A stretch of 49,320 nt of DNA from an uncultured Peptococcaceae bacterium (GTDB lineage: Bacteria; Bacillota; Peptococcia; Peptococcales; Peptococcaceae). Position 1 is the stretch's first letter; each line of letters starts with the position of its first letter. Location: contig CATJSX010000048.1 of NCBI GenBank assembly GCA_949743265.1, positions 1 through 49,320 of the forward strand, read 5' to 3'. The notes under the pieces are model-generated. The model was not told the DNA's origin. It saw nothing but the letters and a program-made list of their open reading frames with translations, and did no database searches. This document shows positions 1 through 49,320 of this stretch, in pieces. The position numbers and the translations under genes are program-made.

Positions 1-1692
1 GAAGCCTATGAATTCACATGGGTGGGCAAGAAAGCCGCTATCGTGGAGGCTAACCGCCCCATCCGCAAGACCCTACGACCCTGCCCTTCCGAAAGCGTAA
101 ACTGGGACGGCACCGAAAACCTCTACATCGAGGGCGATAACTTGGAAGTGCTGAAGCTGTTACAGGAGAGCTATCTGGGCAAGGTGAAGATGATCTATAT
201 CGACCCGCCCTACAATACCGGGAACGACTTCATCTATCGGGACGATTTTGCGCAGAGCCAGGAGGAATACAGCGAAGAATCCGGTCAGGTAGATGAGAAC
301 GGCGACCGGCTATTCAAGAATACCGACAGCAATGGGCGGTTTCATTCTGACTGGTGCAGTATGATTTATTCCCGTCTGATGTTGGCGAGAAATCTGCTAT
401 GTGATGATGGAATAATAATTGTGAGTATCGATGATAATGAAATCCGTAATATGCGTATACTTTGCGATGAAATATTTGGAGAATCAAATTTTGTTGCAAC
501 GGTTGTGTGGCAGAAAATACACAGCATAAAAAATGATGCAAAATACCTTTCCGAAAATCACGAATATGCAGTGGCCTATGCCAAAAGCATAGGTGCTATT
601 CACATAAATCTTCTTCCTCGAACCGAAGAAATGAATAGCAGATATAAAAACCCAGATAACGACCCCAGAGGCCCATGGCAATCTGGTGATTTAGTTGCTA
701 GTGGAGAACGAAGTAATGGCCATTTTATTGTTACAAGTCCCAAAACCGGAAAAACATTTGACGTTCCAGCCGGGAAACACTGGGTTTATTCTCAAGAAAA
801 CTTGTTGCGATTAGTTGAGGATGGACAAATATGGTTCGGAGAAGATGGAAATTCTTTTCCCCGCAAAAAAAGATTTCTTTCAGATGTCCAAGATGGCAGA
901 ACGCCCAGTACATTGTGGCTTGCAGAAGAAGTGGGACACAACCAGTCAGCAACAAGAGAAGTAAAAGCTATTTTGGGGGATAGAAAACTATTTGACTTTC
1001 CGAAACCAGTCGAATATATAAAGCAATTAATACAAATATCGACCGCTTCAGATTCTATTGTCCTTGATTTTTTTTCTGGTTCTGCCACCACTGCCCACGC
1101 CGTCATGCAGCTAAACGCCGAGGACGATGGTCACCGCAAATTTATCATGGTACAGTTGCCGGAACCCTGCGATGAAAAAAGCGAAGCGTTCAAGGCTGGC
1201 TATCCGAACATCTGTGAAATCGGCAAAGAGCGCATCCGCCGGGCGGCACAGAAGATCGCCGCCGGCAACCCCGACAAGCCCTTTGATGGCGGTTTCCGTG
1301 TGTTCAAGCTGGACGACACCAACATGACTGACGTGTACTACTCCGCTGGGGAGTACAGTCAAGATATGCTATTCCAGTTGGAGAGCAACATCAAACCTGA
1401 CCGTACCGACCTTGACCTGCTGTTCGGCTGTCTGCTGGAGTGGGGTCTGCCCCTGTCTATGCCCTACACTTCCGAGGAAATCGAGGGCTGCACTGTCCAC
1501 ACCTACAATGACGGCGACCTGATCGCCTGTTTTGACGAGAATATTCCCGATGCAGTTATCAAGGAGATTGCCCAGCGTCAGCCTCTCCGGGCAGTGTTCC
1601 GGGACAGTAGCTTTGCCGACAGCCCCGCCAAGATCAATGCGGGTGAGATTTTCAAGATGCTGGCCCCAGATACAAGGGTGAAGGTGCTATAA
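1..1692 (+). CDS. mod: Type III restriction-modification DNA methyltransferase, Mod subunit (5' end outside window)
   Basis: Mod is the N6-adenine methyltransferase and specificity subunit of a type III restriction-modification system. It methylates one strand of an asymmetric site and is needed for the Res subunit to cut. The open frame runs in from base 1 with no credible start; the GTG at 22 is an internal Val codon. The order of motifs is that of the beta class: catalytic DPPYNTG near bases 211-231, then the SAM-binding DFFSGSATT near 1066-1092. The part between them, about bases 360-1085, should hold the target recognition domain. It is clearly more AT-rich than both flanks, as expected if this domain was exchanged by recombination. 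The gene ends 81 bases before res, so the two probably form an operon. Identification is firm; the recognition sequence cannot be read from the protein. Confidence 0.95.
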   Translation, partial: EAYEFTWVGKKAAIVEANRPIRKTLRPCPSESVNWDGTENLYIEGDNLEVLKLLQESYLGKVKMIYIDPPYNTGNDFIYRDDFAQSQEEYSEESGQVDENGDRLFKNTDSNGRFHSDWCSMIYSRLMLARNLLCDDGIIIVSIDDNEIRNMRILCDEIFGESNFVATVVWQKIHSIKNDAKYLSENHEYAVAYAKSIGAIHINLLPRTEEMNSRYKNPDNDPRGPWQSGDLVASGERSNGHFIVTSPKTGKTFDVPAGKHWVYSQENLLRLVEDGQIWFGEDGNSFPRKKRFLSDVQDGRTPSTLWLAEEVGHNQSATREVKAILGDRKLFDFPKPVEYIKQLIQISTASDSIVLDFFSGSATTAHAVMQLNAEDDGHRKFIMVQLPEPCDEKSEAFKAGYPNICEIGKERIRRAAQKIAAGNPDKPFDGGFRVFKLDDTNMTDVYYSAGEYSQDMLFQLESNIKPDRTDLDLLFGCLLEWGLPLSMPYTSEEIEGCTVHTYNDGDLIACFDENIPDAVIKEIAQRQPLRAVFRDSSFADSPAKINAGEIFKMLAPDTRVKVL

Positions 1693-1715
1693 TTGGTCAG
1701 ACGAATCTGACCAAT
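1692..1715 (+). other. Perfect 10-bp inverted repeat between mod and res
   Basis: Arms ATTGGTCAGA (1692-1701) and TCTGACCAAT (1706-1715) enclose a CGAA loop and begin at the last base of the mod stop codon. There is no downstream T tract, so this is not a standard intrinsic terminator. It could stabilise the mod mRNA end, adjust the mod:res ratio, or be a protein-binding palindrome. Role not established. Confidence 0.6.
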
Positions 1716-1773
1716 CGAAAACCCAAAAAGGCAAAATAGTGTTTAGCCAATTTATACAGCAGAGGTGAATCAC

Positions 1774-4700
1774 TTGAAAATACAGTACAGACACCAGAAA
1801 TTTCAGGCAGACGCGGCCAAAGCAGTGGTCGATGTCTTTGCCGGACAGCCTCATTTGACTCCTACCTATATGATGGATAGAGGCAGTGGTAACTATCAGA
1901 TCGGCGTCAATGAAGAACGGGACTTTACTGGATTCAGTAATCAGAAAATCGTGCCAGAGCTTTCTGACCGGCAGATACTGGAACAGCTGAATAAAGTCCA
2001 GCGTGCCAACCAGATCAGACCATCGGAAAAGCTGGAAGGCCGAGAGAATGGCTACAACCTCACCATTGAGATGGAGACCGGCGTTGGCAAGACCTATACC
2101 TACATCAAGACCATGTTTGAGCTGAACAAGCACTACGGTTGGAGCAAATTCATTGTAGTTGTTCCTAGTGTGGCTATCCGAGAAGGTGTCTATAAATCCT
2201 TTGAGATGACTCAGGAACATTTTGCCGAGGAGTATGGGAAGAAGATACGCTTCTTCATCTACAACTCCGCCCAGCTAACGGAGATAGACCGCTTTGCGTC
2301 GGACAACTCCATCAATGTAATGATCATCAATTCCCAGGCGTTCAACGCCAGAGGCAAGGATGCCCGCCGAATTTATATGAAGCTGGATGAGTTCCGCTCC
2401 CGTCGGCCCATTGATATTATAGCAAAGACAAATCCAATTCTGATTATTGATGAGCCGCAGTCGGTAGAGGGCAAGCAAACCAAGGAACGGCTGAAAGAAT
2501 TCCACCCACTTCTGACCCTGCGCTACTCCGCCACTCATAAGAGCGACAGCATCTACAACATGGTGTTCCGACTGGACGCTATGGAGGCGTATAATCGTCG
2601 TCTGGTCAAGAAGATCGCCGTAAAAGGAATCACCGAGTCGGGTACTACGGCCACAGACAGTTTTATCTATCTGGAGAGCATCAACCTTTCCAAAAGCGAT
2701 CCCACCGCCACCTTGCAGTTCGAGATGAAGATGGCCAGCGGCGCGCCAAAGAAAAAGAGCCGCATCGTCAAGATTGGCGATAACCTTTACGATTACTCCG
2801 GCGGACTGGAGGAGTACCGAAACGGTTTCGTTGTCAAGCAGATCGACGGGCGGGATGATTCTGTTGAATTTTTGAACGGCATTAAGATTTTTGCTGGGGA
2901 TGTGATTGGTGCGGTAGATGAGGAGCAACTGCGCCGTATCCAGATACGAGAGACAATTCTCTCCCATATCCAGCGGGAGCGCCAGCTGTTTTACAAGGGC
3001 ATCAAGGTTCTCTCTTTGTTCTTTATTGATGAGGTGGCGAATTATCGGGAATACAATGCGGCAAATCAACCTGTCAACGGCAAATACGCCATCATGTTCG
3101 AGGAGGAATATGAGGACATTATAGATAGTATGCAGCTTGCTATTGGCGAGGATGACTATATCAAATATTTACAGTCCATCTCTGCGGTCAAGACCCATGC
3201 CGGATATTTCTCTGTGGATGGCAAAGGTAAAATGGTAAACTCTAAGGTGGGCCGCAAAGAAACGACCTCCGATGATGTGAGTGCCTATGAGTTGATTATG
3301 AAGAACAAGGAGTTACTGCTGGACCGTGATCCGGTACGTTCTCCTGTACGGTTTATCTTTTCACATTCTGCTTTGCGGGAAGGCTGGGATAATCCAAATG
3401 TTTTCCAGATTTGCACTTTGAAGCAAAGTGGCAGTGATGTTCGCAAGCGTCAGGAAGTTGGGCGTGGTCTGCGCCTTTGCGTCAATCAAAGCGGCGAGCG
3501 GATGGATACCAATGTGCTTGGGAACGATGTGCATAACATCAATATACTCACCGTCATTGCCAGCGAAAGCTATGATTCTTTTGCCAAAGACCTGCAAACA
3601 GAAATGGCTGAGGCGATTGTTGACCGTCCTCGCGCTGTCACGGTTGAACTTTTTGTTGGCAAGGTGATCAAAGACGAGCAGGGCAATGAACAGGTCATCG
3701 ACCATGATACAGCCTCCGCTATTCACTATGACATGATCATCAATGGTTATATCGACCGTAAAGGCGCACTGACCGATAAATATTATGAGGATAAGGCAAA
3801 TAGAGAAATCAAGGTTGCGGAAGAAGTCACCGATTCCGCTGTTTCTGTGCTCGAAATCATAGATTCTGTCTATGATCCTCGCAATATGCAGCCTGAAAAT
3901 GCTCGCAGCAACAATGTGGAACTGCAAGTGGATGAGGATAAGCTGGCCATGCCAGAATTCAAGGCTCTTTGGTCAAGGATCAATGCCAAATCTGTCTATA
4001 TTGTGGATTTCGATACTGAGGAACTGATTCAAAAAGCTATTGCTGTACTTAACAGCAAACTGCGTGTTTCCAAAATTTACTTTCAGGTAGAAAGTGGCAC
4101 AATGGATACAATCAGATCTAAAGAAGAACTGATTTCTGGTACATCCTTTGTGAAAGAAGCATCCGCCAGTTATGGCGTGACCATGACAGCAAATTCCAAT
4201 GTGAAGTATGACCTGATTGGAAAACTGGTAGATGAAACTGGGCTAACCCGTAAAGCCCTTGTGGCGATTTTGAAAGGCATTCAGCCAGCTGTATTCAATC
4301 AATTCAAAGATAACCCAGAAGAGTTCATCGTGAAGGCGGCTGCTTTGATCAACGATGAAAAGGCCACAGCAGTTATTGAGCATATTACCTACGATATTTT
4401 GGATGACCACTATGGTACAGATGTCTTTACTGACCCAACGATCAAAGGCAGACTTGGCGTCAATGCGATGAAAGCGAAAAAGCACCTGTATGACCACATT
4501 GTTTATGACTCCACCGGGGAGCGGGATTTTGCCGCCGAACTTGATACAAATACAAATGTGGCAGTCTATGTTAAGCTGCCGGATGGCTTTTATATTGCAA
4601 CACCAGTCGGTCATTATAATCCGGACTGGGCTATCGCTTTTTATGAGGGAACTGTTAAGCACATTTATTTTGTGGCAGAAACAAAAGGCTCTATGAATTC

Positions 4701-4833
4701 CATGCAGCTACGGCTGATCGAGCAATCTAAAATCCACTGTGCAAGGGAACATTTCAAAGCGATATCAGGTGACAATGTGGTGTACGATGTAGTAGACAGC
4801 TATAAATCATTACTGGAGAAGGTCATGCATTGA
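1774..4833 (+). CDS. res: Type III restriction endonuclease, Res subunit
   Basis: Res is the ATP-dependent helicase/translocase and nuclease subunit that cuts unmethylated DNA in complex with Mod. Visible superfamily 2 motifs are Walker A GVGKT near residues 103-107, the DEPQ box near residue 225, SATHK just after it, and REGWDNP followed by RQEVGRGLRL. A C-terminal PD-(D/E)xK nuclease core is seen as NPDWA (about 949) and ETKG (about 968). The length of 1019 residues is normal for the family. I chose the TTG start at 1774 because GAGGTG at 1762-1767 sits six bases upstream and the family N-terminus resembles MKIQYRHQKFQADAA; the in-frame GTG at 1765 lies inside this ribosome site. No frameshift or missing motif is seen, so the enzyme looks functional. 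Confidence 0.95.
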   Translation: MKIQYRHQKFQADAAKAVVDVFAGQPHLTPTYMMDRGSGNYQIGVNEERDFTGFSNQKIVPELSDRQILEQLNKVQRANQIRPSEKLEGRENGYNLTIEMETGVGKTYTYIKTMFELNKHYGWSKFIVVVPSVAIREGVYKSFEMTQEHFAEEYGKKIRFFIYNSAQLTEIDRFASDNSINVMIINSQAFNARGKDARRIYMKLDEFRSRRPIDIIAKTNPILIIDEPQSVEGKQTKERLKEFHPLLTLRYSATHKSDSIYNMVFRLDAMEAYNRRLVKKIAVKGITESGTTATDSFIYLESINLSKSDPTATLQFEMKMASGAPKKKSRIVKIGDNLYDYSGGLEEYRNGFVVKQIDGRDDSVEFLNGIKIFAGDVIGAVDEEQLRRIQIRETILSHIQRERQLFYKGIKVLSLFFIDEVANYREYNAANQPVNGKYAIMFEEEYEDIIDSMQLAIGEDDYIKYLQSISAVKTHAGYFSVDGKGKMVNSKVGRKETTSDDVSAYELIMKNKELLLDRDPVRSPVRFIFSHSALREGWDNPNVFQICTLKQSGSDVRKRQEVGRGLRLCVNQSGERMDTNVLGNDVHNINILTVIASESYDSFAKDLQTEMAEAIVDRPRAVTVELFVGKVIKDEQGNEQVIDHDTASAIHYDMIINGYIDRKGALTDKYYEDKANREIKVAEEVTDSAVSVLEIIDSVYDPRNMQPENARSNNVELQVDEDKLAMPEFKALWSRINAKSVYIVDFDTEELIQKAIAVLNSKLRVSKIYFQVESGTMDTIRSKEELISGTSFVKEASASYGVTMTANSNVKYDLIGKLVDETGLTRKALVAILKGIQPAVFNQFKDNPEEFIVKAAALINDEKATAVIEHITYDILDDHYGTDVFTDPTIKGRLGVNAMKAKKHLYDHIVYDSTGERDFAAELDTNTNVAVYVKLPDGFYIATPVGHYNPDWAIAFYEGTVKHIYFVAETKGSMNSMQLRLIEQSKIHCAREHFKAISGDNVVYDVVDSYKSLLEKVMH

Positions 4834-4839
4834 CAGTTT

Positions 4840-4935
4840 CGCTATCCGGCAAGCAGTGTCTTTGTTCCCACAAAGACTCGAAACTGCGGTTCTCAGCGTT
4901 GCCGGAAACCGCAGTTTCTGATTGTTGGGATAGCG
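4840..4935. other. Dense nested inverted repeats, possible pseudoknotted RNA or protein-binding DNA
   Basis: Directly after the res stop codon there are four sets of complementary arms. The outer pair is CGCTATCC (4840-4847) with GGATAGCG (4928-4935). Hairpin A is GTCTTTGT (4858-4865) with ACAAAGAC (4870-4877). Hairpin B has perfect 12-bp arms at 4880-4891 and 4907-4918. The heptamer CCGGCAA (4846-4852) is complementary to TTGCCGG (4899-4905), which lies in the loop of hairpin B, so a pseudoknot is possible. No protein-coding signal is seen. It may be an end, transfer or recombination site of the decayed mobile element, or a structured 3' RNA of the restriction operon. Confidence 0.5.
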
Positions 4936-5103
4936 TCCCAAACCCTTTGAACAAGCCCTGTTGCCGAGGCTGGCTACGTGTTCGGGAAACGAACGCTGTT
5001 ATCCCTATAGCTAAGGGAAAAACGGAGCGTGCACCCATTGGAGGGCCGGAAAAGCGGTGGACACAGACTTGTCAGAAAAGGAAAACTGTGGGCGGGGCTG
5101 TAC

Positions 5104-5131
5104 CCTTGCCGCCTGCTGAATAGCGGCAAGG
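5104..5131. repeat. Perfect 9-bp hairpin near the mobC relic
   Basis: Arms CCTTGCCGC (5104-5112) and GCGGCAAGG (5123-5131) with a ten-base loop. It lies just beyond the point where the mobC-like reading frame loses family resemblance, so it may mark a deletion or insertion junction or an element terminus. There is no T tract on either side. Confidence 0.45.
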
Positions 5132-5149
5132 CTTGCAAGGGACTGTCTG

Positions 5150-5521
5150 GACAATGCCAAATCTCGTTCTGCAAATCATCAATATCTGCCACATAGATGC
5201 TCCCGGTTTCGGTCGCTCGCTTTGCGTACTGGTTCAGATTATTGGTGTATCGCCGGAGCATGACGGTAAGCTGGCGCATACCGCCAAAAACAGCCTGACG
5301 TAGATACTATCCAGCGCCATTTTACGGACATAGGCATTCATGTTCAAAATACCAGCGTCATCCATTTTGAATTTTATTCGTTCCTTGTTCTCCAGGGAAA
5401 TGCGGATTTTCAGTTCTTCGGTTCGTTTGCTCGTTGTTTTTAGGTTCCTCACCTCGCAAATGAAAATCAGCCAATTTTGATTTTCGCTGCTCTTTGTCAT
5501 GATGTCCTTTCTCATATACAA
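5150..5521 (-). pseudogene. Broken mobC-like plasmid/ICE mobilisation gene
   Basis: MobC proteins bind the transfer origin and help the relaxase nick DNA. Two minus-strand frames together give the family pattern. The upstream frame (to 5521) carries LNMNAYVRKMALDS, and the other frame carries NNLNQYAKRATETGSIYVAD. The change of frame falls around bases 5275-5290, so at least one indel has broken the gene. Resemblance stops after DDLQNEIW near base 5154, where unrelated sequence starts; the relaxase gene that normally follows is missing. This is a relic of the element that probably brought in the restriction genes. Confidence 0.75.
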
Positions 5522-5559
5522 GTCCTAATTTTTTTCGCGCCCCCATTATAGGAGGCAGG

Positions 5560-5989
5560 AATCACAAGGATTGTTTTGCCTGAAGGAACACAAAAGCGAA
5601 TTGGAAGAAATTCAAAAACAGAAATTTCCAATATGGAAAGCCGTTTTCCTGAAGCAGTTCCTGACAGGCATATCCCTTTTCTGGTGCTGTGCCGTGTTTC
5701 TCACCCTTGGTACGCTCGCTTTCGATCATGGCATACTTTCCCGGCGTGATAGCTGCTCGGACGGTCATTCAGTTGTTATTTTCGTCATCTTTCTGCTTCT
5801 GTATGAGAAAGAAAAAAGCAGATATAAAAAAACGCCCATGGATTTTCTACGCAGTTGGTTATGTATCTACTAATGGATTCAAATATGTTTATGCTATATA
5901 CAATTCAATTGTAAACTTCATTATGATCGGAATAAACGTTCTTGTCGAGCGCTATCTCAAAAATTTTTGAGAAGGCTGTAAATCCTACA
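5560..5989. other. No recognisable gene; decayed mobile-element DNA
   Basis: Short frames exist on both strands, but none has a ribosome site, a recognisable domain or a convincing length. The stretch lies between two mobility-gene relics and is best read as eroded element DNA. Confidence 0.4.
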
Positions 5990-6161
5990 GCTCAAAAGGA
6001 CATCCTGCTCTGATATGCCAAAGAGCACCGCTTTCCTAATCCAATATTTTTCGTAGATGATGGGTACAGCGGTACAACTATGAACGCTCCAGATTTCAGC
6101 GGATGCTGTCAGAAATGGGCTTTATCTCTGTGGAAGAATTGATGAAACAGGAAACGACATG
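5990..6161 (+). pseudogene. Fragment of a large serine recombinase (TndX/TnpX type), nonsense and frameshifted
   Basis: The translation shows the conserved catalytic-domain stretch AQKDILL-stop-YAKEHRFPNP, then FFVDDGYSGT and, in another frame, YERSRFQRMLSEM. Resolvase-like recombinases normally have Arg at the stop, so TGA at 6011-6013 looks like a CGA to TGA change. A one-base loss near 6080 shifts the frame. The tail GFISVEELMKQETT up to the stop near 6161 does not match the recombinase and may come from another gene fused by deletion. It is the trace of an integrated element now unable to excise by its own enzyme. Confidence 0.7.
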
Positions 6162-6253
6162 ACCGAAGCCATGCCGTTCCTGCAAAAGGCAATATTACTT
6201 TCTTATGACCCTCAGCCATTCTCCCGCGGCGGTTTTGTTTCATTTAATTCCGT

Positions 6254-8461
6254 TCAAAAAAGTCCTGCTGGTAAATGACCTTTTAAGAAATAACACGCTA
6301 CTAATAAGTTTAAGCTATTCTTCGAAGCATCATAATCTTCCACAGCTTCTTCCTTTAACGTTCCTATAGCATAGTAACGATTATCAATAAAAGCAAAGGG
6401 TCCTAAATAACCCTCATTTTCCAAAACAGCAGCTTCTAATACTGCCGCTATCTCATCTGTATCAGTCAGCGTTGTAAGCAAATGGGCGTTGCCTTTGGCA
6501 GCCCAATCATCAATGATTGGAAAACCTGTTAGATTATCCAAATAGTTTCCATCATCGATATAGCCGTCTGCGTTTAAAAGTTTATCTTCAACTTGATACA
6601 CTTCTATTTTGTCAAAGGCTTGCGCAAATTGCTCTACGCTCATAGTTTCTTCTTTCCATAACCCTTCACTAGCTAATTCGTTAATAAGGGATAGCGTTTG
6701 AATATCGTTTTCATAAATATTGACGGATTGATAATAATATTTTCTTCCATTGTTTTCATTCCGTAACAGCTCCATTTGTATGCGATACAATGGGTTATCA
6801 CCTAATATAGTGAATTGGCGCTGCGCTAAATCTTTCAACAAACTATCTGATAGTTTATTTAGTGTTTCAGCATTTTTTTGATTATCCAATTCGATTCGTT
6901 TATCAGTATAAGTATAGCGTGGATCATTGAGAAAACTTTCATAAGGTTGTTGACCGTGAATGCTGACAAATGAAACATTTTGACTATTATCCAACCTACT
7001 TTCCAATATTCTGTATTCCCATTGGGTTAAATTATAAAAGTTTTCATATTCAGCAACGATTTTTGCCGCGTCAACACCATTATAACGTCGTAACACTTGC
7101 CGACCATTGGTCAAGGTATAATCTACTTCAAAATTAATGTTATTAACAGAAGTGTTATTGTCATAGAGACGATAATTTTTAGTATACAACTGATCCGTGG
7201 TAATCTTCTCAACTAAAGCAAGCACTGCTTCAATTTCAGCTTGATCAGTGAAAGATATTTTTTCATCTCCAGAATAGCCTATTTCCAACGATACATTGGC
7301 TACTTTTTCTTTATCCGGCAAATAACTGTCATAATGATAAACGTCAGCATACAGCGTGCCGGTATAAATTAGCATAACAGCTAAGAAAAGCAAACAACCT
7401 TGCCAATGGTTTAAGATAGCTTTGAAATCCTTGCGAAAAATAATTTCAGCGCACATATGCGTTAAAATTGGAAAAACAATTAGCGCAAAAAGTGCAAAGC
7501 CTTTTCCCACGCCGTCAAGAAATACCATACTGCTAACAGTAGCCACAATATACATGACAACCCATTTAATGATCAGCTCTAACGGACGATAAACAACTGA
7601 CAAACCAGCACTTTCACTGGGACGTTTTTGATAAACCACATGAGCAACAGCTGTCGTCAGAAGGCTAAGCAACAAGAAAACCACAATGGCTTTCAAACCC
7701 ATTGGCGGTAAATAGTTTAACGATGGAGTTTGAGAAATGCCTTCCCAATAATAGATTAGATACGTTAAAGTTGAAAATGGAAACATATTTGTGCCCTCAG
7801 CACCAAATGCAACCATGGTAGCATTAAAGACGTTGAAGAAACTAATACTACACAAATAAACGGCTAATGGTCCAAAGTATAATAGTGTCATCATGCATAA
7901 ATGAGTTAAAACCGTACCCGTTAGTTGTCCTGCCAGTACCGCCACACTGTAAGTCAGCCAGCAAAAAAGAAAAATCCTCCCACCATGGTAAAATATTTCT
8001 TTGATGATAATGTTTGCCGCTACGCCATTTGTCAATGCAATTATTGTGTCCAAAAGCAACATTAACCACACCATAATCACAGGCACCAGCAGACCAAAAA
8101 GATATCGTTGGGTAAATAGCTTACTGCGACTGATGGGCAGACTGTGATAAAAATTGATCTGTCGCTTATTGTGCAGATAGGCAAACATTACAAAGCCCAT
8201 GATCGTTGCCATCAGCATAGCTACTAAATAGAAAAACATCATCGTGCCGCCACTAAGCAGAAAATTAGCAATAAACTTGGCTAGTTGTTCGTTTTCATAA
8301 TAATAGCTGTTCCGTTGAGTTCGGCTGCTGATATACATTAACAGTGCCACCGGACCAGTAAATAAAAATACTAAAAAGTTGAGCAGAATAAGCCACCAAT
8401 AATATTTGCAATCATGGGCAAATAATTTGCCAACCTTAGTAAATGAGTGTTTCAATGTCAT
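6254..8461 (-). CDS. ABC transporter permease with large extracytoplasmic C-terminal region
   Basis: This is the membrane subunit paired with the ATPase upstream. It has 735 residues. The first half (about 1-380) holds many hydrophobic segments typical of ABC-2 permeases of the YtrC/YtrD type. The second half (about 385-735) is hydrophilic and should lie outside the membrane; its pattern resembles the DUF6449-like tail found in some of these permeases, although I cannot confirm this without a search. The start is supported by GGAGGTG eight bases upstream and by a 26-base overlap with the ATPase gene, so translation is probably coupled. With the GntR gene it forms a three-gene operon. The substrate is unknown; relatives respond to cell-wall antibiotics. 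Confidence 0.85.
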   Translation of the reverse strand: MTLKHSFTKVGKLFAHDCKYYWWLILLNFLVFLFTGPVALLMYISSRTQRNSYYYENEQLAKFIANFLLSGGTMMFFYLVAMLMATIMGFVMFAYLHNKRQINFYHSLPISRSKLFTQRYLFGLLVPVIMVWLMLLLDTIIALTNGVAANIIIKEIFYHGGRIFLFCWLTYSVAVLAGQLTGTVLTHLCMMTLLYFGPLAVYLCSISFFNVFNATMVAFGAEGTNMFPFSTLTYLIYYWEGISQTPSLNYLPPMGLKAIVVFLLLSLLTTAVAHVVYQKRPSESAGLSVVYRPLELIIKWVVMYIVATVSSMVFLDGVGKGFALFALIVFPILTHMCAEIIFRKDFKAILNHWQGCLLFLAVMLIYTGTLYADVYHYDSYLPDKEKVANVSLEIGYSGDEKISFTDQAEIEAVLALVEKITTDQLYTKNYRLYDNNTSVNNINFEVDYTLTNGRQVLRRYNGVDAAKIVAEYENFYNLTQWEYRILESRLDNSQNVSFVSIHGQQPYESFLNDPRYTYTDKRIELDNQKNAETLNKLSDSLLKDLAQRQFTILGDNPLYRIQMELLRNENNGRKYYYQSVNIYENDIQTLSLINELASEGLWKEETMSVEQFAQAFDKIEVYQVEDKLLNADGYIDDGNYLDNLTGFPIIDDWAAKGNAHLLTTLTDTDEIAAVLEAAVLENEGYLGPFAFIDNRYYAIGTLKEEAVEDYDASKNSLNLLVACYFLKGHLPAGLF

Positions 8462-9335
8462 ACCCCAACACCTCCATTTCGGTAATAAAGATTTCTTCCA
8501 GTGTTAACGGCAAAAGTTCATAGTAAAGAGGTGACATGTCTTTAATAACTTCTTCCGTTTTGGCGCCATCGCCGCGAACGATCAACGTTGCCAAACTACC
8601 ACGATTATGATGAGAAATGACATCAAGTGAAGCAAAATCTTTGGCTTCTTTGGGGGTAGCAAAAGCGCACTGTATTTTATGAATCCCCAAGCGCAAATCA
8701 TCAATTTCACGCTCGAAAATAATACCGCCTTGATGAAGCAGTCCTACATGATCGCAAATATCTTCTAATTCCCGCAAATTATGTGAAGCGATAATGGGTG
8801 TCATCTGTGATTCAGCTACGGCATCTGCCAAAAGCCGCTTGACTGCTTGACGCATAACTGGATCCAAACCGTCAAAGGTTTCATCGCAAAAAAGATAATC
8901 TGGTTGTGCCGCTAAAGCTAAAATAATATGCGCTTGTTTTTGCATACCTTTGGAAAAGGTGCTCATCTTGCGATTGATATCCAAATGAAACATTTGGGCC
9001 AATGAAGTGAATTTTTCATAAACGAAACGAGGATAAATGCGCTCCAAATAATCAGCCATATCTTTCATATTACCCGTAGGAAAATAAAATTGATCATCAG
9101 AAATATAAAATAAACGACTTTTAAGATTTTCATTTTCGTAAACATTTTCACCATCTATGAAAATCTCTCCTTCATCTGGTCGATAAATGCCTGCTAAAAG
9201 CCGCAAAAAAGTCGACTTGCCGGCACCGTTGGAGCCAATCAGTCCAAAAATCGAACCTTTTTTGATTTCTGTGGTAACATGGTCCAATGCTTTGATGCTG
9301 TCATAGGATTTGCTGATATTTTCCGCTTTGATCAT
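8436..9335 (-). CDS. ABC transporter ATP-binding protein (YtrB-like)
   Basis: This is the nucleotide-binding subunit that powers the adjacent permease. Walker A is GSNGAGKST, the signature region is FSKGMQKQAHI, in which the usual LSGGQ is replaced by FSKGM, and Walker B is DYLFCDETFDGLDP. The FSKGM signature and the DETFDGLDP box are typical of YtrB-type ATPases with an ABC-2 partner. The ATG start overlaps the regulator's stop codon (ATGA) and has GAGGAG eight bases upstream. The C-terminal 80 residues follow the extended pattern of BcrA/YtrB-like subunits. Function as an ATPase is sure; the transported substrate is not known. Confidence 0.92.
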   Translation of the reverse strand: MIKAENISKSYDSIKALDHVTTEIKKGSIFGLIGSNGAGKSTFLRLLAGIYRPDEGEIFIDGENVYENENLKSRLFYISDDQFYFPTGNMKDMADYLERIYPRFVYEKFTSLAQMFHLDINRKMSTFSKGMQKQAHIILALAAQPDYLFCDETFDGLDPVMRQAVKRLLADAVAESQMTPIIASHNLRELEDICDHVGLLHQGGIIFEREIDDLRLGIHKIQCAFATPKEAKDFASLDVISHHNRGSLATLIVRGDGAKTEEVIKDMSPLYYELLPLTLEEIFITEMEVLGYDIETLIY

Positions 9336-9709
9336 GATGTCTGCTCCTCTCTATAAATCGTTTCCACTACAGTTATGATTTGCTCTTTGCTGACGCCAAG
9401 ATGAAATAACTCAGCTAACAGTTTGGCTAAAGTTTGATTCAGTTCGGCAACTTGTTGCTCTCTCAAATCAATAATATTGCTGGCAACAAAAGAGCCGCGT
9501 CCCTTTAAAGAATAAATAACTCCCTGCCGCTCCAATTCAGTGTAAGCTTTCTGAATGGTATTAGGATTGATAGCCAAATTTGTCGCCAGCTGTCGCACTG
9601 ACGGTAGTTGATCATCTCGTTTCAAAACACCTTTGACCACCAATTCCTTCACATTGTCAATCAGCTGCTCATAAATAGGCTTGCGGTCTTTATAATCAAT
9701 AGTGATCAT
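9332..9709 (-). CDS. GntR-family transcriptional regulator (YtrA subfamily)
   Basis: A 125-residue protein with an N-terminal winged helix (about 10-75), including the family stretch QLPSVRQLATNLAINPNTIQ. The short C-terminal part has no ligand-binding FadR or UTRA domain, as in the YtrA subfamily. These repressors commonly sit first in an operon with ABC genes and repress it until the cell envelope is challenged. I placed the start at 9709 because the sequence MITIDYKDRKPIYEQL matches the family N-terminus and a GGGGGC ribosome site precedes it; a longer frame would run into the promoter. The downstream ATPase overlaps by 4 bases. Confidence 0.9.
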   Translation of the reverse strand: MITIDYKDRKPIYEQLIDNVKELVVKGVLKRDDQLPSVRQLATNLAINPNTIQKAYTELERQGVIYSLKGRGSFVASNIIDLREQQVAELNQTLAKLLAELFHLGVSKEQIITVVETIYREEQTS

Positions 9710-9770
9710 CGCCTGCCCCCTGTTCTTAATTAAATATACCATCTGTATCAGTACCTGTAGTACACTTTGA

Positions 9771-9798
9771 ATTATACGTTTTTTCAAGCAAAAGTCAA
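9771..9798 (-). promoter_or_regulatory. Sigma-A promoter of the GntR-ABC operon
   Basis: On the minus strand TTGACT (9793-9798) and TATAAT (9771-9776) are spaced by 16 bases. The region just downstream contains GTAC repeats (9748-9766), including GTACTACAGGTAC read on the minus strand, which could serve as the operator of the GntR regulator; this operator assignment is a guess. Confidence 0.75.
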
Positions 9799-9817
9799 GC
9801 AAATTTTTCCCAGATCA

Positions 9818-9846
9818 TTGACAATATTCCTCACTTTTTGTACACT
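9818..9846 (+). promoter_or_regulatory. Sigma-A promoter for the UbiA/MenA-like gene
   Basis: TTGACA (9818-9823) and TACACT (9841-9846) are spaced by 17 bases. The -10 box is part of GTACACT (9840-9846), a heptamer that also occurs at 9760-9766 next to the divergent ABC promoter. The leader before the start codon is about 125 bases. Confidence 0.65.
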
Positions 9847-9978
9847 GAAAAACGAATTTATTGATTAAGCCTGCGCCTTAAAATATTGAAAGACGTGGAG
9901 TTTTTTCGTTCAACGCAACCATACGTCGTCGGTATTTTAAAAATGACGAGCAGGTTTATGCTAAAGGAGTTTTGTTCA

Positions 9979-10905
9979 ATGAAAAGTTTTGATTTTTGGT
10001 GGCGTCTTTTGCGTCCGCATACGCTGACCGCTTCTTTGATACCCGTTATTTTAGGCAGTATTTATGCCTACACAGTGATGGGGTGGCTGCGGCTTGATTT
10101 ATTGGCGGCTATGCTCTTTGCCAGCGTTTTAATTCAAACGGCAACCAATTTATTCAACGAATACTATGATTATGTACGTGGATTAGATACGAAAGATTCG
10201 GTTGGTATTGGCGGCACTATTGTTCATGATGGGGCTTCGCCGAAATTCGTATTATTTTTGGCGCTAGGCATTTATTTGGTGGCGATGTTTTTAGGAATTT
10301 ATATTTGTTGGCAGACCAGTTGGACATTAGCTTTAATTGGTGCCGGTTTTATGCTGATCGGCTACCTTTATACAGGCGGGCCGTTTCCTATTTCGGCTTC
10401 ACCTTTTGGTGAAATATTTGCCGGTTTGTCGTTGGGAGCGGGTGTTATCTGTATTGCGTATTACATTCAGCAGGGATTTGTAACATGGGAGTGTTTTTGG
10501 CTATCTATACCTATTGTTTTGTTGATCGGCTTGATTTTGACAGCTAATAATATTCGCGATCGCGTAGGCGATGCTCAAAACGGTCGTAAAACGTTGGTTA
10601 TACTTTTGGGGCATCGTAATGCCGTTCGTTTTATGACCATTATTTTTGCAGTGGCGTATTTATGGCCTTTGTTTATGATAGTGTTTTATCAGCAAACATC
10701 GTTATTATTTTTATCATGGCTTAGTTTGCCTAAAGCCATTAGCGCTGTCAAAGGTTTTCATTCTGAAGGACAGACACCAAAAGAAATGATGCCCGCTATG
10801 AAAGCTGTAGCGCAAACTAATACGTTTTACGGCTTATTATACGCTTTTGGTTTGTTGGCGTCTTATTATCTAGGAGAAGTAGCAGCCGTCATAATTATTC
10901 ATTGA
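9979..10905 (+). CDS. menA: UbiA-family prenyltransferase, probably 1,4-dihydroxy-2-naphthoate polyprenyltransferase
   Basis: MenA attaches a polyprenyl chain to 1,4-dihydroxy-2-naphthoate in the membrane, the step before methylation in menaquinone synthesis. The 308-residue protein is a multi-spanning membrane protein with two Asp-rich motifs that bind Mg-pyrophosphate: NEYYDYVRGLDTKD (60-73) and NNIRDRVGDAQNGRKT (about 188-203). The second matches MenA better than UbiA or heme-O synthase. The start at 9979 has AAAGGAG nine bases upstream. No other menaquinone genes lie nearby, so the substrate call rests on motifs only. The gene is separated from the following mobile remnants by almost nothing, which suggests an insertion right behind it. 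Confidence 0.78.
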   Translation: MKSFDFWWRLLRPHTLTASLIPVILGSIYAYTVMGWLRLDLLAAMLFASVLIQTATNLFNEYYDYVRGLDTKDSVGIGGTIVHDGASPKFVLFLALGIYLVAMFLGIYICWQTSWTLALIGAGFMLIGYLYTGGPFPISASPFGEIFAGLSLGAGVICIAYYIQQGFVTWECFWLSIPIVLLIGLILTANNIRDRVGDAQNGRKTLVILLGHRNAVRFMTIIFAVAYLWPLFMIVFYQQTSLLFLSWLSLPKAISAVKGFHSEGQTPKEMMPAMKAVAQTNTFYGLLYAFGLLASYYLGEVAAVIIIH

Positions 10906-11187
10906 CGGAGTTAAAACAAAACGGCGTATCTGTCCGTGATATGGCTTTGTTGCTGGGGCAGGTGAAGCGAACAACGATATCAACAACATCGAAAAGAAGA
11001 AATCCCTACCCTCTATGCAGGCTTTCTTCTATATTTACGACCTTGATGTGACGCCGCAGGAATTTTTTGATGAGGGGAATGCCCACCCAGAAGTATTTCA
11101 GGCATTAATAGCGGAGGCAAAAAGCTGGACTCCCAATCGTTGAAATATATTCTCAGCAGCATGAAGAAGTTAAATAATACAAAATGA
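10906..11187 (+). pseudogene. Decayed XRE-type helix-turn-helix regulator
   Basis: Bases just after menA translate to LKQNGVSVRDMALLLGQ in one frame and EANNDINNIEKKKSLPSMQ plus DLDVTPQEFFDEGNAHPE in the next. These match small element-encoded XRE regulators, in which the helix-turn-helix is followed by an EFFDEGNA-like stretch. There are at least two frame changes, near 10960 and 11143, and the start is missing. It is another trace of a mobile element and marks the left side of the foreign island. Confidence 0.65.
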
Positions 11188-11221
11188 AGCGGCCAAGCGA
11201 ATGGGCGCTTCATTTTGTATT
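11176..11221. terminator. 16-bp perfect inverted repeat, bidirectional terminator-like
   Basis: Arms at 11176-11191 and 11206-11221 are exactly complementary over 16 bases (core AAAATGAAGCG / CGCTTCATTTT) with a 14-base loop. The AT-rich outer arms give A/T tracts on both strands. It follows the XRE relic and insulates the regulator operon downstream. Confidence 0.65.
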
Positions 11222-11456
11222 GTACTCGGTGATATTCAGGATATGTTCTACTCTTGTACTAGCGATAATCCAAGATGAAAAGAGGGCATCTGTATCCTTG
11301 TATCACATGAGTGAAGGAAGTATAATAGTTCTTACAGAGATGTTTTATAGACGATAATTACTATATAACAAATCATATATGAGGAAAGTAAGACTCTGAT
11401 TGATACCAAATGACATGAAAAATCTTTGATAGCCGGAGGACTTTATCCGATAAAAC

Positions 11457-11490
11457 TTGACGAAATTTTGACATTTACCCTATATGATGA
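11457..11490 (+). promoter_or_regulatory. Tandem TTGAC box, promoter of the response regulator/kinase operon (copy 1)
   Basis: TTGAC at 11457-11461 and again at 11468-11472, period 11 bases, followed by a TATATGAT -10-like sequence near 11481-11488. OmpR-type regulators bind direct repeats with this period. The 21-base block differs at only three positions from the block at 20288, upstream of the lipoprotein-ABC operon, so both are likely targets of one regulator, probably the one encoded here. Confidence 0.6.
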
Positions 11491-11510
11491 AAAAGACTGG
11501 AGGTGTTTGC

Positions 11511-12185
11511 ATGGTATATAGAATTTTAATTGTTGATGATGAACCTATCTTAACCGAATTGCTTTCATTTCATTTGCAGGATCACGGCTATACGGTTTTC
11601 GTTGCTAACAGCAGCGATGAAGCTCTGGCAAAGTTGAACAAAAAGCCAAATCTTATTCTTTTGGACATCAATATGCCGGGGATGGACGGACTGGAGCTGT
11701 GCAAGATTATTCGGAATCATATCGTTTGCCCCATCCTGTTCTTGACGGCGCGGATCACCGAGCAGGATAAGGTCAACGGCTTACGAGTCGGAGGGGACGA
11801 CTATATTACCAAGCCTTTCGGTTTGCAGGAATTGATTGCTCGTATTGAGGCGCATCTGCGTCGGGACGAACGGAACAACCGTCCTCCAGAGATCGTAACC
11901 TCCCAAGGACTGATTATCAACCTCTCCGATAGGAAAGTATTTTGGAATGAACAGGAGATTTCTTTTTCAAAAAGAGAATTTGATATCATTGAGTTTTTGT
12001 CTTCTAACCCAAATCAGGTTTTTGACAAAGAGCGTATCTATGAGGCGGTATGGGGCTATGATGCAGAGGGCGATAGTAATGTGATAAAGGAGCATATCCG
12101 CAAAATTCGTGTAAAGCTCATGCAGACCAGCGGCAGTGAGTACATTGAAACGATCTGGGGGATGGGCTATCGATGGAAAAAGTAA
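11511..12185 (+). CDS. OmpR/VanR-type response regulator
   Basis: A 224-residue DNA-binding response regulator. The receiver domain (about 1-120) has the acidic pair near residues 9-11, the phospho-accepting Asp52 in LILLDINMPGMDG, and the conserved Lys in ITKPFG. The C-terminal winged helix (about 130-224) ends in IETIWGMGYRWKK, typical of the OmpR family. The start at 11511 is chosen because GGAGGTG at 11499-11505 lies five bases upstream. The next gene, a kinase, overlaps by 13 bases. A tandem TTGAC box precedes it, suggesting autoregulation. The effector genes are probably the lipoprotein-ABC operon starting at 20348, which carries the same box. Confidence 0.93.
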   Translation: MVYRILIVDDEPILTELLSFHLQDHGYTVFVANSSDEALAKLNKKPNLILLDINMPGMDGLELCKIIRNHIVCPILFLTARITEQDKVNGLRVGGDDYITKPFGLQELIARIEAHLRRDERNNRPPEIVTSQGLIINLSDRKVFWNEQEISFSKREFDIIEFLSSNPNQVFDKERIYEAVWGYDAEGDSNVIKEHIRKIRVKLMQTSGSEYIETIWGMGYRWKK

Positions 12186-13459
12186 AAGGGCAGTCCTTGA
12201 AACGCTCCTTTATGGGGGCTGTGGCGATGACGATGCTGATCGTGTTCCTATGTAGCGCCCTTACAATTTTTATTTGCTACCGGTTCCAAAAGCATATTCT
12301 CCCCGATTCTAATGAGGTCTGGCTGACGCAGCGGACAACAGCGCCGGATGGCACAGTTACAGAAGTAAAGCAAAGATATTATCTTGCCCGACCTTCACCG
12401 TTCACCCGACTGGAGACTGACGGTCAGGAGCATGACGAGATGAGAGAAGAAACGAGTTACATTATAGAGCGCATTGAATCCAGCTATTCCATGCTTTCGT
12501 CACGAGCAAAGGCGGCCTACCGCGCTTCACAAATCTTTATGGTGCTGCTGCCACTCTTGTTTGTTGTGATTGGAATTACCCTATGCGCATGGTGGTTTTA
12601 TCATAAGATACTGGAACCGCCGATTATAGTTCTTATGAACGCCACAACGCACATCCAAGATCAGGATTTGAGCTTCCAGATCAGCTTTGACAGACAGGAT
12701 GAGCTGGGCCAGCTCTGCACTGCGTTTGAGAAAATGCGGCAGACCCTATATGAGAATAATCGCCAGTTATGGAGTATGCTGGAGGAACGTCGTGCGTTAC
12801 AGGCATCCGTGGCTCATGATCTGCGTAATCCCATCACTATCATAAAAGGCTATGTGGAATATTTGCAGGAGAATCGTCAAGGTGGGACTTTGACGGATGA
12901 AAAATTGGAAAAGGCGCTTTCCAATCTCGGCATTACCACAGAGCGTATGGGACGTTATACGGATACTATGCGTGACTTGGGGGCGATTGAAGAAACAGAG
13001 GTCCGCTACGCCGAGATAGAACTTCCTGTTTTTTTACAGCACATGGTGGATTCTTTATCAGTCCTGTTTCAGAACACCGGGGTGCGATTTTCTTGTAACT
13101 TCCATGTCCCAAAGGGAAAAGCTGTTTTTGATGGGGAACTGTTGTACCGAGTTTTGGAAAATTTGATCTCCAATGCTCTGCGTTTTGCGGAGCAACGAAT
13201 TGAGCTTGTCTTTTGTTTGGAACATGGAATCCTGTCAGCCACTGTGACAGACGAAGGACCGGGTTTTTCGGAAAAGCTGTTGCGAAAAAAAACGGCCTTG
13301 TTTTACTCCGAAGATACTTCTGGTAAGCATCTTGGCATGGGACTGGCTGTGAGTAGGGTGTTATGCCAAAAGCATGGAGGAACTATAGAGTTGGCAAACC
13401 AATCGTCCTGTGGAGCCTGTGTGAAAGCCTCCATTAAATTACAAGGAGAATTATTATGA
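12173..13459 (+). CDS. Sensor histidine kinase
   Basis: A 428-residue membrane kinase, partner of the overlapping response regulator. It has two membrane spans (about 15-37 and 120-142) flanking a short sensor loop of about 80 residues, then a HAMP-like linker and the phospho-accepting His215 in SVAHDLRNPITIIKGYVEYL. ATP-binding boxes are LENLISNALRFAE (N), DEGPGFSE (G1) and GMGLAVSRVLC (G2). The short extracytoplasmic loop is like that of kinases which sense through a partner transporter or lipoprotein rather than by binding a ligand directly; this is inference. The frame is intact up to the stop, with a ribosome site for a further gene just before it. Confidence 0.93.
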   Translation: MEKVKGQSLKRSFMGAVAMTMLIVFLCSALTIFICYRFQKHILPDSNEVWLTQRTTAPDGTVTEVKQRYYLARPSPFTRLETDGQEHDEMREETSYIIERIESSYSMLSSRAKAAYRASQIFMVLLPLLFVVIGITLCAWWFYHKILEPPIIVLMNATTHIQDQDLSFQISFDRQDELGQLCTAFEKMRQTLYENNRQLWSMLEERRALQASVAHDLRNPITIIKGYVEYLQENRQGGTLTDEKLEKALSNLGITTERMGRYTDTMRDLGAIEETEVRYAEIELPVFLQHMVDSLSVLFQNTGVRFSCNFHVPKGKAVFDGELLYRVLENLISNALRFAEQRIELVFCLEHGILSATVTDEGPGFSEKLLRKKTALFYSEDTSGKHLGMGLAVSRVLCQKHGGTIELANQSSCGACVKASIKLQGELL

Positions 13460-13578
13460 AAGTACTTTCCCTGTTTGTATTGCACATGGAGCAATCAATG
13501 TTATTCGAAAGCGCTGCTTTTTATTTGCTTGGACACCTACAACGCTCTCTTAGAGCCAAAACCATCTGGTTTCATTAG
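13456..13578 (+). pseudogene. Truncated third gene of the regulator operon
   Basis: An AAGGAG site at 13443-13448 and an ATG at 13456 overlapping the kinase stop codon show that a third gene once followed in the operon. The frame gives only 40 residues starting MKVLSLFVLHMEQ and then stops at 13576-13578. No family is recognised. It looks like the head of a gene cut off by the insertion of the DNA that follows. Confidence 0.4.
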
Positions 13579-14132
13579 CATGATCGGCTTTTTAGCTTTG
13601 TGGTAGCTATTTTTGTCAAGCTCGCTCAGTACCCAAAAACGTAAAAGGATAGCTAGAATTTACCCCATAATAGACAACAATATGGATTGTCATGTTTTTT
13701 AATTCCCTTTTCGGAATTGTGTGCCCGCTGAGATTGGGTTAATAAATATGCGTTGCGAGCAGTAGGTAAATTTTTACAATCAAATAACTTCCAGTTTGCG
13801 AGGCTGTTAAGCCAATGAAAAATCAATATTATATACAATAATAATACTTTTAGAAAGACTTTGCTGAAGGTAGATGTAATGAACCTAGAATCGGGGTATG
13901 ACTACATGATGCACCACAGAATGTTGTGCCAGCAGGAAACAGGCTTAGCTGCTTTGCTTCAAGTTGAAAAAAAGATAAATTTGTCATAGATTGGAGAACA
14001 TAACGCAATGAAAAAATCATGCGAAGTATGGTGCTCAAATTTTATATGGTAGGAGCACTTTTCAAAAAGGGAGTTTTTTAATGATGACATGACTATTTCA
14101 CATCAACAAAAATACAATAGGAGATGATTTTT
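13579..14132. other. Gene-free stretch between kinase operon and immunity cluster
   Basis: AT-rich and full of stops. A possible 36-codon plus-strand frame at 13879-13989 has no clear ribosome site or family. No terminator of good quality, repeat or RNA gene is recognised. It is probably the junction zone between two separately acquired blocks. Confidence 0.4.
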
Positions 14133-15026
14133 ATGTTTGGATTCGGAAAAAAAGAAGTCAAAGCCATGGAGGAGCGGCTGGCTGATCTTCAGAGAAAAAA
14201 GGATTGGGCTGGGGTGTCCATGACCTATTACGAGCTGGGCGTGACCGCTATGGATGCGGGTGACCTACATAAGGCTCAGCTGTGGCTTCATCGGGCAGAT
14301 ACCATTTACAGCGCTGACGACAATATCTATGATAAGGTAGGAGAGAAAATTATGGACGATTGCTCCAGCCGCATTGGACGGCTGGAGAATGAGGAAGGGC
14401 TGTTTTACAATGCCGTTCTCGCCGAAATTGAAGCCAGAGCAGAAGAACTGAACGATCTACAAATCCGACTATGGGGTCTGTTGTCTATTGCCCGTCTGGT
14501 GCAGCTGGGGAAACAGCTGGCTAGGCTACCAGAGTGCGAGGTGCTGGGTCAACTGGACTGGGCGGTGGATCTGATATTTCACTCTCTCCAGATTTTACCT
14601 TCTCAAGAGGTCTACCAGCGCCTGATGGATATGTGCAACGCTCTCTATGAGCTCAACGGCAAGCCAATCTATTACAGTGGCGAGGTCGAGATCCTAGGCA
14701 GGGTCCCCTTCCAGTTGTTTGATCTGAACGGTCTGTTTGGAGTGGAACAGGAGCTGAACGGCTATATTGACAGCCATCTGCGGCTGCTGGCCGCCCTGAG
14801 TCAGGATGCGAAAGAACTGCCCGAGATCGAAAGTAGCATAGTGGGTTGTGCTCTGTTGCCTGACTACTACGTTCGCTCCAGCGCGGACAGACTGGAGAAT
14901 ATCCTTCAGATCAAAGCAGAGCTCCAACGTATTTGGAGCGACTATGATTTTGTACGCTCTGACCTCACATGGGAGAAGGCAGGGAAAAGAATTGCAGATT
15001 ATAAACGGTTAGATATTCTGGTCTGA
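14133..15026 (+). CDS. Conserved-looking soluble protein of unknown function, possible immunity protein
   Basis: A 297-residue acidic protein, beginning MFGFGKKEVKAMEERLADLQ. It has no signal peptide or membrane span. The first 150 residues are helical with TPR-like phrasing (YYELGVTAMDAGDLHKAQLW). No family is recognised. The start at 14133 has AGGAG nine bases upstream; a second ATG at 14124 overlaps that site. It is the first of a run of same-strand genes that includes DUF4303 and SMI1/KNR4 proteins, so a role as a toxin-neutralising protein is suggested by context only. GC-richer codon use than the chromosomal backbone points to transfer. Confidence 0.75.
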   Translation: MFGFGKKEVKAMEERLADLQRKKDWAGVSMTYYELGVTAMDAGDLHKAQLWLHRADTIYSADDNIYDKVGEKIMDDCSSRIGRLENEEGLFYNAVLAEIEARAEELNDLQIRLWGLLSIARLVQLGKQLARLPECEVLGQLDWAVDLIFHSLQILPSQEVYQRLMDMCNALYELNGKPIYYSGEVEILGRVPFQLFDLNGLFGVEQELNGYIDSHLRLLAALSQDAKELPEIESSIVGCALLPDYYVRSSADRLENILQIKAELQRIWSDYDFVRSDLTWEKAGKRIADYKRLDILV

Positions 15027-15102
15027 TGGCTTGCTATTCAGCTGGTGGGATAATACAAAGACGGTCCCACCTTTTAATAAAGAGAAAGGGGAACAAATAG
15101 AG

Positions 15103-15717
15103 ATGGAACAATTTTTTTTAAACCTACAACCTGCCATTGAGGAGGCCGTGCGGCACGCTATGGAGAAGATTCGCCAAGAGATTGGACAGGAGCATATTTA
15201 CAGCGCGGCGCTTGTTACCGACAGCGACTGCGTCACGCTTTTTCTGGCAGTGAACACCGAAGAGGCGCTAGCGAAGCGGGATAAAGCAGACCAGACGCTG
15301 GAGCGTCTGGCGGAACTGCGGAAATATTGGTCTGAAGAACTGGTGGACCGAGTAGCGGACGGATCATTCAGTTTGAGCCGCTATGTCCCCGACGAGTGGG
15401 GCTATTCCGATGGGGCAGACAGTGAACTGAATCGGATCAGTAATCAGCTTTATGACCAAGAGGAGAAGCTCTCCAATACGGATGACGATACCTATGATGA
15501 GGTTCATGAACAGTTTCAGGAGCGGTTTATAGAGACAGTGGCACTTGCCTTCGAGACGCTACAGGCAGAGGGTGTCTTTGGACCAGAGGTCATCTGCTTC
15601 ATCTCCATGTCTGATGATGACCGGACGCCAGCAATCGAGGATAGCTCTGCCCGGCGGCTCAACACCCCAGAGCAGTATGAGCGGTTCCAGATATGGACGG
15701 AATTATTTAACGGATAA
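15103..15717 (+). CDS. DUF4303 family protein, likely polymorphic-toxin immunity protein
   Basis: A 204-residue soluble acidic protein. The phrasing near the N-terminus (MEQFFLNLQPAIEEAVRHAM), the central SRYVPDEWGYSD and the late FGPEVICFISMSDDD fit the DUF4303 family, whose members often occur in immunity clusters of polymorphic toxin systems. The start at 15103 is used because GAAAGGGG lies about eleven bases upstream and upstream residues do not fit the family. There is no toxin gene beside it. Binding partner unknown. Confidence 0.75.
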   Translation: MEQFFLNLQPAIEEAVRHAMEKIRQEIGQEHIYSAALVTDSDCVTLFLAVNTEEALAKRDKADQTLERLAELRKYWSEELVDRVADGSFSLSRYVPDEWGYSDGADSELNRISNQLYDQEEKLSNTDDDTYDEVHEQFQERFIETVALAFETLQAEGVFGPEVICFISMSDDDRTPAIEDSSARRLNTPEQYERFQIWTELFNG

Positions 15718-15864
15718 GTGATTGGACAACAAAGGTGTCCACCTATGCGCAGAAAGCCACCTTGTCCCTGAGCTTTTGTAATGTATTTTAGCTACTCTAA
15801 ATCGGAATTAAGTGAGAGTGATATATACCAAATATATGAAATAATTTGAATGGAGAGTGTTACA

Positions 15865-16632
15865 ATGAGTGAGAAATGGTATCAGATTTCCCCTATTGAA
15901 CTGGTTCGATGGGCTGAACCCCTAGTATTTGATGAGGGAGAGGCTGAGGGCTTCCCCGAGGAGCTCATCGCGTCCTATGAGGCGGCAGCAGAGGTTCGCC
16001 TTCCTGCTGCTTTTCGCGACTATCTCCTCGCTTGCGGACAGGCCGATCTGAACAGCTCCCTGCATGAGATGTTCATTCCAGACAGGAACGCAGAACCCTT
16101 TCAACACCGTCTAACTTTTTCTTATGACTATATCAAGGGCGATTTGAAATGGTTCCGAGAAAAGGAGGAACAGGACTATGAGGAACTGGCACGACTGCGA
16201 GCCCTTCCACAGCAACGATGGAGTGAGATCACAGATAACTATCTGTTATTTTGGTGCGAGAATCAGGGCTGTTGGTATGCAGGTATCAAAGTGGAGGATC
16301 TGAGCCGACCAGATCCCGTGGTGTATTTCAATGATAAGGATGATATGTACCATTGGGTGCCATTTGCTGATTCTGTCCAATCTTTTCTGCTGTCCACCAT
16401 CCTTGAAAACATGGAGGAAGAACTTCATGTAGACGAGATTCGAAATCCCACCCAGATTCAAAAGCATCTGGCCGAAGGCGATGTGGATTTCCAGCGCTTG
16501 CAGGAACCATATCCCTTTTCTGGTGGACGCTTTGTCCACACCTGTCTGGATAGGGATGCCAATACTTTGTATGTCTATGGAGAACAAACCAAGGAGCGTC
16601 TAGCGTATTTGAAGATTATTCAGGTCGAGTAA
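15865..16632 (+). CDS. SMI1/KNR4 (SUKH) family protein
   Basis: A 255-residue soluble protein. The SUKH fold is suggested by the early EELIASYEAAAEVRLPAAFR, which is the family's helix and LP-x-x-(Y/F) motif, followed by YLLACGQ and later by YLLFWCENQGCWYAGIK and VYFNDKD. SUKH proteins are widespread immunity proteins against bacterial toxins. The start at 15865 has GGAGAG seven bases upstream. It is the first of two SUKH-type genes in this cluster, the other at 18289 being clearly more AT-rich, which suggests separate origins. Confidence 0.85.
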   Translation: MSEKWYQISPIELVRWAEPLVFDEGEAEGFPEELIASYEAAAEVRLPAAFRDYLLACGQADLNSSLHEMFIPDRNAEPFQHRLTFSYDYIKGDLKWFREKEEQDYEELARLRALPQQRWSEITDNYLLFWCENQGCWYAGIKVEDLSRPDPVVYFNDKDDMYHWVPFADSVQSFLLSTILENMEEELHVDEIRNPTQIQKHLAEGDVDFQRLQEPYPFSGGRFVHTCLDRDANTLYVYGEQTKERLAYLKIIQVE

Positions 16633-16678
16633 GAAATCGGATTGATTGCATTGAAAATCTGGATTTACTAAAGATATA

Positions 16679-16866
16679 TTGATTTGTATTCTACATGTCA
16701 CAACAACACAGGGAATTTGTGGTAATCCATCGATTCAAATTTTGATCTCATCGGACAGCATCTTGTTGACAGGAGCGGGATTTGAAGTGGAAGCCCTTTT
16801 AATGGCGATCCTTGGATATTTGTTCGTCTGTGGAATTGTTGTTTGGAGGAAAGGAGCAAATATAAA
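16679..16866 (+). pseudogene. Possible C-terminal fragment of a membrane protein
   Basis: The frame here contains a hydrophobic stretch, LLMAILGYLFVCGIVVW, followed by basic residues, as at the end of an integral membrane protein. There is no clear ribosome site. Because the next gene looks like only the ectodomain of a DUF1430-type membrane protein, this could be a leftover of a related permease. Weak evidence. Confidence 0.25.
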
Positions 16867-17712
16867 ATGAGAAAGATTTTGAAATGGGCAGCGTTATTAA
16901 CGGTGCTACTGGTATTTGCGGGCTGTGTCGGGAAAGAATCGTCAGAACCTAAGTGGGAAGAACCCCTTTATCGTGCGGTGGTCTACAACAGCGGGGAAGA
17001 TGAAAGCGATGCAAAATATTTGGAAATTGCACAGCGCAGTCAGAAGCTGCTGGCTGTGCTGGAGGAAAAAGCGGGAGCGTTTGTCATGGATGCATACAAT
17101 TATCAGACCATTGACGATGAGGGTACTCCCCTGTATACGATGAATAACCCACAGGTTCCAATCGAGATAGCTCCTGCAGGGATGTCCGTACAGGTGAGCC
17201 GGGAATATTTCAAATGGAATCCCATTGAAACAGCGGATGGGTTGGAGCTGGCAGAACAGATCGTGCAGGATGATTTAACACTGAATTTGCTGGTGCCAGA
17301 GCAGTACCGCGATATGGAGCAAGAAATATTGGCTGCATGGAGGGAATACTTCTATTTTGAAAAGGTAGAGGCCGAGAACGATTACAATGAATTGGCCAGA
17401 AAGGAAGAACGGCTGGACATCGCAGAAAATCAACTGACGGTGAACCTTATATATGTGAAGAATGGACAGCGATATTTTACTTATCGGAGCGACTGTGCAG
17501 TTTCTGACGGTAACTGGATTACTGATCCATTGGTGCAGATTTATACAGGGAACACTCATTGCAACTATGCTCATAGCTTTCTGACCCAGTGGACATATAT
17601 CCCATCTGAAGCAATTTCGCCAAAGAAGGCTTACGAAGAAATCGCTCCTTACATTTTGGAATGTGGCGCGCAGGAAAGCCTGAAAGAATTACGTCCTCTA
17701 CGGAATAAGTAA
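16867..17712 (+). CDS. Lipoprotein resembling the ectodomain of DUF1430 bacteriocin-associated membrane proteins
   Basis: A 281-residue exported lipoprotein with a clear signal peptide and lipobox LVFAGC (Cys20). The mature part carries LLVPEQYRDMEQEI, REYFYFEKVE, LTVNLIYVKNGQRYFTY and PLVQIYTGNT. In my memory of the DUF1430 family these phrases form the outer domain of a large FtsX-like permease linked to bacteriocin export or immunity. Here no transmembrane part follows, so the domain stands alone on a lipid anchor. The start has GGAGGAAAGGAG upstream. It may act as a decoy or an immunity lipoprotein, or as the partner of another permease. The family match is from memory and needs a profile search. 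Confidence 0.65.
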   Translation: MRKILKWAALLTVLLVFAGCVGKESSEPKWEEPLYRAVVYNSGEDESDAKYLEIAQRSQKLLAVLEEKAGAFVMDAYNYQTIDDEGTPLYTMNNPQVPIEIAPAGMSVQVSREYFKWNPIETADGLELAEQIVQDDLTLNLLVPEQYRDMEQEILAAWREYFYFEKVEAENDYNELARKEERLDIAENQLTVNLIYVKNGQRYFTYRSDCAVSDGNWITDPLVQIYTGNTHCNYAHSFLTQWTYIPSEAISPKKAYEEIAPYILECGAQESLKELRPLRNK

Positions 17713-17729
17713 GCTGGAATCATGCTTTT

Positions 17730-18218
17730 TTGAGAGATACACATCCTATTGATAGAAAGGCATGCTCTTCCCCCACTACAAATCCTGCTCCAGCGCATTC
17801 CAATGGGTTTGGTGCGGCGCTACTATTAGACTGGAGATTCGATACTATCACGAATCGCAGCTTGAAGTTGAAACAAGAACGGTTCGATTTAAATATACCT
17901 GTTTTGGTTATCAAGCAGCAAACTTTAAAAGATGTATTAGGCAAGTTTCCTGTTTGGTGGGGAACGGATCTCAAAGAAATATAGGATAATTTTATTTTTG
18001 TAATGCCCATTTCTACTGCTGAAAGCATCGCAGAAAAAATAGGAGAACCAATAAAAGAACCAGAACGGATATTTGTCTGTAAAAATGTTATTTTTTGCTC
18101 TTTTGATAGAGCGAAATATTCCAAAGCAAACTGGTGGAAGAAAACAGCCAGTGCAGGTATTGAAGAATTGCTTACAATCAGAACCGCTAATACATTAAGA
18201 AAAATCGTCGAAATGTAA
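17730..18218 (+). pseudogene. Broken gene with one in-frame stop, family unknown
   Basis: A single frame gives about 160 codons interrupted by TAG at 17982-17984. The two halves (…FPVWWGTDLKEI and DNFIFVMPISTAESIAEK…) read smoothly across the stop, and the second half contains ERIFVCKNVIFCSFD. No domain is recognised and no ribosome site is seen at the first ATG (17730), so the head may be missing too. It lies within the immunity-like cluster and is probably a dying member of it. A genuine two-gene arrangement is less likely because no ribosome site precedes the second half. Confidence 0.5.
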
Positions 18219-18288
18219 TCGTTGCTCAAATCCGATCTATCTTTCTGTTTTATGAACACTTCAGAAGATAAAAGGAGGTAATAGGTAT

Positions 18289-19065
18289 ATGGCTATAAAA
18301 TATAATCTGACACCAATAGAGGTTATAGAGCTGTTTGGGTATACCAAACCAATAGCAAAAGAAGCATTAGAATTATTTGAACAGGCTAATCATCTAAAGC
18401 TCCCCCAATTATTATTTGATTTTTTAAGCTTAGTAAGAAATGAAGAATTATTATCTACTGCAGATATTTGGGCAAATGGTGATTCTCTTCCTTATTTTTC
18501 CTATCAATATATTGAAGAGGGGATTGAGGATTGTAGGGAGGATTTTAATGATCCTGAGTTTTGCAAGGAAAATGATTTTTATCCATATTCAAAGATTCCA
18601 AAAGAAAAGTGGCCAGAATTAGTAGAAAACTATTTACAGATTGGTAGCGATTATGGAGCGGGAGTCGTATTCTATGGTATAAAGGAAAAGGAATTGGTGC
18701 TGGAAAATCCGCCTGTTTATATGTTACATGAAGCAGATGCATTAGCAGATTGGAAACTGATAGCAAATACATTGTCTGAGTATTTGATGTGTGTATTATT
18801 GGATGCTCTTACTGGGGCATCATATACAACAGCACAGCATGTATTAAATGAAAATGGATGGGCGTTTTATGAAGAAGAATATGCGAATAAAGAGGAAGCA
18901 AGAGAGAACTTGTCCAATAGAAAAATTGATTGGTCTATTATGGGAAAGAATATGACTTTTTATGGAGCAGCAGATTCTTTTTATCGATATTGTTTTGATG
19001 AAGAGGAAAAGATTTTTGTTATAGTTAAAAATGATACATCAATTATGCTTATAAAATCGAAATAG
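18289..19065 (+). CDS. SMI1/KNR4 (SUKH) family protein
   Basis: A 258-residue soluble acidic protein. The early LELFEQANHLKLPQLLFDFL is the SUKH helix and LP motif, and WPELVENYLQIGSDYGAGVVFYG fits the central sheet. A strong AAAAGGAGGT site lies upstream of the ATG at 18289. Codon use is far more AT-rich than in the flanking genes of the cluster, so this gene probably arrived from a different donor. It is a likely toxin-immunity protein, partner unknown. Confidence 0.85.
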   Translation: MAIKYNLTPIEVIELFGYTKPIAKEALELFEQANHLKLPQLLFDFLSLVRNEELLSTADIWANGDSLPYFSYQYIEEGIEDCREDFNDPEFCKENDFYPYSKIPKEKWPELVENYLQIGSDYGAGVVFYGIKEKELVLENPPVYMLHEADALADWKLIANTLSEYLMCVLLDALTGASYTTAQHVLNENGWAFYEEEYANKEEARENLSNRKIDWSIMGKNMTFYGAADSFYRYCFDEEEKIFVIVKNDTSIMLIKSK

Positions 19066-19110
19066 AGTATACTAAAATTGCCAGTAATTTTGTTAAGGAG
19101 ATATCTTTTT

Positions 19111-20196
19111 ATGCACAAAAAGCCATCTATGTCTCCAGTGGGCGAGGCGATCTTAGCTGGCGACCTTGAGGCCGTGCGCTGTATGGTGGAGGACGGAAGC
19201 CTGATTTTTAAGAAGGGCAAGGTCGTGGAACTGAGAAAGAATATTCCAACGGTCGTGCGATCAGGTAAAAAGGAAATAACCACCTACTCTGACGCCTTTG
19301 GTTTTGCCCTGGCGCATAACCAGACGGAAATTGCCAAAATATTGATCGACTATAATCTGGTGGACTTGGGGCCTAAAAGCGACGCCCTTTATATGACCAT
19401 TCGCTGGAAGAATTTTGCCCTGTTGGACTATATGCTGGACCATGGCGGGCAGTTTGGCAGGGAAGAACGGGATATTACCCGTTTGCTCCTCAATCTGTCG
19501 GATGTGTGGGGTGATAATTGTCCAGTGCTACTGGACCGGCTAAACCTGCCGATCAAGGAGCTGGGTGGGACAGCTCTTTGCCACGCTGCTAGTGATAACC
19601 ATCAGGCTGTCGTTACATATCTGCTGGGAGCAGGGGTGGATGTGAATAGCCAAAACGACGGTCAGGGTACACCAGTCCTGCGGGCAGCGGCTGAGGGACA
19701 TACGGAAATGGTGCGCTTTCTGGTAAAGCAGGGAGCGGATCTAACCATCACGGACGAGTATGGCTATCGACCTTATACCGCCGCCCGGGTCAATGGACAT
19801 ATGAAAACGGCAGAGTATATTCAATCCATAGAACCAGCAGTCACAGAGGCAGAGCAGGACGCACTATTCGAACAATACCATGTACCAGCGGAGATGCGAG
19901 ACTACTTCAAAACCGGCCAACTGCGGCTGGAATTCCCAGAGTGGGAGCAGCTCGGCTGGATCCAGCTCTTTGCCTATACCGATGTGGCAGAGATCCGCTA
20001 CCGGGAACAGCAACTTCTCTCTCTGGTGGAGGACAGCGAGGACTATGCGGTGATGCTCCTATGGGAACCGAAATCGAAGAAAGTTTGGTTCCTTGATATG
20101 GAGCATGACGTGTTTCATGCGGTTGCCGACTGGGAAACATTCATCAAGGCTCCAGGCTATTACACCAATCGGGCCGTTATGTGGGAATTTGATTGA
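19111..20196 (+). CDS. Ankyrin-repeat protein
   Basis: A 361-residue soluble protein. Ankyrin repeats are clearest at about residues 150-250: GGTALCHAASDNHQAVVTYL, LGAGVDVNSQNDGQGTPVLR, AAAEGHTEMVRFLVKQGADL and TITDEYGYRPYTAARVNGHM. The C-terminal 110 residues lack repeats and form a separate domain ending in a Trp-rich stretch. The start at 19111 has AAGGAGAT eight bases upstream. Ankyrin proteins mediate protein-protein contacts and are known among immunity proteins of polymorphic toxins; location in this cluster supports that reading. A strong terminator follows at 20250. Confidence 0.88.
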   Translation: MHKKPSMSPVGEAILAGDLEAVRCMVEDGSLIFKKGKVVELRKNIPTVVRSGKKEITTYSDAFGFALAHNQTEIAKILIDYNLVDLGPKSDALYMTIRWKNFALLDYMLDHGGQFGREERDITRLLLNLSDVWGDNCPVLLDRLNLPIKELGGTALCHAASDNHQAVVTYLLGAGVDVNSQNDGQGTPVLRAAAEGHTEMVRFLVKQGADLTITDEYGYRPYTAARVNGHMKTAEYIQSIEPAVTEAEQDALFEQYHVPAEMRDYFKTGQLRLEFPEWEQLGWIQLFAYTDVAEIRYREQQLLSLVEDSEDYAVMLLWEPKSKKVWFLDMEHDVFHAVADWETFIKAPGYYTNRAVMWEFD

Positions 20197-20249
20197 CAAA
20201 ATCGTTATTCATTTCAATTTTATATAGTTGAATATAACGCCTATCTTCC

Positions 20250-20290
20250 AAATACCGTCCAAGAAATTGGACGGTATTTTGTTTTTCTTG
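20250..20290 (+). terminator. Intrinsic terminator after the immunity cluster
   Basis: Perfect 13-bp stem AAATACCGTCCAA (20250-20262) with TTGGACGGTATTT (20267-20279), GAAA tetraloop and a following TTTTGTTTTTC tract. It separates the immunity genes from the lipoprotein-ABC operon. Confidence 0.92.
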
Positions 20291-20321
20291 ACCGAATTTT
20301 GACCTTTAATCGCTATGCTTA
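20288..20321 (+). promoter_or_regulatory. Tandem TTGAC box, promoter of the lipoprotein-ABC operon (copy 2)
   Basis: TTGAC at 20288-20292 and 20299-20303, period 11, followed by TATGCT near 20314-20319. The first 21 bases match the block at 11457 in 18 positions. It starts inside the T tract of the preceding terminator. It is probably the binding site of the response regulator encoded at 11511. Confidence 0.6.
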
Positions 20322-20347
20322 GTCCATCAAAGTAAAGGAGGCCGTTT

Positions 20348-21382
20348 ATGCGAAAACGATTGACCGTTGTTTCTTTTGTGTGCGGTGCGCTGTTATCTGT
20401 CGCCGCCTGCGGGAACTATGCCATTCCAGATAACATACCCCCACCGTCACAGACCGCCGCCGTAAACCCCTTTGAGAAGGTAGAGGATGAGTCAGGATTT
20501 CTGGCTATGCTCACCCACGGAGTAGCCTCGCCTGATTTCTCCGAAAATGGAGAACGGTTGGCATTTCCCTATGACGGCGGCGAATTTCAGCTTAAGTATC
20601 AGTATTCCGTTACGGGCAAGCTGGATACCGTTGGCTTTCTCCTGTTCTTGGACGGCAGGCCGCAGCCATACAAGGTAGACGATACTGCATCAGAATATGC
20701 GTATTGCCATAGCTTTCCTGCAACGGAGGAACAGAACTTTTCGTTTCTTTTTGAGCCTGTGACCGGCAGCGCAGGCGATACGCTGACATTGACTATAGTA
20801 AGCATTACCAACCCAGATTTTCAACCAGATATGAAAACAACTTCTAGCTACGGATGGTATCATAAAACGTTGGATTCCTATGTCGAGCTGCGGTTCAATG
20901 CGAACGCTCCCGCCGTACATTTTGGCTATCCGTCTGTCCATGATGTCTTTTCACAGAATAAAGTGCGGGAGAAAAAGGTCACGGCCCAGTATGTGGACAT
21001 TGAACTTTCAAAGCACGGCTGGGGCGGTGTGAGCATGGACACGCTGGATCAGGGGGTCTACTACACTCTTTCCTATGATGGTAATATCATCTATGATAAT
21101 CTGTGCGTCTCCACACCAGTCACGTTGCGATATACGATGTGTGGCACTGCTGGAGCGAGCTACAATGTCTCGCTGTTCCTGAATCATCAGCCTGTGAAAA
21201 TTGGTGAGAACACATCCTGTTTCATGACATTGAGTAAGGGAGGCGTCGTGGAGTTTGAGGTCGTGATCAACCCAGACAAGTTAGAACAGCTTAATACCTT
21301 CTATTGTGTTGCTGTTCCTCAAGGCGAAACATCCACCCCTTTCTTTAAGAGTAATTCCATTTTATTGTATAAGGAGAATTGA
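20348..21382 (+). CDS. Lipoprotein of unknown function, first gene of the ABC operon
   Basis: A 344-residue lipoprotein with signal peptide and lipobox LSVAAC (Cys21). The mature part is rich in beta-strand phrasing (GGEFQLKYQYSVTGKLDTVG, VVEFEVVINPDKLEQ) and contains no transporter-solute-binding signature that I recognise. A GGAGG site precedes the ATG. It overlaps the next gene region by none but is only two bases away, so the genes are co-transcribed. It is likely to be surface-anchored and to work with the ABC subunits downstream, for example as a sensor or a shield. Family unknown. Confidence 0.8.
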   Translation: MRKRLTVVSFVCGALLSVAACGNYAIPDNIPPPSQTAAVNPFEKVEDESGFLAMLTHGVASPDFSENGERLAFPYDGGEFQLKYQYSVTGKLDTVGFLLFLDGRPQPYKVDDTASEYAYCHSFPATEEQNFSFLFEPVTGSAGDTLTLTIVSITNPDFQPDMKTTSSYGWYHKTLDSYVELRFNANAPAVHFGYPSVHDVFSQNKVREKKVTAQYVDIELSKHGWGGVSMDTLDQGVYYTLSYDGNIIYDNLCVSTPVTLRYTMCGTAGASYNVSLFLNHQPVKIGENTSCFMTLSKGGVVEFEVVINPDKLEQLNTFYCVAVPQGETSTPFFKSNSILLYKEN

Positions 21383-21384
21383 AC

Positions 21385-22560
21385 ATGAAAAAGATAATCT
21401 GTATCATGATGGCTCTATTTTTTATTCTGGCATTGTCTGCCTGCAACAAGATTGACACACTGGCGGGAGCAGAGGGAACTCCTTCCGATATGCTGAATAT
21501 CTCTGCGCCATCATCTGACAATCTGTCGGAGCAGACCGCTTCTCAGGCTGGAGCTTTTGCAAATTGCACCTTCAATCCCACTCTGTTTGGTGGAAAACTT
21601 CATAGCTGTGCCTATGCTGGAAATGGAACACTTCTTGTGCTGGCAGATAAGCTATACCTCTATGACACCGCCGCTGCCTCGGTGCTGGCTGTCACGGAAG
21701 CACCCCTACGTGATTTTGATGTGCAGATCATGAATGGTGGCTATCTTTTGTCCGGTATGGGTGATGATGGTATGATGGCGTACATCTATGACCACTCTCT
21801 TTCGTTGGATAAGGAAATTGTGGTTAATGAGCTTCTGGCGGGTGACTTTGTAGTCAGCGAAGCTGGCATTGCAGTCTCCACCGATGGAAAAAAGTTGGCG
21901 ATTGCCGCTATGAGCGGGCTGTATCTGTATGATCTGGAAAGCGAGAGCTTGACCACGCTCCTTGATTTGACCCAAAATGCGGGAACAGCCAATCTTGAGA
22001 TCGTAATGCTGAACGCTCTTGCGTTTGCTCGGGACAACAGCCAGCTCGTATTCTATGGCGATGGCATCTCTATTCCTGCGGTAAATGACGAGGACAGCTT
22101 TTCCATCTATGGAAGCATTGCCGTGGATGGCAGCAATCTGAAGCTCACAAAGCCGTTCAACTATGCTATGGAAGAAATGCAGAGCAGAGCCAATCGGTTG
22201 TTCTTCCCACAAATCTTTACGCAAAGCAATGGGTCGCTGCTCTGGATTAACCGACAAACAGGCTTCAGTAATATCCTTTCTTATGCAACCAGCGAGGAGG
22301 GCAGCAACGGTGTATATAGCTCAGAACAGGGAAATTATGTTGCAACCGCTGTTTTAGACGGTAAATTGACGGTTCGTGTTTATGATGTGGATTCGGGCGA
22401 ACTGATTGTCACTAAAGTGATTGAGGACTCCGATCCCATATATTTCAATCGTATTCCCATGATTTACCTTTTAGACGACGCAAAAACCGCTGTGGTGCTT
22501 CTTGGAGGCAGCATCCGCGAAATTGATACGCTGGTTTCGACCTTTGCGTTTGGAGCGTAA
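21385..22560 (+). CDS. Lipoprotein with beta-propeller-like repeats
   Basis: A 391-residue lipoprotein with lipobox LALSAC (Cys20). The mature part shows repeated strand patterns such as GTLLVLADKLYLYDTA, GKKLAIAAMSGLYLYDLES and LTVRVYDVDSGELIV that resemble WD40-type or YncE-like propeller blades. The start at 21385 has AAGGAG eight bases upstream; an in-frame TTG six bases earlier overlaps the previous stop. It is the second extracytoplasmic component of the operon. The propeller reading is inference from pattern; it could bind peptides or cell-wall fragments. Confidence 0.8.
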   Translation: MKKIICIMMALFFILALSACNKIDTLAGAEGTPSDMLNISAPSSDNLSEQTASQAGAFANCTFNPTLFGGKLHSCAYAGNGTLLVLADKLYLYDTAAASVLAVTEAPLRDFDVQIMNGGYLLSGMGDDGMMAYIYDHSLSLDKEIVVNELLAGDFVVSEAGIAVSTDGKKLAIAAMSGLYLYDLESESLTTLLDLTQNAGTANLEIVMLNALAFARDNSQLVFYGDGISIPAVNDEDSFSIYGSIAVDGSNLKLTKPFNYAMEEMQSRANRLFFPQIFTQSNGSLLWINRQTGFSNILSYATSEEGSNGVYSSEQGNYVATAVLDGKLTVRVYDVDSGELIVTKVIEDSDPIYFNRIPMIYLLDDAKTAVVLLGGSIREIDTLVSTFAFGA

Positions 22561-22561
22561 C

Positions 22562-23449
22562 ATGGAGATCACATTTGAAAGCGTATCAAAGCAATACAAA
22601 AATAAGTATGCGCTGAAAAATTTTACCGCCACACTGCATGAGGGTGTGTACGGCATGTTGGGTGAAAATGGGGCTGGAAAGACAACGCTCATCAATACCT
22701 TTGTGGGTATTTTGCGCGGTGATAGTGGCACGATCTGGGTGGACGGTCAGGACGTGAGGACTCTGGGCAAGGCGTTTCTGTCTCAAATCGGCTATATGCC
22801 CCAGTATCCTATTTTTTATCGAGATTTTACCGTAAAGGATTTTCTGCTCTATATGTGCGCTCTGAAAGACATTCCTACTCGCGAAGCGCAAGACCGTGTT
22901 TTGGAGCTGCTTGCCATGGTAAATTTGATAGGCGCACAGGACAAGAAAATCGGTGCGCTTTCTGGTGGTATGCGCCAGCGTGTCGGTATTGTACAGGCTA
23001 TGCTATCCGACCCGAAAATTCTGATTCTGGACGAGCCTACTGCTGGTCTCGACCCCAGCGAGCGAATACGGTTTCGGAACCTGATCTCCCGATTTGCCCA
23101 AGGACGGACGATCCTGTTGGCAACTCACATCGTTTCGGATGTGGAGTGTATCGCCCGTGAAATCCTGCTGCTGAAGCAGGGGACGCTACTCATGCAGGGA
23201 ACGCCCGCCGCGCTGGAGCGGAACATTGAGGGCAAGGTGTGGAACGTAACCGTCGAGACCGAGGAAGCTGCGTTGCTGACAGATATGTACTGTATCAGCA
23301 ACATGAAGCAGGATGGCAAACATTTTATACTGCGTATTGTTGAGGACGGATGTCCAATCAAGAACGCACAACCCGTTCATCCTAATATGGAAGATGTGTT
23401 CTTGTATTATTGCAAAGGAGAAGGCCATGACACATCTTATACGATATGA
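22562..23449 (+). CDS. ABC transporter ATP-binding protein
   Basis: A 295-residue ABC ATPase. Walker A GENGAGKTT, signature LSGGMRQRVGI, Walker B ILILDEPTAGLDP and the switch His in LLATHIVSD are all intact. The pattern is that of BcrA/CcmA-like subunits that pair with ABC-2 permeases. The start at 22562 has GGAG six bases upstream and lies one base after the preceding stop. The end overlaps the first permease gene by 23 bases. It powers the transport complex formed with the two following membrane proteins. Confidence 0.94.
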   Translation: MEITFESVSKQYKNKYALKNFTATLHEGVYGMLGENGAGKTTLINTFVGILRGDSGTIWVDGQDVRTLGKAFLSQIGYMPQYPIFYRDFTVKDFLLYMCALKDIPTREAQDRVLELLAMVNLIGAQDKKIGALSGGMRQRVGIVQAMLSDPKILILDEPTAGLDPSERIRFRNLISRFAQGRTILLATHIVSDVECIAREILLLKQGTLLMQGTPAALERNIEGKVWNVTVETEEAALLTDMYCISNMKQDGKHFILRIVEDGCPIKNAQPVHPNMEDVFLYYCKGEGHDTSYTI

Positions 23450-24647
23450 ATTTATCAAGCAGTTCTGTAAGCGTTCTATCCTAGCGCTTTTTATAGTGTT
23501 CAGCCTCGTCGACCTGTTCAAAATCTATGGTGAATACAAGTCTTATTCCTATTTGGCAGACGGAAATGGAGCGCGGAGCTGGCATACGCTTCATTGGCAG
23601 CTCTACAAAGAATACCATGGCGAGATTACCCCAGAGAAGATTGAACGTCTGCTTGCGGCCTACCAGCCTCTGCTGGAGGCCACATCAGATATGACTGCAA
23701 GTACAGCTACTGATGATCCCAACACTATGACCGGCAACCTATACAGCGACAGAAATCTGCTGGACAAGTATTTTGTGACGCCCATGCAGTATTTCTATGG
23801 GTACAGCAGTCAGGCAGAACAAGTGACCAATAAAGCGCGGCAAAACGCCACGCTCTATGCAGAACGGGGAGCGATCTATCAGCAAAGGGAGAGCGGCGCT
23901 ATTTATCATCTTTACGCCGGACGCACAATCCCCATTTTTGCCTACCAGGAAATGTGCAATTACTATCTGAACTATGATTTTTCCATCGTTTTGACCCTCA
24001 TGCTCTGCCTTTATGGAATCATTGGCACATTTGTAAGTGAAAAGGAAACGCAGATGGATATACTGCTGCTGGTAAGTCCTAATGGTGGCAGAAAAACCGC
24101 CATGGCAAAAATCCTTGCAGTCACCCTGTTTTTGTTTCTAACATCATTGTGGTTCTCCCTGCTTGACCTGATCGGCTTTGTGGCTTCATTCCAGACCTTG
24201 GAAGGGCTGACTCTACCGATATTTGCAATTCCGAACTTTGCTGAAAGCTCGGTCAATATCAGCATTTTTCAGTACGTTCTTCTGTCTGCGGCATTCAAAT
24301 GTACTGGTGTATGGGTGATCGGGATGCTCTGGTTGCTGGTTTCGATGTTCTGGGAAAATGCTTTGCTCCCCTTTGCGATCGACTTTGCTCTCTGTATGGC
24401 GCTGATTGTCAGCGGAGCTGCCTGCGCCTATTCCAATTTTTTCTGGACGAAGGTGCTGAACCCTTATACTCTGCTGATAAATCGCGTTCTTTTGGGCAAA
24501 ACGGAGTTTGTCAATATGGGGGGATTCCCCATCTTGACTTGGCAGGTCGCAGTAGGAATTTCTTTGACAGTGGGTCTTATGCTTGCCGCCGCAATTTATT
24601 TTCTGTCAGCGGAAAACTGTCACCACTGTGTCTGGAGGACAAAATGA
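23427..24647 (+). CDS. ABC-2 type permease
   Basis: A 406-residue membrane protein beginning MTHLIRYEFIKQFCKRSIL. There is one membrane span near the N-terminus, a soluble loop of about 150 residues rich in Tyr and Gln, then about five further spans in the second half. The E/R-containing segment FVSEKETQMDILLLVSPNGG is the usual coupling region of ABC-2 permeases (compare YSCQMDVLLRTT in the next protein). AAAGGAG sits six bases before the ATG. It overlaps the next gene by four bases (ATGA). Confidence 0.88.
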   Translation: MTHLIRYEFIKQFCKRSILALFIVFSLVDLFKIYGEYKSYSYLADGNGARSWHTLHWQLYKEYHGEITPEKIERLLAAYQPLLEATSDMTASTATDDPNTMTGNLYSDRNLLDKYFVTPMQYFYGYSSQAEQVTNKARQNATLYAERGAIYQQRESGAIYHLYAGRTIPIFAYQEMCNYYLNYDFSIVLTLMLCLYGIIGTFVSEKETQMDILLLVSPNGGRKTAMAKILAVTLFLFLTSLWFSLLDLIGFVASFQTLEGLTLPIFAIPNFAESSVNISIFQYVLLSAAFKCTGVWVIGMLWLLVSMFWENALLPFAIDFALCMALIVSGAACAYSNFFWTKVLNPYTLLINRVLLGKTEFVNMGGFPILTWQVAVGISLTVGLMLAAAIYFLSAENCHHCVWRTK

Positions 24648-26644
24648 GTGTTTTCTTTTATGAATGGAAAAAACTGATGATTTTACAACGGGGACTGTCT
24701 TATATGCTGGCTGCGCTCTTAGTCAGTATAGCTTGGTTGGCTGTAACCGACAAACCGCAGAACAGCGCAATGGAAGAATACTGCGACGAATACGAATGGT
24801 ATCTAAAATGGCTGGATGGGGCGTGTACAGAGGAAAAGGCCGGTTTGATGGAGCGGGAGATCCATGCCATTACAGAGGCTCGTTACATCCGCTCCCAGTT
24901 GCAGGAAAGCTATTACAGCAACCAGATCACAACGGAGCAGTATGAACAGCAGGTTGCGGAGCTTAACACTATATTGGCCCATGAGCATGGCTTTGAGATC
25001 GCATACCAGCAATATTTATATATCTGCGAAAATACAAATAACCGTTACTTTTTGAATACAAACGGCTGGGCTGGTCTGTTTGCCGCTCAAACGCTGGACT
25101 TCCCGCTGCTCCTTGTCATTTTGATTTTGGCAACCACGGTTTTTTGTTCGGAGTATAGCTGTCAGATGGACGTGCTTTTACGGACGACTGTACAAAGCCG
25201 CGAGAGTGCTAGGTGCAAAGTCATGATTACTCTCTGCGCCGTATTTATCCTCTGTATGGAACTGTCCCTGATCCACTTCGTGTTCTTTGCGGCGAAATAT
25301 GGCTTACCCCATGGAGAATATCCTTTCCAGAGTATTGCCTGTTTTGGGGGCAGTACCAAGAACCTCTCCTTACTGAAAGCGTATCTGCTTATGACTGCTC
25401 TGCGCTGTTTTGGTTCGGTGTTTCTCGCTGTTTTGCTACTTTTTACCTCTGTTCTGGTCAAGAAATATGCTTTGACGATGATGATCGGAGTGGCATTCAC
25501 CTTGATACCGTATATTGGTTTGCCCAAGCAAATGGATTACTGTTTGCCGCTACCGCTACCATTTCTGTTGGCAATCGGCTTTCTGGAGGGAACTTCTTCT
25601 GTTGAAGATTTACTGACGGGAGAAGTCATCGTTACATTTTCAGAGCGTTCCTTTCATGAGCTGTTGGTCTTGTTCAGCCTGTCCGCTATTTGTTGCGTCC
25701 TCATGGTATGGTGGGTACTGCGGCAAAACACAAACTGCTGGCAGTCTGGAAGAAAACCCGTCAGACAGCACAAAGCAGTCGCGTTGAGTCTGCTGCTTCT
25801 GCTCTCTCTGTCCGGCTGCTCTCTCGGAACCTCCGCAAACGGGATATTCAATTCATCTTCGCAAAGCGTGTCGGAAACTTACAACGCGATCTTCGACCAG
25901 CAGATGCGGACATATTCTCTGGAAAATCGAACAACTGGCACTTTAACGGACTTGGCACTCTCTCCGCTATTCGGGGCTTTTTCGGATGGGGAATCTATCA
26001 AGAACATTTATATGGATACCTCGTACATTTATTATATGGTCTCGCGCACAGAACAGTATGTTGATCGGGTTGGCAACTACAACAGCACATTTACCCAAGT
26101 GTTCATTGTACAGCTCAATATGGAAACCTTTGAGGAGCAGGTTGTTTTTGAGAAAATAACGGACAGTGGGCGCTCTATACTGGGAATTGATTATGCTGTA
26201 GGAGATACATGGATGTTTCTGCAATACTGCTATGGCTTTTTCCTAAATGATGAAAGTTTCTTTTTCATCACGAATGATGGGATTACGGAAGTGGGCAGAA
26301 CGATCCAGCGAACGCAAACGCTAGATATCCCTACCAAAGGAAATATTGCTTTTGACGGGCAAACGATCTATTTCATCAATGATAATTCTTTGTTGACAGC
26401 GTATGACACCAAGACCCACAAAGTTAGACCATTTCGGAATGTTGTTGCTTATGATTTCTGTCTGACCAGTCAGGGACTGTATTTTATTAACCGCATGGAT
26501 TTTGATTGTGTTTATCTATGCGGCAGGGATGGCGTTGGCAGTCTAAAAATTTCAAATGAGCCGGCCCTGTCTGTTGATTATGACGGTGAGAGAGTTACCA
26601 TGATCTCAAAAGCGGATGGGAGTGAAGTAGTTTGGGAGCCGTGA
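24644..26644 (+). CDS. ABC-2 type permease fused to a lipoprotein-like propeller domain
   Basis: A 666-residue protein. Residues 1 to about 368 form a permease much like its neighbour, with the coupling segment FCSEYSCQMDVLLRTT. Residues 371-392 then read as a full lipoprotein signal: basic n-region KPVRQHK, a run of Leu, and a lipobox LSGC with Cys392. The last 270 residues are a soluble domain with YDTK/ISLYFIN-type strands that looks like a propeller related to DUF5050-like proteins. No stop or credible internal start is seen at the joint, so the lipoprotein seems to have fused to the permease. Whether signal peptidase II cuts at Cys392 is open. It is the third extracytoplasmic module of this operon. 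Confidence 0.85.
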   Translation: MSVFFYEWKKLMILQRGLSYMLAALLVSIAWLAVTDKPQNSAMEEYCDEYEWYLKWLDGACTEEKAGLMEREIHAITEARYIRSQLQESYYSNQITTEQYEQQVAELNTILAHEHGFEIAYQQYLYICENTNNRYFLNTNGWAGLFAAQTLDFPLLLVILILATTVFCSEYSCQMDVLLRTTVQSRESARCKVMITLCAVFILCMELSLIHFVFFAAKYGLPHGEYPFQSIACFGGSTKNLSLLKAYLLMTALRCFGSVFLAVLLLFTSVLVKKYALTMMIGVAFTLIPYIGLPKQMDYCLPLPLPFLLAIGFLEGTSSVEDLLTGEVIVTFSERSFHELLVLFSLSAICCVLMVWWVLRQNTNCWQSGRKPVRQHKAVALSLLLLLSLSGCSLGTSANGIFNSSSQSVSETYNAIFDQQMRTYSLENRTTGTLTDLALSPLFGAFSDGESIKNIYMDTSYIYYMVSRTEQYVDRVGNYNSTFTQVFIVQLNMETFEEQVVFEKITDSGRSILGIDYAVGDTWMFLQYCYGFFLNDESFFFITNDGITEVGRTIQRTQTLDIPTKGNIAFDGQTIYFINDNSLLTAYDTKTHKVRPFRNVVAYDFCLTSQGLYFINRMDFDCVYLCGRDGVGSLKISNEPALSVDYDGERVTMISKADGSEVVWEP

Positions 26645-26646
26645 AA

Positions 26647-27050
26647 ATGGAGGCGCACCATCCACGGCTCAAAGCAAGGAAAAAACGCAGCAGAAAGATG
26701 ATGATTGTCTATGCCTTACGAATAATGATCGTCCTTATGATATGCGGCGTACTATGTCAAGGAGCATTTGCTTACGTCCCTGACAGCGAACCGTCTGATA
26801 GGAATATAGAGACAGAAATCCTGCTCTTTCAGAGCCTCCTATTGTTTCGATAGATTCTGCTATTTCCGAAGATGTTACAATTTCCGATTGGATTGGCAAA
26901 ACTTTTTGATGGTCACTCTCAACATGGAATTGAGTTGAGAGAGGTGAACGGCGTTGTCGTACACTACACAGGCAATCCAGGAACAACGGCGAAACAGAAT
27001 AGAAGCTATTGCAAAAAATTGGCCGAAACAAAGGGAACCTATGAGAGTAT
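26647..27050 (+). pseudogene. Frameshifted N-acetylmuramoyl-L-alanine amidase
   Basis: The head is intact: a short basic n-region and a membrane anchor (MIVYALRIMIVLMICGVLC), starting three bases after the ABC operon's last stop. The frame then stops at 26853, but another frame continues with ISEDVTISDWIGKTF, and a third with GIELREVNGVVVHYTGNPG followed by TAKQNRSYCKKL. That is the amidase-2 pattern (zinc His in VVHYTGNPG). The domain is cut at about 27050 by unrelated sequence. At least two indels and one deletion have inactivated it. It was probably the last gene of the ABC operon, linking the system to cell-wall remodelling. Confidence 0.7.
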
Positions 27051-27059
27051 ATTATATTC

Positions 27060-27320
27060 TATGGTCTTCGACATCATAATGCTTCAGTCATGCTAGCGTT
27101 AGAAGTTCCAGATAAATATGCAATGGAATTGATGGGACATTCGACTAATAATATGTTGAAAACAGTTTATCAACATATATTTGAGGATAAGCAGAATCAA
27201 GTGGCACAAGAAATAAATTCATTTTTTAATCAAACTATGCAACATGCAAAAGAAAAAAGCCCAGTCATAGACTGGGCTTTTAAAATGCCGAAGGTGGGAC
27301 TCGAACCCACACGCTTTTGA
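27060..27320 (+). pseudogene. C-terminal remnant of a tyrosine site-specific integrase
   Basis: The frame shows the catalytic C-terminal part of phage/ICE integrases: LRHHNASVMLALEVPDKYAM, then MGHSTNNMLKTVYQHIFEDK, with the MGH box and the nucleophile Tyr in TVYQH. The N-terminal two thirds are missing, and fused amidase sequence lies upstream. The frame runs on through a terminator and into the antisense of tRNA-Leu (MPKVGLEPTRF), so the real end is not defined by a normal stop. Position beside a tRNA 3' end is typical for integrases using the tRNA as attachment site. Confidence 0.78.
27255..27281. terminator. Terminator downstream of tRNA-Leu, bidirectional
   Basis: Stem AAAAGCCCAGTC (27255-27266) with GACTGGGCTTTT (27270-27281), three-base loop. 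On the minus strand a run of T follows, as needed to end the tRNA transcript; it also faces the integrase remnant on the plus strand. Confidence 0.88.
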
Positions 27321-27369
27321 CGGCGGCGGATTTTGAGTCCGCTGCGTCTGCCAATTCCGCCACTTCGGC
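27286..27369 (-). tRNA. tRNA-Leu (anticodon CAA)
   Basis: The minus strand folds as a class II tRNA: acceptor GCCGAAG / CTTCGGC, D-loop containing GGAATTGGCAGAC, anticodon loop CTCAAAA giving anticodon CAA, a long variable arm and the T-arm GTGGGTTCGAGTCCCAC. CCA is not encoded. The gene is complete although an integrase remnant abuts its 3' end, as usual when an element reconstructs the tRNA end upon integration. Confidence 0.95.
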
Positions 27370-27470
27370 AAAACAACTATCGTGTCGTTACTTGATTATT
27401 ATAGTGTATGACCTAATGATTGTCAACACTTTTTTAAAAATTTTTCAGCGGTTTTGGCGTGTTAATGGTT

Positions 27471-27956
27471 TTAAGAAAAATAAGTATTTTGCCGTCTATA
27501 GGTGTCATTATCTTTTTGACGCAGTTCATTTTCCACTTGTCTAAGCTGTCGCGCTATGGCGTCGCTTTTTTGCGGATCAGTCGTTCTTTGGAGCTGTTGG
27601 GTGAGTTGTTTTTCTTTTTCTTTTAGTTTCTCGATCTCACGGTCGACTTTATCGGTATTCGCTGTGCAAGGTGTTGCTTGATCGCTGGCGTCTTTGTGCT
27701 GGGAGCCGTTGTTTTTGACGTCATTGGCTTTCTCTGGTGATTCAAAGAGAATTTGTCTATTGCCGTTTTCATCACGCGTCGTGTCATAGAGACCAATAGG
27801 TGTTTTGGCAATTTCATCTTCTGGAACGTAGCTGTCGCAGCGAATTTTGTTTTCTTCTTGAGGCTTTATCTCAGTTTGTTTAGCAGTAGCATCAGTATGC
27901 ATTTTTGTGGCTGTTGGTGATGGAATATGGTTTTGGACATTAGTTACTGTCGTCAT
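27471..27956 (-). CDS. Small hydrophilic protein of unknown function with C-terminal coiled coil
   Basis: A 161-residue protein, highly charged, without signal peptide or membrane span. Residues 1-50 are Thr/Gln/Lys-rich and low in complexity; the middle contains SYVPEDEIAKTPIGLYDTTR; residues about 105-150 (REIEKLKEKEKQLTQQLQRT) predict a coiled coil. A strong AAGGAGG site lies eight bases before the ATG. No family is recognised. Base composition fits the backbone, so it is likely a resident gene. It stands alone between the tRNA and the LytTR system. Confidence 0.75.
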   Translation of the reverse strand: MTTVTNVQNHIPSPTATKMHTDATAKQTEIKPQEENKIRCDSYVPEDEIAKTPIGLYDTTRDENGNRQILFESPEKANDVKNNGSQHKDASDQATPCTANTDKVDREIEKLKEKEKQLTQQLQRTTDPQKSDAIARQLRQVENELRQKDNDTYRRQNTYFS

Positions 27957-27995
27957 GCTGTTTTCCTCCTTTTGCTAAAATAATTGACAGTTTTT

Positions 27996-28023
27996 ATTTT
28001 AGTCACCGAGGCAAAATTTTCAA
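27996..28023 (-). promoter_or_regulatory. Putative sigma-A promoter for the small coiled-coil protein
   Basis: On the minus strand TTGAAA (28018-28023) and TAAAAT (27996-28001) with a 16-base spacer, about 40 bases upstream of the start codon. Confidence 0.45.
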
Positions 28024-28034
28024 GGGATTTGCTC

Positions 28035-29330
28035 TCAACGGCAGCATGATTGCTGTGAAATGTTTAATAGAATGGTTAAACAAGACGAGTATTCATCGTT
28101 GGCGGTGCTCATAAGTCCGTTATATTTTTCGATGGTTTGTTGAATAGTTGTTAAGCTAACGTCTTCTTTAAATGAATCGCTGATAAAACTATTTTTGATT
28201 TCTATCAACAGGAGCTCTCCCTGTAAATATGCAGACAGATGAATAAATTTCTTTTGGTTATCAGTCAATTTTTCACAAGCGTAAAAACTTTGCGTTAAGG
28301 CATGATTTAAAATAAGACACAGATCAGTATCGTTTACACCGCAGGAAATAGGAACGTTAAACGAGATTTCCATAGCGATTCCTTCGCTTTTGGCCAAAGA
28401 CAGCTTATCGTCTAATAAAGCGTCCAGAAGCGGATAATTTGTTGAGTAGGGAAAAGATAGATTATTGATAGTAGTGGTCATTTCTGCCAGATAGTTTCTG
28501 GCGTTGGTTAATTCATTGCGCTCCAATAAACCTTTGATAATTACCAAATGGTTTTTGAGATCATGTCTAAAGGAGCGCGTCATTTGATAACGGGTTTGAG
28601 CTTGACGCACATAATATTTTTGCAGATAATTTTGCTGTCTTAAAGTAAGATTATCTGTTTTAATTGCGGTGTATTGCGTGACGATTTGCTGTAATGGCAA
28701 TAACGCAAAGACGCCAAATAACATCAGCAACTGCATGCTCAGCAGTTGCCCGTGATTTTGACACAAAATTCCGCTGGACTCAGCGATGATGATGGTATTG
28801 CTATAAAAGGTATGGCAGATATAGTCGCTGATAGATAGCATCATAGTCAATAAAATTATTAACGGCAACGTCGTTACTGTTGGTTTATTAGTTGACTTTT
28901 TGAGCAAACGATAAAGCGTTAAGCAACAAAAAGCGGTTGTTATAAGAGCCAAGCTGTCGCCGATAAGGGGAAACCATTGACTGATGAATGACAAGTGACC
29001 ATGATAGGTATAAGTAAACGCCAATGCTAATAGAGAATCAACCAAGCCAAAACACAACTGCATAATTTCTGTTATCAGCATGGCATAAAATAAAGACGCT
29101 GTTTTGTCTGTTTTTAACAAAAACGTTCCGCATAAAAACAATACTGTAACCAGCAATAATACTTTTAAAGAAACTAACATTGATTGACTAAATAACCAGC
29201 AAATTGGCAGCATAATAGGCAGCAGTATAAAAATTTTTTGCTGTTTTTCCAGAAGTTTTCCCAAAAATATAAAAGCGAGCGATATTTCAAGAGAGCCGCT
29301 TAAATAAGGTAGCCATAAACTAGATATCAT
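28035..29330 (-). CDS. GHKL-type sensor histidine kinase (AgrC/ComD-like)
   Basis: A 431-residue membrane kinase. Six or seven hydrophobic segments occupy residues 1-215, then the phospho-accepting His256 in RSFRHDLKNHLVIIKGLL. The C-terminal ATPase is of the short GHKL kind: the N box is degenerate (LCLILNHALTQSF) and the G-rich boxes are poor, as in AgrC-type kinases. It overlaps the LytTR regulator gene by 11 bases. Kinases of this type usually sense secreted peptides, but no peptide or AgrB-like processing gene is visible next to it. Confidence 0.85.
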   Translation of the reverse strand: MISSLWLPYLSGSLEISLAFIFLGKLLEKQQKIFILLPIMLPICWLFSQSMLVSLKVLLLVTVLFLCGTFLLKTDKTASLFYAMLITEIMQLCFGLVDSLLALAFTYTYHGHLSFISQWFPLIGDSLALITTAFCCLTLYRLLKKSTNKPTVTTLPLIILLTMMLSISDYICHTFYSNTIIIAESSGILCQNHGQLLSMQLLMLFGVFALLPLQQIVTQYTAIKTDNLTLRQQNYLQKYYVRQAQTRYQMTRSFRHDLKNHLVIIKGLLERNELTNARNYLAEMTTTINNLSFPYSTNYPLLDALLDDKLSLAKSEGIAMEISFNVPISCGVNDTDLCLILNHALTQSFYACEKLTDNQKKFIHLSAYLQGELLLIEIKNSFISDSFKEDVSLTTIQQTIEKYNGLMSTANDEYSSCLTILLNISQQSCCR

Positions 29331-30057
29331 CGTGCTGTTCGCCTCTTTCTTGTTTTAAATAATGTATGACAGCAGAAGAAAAGGCTTTTTCTCGTAAACG
29401 CGATATAGGTACAGCTTCGCCGTTTAATAAATAGGCTTCGCCTGCTTTATAGCTTTTCAAATATTGTAGGTTGAGCAAGTAACTACGATGGCATCTGAAA
29501 AAGCGATCATCTAACAACTTTATTAAATCTTCTAATCTGTCATAATAATCAAGAATAACGCCGTCTTTCAAATGGAGATAAATCTTGCGGTCGATGATTT
29601 CTCCGTAAACGATATGGCTAAACGGAACAATATGACGCTCGGTTCCTCTTTGTACCAGTAAACAGGGGTGGTTTTTGTCCCGCATAGTCTTTAGTAGCCG
29701 ATTCAGTGTTTGCTTGAAATTTTCTTTTTGCAGAGGTTTCAACAAATAATCAAAAGGCTGTACTTCAAAAGCGCTGAAAACGTATTCAGGCAGAATGGTG
29801 ACAAAAATAAGAAAACCATCAAAACCTTGTCGGCGTAGTTTTTGAGCTGTTTCTATGCCGTTTAGTCCTTTCATTTGAATGTCAAGAAAAAGAATATCCG
29901 GCTGCTGTTCACTGGATAGCAAAGTTTTTCCATCAGGAAAAAATAGCAAATTTGCAGCGATATTTTTTTGATCAAAAAACAGCCGCACTTCCTGTGCCAG
30001 TGCTGCAAGCATCGCAGCGTCATCATCGCAAAGCGCAATAGTTATCAAAACGTTCAT
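29320..30057 (-). CDS. LytTR-type response regulator (AgrA/ComE-like)
   Basis: A 245-residue regulator. The receiver has the acidic triad DDD at 11-13, Asp59 in ILFLDIQMKGLNGIE and the Lys in DYLLKPLQ. The LytTR DNA-binding domain covers about 140-240 with ERHIVPFSHIVYGEIIDRKI and RCHRSYLLNLQYLKSYK. It forms a two-gene operon with the GHKL kinase. The ribosome site is weak (AAGTGAG). Target genes are unknown; the divergently oriented RsiV-like gene 350 bases away is one candidate. Confidence 0.92.
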   Translation of the reverse strand: MNVLITIALCDDDAAMLAALAQEVRLFFDQKNIAANLLFFPDGKTLLSSEQQPDILFLDIQMKGLNGIETAQKLRRQGFDGFLIFVTILPEYVFSAFEVQPFDYLLKPLQKENFKQTLNRLLKTMRDKNHPCLLVQRGTERHIVPFSHIVYGEIIDRKIYLHLKDGVILDYYDRLEDLIKLLDDRFFRCHRSYLLNLQYLKSYKAGEAYLLNGEAVPISRLREKAFSSAVIHYLKQERGEQHDDI

Positions 30058-30408
30058 CTCACTTTTTGAGTAATTTGGGCAAGAAGACTACTTCCCGCTC
30101 GCTTGGTTTGGGAAATTGAAAGAATTAAATCATATAGCGTGAATGTCAAAAATCAAATGATGATTGAACAATTTTCGAACAGATTTATTATACAAAGAGC
30201 TGATGGTAAAAGCAATGCTCCTTTGCCAAATAGCGTCATTTCTGGTAAAGCGCCAAAAAAATGATAGCATTTTTCTTTTGTTTTGTTATAATAAAAACCG
30301 ACAGAAAAATTAGCGTCTGAAACAATTTTGGTTTGCAATGGCAAAAATATGATGGGCTATTTTTCTGAATAAATTCTAAACAGATAATTGTCAAGGAGGA
30401 AGTTTGTG
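30058..30408. other. Divergent intergenic region with a TATAAT box
   Basis: AT-rich, no gene recognised. A TATAAT at 30287-30292 is a likely -10 element for the plus-strand gene at 30409, without a good -35 box, as for an activator-dependent promoter. I saw no clear LytTR direct repeat. Confidence 0.4.
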
Positions 30409-31539
30409 ATGAAGAAACAACTTTGCACAGTATTAACGGTGGCAATTTTGGCAACAAGTACAGCGGCAGCATTTGCCGAAGCAACGCCGATAGTTCCGGC
30501 GGTTGTTGTCGATGAACAGACGCTAGTGCTGGATCAAGCGCCTATTATCACCACAGAAGGGCGTGTTTTGGTGCCTATGCGGGCTATTTTTGAGGCGTTG
30601 GGGGCTAATGTGCAATGGGAAGCTGATTCCAACAGTGTTTTTGCTGAAAAAGATGATGTGGTTATTCGTTTGACGGTGGGAGAAAAGATTTTGCAGCTCA
30701 ATCAGGAAATTGTTACACTGGACGCTTCAGCGCAAATGGCAGGTGATCGTGTCATGGTACCTGTTCGTGCTGTGTCAGAAGCGCTGCAAGCCGACGTTTC
30801 ATGGGATAGCAACGCTCAAAAGGTCATTATTACTACCCAAAATGAAAAGATCGCTTCTGAACAAGCTTTGTCCATTATAACCAAAGAATTAGCGGAAGAA
30901 ACTGATCAATATCATATTAAAATCAATTATCCGCAAATCGAAAATAAGAATGATGATGAAGCTGTCGCCAAACTCAATGACGTCTTAGCCCAAAAAGCAC
31001 AACAATCTTTTGCCGATATGCAAAAAGAATTGATTGCCGAAGCGGCAGATACTTCATTTTCTGATTTTTTGCTGGATATTCGCTCAGATATAACGCCTGA
31101 AGAAAAAAGTTTATTGAAATCCATGAAACCGACGGCAGAAGCTGATTACGATATTATGTTCAACGACGGCGTTTATTTGTCTGTGCTGAATACTAAGGTT
31201 GTGGATTTAGGGGGCGCACACCCTATGACCTATAAAGATTCGGCGGTTTATCAAGTTGCTGATGGCGAGACGTTGGCGCTGACTGATCTTTTGAAGAACG
31301 ATGAAAGTCAAATTAGAGCGCAGATTATTGCCGGCTTTGCGGCTGAAATAGATCAAGCGCCTGAAGAATTTTTTCCAGAAGCCGAAGAGGAACTGCAAAC
31401 CATTACCAAATTCGGTTATTATCTGACCAAAGACGGCTTGCAGTTTTATTTGCCGTTGTATACGCTAAAGCCCTATGCAGGTGGATTCCCGCAGTTTAGT
31501 ATGGCTTTTGACGCCGATACGTTCAAAATTTCTTTATAA
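30409..31539 (+). CDS. Secreted protein: copper amine oxidase-like N-terminal domain plus RsiV-like (DUF3298) domain
   Basis: A 376-residue exported protein with a signal peptide (cut near AAAFAEA, residue about 24). Residues 30-150 carry two copies of the pattern VLVPMRAIFEALGANVQWE and VMVPVRAVSEALQADVSWD, the copper amine oxidase N-terminal-like domain, which is thought to bind cell-wall or surface partners. The C-terminal half, with VLNTKVVDLGGAHPMTY and LPLYTLKPYAGGFPQFSM, matches the RsiV/DUF3298 fold. No sigma factor gene is adjacent, so it is not a classical anti-sigma factor. The start at 30409 has AAGGAGGA eight bases upstream. A strong terminator follows. Confidence 0.85.
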   Translation: MKKQLCTVLTVAILATSTAAAFAEATPIVPAVVVDEQTLVLDQAPIITTEGRVLVPMRAIFEALGANVQWEADSNSVFAEKDDVVIRLTVGEKILQLNQEIVTLDASAQMAGDRVMVPVRAVSEALQADVSWDSNAQKVIITTQNEKIASEQALSIITKELAEETDQYHIKINYPQIENKNDDEAVAKLNDVLAQKAQQSFADMQKELIAEAADTSFSDFLLDIRSDITPEEKSLLKSMKPTAEADYDIMFNDGVYLSVLNTKVVDLGGAHPMTYKDSAVYQVADGETLALTDLLKNDESQIRAQIIAGFAAEIDQAPEEFFPEAEEELQTITKFGYYLTKDGLQFYLPLYTLKPYAGGFPQFSMAFDADTFKISL

Positions 31540-31549
31540 ATATTGCAGA

Positions 31550-31583
31550 CAAAACCTTTCCTATGGGAAAGGTTTTGTTTTTT
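31550..31583. terminator. Bidirectional intrinsic terminator
   Basis: Stem CAAAACCTTTCC (31550-31561) with GGAAAGGTTTTG (31566-31577), loop TATG, followed by a T run. The stop codon of the minus-strand gene at 31561 lies inside the hairpin, so the element ends both converging transcripts. Confidence 0.9.
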
Positions 31584-31881
31584 CTTTTATCAGCAAAATG
31601 GCGCTGCTATGGATTTTATGCTGTTGAGAATAATCAATATGTTTGCAGATAATTTTAACATAGCAGAGCGAATAGGTGAATTTATGATTTCTGCCGTTAA
31701 AAAATTCACATGTTACAGTAGGTTTATCCGCATGAATGATCATGACGATTGTTTTTTCTTGTGGCAAATTCAGCAACTCGTTTTCTTTTGCGGCTAAGCC
31801 GTTTTCGATCATCAAATGTACTAAACAGAAAAACAACAATCCAACAAGCAGTACGTTTAACTGTTGCAGCAGTTTAAACAT
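31561..31881 (-). CDS. Small membrane-anchored protein of unknown function
   Basis: A 106-residue protein with one hydrophobic segment near the N-terminus (LNVLLVGLLFFCLVHLMI) and a basic, Cys-containing remainder. Its ATG overlaps the stop of the upstream gene, so translation is probably coupled. It is the last gene of the exporter operon. No family recognised; it could be an accessory of the exporter. Confidence 0.6.
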   Translation of the reverse strand: MFKLLQQLNVLLVGLLFFCLVHLMIENGLAAKENELLNLPQEKTIVMIIHADKPTVTCEFFNGRNHKFTYSLCYVKIICKHIDYSQQHKIHSSAILLIKEKTKPFP

Positions 31882-32164
31882 TTTGGAATAATAACATCAT
31901 TAGTATGACAAATCCCACCAGAGCATACAAGCCGTTAATGACTAAACAAAGCTTCATGATCAGCTGCTGTATTTTCCATTTTTGGTAGCTAATCAAGGTA
32001 AATACTCCACCAACAATCATCAATAAGCTATAGCATAAAATCGTAATTTCGGCTATGGGGGATTCCAGCGCCCATGCTTGTGCTCTGATCAAGAAAATTG
32101 TGTAAGGGAAAATCATCAGTAAAACGCTAATTGTTATAGCGAAAGATGTGATATTATTTTTCAT
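31874..32164 (-). CDS. Small integral membrane protein of unknown function
   Basis: A 96-residue protein with about three membrane spans (residues 5-25, 35-56, 68-92). The start at 32164 has AGGAG eight bases upstream. It follows the second permease directly and is followed by another small membrane protein, so it belongs to the exporter operon. No family recognised. Confidence 0.7.
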   Translation of the reverse strand: MKNNITSFAITISVLLMIFPYTIFLIRAQAWALESPIAEITILCYSLLMIVGGVFTLISYQKWKIQQLIMKLCLVINGLYALVGFVILMMLLFQNV

Positions 32165-32168
32165 TAGT

Positions 32169-32939
32169 TTAACTCCTCTCTGTTTGTTCAAAATATCGGC
32201 AAGATAGCCATAAACTGACCAATGTTATGCTGATGGCTATTGGCAACCAAAGAAAAAAATTGAGATTGCTTTCCGTCATGCTGGTTGATAATTTGGCATA
32301 TTCGGTAGCAACGACATAAAAAGGATATGCCATAGGGTATAGAAACCAAATTTTAGTGTTAATCAGCAAGATTGATGGCACGATAGACGCTAGTCCTGTG
32401 CCGACACAAAAAATCGGCGTTTGAATGCATGTCGACAAAAGCCAAAAAACAGCCAACATCGGAATAGCAGAAAGTAGCAGAAAAAAGATTTCTTTCAACA
32501 CAAAAGACACAGGCAGCAGAAAATCGTAATTTTGTAAATGTGAAGCAATGGAGGCACTAATAAAGTATGTCAGCATGGTTAGCGCCATTTCTGAAGCTGC
32601 CAACAGCAGCAAAACGACAAATTTAGCTAAGCATAATGTCGTCAGGTTGATGGGCAATGATTTCATTTTGATGATACCGTTATGACCGCGTTCCGTTTCG
32701 GCAAGCAAAACGGTACAGACTACCATACTGGCAGGAAACATAAACCACGCCATACCCATCAAGCCTTGAATTAAAAAATTATTTTCTGGCGAGATGCCTG
32801 CAAAACTCATTTTAAAATTCAAGTGAGCGTTTGCAACAGACGGAATCCACAAAATAACGACTGCAATAAACAAAATCAAGATTATTTTTGAACGGCGAAT
32901 TTTGGCCAGTTCAATACTGAGCAAGGTCATAAATTTCAC
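32169..32939 (-). CDS. Lantibiotic-protection ABC permease (MutG/SpaG-like)
   Basis: A 256-residue membrane protein with six predicted spans. The N-terminus MKFMTLLSIELAKIRRSKI and the phrase ERGHNGIIKMKSLPINLTTL are typical of the EpiG/MutG/SpaG permease class, which expels lantibiotics or bacitracin-like agents from the membrane. It overlaps the preceding permease by four bases. No lantibiotic biosynthesis gene is visible, so the exporter probably protects against foreign peptides. Confidence 0.82.
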   Translation of the reverse strand: MKFMTLLSIELAKIRRSKIILILFIAVVILWIPSVANAHLNFKMSFAGISPENNFLIQGLMGMAWFMFPASMVVCTVLLAETERGHNGIIKMKSLPINLTTLCLAKFVVLLLLAASEMALTMLTYFISASIASHLQNYDFLLPVSFVLKEIFFLLLSAIPMLAVFWLLSTCIQTPIFCVGTGLASIVPSILLINTKIWFLYPMAYPFYVVATEYAKLSTSMTESNLNFFLWLPIAISITLVSLWLSCRYFEQTERS

Positions 32940-33658
32940 AATCGTTTCCTCCTGACGTTTAAAAAAATAATTTCTGCGCCAATAATCACTAGACTTTCTA
33001 TGATAACAGCGCTAATAAATTTTGTTTTGTAGTTTATCATGGCGAAAGGCGTTTGAAAGGGCAAAGCAAAAGGAAATAGCGATAAAAATGATGACGGCTC
33101 CATAGGCAACATTGTCGCTACAAAAATGCCAATAACGCCAACGCCTAACGACACCCACATATTTTCCCATAATGACGCTATTAAGAGAGCTAACAATACC
33201 GCCGGCAACATTAAAAGAAAAAGACAGCCTAAATATTTCAGCAAGATGATTACTGTCGTTTCATTTGACGAAAACCAGTGCTTAACACAAAAACCAAGCG
33301 ATACGCTTTCTAGCGCTAATACGCCTAAGAGCGTAATTGCCAGAAAGACACATTTTTCACTAAAAATAGCAGATTCTTTAATGGGGAGTGCGCGCATTTT
33401 TTCCATACATCGTCCGGCGTATTCTATGTGGTACATCAGACACGCACCTGCCGTAAGTAGCAAAACGTTTATCAGCGCTATCATTTGCCAGTTGGCGTCA
33501 AACAATACGTTAAGCGGATCGCTTTTGGCATGAATAAATACTTCTGTACGCAGTGCTGTATTGAGCAAGGGGACAAGTGAGGCGAAAAGACCGCCAAAAA
33601 CAAATAATGGCAAAAATCCTGTCCGTTTGATTTTTTGACATTCTTTGGGAATTTTCAT
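32936..33658 (-). CDS. Lantibiotic-protection ABC permease (MutE/SpaE-like)
   Basis: A 240-residue six-span membrane protein. The phrase YAGRCMEKMRALPIKESAIF is the counterpart of the LPI segment of the other permease and marks the MutE/EpiE/SpaE class. It overlaps the ATPase gene by four bases and the second permease gene by four, indicating a tight operon. With ATPase and partner it forms an F-E-G type exporter. Confidence 0.82.
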   Translation of the reverse strand: MKIPKECQKIKRTGFLPLFVFGGLFASLVPLLNTALRTEVFIHAKSDPLNVLFDANWQMIALINVLLLTAGACLMYHIEYAGRCMEKMRALPIKESAIFSEKCVFLAITLLGVLALESVSLGFCVKHWFSSNETTVIILLKYLGCLFLLMLPAVLLALLIASLWENMWVSLGVGVIGIFVATMLPMEPSSFLSLFPFALPFQTPFAMINYKTKFISAVIIESLVIIGAEIIFLNVRRKRL

Positions 33659-34413
33659 CTGATGCGGCTCCTTTCCTCGTTGTCATTCTCAATCAACGCC
33701 AGAAATATATCTTCCAAATGATCGGTAGGATAACCTTGCGCTAGAGCGGTATGTTTTAGTTCGTCTGTTGTGCCTTCAAACAGCAGGCAGCCGTGATTGA
33801 TGATACCAATGGTATCAGCTGTCAATTCAATTTCGGAAAGCAAATGAGACGATATGAGCACAGTGCAAGCAAATTTCTGCGGCAAAGAACGAATTAAATT
33901 TCTGATTTCGTGAATACCGACAGGATCAAGCCCGTTGGTCGGCTCATCTAAAATGAGTAACGGCGGCTGTCCGAGCAAAGCGCCGGCTAATCCTAAGCGC
34001 TGCTTCATGCCAAGAGAATAATTTTTGGCCAGTCTATTTTTGTATGGTGTTAAGCCGGTTATTTCTAAGGCCTCGGCAACGGCGGATTGAGATAAGCCTA
34101 AAATCTTGCTGATAATTTCTAAATTTTCTTTGCCAGTTAGATTGCCATAAAATGCGGGCGCTTCGATAAGAGAGCCTGTATTTTGCAAAATGGCTATTTT
34201 GTCTTGGGGATATTGTTTGCCGTCAATGGTAAAAGAGCCTTTACTCGGTTTGATCAATCCCAGAAACATTTTCATGGTTGTTGATTTACCAGCGCCGTTA
34301 GGACCCAAAAAGCCATAAATACTTCCTTTAGGAATGTGTAGATTGAGTTTGTCGACAGCGGTAAAATCGCCATAAGATTTGGTCAGGTTTTTTGTTTCAA
34401 TCATATTCATCAT
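33655..34413 (-). CDS. ABC transporter ATP-binding protein (BcrA/SpaF-like)
   Basis: A 252-residue ABC ATPase. Walker A GPNGAGKST, signature YSLGMKQRLGL, Walker B LLILDEPTNGLDP and the switch His in ISSHLLSE are intact. YSLGMKQRLG is characteristic of BcrA/SpaF-like ATPases for bacitracin and lantibiotic resistance. The start at 34413 has GGAGG six bases upstream. It is the first gene of a five-gene minus-strand operon, divergent from a regulator-kinase pair that probably controls it. Confidence 0.93.
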   Translation of the reverse strand: MMNMIETKNLTKSYGDFTAVDKLNLHIPKGSIYGFLGPNGAGKSTTMKMFLGLIKPSKGSFTIDGKQYPQDKIAILQNTGSLIEAPAFYGNLTGKENLEIISKILGLSQSAVAEALEITGLTPYKNRLAKNYSLGMKQRLGLAGALLGQPPLLILDEPTNGLDPVGIHEIRNLIRSLPQKFACTVLISSHLLSEIELTADTIGIINHGCLLFEGTTDELKHTALAQGYPTDHLEDIFLALIENDNEERSRIR

Positions 34414-34448
34414 TCAATTCCTCCTTCGTCATAAATTCATTGTACAAC

Positions 34449-34459
34449 GTCAACTTGAC
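34449..34459. promoter_or_regulatory. Candidate operator between exporter and regulator operons
   Basis: Perfect palindrome GTCAA-C-TTGAC, embedded in TTGACA (34455-34460). It lies about 35 bases upstream of the exporter ATPase start and on the -35 side of the regulator operon. It could be the response regulator's site; no second copy was used to test this. Confidence 0.35.
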
Positions 34460-34549
34460 AATAACCTTTCCGTTAGCTTACATTTTCCCACGCCATAGCA
34501 AAAAATGGTAGATTATGATATAATTATTAAAAAAAAGAAGGTGTTTATG

Positions 34550-35254
34550 ATGGAAGATGACTATTTAAAAAATAAACGGATTTTACTAGTTGATGATGAA
34601 CAAGAATTACTGGATATGGTGACAACCATTCTAAAAGATGATGGCTACCGTCATATTATAGTGGCTAAAAACTTTCGGCAAGCTATTGCGTTAGCCAAAG
34701 AACATCAGCCGCAGATGGCTGTTATTGATGTGATGCTGCCTGATGGCAATGGTTTTGAGCTATTAAAACAATTAAAAAATGATGGCGACTATCCTGTTTT
34801 GTTTTTAACGGCTCGCGGTGAAGATGAAGACAAGCTCAAAGGTTTTGCCTTGGGCGCAGATGATTATATGGTCAAGCCATTTCTGCCGCAAGAATTGCTT
34901 TTCCGTGTCAAAGCTATTTTGCGCCGTAGCTACAAAAGCGAAAATCCTTTGGTTAAACTAAAGCACAGCGAAATTGATTTTGCTCGTGCCGAAGTGATCA
35001 AAGATGATTGTCATATTCCTCTGACTGCCAAAGAATACGAACTGTTATCAGCGCTTTATCGCAACGCTGGGCGCATCGTTACCATTGATGCGCTTTGTGA
35101 GGCTGCTTGGGGCGATAATCCTTTTGGCTATGAAAATTCTTTGATGGCGCATATTCGTCGTATCAGGGAAAAAATTGAACAAAATCCTTCACAACCAGTA
35201 TCTTTAGTTACGTTTAAAGGCTTAGGCTACAAATTGATAGTGGAGGAAAGGTAA
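34550..35254 (+). CDS. OmpR-type response regulator of the exporter locus
   Basis: A 234-residue regulator. Asp60 in AVIDVMLPDGNGFELL is the phosphorylation site, with the acidic pair DDE near 15-17 and the Lys in YMVKPFLP. The winged helix ends in LVTFKGLGYKLIVEE. AAGGTG at 34538-34543 supports the ATG at 34550; one at 34547 is also possible. The kinase gene starts at the base after the stop. It most likely regulates the divergent BcrA/SpaFEG-like exporter in response to antimicrobial peptides. Confidence 0.92.
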   Translation: MEDDYLKNKRILLVDDEQELLDMVTTILKDDGYRHIIVAKNFRQAIALAKEHQPQMAVIDVMLPDGNGFELLKQLKNDGDYPVLFLTARGEDEDKLKGFALGADDYMVKPFLPQELLFRVKAILRRSYKSENPLVKLKHSEIDFARAEVIKDDCHIPLTAKEYELLSALYRNAGRIVTIDALCEAAWGDNPFGYENSLMAHIRRIREKIEQNPSQPVSLVTFKGLGYKLIVEER

Positions 35255-36652
35255 ATGAAGAGCATTCCTAAACTTATTCGGCGCTTTGTGGGCATTTTGC
35301 TGCTCAGTTGTATAGCGCTTTTTGGACTCAATCTTGTCATCTTGGGTTTGATAACGGCTAGTCAAACGCCCAGTCGTCACCCATGGATAACGGCTCAAGA
35401 AATGGCAGACAGTTTGCAAATTGGAGAAAACGGTTATTGTTTGCCAGAAAATGAGCTGATTCAACTACAATCTGCTGGTGCATGGGCGATTTTTATTGAT
35501 AATGTTAATCATCAAGTAGTTTGGCAAACAGATAATCTTCCTGTACAGATTCCACGACAGTATACACTTTCTGATATTGCCAGTCTGACTCGCGGTTATA
35601 TTGACGGATATCCGACTTTTACTGGCGAAAAAGAAACGGGACTGATGGTTTTGGGTTATCCTAAAGATAGTTTTTGGAAAAATATGCAGCCTAGCTGGGA
35701 TTATCAGGCGATTGCCGAATTACCAAAAAATATGATTTTGATCGCCTTGCTTAACCTGCTAGTCATATTGTTGATTTATTTGATTGCCAATACCAAATTA
35801 CTTCATTCTGTCAAACCTATTGTTGTGGGCATTCAGGCATTGCCTACAGGCGAGGCGATTCATATTCGTGAAACGGGCGTGTTTTCGGAATTGGCTGCTA
35901 ATATCAATCGTACGTCAGAAATCTTGCAATCGCAAAATTATCGGTTGCACAAAAAAGAAACAGCAAGGGCCAACTGGATTGCTGGCGTTTCTCACGACAT
36001 TCGCACGCCTTTGTCAACGGTTGTTATTTATGGCAGTCAATTAGCAGCAGATATGACTTTGAGCGAAACAAATCGTCAAAAAGCGGCGGCTGTTGTTAAA
36101 CAAGGCGAGCGCATGGGCAAGTTGATTAACGATCTCAATTTGGCGTCAAAGCTGGAATATAATATGCAGCCAATCCATAAACAGCCGAAAAACGCTATTG
36201 CCGTTGTTAGACAAGTTGTAGTCGAAACGATCAATAGTGATTTTGACAAACGATATTTTTTGGAATGGGCAACGGATGAATATTTGACTTTCTGTTCTAT
36301 CAATGTTGATGAAAATTTGTTGAAACGCGCTGTGATGAATTTGATTCAAAATAGCATCAATCACAATGAAATGGGCTGTACTATTTATGTAGCGGTACAA
36401 AAAAATGATGATGATTGTGTAATTTTGGTAGAAGATGACGGTATTGGCGCTAGTGATCGGCAGATTGAGCAGATGGAGAAAGCGCCTCATTATATGCTTT
36501 GCGATACTAATACAGAAGAACAGCGGCATGGTCTGGGACTGCTCATTGTCAAGCAAATCGTTGCCGCTCATGAGGGACGGCTTGTTATTACTCATAGTGT
36601 TTATGGCGGCTTTGCAGCAAAAATTTTCTTGCCGTTATATGGCGAAAAATAA
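35255..36652 (+). CDS. Sensor histidine kinase of the exporter locus
   Basis: A 465-residue kinase. Two membrane spans (about 12-34 and 158-178) enclose an outer domain of about 120 residues; His247 lies in AGVSHDIRTPLSTVV. N box NLIQNSINHNE, G1 EDDGIGASD and G2 HGLGLLIVKQIVAAHEG are complete. The ample outer domain resembles NisK/SpaK-type kinases that sense lantibiotics directly. GGAGGAAAGG precedes the ATG. The stop codon is followed at once by the ribosome site of a LysR gene, so three genes appear to be co-transcribed. Confidence 0.92.
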   Translation: MKSIPKLIRRFVGILLLSCIALFGLNLVILGLITASQTPSRHPWITAQEMADSLQIGENGYCLPENELIQLQSAGAWAIFIDNVNHQVVWQTDNLPVQIPRQYTLSDIASLTRGYIDGYPTFTGEKETGLMVLGYPKDSFWKNMQPSWDYQAIAELPKNMILIALLNLLVILLIYLIANTKLLHSVKPIVVGIQALPTGEAIHIRETGVFSELAANINRTSEILQSQNYRLHKKETARANWIAGVSHDIRTPLSTVVIYGSQLAADMTLSETNRQKAAAVVKQGERMGKLINDLNLASKLEYNMQPIHKQPKNAIAVVRQVVVETINSDFDKRYFLEWATDEYLTFCSINVDENLLKRAVMNLIQNSINHNEMGCTIYVAVQKNDDDCVILVEDDGIGASDRQIEQMEKAPHYMLCDTNTEEQRHGLGLLIVKQIVAAHEGRLVITHSVYGGFAAKIFLPLYGEK

Positions 36653-36665
36653 AGGAGGTTTTTTC

Positions 36666-37571
36666 ATGCGTTTGGAATGGATACGTTGTTTTGAAGAAGT
36701 GGTTCATACTACATCATTTACTAAAGCGGCACAGAATCTGTATATTACTCAGCCTGCTGTGACCAAAATTATTCGTTCTTTAGAAACGGAAGTAGGTGAA
36801 AAATTGCTGATTAGGAGCACGTCTGGCGTTACATTAACCGAGGCAGGAAAAATTTTTCATCGTTTTGCTCGCCGCATTTTGCAGGATTACAATCAATATT
36901 TATTAGAAATGAATCAATACAAAGATTATTCGCTATCGTGTGCCGACGTGATTGAGCTGGCCATTTCTCCATTACTTTTACAAGCCTATTATCAGTCGAT
37001 TACTCAACAAATCGCCCAGCATTTTCCGCAAGTGACGTTGCGTTTTGTGGAGACTGATATAGATACGTCGGTTAAACTAATTAGTGATAATCCTCAGACA
37101 TTGGGGCTAACTTTGTATAATGAACATTTTGGTTATCTGCTGAATGAACGAATTTCGGTGACTTGTTTATGCGAAACGGAGGTGGTTATTTGTGCGTCTA
37201 ACCGTTCGCGCTATGCGTCGCTTCGTTCGATTACACCGCAAGATATTCCTTTTGAAAAAATCATTTCCATAGAATTTGGCAAAGGCAAAGATAACCCTAT
37301 TCAGCCCAACGGAACGTTTAATTTTTATACCACCAATTTAGCATTGGTAAAGCAAAAATTGCTGGATGATGCGGAAGTTTGTGTTTCATTGCCGCGTTTG
37401 ATTGCGGAAAAAGAGTTGATTTCTCCAGAAATTGTTCAACTGGATACCGTAGAAAAAACGGCGGCGTCTATCATTTTTTTATATAATAAATCGGCGCCAG
37501 AACTTAAATTTTATGGTCAGCCGTTTATTGCGCAGTTTAGTCGGATTTTAAAACAAATTTTTGATGAATAA
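36666..37571 (+). CDS. LysR-family transcriptional regulator
   Basis: A 301-residue protein with an N-terminal LysR helix-turn-helix (about 1-60; FTKAAQNLYITQPAVTKIIR) and a substrate-binding-like effector domain. The start at 36666 follows AAAGGAGG (36651-36658) by seven bases, and that site overlaps the kinase stop codon. A LysR gene as third member of a two-component operon is unusual. Its target and ligand are unknown; the amidohydrolase/transporter genes downstream have their own TetR regulator. Confidence 0.9.
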   Translation: MRLEWIRCFEEVVHTTSFTKAAQNLYITQPAVTKIIRSLETEVGEKLLIRSTSGVTLTEAGKIFHRFARRILQDYNQYLLEMNQYKDYSLSCADVIELAISPLLLQAYYQSITQQIAQHFPQVTLRFVETDIDTSVKLISDNPQTLGLTLYNEHFGYLLNERISVTCLCETEVVICASNRSRYASLRSITPQDIPFEKIISIEFGKGKDNPIQPNGTFNFYTTNLALVKQKLLDDAEVCVSLPRLIAEKELISPEIVQLDTVEKTAASIIFLYNKSAPELKFYGQPFIAQFSRILKQIFDE

Positions 37572-37610
37572 TGGTTGTTTAATGTTTAAGATGAGATGAC
37601 GCATTACTTT

Positions 37611-37640
37611 TGTTTAAATCCTTTGAAATTATGGTATAAT
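37611..37640 (+). promoter_or_regulatory. Putative promoter for rubredoxin
   Basis: TATAAT at 37635-37640 with a weak TGTTTA -35-like box at 37611-37616 (18-base spacer), 30 bases before the start codon. Confidence 0.5.
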
Positions 37641-37670
37641 AATGACAGATGAAATAAAGGAGGTCTTTTC

Positions 37671-37826
37671 ATGGATAAATATGAATGCCCTTGCGGCTAT
37701 ATTTATGATCCCAAAGAAGGCGATACGGACAATAATGTCGATCCGGGCACAGCTTTTGCCGATTTGCCAGAAGATTGGTTATGTCCTATTTGCGGTTTGG
37801 GCAAAGAACATTTTTATAAACATTGA
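37671..37826 (+). CDS. Rubredoxin
   Basis: A 51-residue iron-sulfur-free electron carrier that binds one Fe by four Cys. The second knuckle CPICGLG and the body [10 protein letters not shown] and [12 protein letters not shown] are canonical. The first knuckle reads ECPCGY, that is C-x-C-G, one residue shorter than the usual C-x-x-C-G. A strong AAAGGAGGT site precedes the ATG. It probably serves in oxygen or peroxide detoxification in an anaerobe. It is monocistronic, with a promoter and a terminator of its own. Confidence 0.93.
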
Positions 37827-37842
37827 TTGAGAGTGATTAGCG

Positions 37843-37897
37843 AAAAGCTCTCCGTCAAACGGTAGACGATGGCGTCGCCGTTTGACGGAGAGCTTTT
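37843..37897. terminator. Very strong bidirectional terminator
   Basis: Perfect 20-bp arms at 37843-37862 and 37878-37897 (core CTCTCCGTCAAACGG), extended by an inner GACG/CGTC pairing, with A and T runs at the outer ends. It ends the rubredoxin transcript and, in the other direction, that of the amidohydrolase. Confidence 0.92.
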
Positions 37898-37971
37898 TAT
37901 TTTGGCTTTGAGTAATATCTCTATGAGCGGCCAAGATAATCAGCCGCTTTGTTTGTTACACCAATATCGTT

Positions 37972-38820
37972 TCATTTTAACGCCAATAATTCAGCGGCAT
38001 TATCATAGAAAACTTTTTTTAGTACATGGGGTTTTAAACCACTATTTTTGTAATAGTTAATACCGTCTTCCATAGAAATGAGCGGATAAGTTGTTCCGTA
38101 TAGGATTTTATCTGATAAAATATAATTAGCCGCTTGGACATATTCTTGACAAGAGGGGACGTTTAATAAATAAATATCGGGACAAATATACAGATTTGCT
38201 CTCTCAAAAGCTAACGCACAAATCTGTGTAACCCAAGGCCAACCGCCATGACAAACAACAATTTTAAGGTTTGGAAAATCTCGTACCACTTGGTCTATTA
38301 TTTGAGGCATATAATAATCAGCAGAAGGACTGCCTAAGCCGCCAAAAGTAATTGCTGTTAAGATATTTTCTTGCGCTAACTTTTCGTAAAGAGGATACAG
38401 TTTTTCTTTGTCATTGGCATAAAGCGCTGGCTGTGTTTTATAGATAGAAGGTTCTAACAATACGCCATGGCATGGACCCTGAACGACGTATTGCTCAATT
38501 TCCAGTAAAGAAGCTTGGGTATCTTGCACATCTAGTCCCGCCATTGCCACAAATTGCTGTGGATATAGCTGCAACAAATCTATCAAATCTTGGTTAGTAC
38601 TTTCGATATTGTCTGCTCGACGAATTGGAACGCACGCTTTCACAACACCCAATTGCTCCATTTCTTGCACTAATTCTTCTAAAGAACGATGTCGTGCGGA
38701 AGCGGCGGTTTTAGCGCCATATTTTGGTGAAAGTGTTTGGTCAATTTCTTCGATATTAGTAAAAAGATAATCTTTTAAATAACCTTGAAAAGGCGGTCGT
38801 ACACGAAAATCAATAATCAT
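37972..38820 (-). CDS. Amidohydrolase-2 family protein with altered metal motif
   Basis: A 282-residue protein of the amidohydrolase (ACMSD-like TIM barrel) superfamily: IVVCHGGWPWV carries the conserved His-Gly-Gly, CPDIYLLN follows, and YGTTYPLISME replaces the usual GSDYP-type end. The first strand reads MIIDFRVRPP, where most members have a His-x-His pair that binds the metal; here both His are absent. Either a subfamily with a different metal site or an enzyme that works without it. AAGGAG precedes the ATG. It lies in the same direction as the DASS transporter upstream, so a joint role in uptake and breakdown of an organic acid is plausible. Confidence 0.82.
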   Translation of the reverse strand: MIIDFRVRPPFQGYLKDYLFTNIEEIDQTLSPKYGAKTAASARHRSLEELVQEMEQLGVVKACVPIRRADNIESTNQDLIDLLQLYPQQFVAMAGLDVQDTQASLLEIEQYVVQGPCHGVLLEPSIYKTQPALYANDKEKLYPLYEKLAQENILTAITFGGLGSPSADYYMPQIIDQVVRDFPNLKIVVCHGGWPWVTQICALAFERANLYICPDIYLLNVPSCQEYVQAANYILSDKILYGTTYPLISMEDGINYYKNSGLKPHVLKKVFYDNAAELLALK

Positions 38821-38891
38821 GATCTACACTCCTTATCGTTAATAGAATCTGTTTGAAAGATTTTCCTATCGTTGGCTATAATTGGGATAAA

Positions 38892-38921
38892 TTGATGTTT
38901 AAAAACAAAATTCAACATCAA
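38892..38921. terminator. Possible weak terminator after the transporter gene
   Basis: Arms TTGATGTT (38892-38899) and AACATCAA (38914-38921) with a 14-base AT-rich loop. T tract on the minus strand is poor, so partial readthrough into the amidohydrolase gene is likely. Confidence 0.4.
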
Positions 38922-38927
38922 ATAGCG

Positions 38928-40301
38928 TTATGAAAGCAGCCCAATGAGCAGCCAATATGGGATTCCTAAAACTAAAAGATACGCTAAACAAATGATCATC
39001 TTGCAGCCCATTACTTTCATGAAATCTTTTAAATAAATATTACCAAAGCCAAACGTAATAATCCATAAAGTGGATTCATAGGGAAATAACAAATTGTTTG
39101 TCGCTTCATACAACGTATACAAGACAGGATAAGGATTTACGCCTAAATCTAGACAAATTTGTACCAATGGCGGACTGAATACGGCAAATTCAGCGCCGGG
39201 CGTCATTAAAAAGTTACCCAACATAATAATTAGCCATACAGAGCCAATGAAGACGAAATGATTGGCATTTTCTAAAATAGGCAGTACAGTTTGTGAGAAA
39301 ACAGGACCAATCCCTACGGCATTAGCAGCGCTGCCAATGCTCATACAAGCGGTAATAAAGATTAACGTGCCGAAATTGACGTTAGCAATATCTGCTTTTT
39401 CACCGATTTGGAATCCCGGAAAAAATAAAATAAACGGCGCTATCAAGAAACCATACATCATATCTATACCATGAAACGATGTCGTCAATAAAAACAGCAA
39501 TAAAGAAATAAGAATAAGCATGACTTTCTTTTCCGCTTTGGTGACAGGGGGCATGGTTTGTAATTGTTCTACAAAATAATTTTTGCTATCAATCGGTTGT
39601 TCTGGCCTCATCAGTAGGATAGTCATCAAACCGAGCACGTAACACAGTGGAATAAATACGATATTTTGTACAAAAAAATCGACATAACCTAACGGCAGCG
39701 GCGTAATAGTTGATGCTATGCCGAATAAAACACCAATGCCATTTGGCGTATAAATAAAATTACCTGCTTCCAGAAAACCCATCATGGTAGCAATCATAAT
39801 TCCAGCGGAAGCTTTCGTTTTGCCTAACTCTAGGGCTTGACAAATGCCATAAGCAATTCCGATTAAAGCGATACCCGTTAAAGTACTGGGCACTAATAGG
39901 TTGATTAAAATTCCTAACGTAATCAAGCCATAAATAATTCCTGCATAAGTTCCTCCCGTTTTGGCAATACACCAATAAGCCATACGCTTCATCAAAGTTG
40001 TGCGCTGGACAATATTAACCAAAACTAAACTGCCGAAAACCATCCATGGAATCGTTCCTGTCCAACTAGATAATACTGTAGATAAAGGCGCTACGCCAAA
40101 TAATGCATAGCCGAACATTAAACAAATAGAGGCAATAGCAATGTCAACCACATCAAAAATAAACATCAGAATAGCAAAAGCAGTAATGATCAAAAAATTG
40201 CGCATCGGCATTGTAAAAGTTTCTGACATTGGCAGAAAGAAAAGACAAAAAGGAACAAAAAATATGATTAACCACTTAATATAGATTTTTTCTTTTGTCA
40301 T
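38928..40301 (-). CDS. DASS-family (SLC13-like) anion symporter
   Basis: A 457-residue membrane protein with about 12 spans. The family of divalent anion:Na+ symporters carries di- and tricarboxylates or sulfate. Supporting stretches are the first signature LLVPSTLTGIALIGIAYGIC, in which SxT pairs with the second at MTPGAEFAVFSPPLVQICLD, and the end FPYESTLWIITFGFGNIYLK. The gene is preceded by a typical AGGAGGT site. A TetR regulator is divergently encoded 260 bases away. The exact substrate (for example succinate, malate or citrate) cannot be told from the sequence. Confidence 0.85.
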   Translation of the reverse strand: MTKEKIYIKWLIIFFVPFCLFFLPMSETFTMPMRNFLIITAFAILMFIFDVVDIAIASICLMFGYALFGVAPLSTVLSSWTGTIPWMVFGSLVLVNIVQRTTLMKRMAYWCIAKTGGTYAGIIYGLITLGILINLLVPSTLTGIALIGIAYGICQALELGKTKASAGIMIATMMGFLEAGNFIYTPNGIGVLFGIASTITPLPLGYVDFFVQNIVFIPLCYVLGLMTILLMRPEQPIDSKNYFVEQLQTMPPVTKAEKKVMLILISLLLFLLTTSFHGIDMMYGFLIAPFILFFPGFQIGEKADIANVNFGTLIFITACMSIGSAANAVGIGPVFSQTVLPILENANHFVFIGSVWLIIMLGNFLMTPGAEFAVFSPPLVQICLDLGVNPYPVLYTLYEATNNLLFPYESTLWIITFGFGNIYLKDFMKVMGCKMIICLAYLLVLGIPYWLLIGLLS

Positions 40302-40452
40302 AAAACAGACCTCCTTTTGTTGGTGCGAAAATATGACCAGCGCTGGATTGCTTAACGGATAAGAATATTATAAAAAGAGAGCTGTTTTGATAAAAGCTGC
40401 AATTGGAGAGCTATTGTTTCATTCAGATACGATTCGGCGGGCTTGTTGCGGT

Positions 40453-40480
40453 ATGAGACAAAGTAGGAATAATGTCTTAT
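40453..40480. promoter_or_regulatory. Candidate TetR operator
   Basis: Imperfect palindrome ATGAGACA (40453-40460) and TGTCTTAT (40473-40480), 7 of 8 positions complementary, 12-base spacer. It lies between the divergent transporter and TetR genes, as expected for an autoregulating operator. Confidence 0.4.
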
Positions 40481-40572
40481 GAGCGGAATTACTTATGAAA
40501 AAGATAAAAAAATATGGTATAATAAACATACTATAAATTTTTATTTATCTAACCAAAAACGAGGTGATTATA

Positions 40573-41124
40573 GTGGTTTATCGCCAAACAACGAAACAGC
40601 TTTTGTTTGAATCTTTTCGAGAATTGACGCTGACTAATTCGCTGAAGGATATTTCTGTTAATGATATTGTCATCAATTGTAATGTATCTCGCGCAACATT
40701 TTATCGATATTTTCAGGACAAATACGACTTAATGACTCAGTATTATTGTCAGCAAATTGATTGTATTTGTCAAAAACACCTCGTTGAAAATAATGATTTA
40801 TTCAGTATGCAGATAGAATACAATACTTATATTCAGCAAAATCTTAAGTATTTTCGCAATTTAGCGCAATATGACGGGCAAAATAATGTTTTTGAAACGA
40901 TTTATACTTACTGCGTCAATATGCATATTCAGCATGCGAAGAAGTATTATTCAGATGGAAATTTACCCGACGATCTATTGTTTGCGATACAATATCATGC
41001 CTTAGGCGGAATCAGCATGTTAAAAAAATGGTTAAATGGTGAGATTAAGGCGACGTTAGAGCAATATAATCATTACATTTCTAATTGCATGCCTAATATG
41101 ATTAAGGATTTGTATGTGGATTAA
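40573..41124 (+). CDS. TetR/AcrR-family transcriptional regulator
   Basis: A 183-residue protein with an N-terminal TetR helix-turn-helix (about 10-50; ISVNDIVINCNVSRATFYRY, followed by FQDKYDLM) and an all-helical C-terminal domain of the type found in DhaS-like and TetR_C_7 regulators. The start is the GTG at 40573 with GAGGTG six bases upstream; the earlier GTG at 40564 lies within that site. It is divergent from the DASS transporter, which it probably represses. Confidence 0.88.
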   Translation: MVYRQTTKQLLFESFRELTLTNSLKDISVNDIVINCNVSRATFYRYFQDKYDLMTQYYCQQIDCICQKHLVENNDLFSMQIEYNTYIQQNLKYFRNLAQYDGQNNVFETIYTYCVNMHIQHAKKYYSDGNLPDDLLFAIQYHALGGISMLKKWLNGEIKATLEQYNHYISNCMPNMIKDLYVD

Positions 41125-41139
41125 GTTATATCCTAAAAG

Positions 41140-41176
41140 AAAGTTCCCAATTGATTTTAATCAGTCAGGAACTTTT
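41140..41176. terminator. Terminator between TetR and Obg genes
   Basis: Stem AAAGTTCC (41140-41147) with GGAACTTT (41168-41175), with an additional inner TGATT/AATCA pairing. It converges between a plus-strand and a minus-strand gene, so it may serve both. Confidence 0.65.
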
Positions 41177-41226
41177 ATTGATATATCAATTTTTATTGTT
41201 GTTAGCTGCAATAACCTCTTGGCGAT

Positions 41227-42504
41227 TTAGTCAACAAAATCAAATTCAATTTCGTTGATACGCACGGTATTGCCGTCTTTAGCGCCAGCTTTGCGCAGTT
41301 CTGATACAACGCCCATTGCTTCCATAATTTGCAGAAATCTAGTTACGGCGTCGTCATTGTCGAATTGTGTGCGATTCCAATGCCGATCAATTTCTGGACC
41401 GTAGACCACAAAAGCGCCATCATCATCTCGCTTGAGATAAAATTTCGGTTTCTCTTCGACTTTAGTAACTTTCAGCGCGGTGTCTTCAGCGGGTGCTGCT
41501 GCTTCGAGCGGAATGGTGTCAAGAATTTCGTTAAGACGATAAATTAAAGGGCGCAATCCTTCGCCGGTAGCTGCGGAAATGGGAAAAATTTCATATTCGG
41601 GCAAAGATTCTTTCAGCCTTTTTAAATTCTCATTTTCCTTTAAAGTTAAATCGACTTTATTGGCAGCGATAATCATAGGGCGTTCAAGCAAAAAATGATT
41701 ATATTTGGCTAGTTCGTTATTAACCGTATGAAAATCCGCTAAGGGATCACGTCCTTCGGAGCCGCTAATATCTAAAACATGAACTAATACTCGTGTTCTT
41801 TCAGTATGGCGTAAAAAACGATGCCCCAAACCAGCTCCTTCTGCTGCGCCTTCAATTAGTCCCGGAATATCTGCCATAACAAAACTTTTGCCTTCGTCAA
41901 TTTTAACGACGCCTAAATTAGGCGTAATAGTGGTGAAATGGTAATCAGCAATTTTAGGTTTCGCAGCAGAAACATGAGCAATTAACGTTGATTTTCCCAC
42001 ATTGGGAAAACCCACCAAACCAACATCGGCTAAAAGTTTTAGTTCTAATGTGATCCAGCGTTCTTCACCTTTATCGCCATTTTCAGCTAAGGTTGGCGCA
42101 CGATGCGTAGCAGAAACGAAATGCGTATTGCCGCGACCGCCTTTGCCGCCTTTGGCTACCGTAACGGTTTGTCCAGCAGTTGTCAGATCAGCCAGAATCT
42201 GTTCGCTTTCGGCATCACGCACCACCGTACCGACAGGCACTAATAAAATTTTATCATCAGCGCTCCGTCCGTGCTGATTGCTGCCTTGCCCATGTGCTCC
42301 CCGCTCTGCCTTATAGTGTGTATGATAACGAAAGTCAATTAACGTTCGCAAACCTTCGTCAGCTTTTAGAATAATAGAGCCGCCATTGCCACCGTCGCCG
42401 CCAGCTGGTCCGCCCATAGGAACATATTTTTCTCGCCGAAAGGCGACAATACCATTGCCGCCATCGCCGGCTTTTACATTAACTTTTGCATAATCATAAA
42501 ACAT
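41227..42504 (-). CDS. obg: GTPase Obg (ribosome assembly and stress GTPase)
   Basis: A 425-residue protein with the three Obg modules in order. The glycine-rich Obg fold (1-158) contains GGPAGGDGGNGGSIILKADE and KGGKGGRGNTHF. The G domain (about 159-330) has G1 GFPNVGKST at 165-173, then FTTITPN, DIPGLIEGA and NKVD. The OCT domain at the end has FVVYGPEIDRHWNRTQFDND. Obg supports 50S ribosome assembly and links GTP level to growth and sporulation control. All motifs are intact. Here rpmA/rplU do not lie upstream, a common but not universal neighbourhood. Confidence 0.97.
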   Translation of the reverse strand: MFYDYAKVNVKAGDGGNGIVAFRREKYVPMGGPAGGDGGNGGSIILKADEGLRTLIDFRYHTHYKAERGAHGQGSNQHGRSADDKILLVPVGTVVRDAESEQILADLTTAGQTVTVAKGGKGGRGNTHFVSATHRAPTLAENGDKGEERWITLELKLLADVGLVGFPNVGKSTLIAHVSAAKPKIADYHFTTITPNLGVVKIDEGKSFVMADIPGLIEGAAEGAGLGHRFLRHTERTRVLVHVLDISGSEGRDPLADFHTVNNELAKYNHFLLERPMIIAANKVDLTLKENENLKRLKESLPEYEIFPISAATGEGLRPLIYRLNEILDTIPLEAAAPAEDTALKVTKVEEKPKFYLKRDDDGAFVVYGPEIDRHWNRTQFDNDDAVTRFLQIMEAMGVVSELRKAGAKDGNTVRINEIEFDFVD

Positions 42505-42582
42505 CGTTAATTCACCTTCTACGCATAGTGCGCCCTATCTTTTTTATTTATTATAGTAGTAAAATGGTTGTATCTAAAAAAT

Positions 42583-44379
42583 TTACATAATCCCCGCCAT
42601 ACGGAGCAGTTGTTGGGCATTGGTTGTTTGGCAGCGTCCCGGCGCTATCAGATAATCAAAGCGAATTTCGTTGCCGACATAGTGTTCTGAGAAATGGTAA
42701 TTAACGGCTTTGATTTGTGGATCTTTTTCCAAATCGCATAGTTCAAAATCATGAGTCGAGACTAATGTAATAACCCAATTTTGGGACAAACGACGAACAA
42801 CTGCCGTAGCTCCGATTAAGCGATCAGCGGAATTAGTACCTTTAAAAATTTCATCAATGAGCACTAGCATAGGCTGGTGGTTGGCACAATATTGTACCAT
42901 AGTTTTAATCCGTAAAATTTCAGCATAAAAAGTAGAAATTCCTTGGCTGACGTCATCGTGAACACGCATAGATGTAAAAACTTTCATGATTGAGGTTTCG
43001 ATTTTTTGCGCGCAAACAGCGCCGCCAGCATAAGCCAGAACGAGATTGATCCCTATACTGCGCAGAAAAGTCGTTTTGCCGGACATGTTGGAGCCTGTAA
43101 TAACACAGGTCTGACCTTGGAGCGCAATACTGTTGGCAACCGCTTTTGTTGCTTCAATCAATGGATGCGCCAGTTGCTCGCTGGCAAAATAAGGTTTATT
43201 GCTATCAATAATTGTTGGATAACAGATATTTTCTTTGACTTGTACCAAAACTGCTAAACTTAACAGTTCTTCAAATTCGCCTACGCTTTCCAACCAACCG
43301 CGCATATTTTTTCCATGAGCAGATTTCCACTTTTCTAAAGCTAACAACGCTTGAAAATTCCACATCAATAAACTGCAAGCCGGCCAATAAAGAAGAATAT
43401 TGTAACGCAAGTTAACGATTTCTCCTATTCTGTGCAGTTGTTTAAGTCCTGCTGATGCGCCGCCGTTACTGGTAAGTTTATTTTGCAGGAATTGTAGATG
43501 AGAAGATGTAAAAGTTTCTTTTTCAATAATTTGGAATAACTCTTGGTAAGCGCTGATACAATGGCGTAAAGAAAACAAAGGTTCTAAAACAGCCGTCGCT
43601 TGTCCGTAATATAACATGGTTAATGCTAACTGAGCACAAATTCCTACAGCTGCCCATATACCCGATATGAGCCCTAAAACGCTGAGTCCAATAGCCGCAA
43701 AAGTAGCAATAGGTAAAGCATAAGCCGCCGATTTTATCCATAAAGGCAGACTGTCGCTATCATGCTCGCCATATTTCAAAAAATTTTCGATGCTTTCCTG
43801 AGTTAAATATTGCTTACGGTTAGAAATTCCTGCTGATATAGCTTCAAAATGTACTGCTAATGGAAAATGCTTGGCTAATTCTTGAACGGCTTCCTGTCTG
43901 CTTTGGAGTTGAGCTGATGTAAATTGAGGAGCGGTGAACGCTTTTGCTAAGGCTTGTTGTCCATGAATAGTGTGCGCTACAGATAAATACTGATACAATG
44001 ATGCGTGTCCGAAAATATCTAAATCATTACTTAAAGCGTCTTCTGCTCGTAAAAAAGCGCTGCCGTCTTCTGCAAATGTTTTCCATTGATCGGTTAAGCG
44101 AGCTTGATAACGGTGCAGAACCTGTTCTTTTTGTTCCAAATAAGCCAACTGGTTGGTGTTTTGTCCATATTTAAAAAGTAACAATATAAAAAGAATGGCA
44201 CCAATAAAGCCCAATCCGTAATATAAATTGCCCAAACTTTTGAGACCACCTATAAAACCAATGACGGCTATAGCTGCTGTCAAAAGTCGCAGCGTACTAA
44301 GACGATTCCCTGTTTTGCGGCATTGTTCTTTTTCTGTTTCAACGGCTTTCAGCGCGTTGGTTAATTCGTTTGTTTTCAA
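42583..44379 (-). CDS. Membrane-anchored MutS-like ATPase
   Basis: A 598-residue protein. The C-terminal third is the MutS ATPase: Walker A GSNMSGKTTFLRSIG, later QGISTFYAEILRI, Walker B LVLIDEIFKGTN and the STHD switch in TLVSTHDFEL. The front half lacks MutS mismatch-binding domains I-III and instead carries two membrane spans near the N-terminus (about 33-72) and two near the middle. Such proteins occur in Bacillota and Bacteroidota, function unknown. I chose the TTG at 44379 (MKTNELTNALKAVE) because AAAGGGG lies about eight bases upstream and a good promoter with TATAAT at 44417-44422 lies directly before it; a longer frame would cross this promoter. Confidence 0.88.
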   Translation of the reverse strand: MKTNELTNALKAVETEKEQCRKTGNRLSTLRLLTAAIAVIGFIGGLKSLGNLYYGLGFIGAILFILLLFKYGQNTNQLAYLEQKEQVLHRYQARLTDQWKTFAEDGSAFLRAEDALSNDLDIFGHASLYQYLSVAHTIHGQQALAKAFTAPQFTSAQLQSRQEAVQELAKHFPLAVHFEAISAGISNRKQYLTQESIENFLKYGEHDSDSLPLWIKSAAYALPIATFAAIGLSVLGLISGIWAAVGICAQLALTMLYYGQATAVLEPLFSLRHCISAYQELFQIIEKETFTSSHLQFLQNKLTSNGGASAGLKQLHRIGEIVNLRYNILLYWPACSLLMWNFQALLALEKWKSAHGKNMRGWLESVGEFEELLSLAVLVQVKENICYPTIIDSNKPYFASEQLAHPLIEATKAVANSIALQGQTCVITGSNMSGKTTFLRSIGINLVLAYAGGAVCAQKIETSIMKVFTSMRVHDDVSQGISTFYAEILRIKTMVQYCANHQPMLVLIDEIFKGTNSADRLIGATAVVRRLSQNWVITLVSTHDFELCDLEKDPQIKAVNYHFSEHYVGNEIRFDYLIAPGRCQTTNAQQLLRMAGIM

Positions 44380-44416
44380 TCTGTTCGCCCCTTTTGCTCC
44401 TTGTTCAGTATTTCTG

Positions 44417-44445
44417 ATTATATCATCTTTAGTGTCAAGATGCAA
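44417..44445 (-). promoter_or_regulatory. Sigma-A promoter of the MutS-like gene
   Basis: On the minus strand TTGCAT (44440-44445) and TATAAT (44417-44422), 17-base spacer. Its place decides for the TTG start at 44379. Confidence 0.75.
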
Positions 44446-44548
44446 TTTTTGACAGAGAAACTTTAAATGATTCTTGACAAAACTTAATTTAACCGTTTTT
44501 ACGCTTGTTTCGTTTAAAATTTGTCGTGATAAAATCAGAGCAAAAAAT

Positions 44549-44576
44549 AAATGTTGAGGCGCTTACCCCAACATTT
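44549..44576 (-). terminator. Terminator of the FtsA-like gene
   Basis: Stem AAATGTTG / CAACATTT (44549-44556 and 44569-44576) with more pairing by GG/CC, followed on the minus strand by TTTATTTTTT. Confidence 0.7.
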
Positions 44577-44657
44577 TGTATAGAATCAAATTTCTTCACT
44601 GTTTATACTTTGGCAAACGCTAAAAGTTAATAATTTAGGCTTGCAAAATAATTTTTC

Positions 44658-46682
44658 TTAACCAATATAAACTTGATCACTGTCTTGAAGAATATAAGTA
44701 AAAGGTTCTTCATGATCATTAACTTTACAAATAAGCATATGATTTTGGCTAGCTAATTGTTCGCTGTCAACGAAATTAAATAAATCAAAGAGCATATAAG
44801 GTTCATTATTTTCTTTTGGCGGCAAAACTAATGGTTGACCATTGAGCAAAATTTTGATTTTAGGTTTTTTTTCTGCAGTTTCTTCCAATGGTGAAGGTTC
44901 TTGAACCGTCGGCTTGATTGGCGGTTTGACTGACAGTTGCCGGATATGATCGTTTTCTTTGAGTAGGGTTTCTGGCATGGCTGGTTCGCCGTTAATTAGA
45001 CAAAGTGTATCAAGAGTTAAGCCCATTTGTACCAAAAATTGTCCCAATGTCAAGGCTTCAATAGATTTCAGTTGATCGCCTTCTTTGATGGTATTTTCTG
45101 GTTCAGCTATTTGGCTATTTTGCAAAATCCATTTACCGGCGCGATAAGGTTGTCCGTCAAAATAAACGTCAAACTGTTTGAGATCGTCAACTACTTCGCC
45201 TACCGTACGAGCTGCATCTGCGCCGTTTTCTGCTGGTATAATAGTAATGGCGTCACCCGGGCGTACAGATGATTCCATAGAGGCTGGCTGTCCATTGAGA
45301 TTGATTTCTGCAGGTTTGGCTAAGCCGCCGGAAATATTCTGTACGCGTCCGTCTAATTCATAGCGTAATCGCTTACCCATGTGTCCTACTAATTGCTCAT
45401 ATTTATAGTGACCGCTTAAGATGAGAACGTCAGAGACTTTTAATCCCTCGTAGCGAAACTGCCGCACCTTTTTGCCGTTTACCGTCACTGCGGTAAATTG
45501 ATATTGGTGTTCCATAAAAGCCGTTAGAGCAATACCTAACGGCGTGATATATAGCGGGCTGGCAAAAGCGTCAGCGTCGGTTAAAATCTGCGTCAAGCGG
45601 CTGCCGCCGCCTACGGCAATACGTTTGGTTTCCATATTTAGTTTCGCGCCGAAAACTTGCGCTAAATCAGGGTATAAACTGCCGCCGCCGACTAGAAACA
45701 GTGCCGTTGGAGCCGTTTCGTTCAGCTGCAAGATTTTTTGCGTTACGACATTGACCAGTTGCTCAACGACTGGTTCAAGGGTGTTTAGAACATCAGCACG
45801 GTTGAGCGTTTGTTTGAAACCTAAAATGTCAACAAAAGTAATAGATTTTTTATTGCCGAGCTGTCGTTTGATTTGTTCAGCGGTGGCAAAGTCTGTCAGA
45901 TATTGCTTCATAATAGCTTCGGTGATTTCATCGCCGGCAGTCGTTACCATATCGTAGGCGATTACTTCACCGGCCTTGGAAATGGCAATATCTGACGTCC
46001 CCGCTCCAATATCCACTAGTGCTAGATTGAGCATTCGTACTTCCTGAGGAATAACGATGTTCATGGCAGCGATTGGTTCCAGCGTCAAGCTATGAACTTC
46101 CAGACCACTTTTTTCCACCGCCGAATAAAGACTTTCGACAACACTTTTTGGTAAGAATGCAGCAATCATTGTCATTAAGCAGACGCTGCCATAATGACCA
46201 ACAACGACGCTCATTTCATAGCCGTCAAGTACATAACCGGTTACAATGTGTCCAACACAATAAAAATTGCGATAGTCGCTGTTTTCTTGCAAGACAGCTG
46301 CCTGCGCTTGTTCAATAGCTTCTAATTCCATATGCCGTACGATTTCATTGGTGATAATCTCGCTTTGATTTAGTTTGCGTTCAATGGTAATTTTTTTGGT
46401 TTGCAGAGCTCTTCCGGCGGCGGCAATAGCGACTTCGTGAAGATTGACGTCCAGTCGTTCTTCTAAAATCGTTTTCACCGTGGTGATAGATTGCGCTACT
46501 AAATCAATATTTTCGATTTGCCCATCGTTCATAGCGCGATGACGATATTCTACTTGTTCATGATCCAAAACTTCTAGTTTTTCGTCCTGCATGCGGCAGA
46601 CCAACCCTACCACTGAACGAGTGCCAATGTCTAAAGCAAAAATCAATTCATTCGTTATTTTTTCTGACTCATCTTTTCCCAC
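44658..46682 (-). CDS. FtsA/PilM-like actin-fold ATPase with tandem beta-grasp-like C-terminal repeats
   Basis: A 674-residue protein. Residues 1-395 are an FtsA-type actin fold: phosphate 1 LDIGTRSVVGLV (18-29), SHS2-like 1C region (about 85-200), phosphate 2 LVDIGAGTSDIAISK (222-236) and adenosine FLVGGGSLYPD (329-339). Beyond 395 come at least four related units built as xLNGQP…GD/ND-x-I (about 398-420, 460-482, 506-541, 562-582, 609-674), resembling beta-grasp domains. Canonical FtsA ends with an amphipathic helix, which is not seen. The start is GTG at 46682 with AAAGGAGG seven bases upstream. No FtsZ gene is adjacent, so it may be a paralog active in envelope or secretion processes. Confidence 0.85.
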   Translation of the reverse strand: MGKDESEKITNELIFALDIGTRSVVGLVCRMQDEKLEVLDHEQVEYRHRAMNDGQIENIDLVAQSITTVKTILEERLDVNLHEVAIAAAGRALQTKKITIERKLNQSEIITNEIVRHMELEAIEQAQAAVLQENSDYRNFYCVGHIVTGYVLDGYEMSVVVGHYGSVCLMTMIAAFLPKSVVESLYSAVEKSGLEVHSLTLEPIAAMNIVIPQEVRMLNLALVDIGAGTSDIAISKAGEVIAYDMVTTAGDEITEAIMKQYLTDFATAEQIKRQLGNKKSITFVDILGFKQTLNRADVLNTLEPVVEQLVNVVTQKILQLNETAPTALFLVGGGSLYPDLAQVFGAKLNMETKRIAVGGGSRLTQILTDADAFASPLYITPLGIALTAFMEHQYQFTAVTVNGKKVRQFRYEGLKVSDVLILSGHYKYEQLVGHMGKRLRYELDGRVQNISGGLAKPAEINLNGQPASMESSVRPGDAITIIPAENGADAARTVGEVVDDLKQFDVYFDGQPYRAGKWILQNSQIAEPENTIKEGDQLKSIEALTLGQFLVQMGLTLDTLCLINGEPAMPETLLKENDHIRQLSVKPPIKPTVQEPSPLEETAEKKPKIKILLNGQPLVLPPKENNEPYMLFDLFNFVDSEQLASQNHMLICKVNDHEEPFTYILQDSDQVYIG

Positions 46683-46868
46683 TTTTCTGCCTCCTTTATA
46701 ATTTTAAAGACTGCTTCGTTAAAAATGTTGGCATTTATTTGGCACTATTTTAAAAAAGCGTCTGATGATTTTTTACATTTTACTTTTGTATGCTTATCTT
46801 CTGTCTATATTTTATACGATATAGCAATAAATAGCAAAAGTAAATTCACAAATCGAATAAAAAAACAC

Positions 46869-46895
46869 TAAGTTTTTTGTTTTTCGCGACGATAT
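46869..46895 (+). promoter_or_regulatory. Candidate sigma-D (sigma-28) promoter for the YjfB-like gene
   Basis: TAAG (46869-46872), 15 bases, GACGATAT (46888-46895). The sigma-D consensus TAAA-N15-GCCGATAA differs in one position in the first box and two in the second. It lies 23 bases before the start codon. Confidence 0.55.
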
Positions 46896-46917
46896 ATTGA
46901 CTAGGAGGTGTATAACG

Positions 46918-47103
46918 ATGGATATGTCTGTAATGAGTTCATCAATGCTGTCTAATTTGGCAAGCCTGCAAAGTGCAATCTCAATGACGATGCTTGATCG
47001 CAGTATGGAAATGGCACCGTCAGAGTTAGACGCTATGTTACAAGCGCAGCCGCAGCCGGCTGCTACACCGTCTTTTGGGCATAAACTGGATTTGTATGCC
47101 TAA
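46918..47103 (+). CDS. YjfB-type putative motility protein
   Basis: A 61-residue protein with MSSSMLSNLASLQSAISMTM and LDRSMEMAPSELDAML, which fit the small YjfB family found in motile Bacillota. In Bacillus subtilis the gene is under sigma-D, and a sigma-D-like promoter precedes this one as well. AGGAGGTG lies seven bases before the ATG at 46918. Exact role unknown. Confidence 0.8.
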   Translation: MDMSVMSSSMLSNLASLQSAISMTMLDRSMEMAPSELDAMLQAQPQPAATPSFGHKLDLYA

Positions 47104-47132
47104 ATTTTGGTCTGTCTTTGCACAGGCTTGCT

Positions 47133-47217
47133 CAGACCTGTTGGAAAACTTCCCAAGCATTGTTTAATGACGAAAATTTAGTGTCATGCTTTAGTTATCG
47201 GTTTCCAAACAGGTCTG
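47133..47217 (+). other. Structured leader upstream of the transglycosylase gene
   Basis: Arms CAGACCTGTTGGAAAAC (47133-47149) and GTTTCCAAACAGGTCTG (47201-47217) pair almost fully with one bulge. Inside, AAGCA and TGAC can pair with TGCTT and GTCA. The 3' arm ends about 16 bases before the ribosome site. It may be an RNA control element or attenuator; no known riboswitch class was recognised. Confidence 0.5.
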
Positions 47218-47244
47218 TTTTGATCATATTTTGGGGAGGAAATA

Positions 47245-47907
47245 ATGACTACTATTCGTACCGATTACCAGCAGTATCTGCTGCAAAAAGCGCTTTCGTC
47301 AACTAATAATACTGAAACGACAAATAGCGGCGTTAGTTTTAACCAATTATTGAATGCGTCTCTTTATCCTACTATGCCGACGCAAGAAGAGAGCATCAGC
47401 CTTGATGATATTTTTCAACAAGCTGCGTTGACTTATAGCGTACCAGTTAGTTTGCTGAAAGCAGTTGCCAAGCAGGAATCCAATTTCAATCCTAACGCGG
47501 TATCTTCCGCTGGTGCGCAAGGAATTATGCAGTTGATGCCCAAAACAGCGGCAGCTTTAGGCGTGAGCGATTCTTTTGACGCTAAGGAAAATATTATGGG
47601 CGGCGCTAAATATTTGGCACAGATGCTGACACGTTTTGATAATAATGTTAAACTGGCTTTAGCGGCCTACAATGCTGGCGCTGGCAATGTTGAAAAATAT
47701 GGCGGTGTTCCGCCTTTTGCTGAAACGCAAAACTATGTCGAAAAGGTTCTTTCTTATCTGCAAGACGATCTTTCCGCTGGTTCTTATGTAGCAAAAGATC
47801 AAATGGATTTAAGTGAATTGACCAGCGATTTTTCCTACGATGATTATTTGCTCTTTATTCAGTTAATTAACGCTTGGCTTGACAGTTCGCGTTCATATAT
47901 ATTATAA
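47245..47907 (+). CDS. Lytic transglycosylase (SLT domain)
   Basis: A 220-residue protein. The SLT domain covers about 55-175: catalytic Glu78 in AVAKQESNFNPNAVSSAGAQ, then GIMQLMPKTAAALGV and LAAYNAGAGNVEKYGGVPPF. It cleaves the glycan strand of peptidoglycan. There is no signal peptide, as in YjbJ/CwlQ-type enzymes, so export by another route or with the flagellar machinery is possible. GGGGAGGA precedes the ATG. The gene follows the YjfB-like gene, with a structured leader between them. Confidence 0.92.
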   Translation: MTTIRTDYQQYLLQKALSSTNNTETTNSGVSFNQLLNASLYPTMPTQEESISLDDIFQQAALTYSVPVSLLKAVAKQESNFNPNAVSSAGAQGIMQLMPKTAAALGVSDSFDAKENIMGGAKYLAQMLTRFDNNVKLALAAYNAGAGNVEKYGGVPPFAETQNYVEKVLSYLQDDLSAGSYVAKDQMDLSELTSDFSYDDYLLFIQLINAWLDSSRSYIL

Positions 47908-47964
47908 AACAACGGCAATTCCCTAAAAGGCGCACGCCCATAAGGAAGTTGTATTACCGAAGGG

Positions 47965-47988
47965 CGGCATAGTCAAAAGGCTATGCCG
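47965..47988. terminator. Hairpin between transglycosylase and recombinase
   Basis: Arms CGGCATAG (47965-47972) and CTATGCCG (47981-47988), eight-base loop, with a T-rich run (CTTTTTCTTT) on the plus side. It can end the transglycosylase transcript; the recombinase stop codon lies in the second arm. Confidence 0.5.
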
Positions 47989-49320
47989 TTCTGCTTTTTC
48001 TTTGCCGTTCAATGGTCTGCTTGTCCTCGTCCTGTTCCAGTTCCCCGATAAAGTTCCAGACAATTTCAATCCTCTGTCTGCGGTGTCCACTGGATTTGTC
48101 CGGCGCGTGGACAATGATTTTTTTTACAAACTCATTGACGATAGTAGGCGTTAATTTCCGTATTCCCACATACTTGCGGATAACGGCGGCGAAGCTGTCA
48201 AAATCCGTCCTGTCCTGTTCGTAGGTATCAACGGCGGATTGTTCTGCATTGACCAATTCTGTCAGTTCCTTTTGTTCCGCTTCATACTCGGCGGACAGTT
48301 TCAAAAATCTTTCGTGGCTGATTGTACCGTTAATGTCGTCCTCGTAAATCCGCTTAAAAATATGGTCAAGCTCGGCAATCCGTTTTCTTGCCTGTTGTAA
48401 TTCTTTCTTTTGCCGCTTTACTGCTTTTTCTGCTTCTTCAAACCTCTGCTGATAAACCATGTTTTGAAAACTCTGTATATCGTCAAAAAACATAGCCGTC
48501 ACATCAAATATCCTTTGCAGGACAAACAGCTTTAACGTTTCTTCACGGATATAGTGCATAGTACAATCGCCGGTATTACTTTTGTACTTTGAGCAACGGT
48601 AACAGTCTTGTTCTGGCATCATGTTCTTACCCGTTGCAAAGTGAAGTTTGCTTCCGCAATCGGCACAATACAACAAGCCAGAAAACAGACCTTGACGTTC
48701 AGCCTGCTTTGCGGGGGCGGCGTTTGTTTGCTCTTAATTCCTGCACCCTCTCAAATACCTGTTCCTCGATAATGGCAGGTTGGGTATTGAGGAAAATCCG
48801 TTGATTTTCGGGCGCATTTTGCAGACGCTTTTTCAGTTTGTGGGATTTGGAATAGGTCTTGAAATTGACCATACAGCCCGTATATTCCGGGCGTTCCAAT
48901 ATCCCCCGTATGCTCTCCACAGACCAACGATAAGGATTGTCAGGCATAGTTCTTCCATTCTGCTTTGCATAGTGGGCTTTGACCGTTAAAACCTTATCTG
49001 CCGTCAGCATTTTTGCTATCTGCATTGGTCCTTTTCCTGCAATGCACAAGTCAAAAATCCTCTTTACAACCTCGGCGGCTTCTTCGTCCACAATCCATTT
49101 CTTTTTGTCTGCCGGGTCTTTCCTGTACCCATAGGGCGGATTGGTACAGAGGTGTTCCCCTGCATTACCCTTTGACCGCATGACCGCGCGAATTTTTTTG
49201 CTTGTACCTCGTGCATAAAAGTCGTTAAAAATGTTACGCAAGGGCGCAAAATCATTCTCGCCCTGTGCGCTGTCTACGCCGTCATTGATTGCAATGAAGC
49301 GGACGCCGTTCTGTGGGAAA
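47981..49320 (-). pseudogene. Large serine recombinase of an integrative element, one frameshift, 5' end outside window
   Basis: The frames together give a typical large serine recombinase: FPQNGVRFIAINDGVDSAQG at the window edge, then TSKKIRAVMRSKG and NPPYGYRKDP (recombinase domain), IRGILERPEYTGCMVNFKTY, and in the other frame GLFSGLLYCADCGSKLHFAT (zinc ribbon), followed by a long coiled coil and IVNEFVKKIIVHAP. The frame changes at a run of five G (48713-48717). Removing one base restores KRRPAKQAERQGLFSGLLY, as in relatives. It may be a real frameshift, a slippage site or a sequencing error. It marks the left end of an element extending beyond the window. Confidence 0.88.

Follow-up and report, generated by a model that had tools for sequence, protein, structure and literature searches.

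In lantibiotic immunity, LanFEG and LanI occur with LanRK, so that one system combines an ATPase and two permeases with lipoproteins and two-component regulation. The rhizobial FbcH cytochrome b/c1 precursor consists of a polytopic membrane protein and, in the same frame behind it, an exported protein; the two are separated by a cut at an internal signal. In the importers GlnPQ (PMC8025302) and OpuA (PMC11065425), substrate-binding domains are fused into the transporter chain and are understood to stay attached. Bacterial lipoproteins, finally, are made by Lgt and LspA and depend on a lipobox and its cleavage (PMC6952399, PMC9360617).

We analyzed a window of 49,320 nucleotides (the whole stretch of DNA under study), in which the gene P2 encodes a permease and a predicted lipoprotein in one chain. 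As in the lipoproteins processed by Lgt and LspA, a basic n-region, an h-region of the same length and an L-S-G-C box are present in P2, a putatively exported domain stands behind a variable tether, and the genome contains lgt and lsp. However, the signal in P2 comes after about 370 residues and six predicted spans, while theirs is N-terminal. With GlnPQ and OpuA, P2 shares the combination of an extracytoplasmic domain, a predicted one in P2, and a transporter membrane domain in one chain of Gram-positive bacteria, but its permease is ABC-2-like, its additional domain is a propeller and a lipobox marks the joint. P2 also falls outside this kind of importer in that the domain has a propeller-like fold and not that of a solute-binding protein, and in that the associated ATPase is closest to the exporter-type GldA/DrrA models. 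FbcH may be the nearest known case; it is cut in the manner of signal peptidase I, whereas the motif in P2 is that of signal peptidase II and lipid attachment. The surrounding module resembles LanFEG/LanI/LanRK in its ATPase, two permeases, lipoproteins and two-component system and differs from LanFEG/LanI in its longer permeases, its propeller lipoproteins and the internal lipobox. No lantibiotic genes were noticed with the module.

Organization of the locus

The operon comprises LpA, LpB, an ABC ATPase, the permease P1 and the P2 fusion (Table 1), an order common to the close homologs and the loci L056-L060. An earlier note on this DNA had described two lipoproteins at the head of the operon, one of them propeller-like; both lipoproteins are present, while the propeller likeness of the second comes down to sub-threshold matches. 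The ATPase was closest to the GldA, DrrA and lantibiotic-protection models of NCBIfam, all with scores below the cut-offs (158 bits versus a cut-off of 310 for TIGR03740), and for the operon PADLOC returned only generic ATPase matches. In many loci, L056 and L057 among them, a response regulator and a histidine kinase are encoded directly upstream of the operon. In the window, about 7 kb of other genes lie between this pair (11484-13459) and LpA.

Table 1. Features of the P2 locus, in window coordinates
Feature	Position	Strand	Evidence
Response regulator of the module	11484-12185	+	92% identical to the response regulator preceding LpA in locus L009; Pfam on the L009 copy
Histidine kinase of the module	12173-13459	+	80% identical to the kinase directly preceding LpA in L009
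LpA, N-terminal lipoprotein	20348-21382	+	LSVAAC lipobox; conserved in relatives
LpB, N-terminal lipoprotein	21379-22560	+	LALSAC lipobox; weak propeller matches, Pfam sub-threshold
ABC ATPase (GldA/DrrA/lantibiotic-protection-like)	22562-23449	+	PF00005, 7.9e-31
P1, paralogous unfused permease	23427-24647	+	Hydropathy; alignment with P2
Shine-Dalgarno GGAGG of P2	24634-24638	+	Sequence
P2, permease-lipoprotein fusion gene, 666 aa	24644-26644	+	Open frame; single ORF of the same length in close homologs
P2 residues 1-371, six-span ABC-2-like permease	24644-25756	+	Hydropathy; aligns with P1 and with unfused permeases ending here
Internal lipoprotein signal of P2 (basic n-region K371-K377, 14-residue h-region, L-S-G)	25754-25816	+	
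Lipobox Leu389-Ser390-Gly391-Cys392	25808-25819	+	No other lipobox match in P2; Cys shared by all 12 lineages
Predicted mature lipoprotein Cys392-Pro666, DUF5050-like beta-propeller	25817-26641	+	Pfam of family members; AF2 domain model; Foldseek

The genes between the two-component system and the operon form a block (14124-20193) that is absent from this position in many homologous loci. It encodes a SUKH-1 (SMI1_KNR4) protein (18289-19062) and a similar-looking one (15850-16629), an ankyrin protein (19111-20193) and a lipoprotein (16867-17709), and looks like an inserted cassette of the immunity type. On the minus strand, two adjoining fragments related to large serine recombinases (47873-49319; 43% and 32% identity) reach the end of the contig and possibly represent a broken or frameshifted copy. 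Variation was also observed among the lipoprotein genes of other loci: LpB is duplicated in tandem in L020 (3569-5911) and L097 (9091-11362), and LpA and LpB are one gene in L057 (3760-5883), L058 (13063-15159), L059 (13305-15398) and L062 (3788-5896). Since the latter two genes are also joined in these four loci, this operon family fuses its parts repeatedly.

P2 is a conserved gene fusion

The P2 frame contains no internal stop over its 666 codons (24644-26641), and its ATG overlaps the stop codon of the upstream P1 gene (ATGA). Hydropathy analysis revealed six spans, the last ending at residue 361 and the first two separated by a long loop, which agrees with the complete permease that the earlier note had placed ahead of the signal. 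The six spans, together with the adjoining PF00005 ATPase and paralogous permease, are the features by which P2 was regarded as an ABC-2 permease; searches of Pfam and NCBIfam yielded no permease family match for either P1 or P2. The predicted topology rests on hydropathy because the AF2 model of full-length P2 was poor (pLDDT 47.6).

A scan of genome contigs identified 33 loci with close P2 homologs, the full-length ones being 76-80% identical, mostly in mouse-gut Oscillospiraceae and Lachnospiraceae, isolates included. All complete close homologs are a single, stop-free frame, and in 15 of the genomes checked one fusion each was found. Profile searches of wider groups added more distant fusions with 19-33% identity to P2 of the window (alignment A3), and clustering at 60% identity resulted in 12 representatives, i.e. 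the lineage of the window and 11 further lineages. Copies that look broken are a minority: in G258 the fusion (L060:10989-12706) changes frame close to the propeller and so occupies two frames, probably as the result of a frameshift, and a match in G272 was reported with an in-profile TAA close to its end. The odd arrangement is all that would speak for an artefact, whether a sequencing or assembly error that joined two genes or a decaying pseudogene, and we give this explanation virtually no weight, as separate assemblies of dozens of genomes, some of them from isolates, contain the same fusion, for the most part with no internal stop. The permease-lipoprotein arrangement, present as the same single ORF in more than 30 close loci and 11 further lineages, is a true gene fusion, as had been suggested, and the dozens of independent genomes exclude a stop or frameshift at the joint.

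Where P2 continues, P1 and the unfused relatives found in L092, L094 and L095 come to an end, their last residues being a basic tail shortly past span 6. A downstream lipoprotein gene that lost its start and a permease gene that lost its stop would give P2. The exact split pair, the same permease and the same propeller as two genes, which the earlier note had proposed to look for, was not found among the homologous loci; the nearest arrangements were an unfused permease whose neighbours are two separately encoded, propeller-like lipoproteins (L092) and a stand-alone lipoprotein that matches weakly (L061). Frames of about 790-870 codons encoding two such permeases in tandem and no lipoprotein part were observed in L133, L134, L135, L137 and L145.

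Among 150 relatives of the genome containing the window, one distant permease match was found and the fusion was present in none. Serine recombinases are encoded close to the module in some loci. Taken together, the absence from relatives and these recombinases make spread of the module by horizontal transfer likely. A search of plasmids for the fusion gave no match, and a search of viral contigs gave one partial match.

A lipoprotein signal at the joint

Downstream of the six permease segments, the hydropathy profile of P2 exhibits an isolated short hydrophobic segment at about residues 378-392. With [LVI]-[ASTVI]-[GAS]-C behind a hydrophobic stretch as the criterion for Lgt/Lsp substrates, a PROSITE-style lipobox pattern matched the 666 residues once (382-392), as did the G+LPP core (377-392, KAVALSLLLLLSLSGC), and the predicted cut site lies between residues 391 and 392. 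This bears out the earlier description of a full lipoprotein signal at residues 371-392 of one open frame. The Leu run ending in LSGC is likewise present, although the hydrophobic core is just 14 residues long. Beginning at residue 371, the signal is located away from the N-terminus of the chain. The genome of the window (G000) encodes both Lsp (PF01252, 3.7e-41) and Lgt (PF01790, 4.4e-81).

The last charged residue precedes the Cys by 12-17 residues in each of the 12 representatives (mean of 15.0, s.d. 1.5), and by 15.7 (s.d. 1.2) in 64 N-terminal lipoproteins from the same loci; the latter were picked by a similar pattern, so that the gap figures are partly shaped by it and constitute agreement rather than a test. 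Among 188 polytopic ORFs of the examined loci, P2 family included, there were 42 internal lipobox matches with at least 120 residues behind them. All except one of these (41) belonged to the P2 fusion family, the remaining one being situated between spans of a tandem permease. Given this concentration in the family and the invariance of the Cys across 12 lineages, the internal lipobox of P2 is not a chance match.

Over the 12 representatives, eight columns were invariant, comprising E, K, G, K, G, P and G of the permease as well as the Cys that ends the short segment; this "invariant" Cys carries a three-residue local alignment ambiguity at L062/L055, where the box is the non-consensus CTAC (Cys at -3) and the aligner placed the neighbouring Cys in the invariant column. 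The joint Cys is the sole fully conserved cysteine of the protein across the representatives, while the residues flanking it drift. The four letters ending at this Cys were LSGC, LAGC, LSSC, LSAC, LGGC, LTGC, FSSC and CTAC, the last two in one lineage each, with G, S or A at position -1 in every lineage examined and, in most, Leu at -3. Of the 32 invariant columns in the narrower alignment A3, none but Cys392 falls between Arg370 and Ser404. A disulfide role for Cys392 was considered and rejected because no other cysteine is invariant, either in A3 or over the 12 representatives.

The 22 close homologs exhibit the same pattern at shorter range. Pairwise amino-acid difference averaged 0.110 for residues 1-360 and 0.389 for the signal core (372-388), about 3.5 times the permease rate, versus 0 for S390, G391, C392 and S393; Leu389 varies to Met only, and the 19 residues after S393 differ by 0.188. 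In the full set of close homologs, the box of L019 is LSSC. A fast n- and h-region, a frozen box and a loose tether form the pattern of a lipoprotein signal, and an ordinary span would have no reason to freeze its outer Cys only.

These observations bear directly on the main alternative, in which hydrophobic segment seven serves as a normal membrane anchor, stays uncleaved and holds the propeller covalently as a sensor or capture domain. The Gram-positive importers GlnPQ (PMC8025302) and OpuA (PMC11065425) do provide examples of transporter membrane domains with a fused binding domain. However, the segment is short for a stable span in all lineages at its 12-17 residues, and the helix drifts whereas the Cys and the small residue beside it are retained, two residues that a plain anchor does not need. 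We consider this explanation unlikely. An ordinary last membrane span, which had been named as the finding that would overturn the proposal, does not fit a Leu run that is too short, evolves fast and retains its Cys across about 20-35% identity.

A Cys that is lipidated but uncut, leaving a doubly anchored permease-propeller, appears less probable still. The internal position could conceivably block Lsp more than Lgt, but Gly, Ser or Ala at position -1, important for cutting, is kept in every lineage, and lsp is present in the genome.

The lipoprotein could also, or only, be produced from an internal translation start, yielding two proteins with no cleavage. Scattered start codons do occur near the joint, e.g. 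ATG in L056 and L049 and also in L115, there together with a purine-rich site. Yet neither the 22 close homologs nor the 12 representatives of the distant ones have a start codon or a ribosome site in common at the joint. Codon 373 encodes Val or Ile in the close homologs (GTC/GTA/GTT/ATC) and is GTC (Val) in P2 of the window, where the joint has no start codon; the sole start-type codon nearby is TTG381, and the resulting signal would be devoid of a basic n-region. This route is very improbable.

The C-terminal domain

Residues 393-666 of P2 are beta-rich. DUF5050 (PF16472) was matched by 8 of 11 family members (best 6.1e-11), the member in the window giving no match. The AF2 model of the domain alone had a pLDDT of 66 with C-terminal blocks mostly above 90, and the Foldseek hits of this model against the PDB were mostly propellers, including the seven-bladed 3s25; since TM-scores were low (0.2-0.4), only the fold class of the domain is supported. 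The earlier assignment as propeller-like holds at this level. A comparison by hhalign did not link the domain to LpB by common origin (probability 2.5%).

Proposed processing and function

Release by cleavage at the internal lipobox, first raised by the earlier note, is the best reading of the sequence evidence. We consider it probable that P2 is a natural polyprotein that is lipidated and cleaved at its internal signal to give a permease and a separate propeller lipoprotein. With slightly less assurance, it also seems likely that P2 represents a conserved family of such polyproteins, each translated as a single product from which Lgt and Lsp, working at a signal downstream of six permease spans, would generate a transporter subunit along with the lipoprotein that partners it. 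The same note had the domain tied to the transporter, whereas a working signal would leave it cut free and held by its lipid only. Tethering and release exclude each other, and the evidence favours release. The known substrates of Lgt and Lsp, to our knowledge, carry their signal at the N-terminus, which speaks against cleavage of P2; the substrates described in structural studies are likewise of this N-terminal kind.

In the proposed sequence of events, the ribosome would make the P2 permease and the third lipoprotein of the operon in one chain. The basic stretch 360-377, past span 6, would stay cytoplasmic and the 14-residue h-region would insert N-in/C-out as a signal, so that the C-terminal domain is exported. 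Provided that the six-span model holds, this is the orientation that Lgt and Lsp require. Lgt would then add diacylglycerol to Cys392 and Lsp would cut between Gly391 and Cys392. The products would be a permease consisting of spans 1-6 and a signal stub as well as a separate lipid-anchored propeller, synthesized at a fixed ratio of 1:1.

An exporter of the ABC-2 type is probably assembled from the ATPase, P1 and P2 and regulated by the linked two-component system, and LpA, LpB and the released propeller would be its partners at the outer face. Our guess is that the module could be an inducible exporter or an envelope-protection system.

Internal cleavage would be an unusual way of making a lipoprotein; we found no open-access paper on an internal lipobox or on signal peptidase II with internal signal peptides, and hence no precedent there. 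Processing of the internal signal would mean that Lgt and Lsp need no free N-terminus, and P2 would be a natural substrate for asking how LspA handles a signal within a larger membrane protein. Lipoproteins hidden inside polytopic proteins would then be missed by predictors that consider the N-terminus only, and lipoproteome counts would be too low. For the bacteria that carry the module, the fusion would offer a simple route to equal amounts of a transporter and its surface partner.
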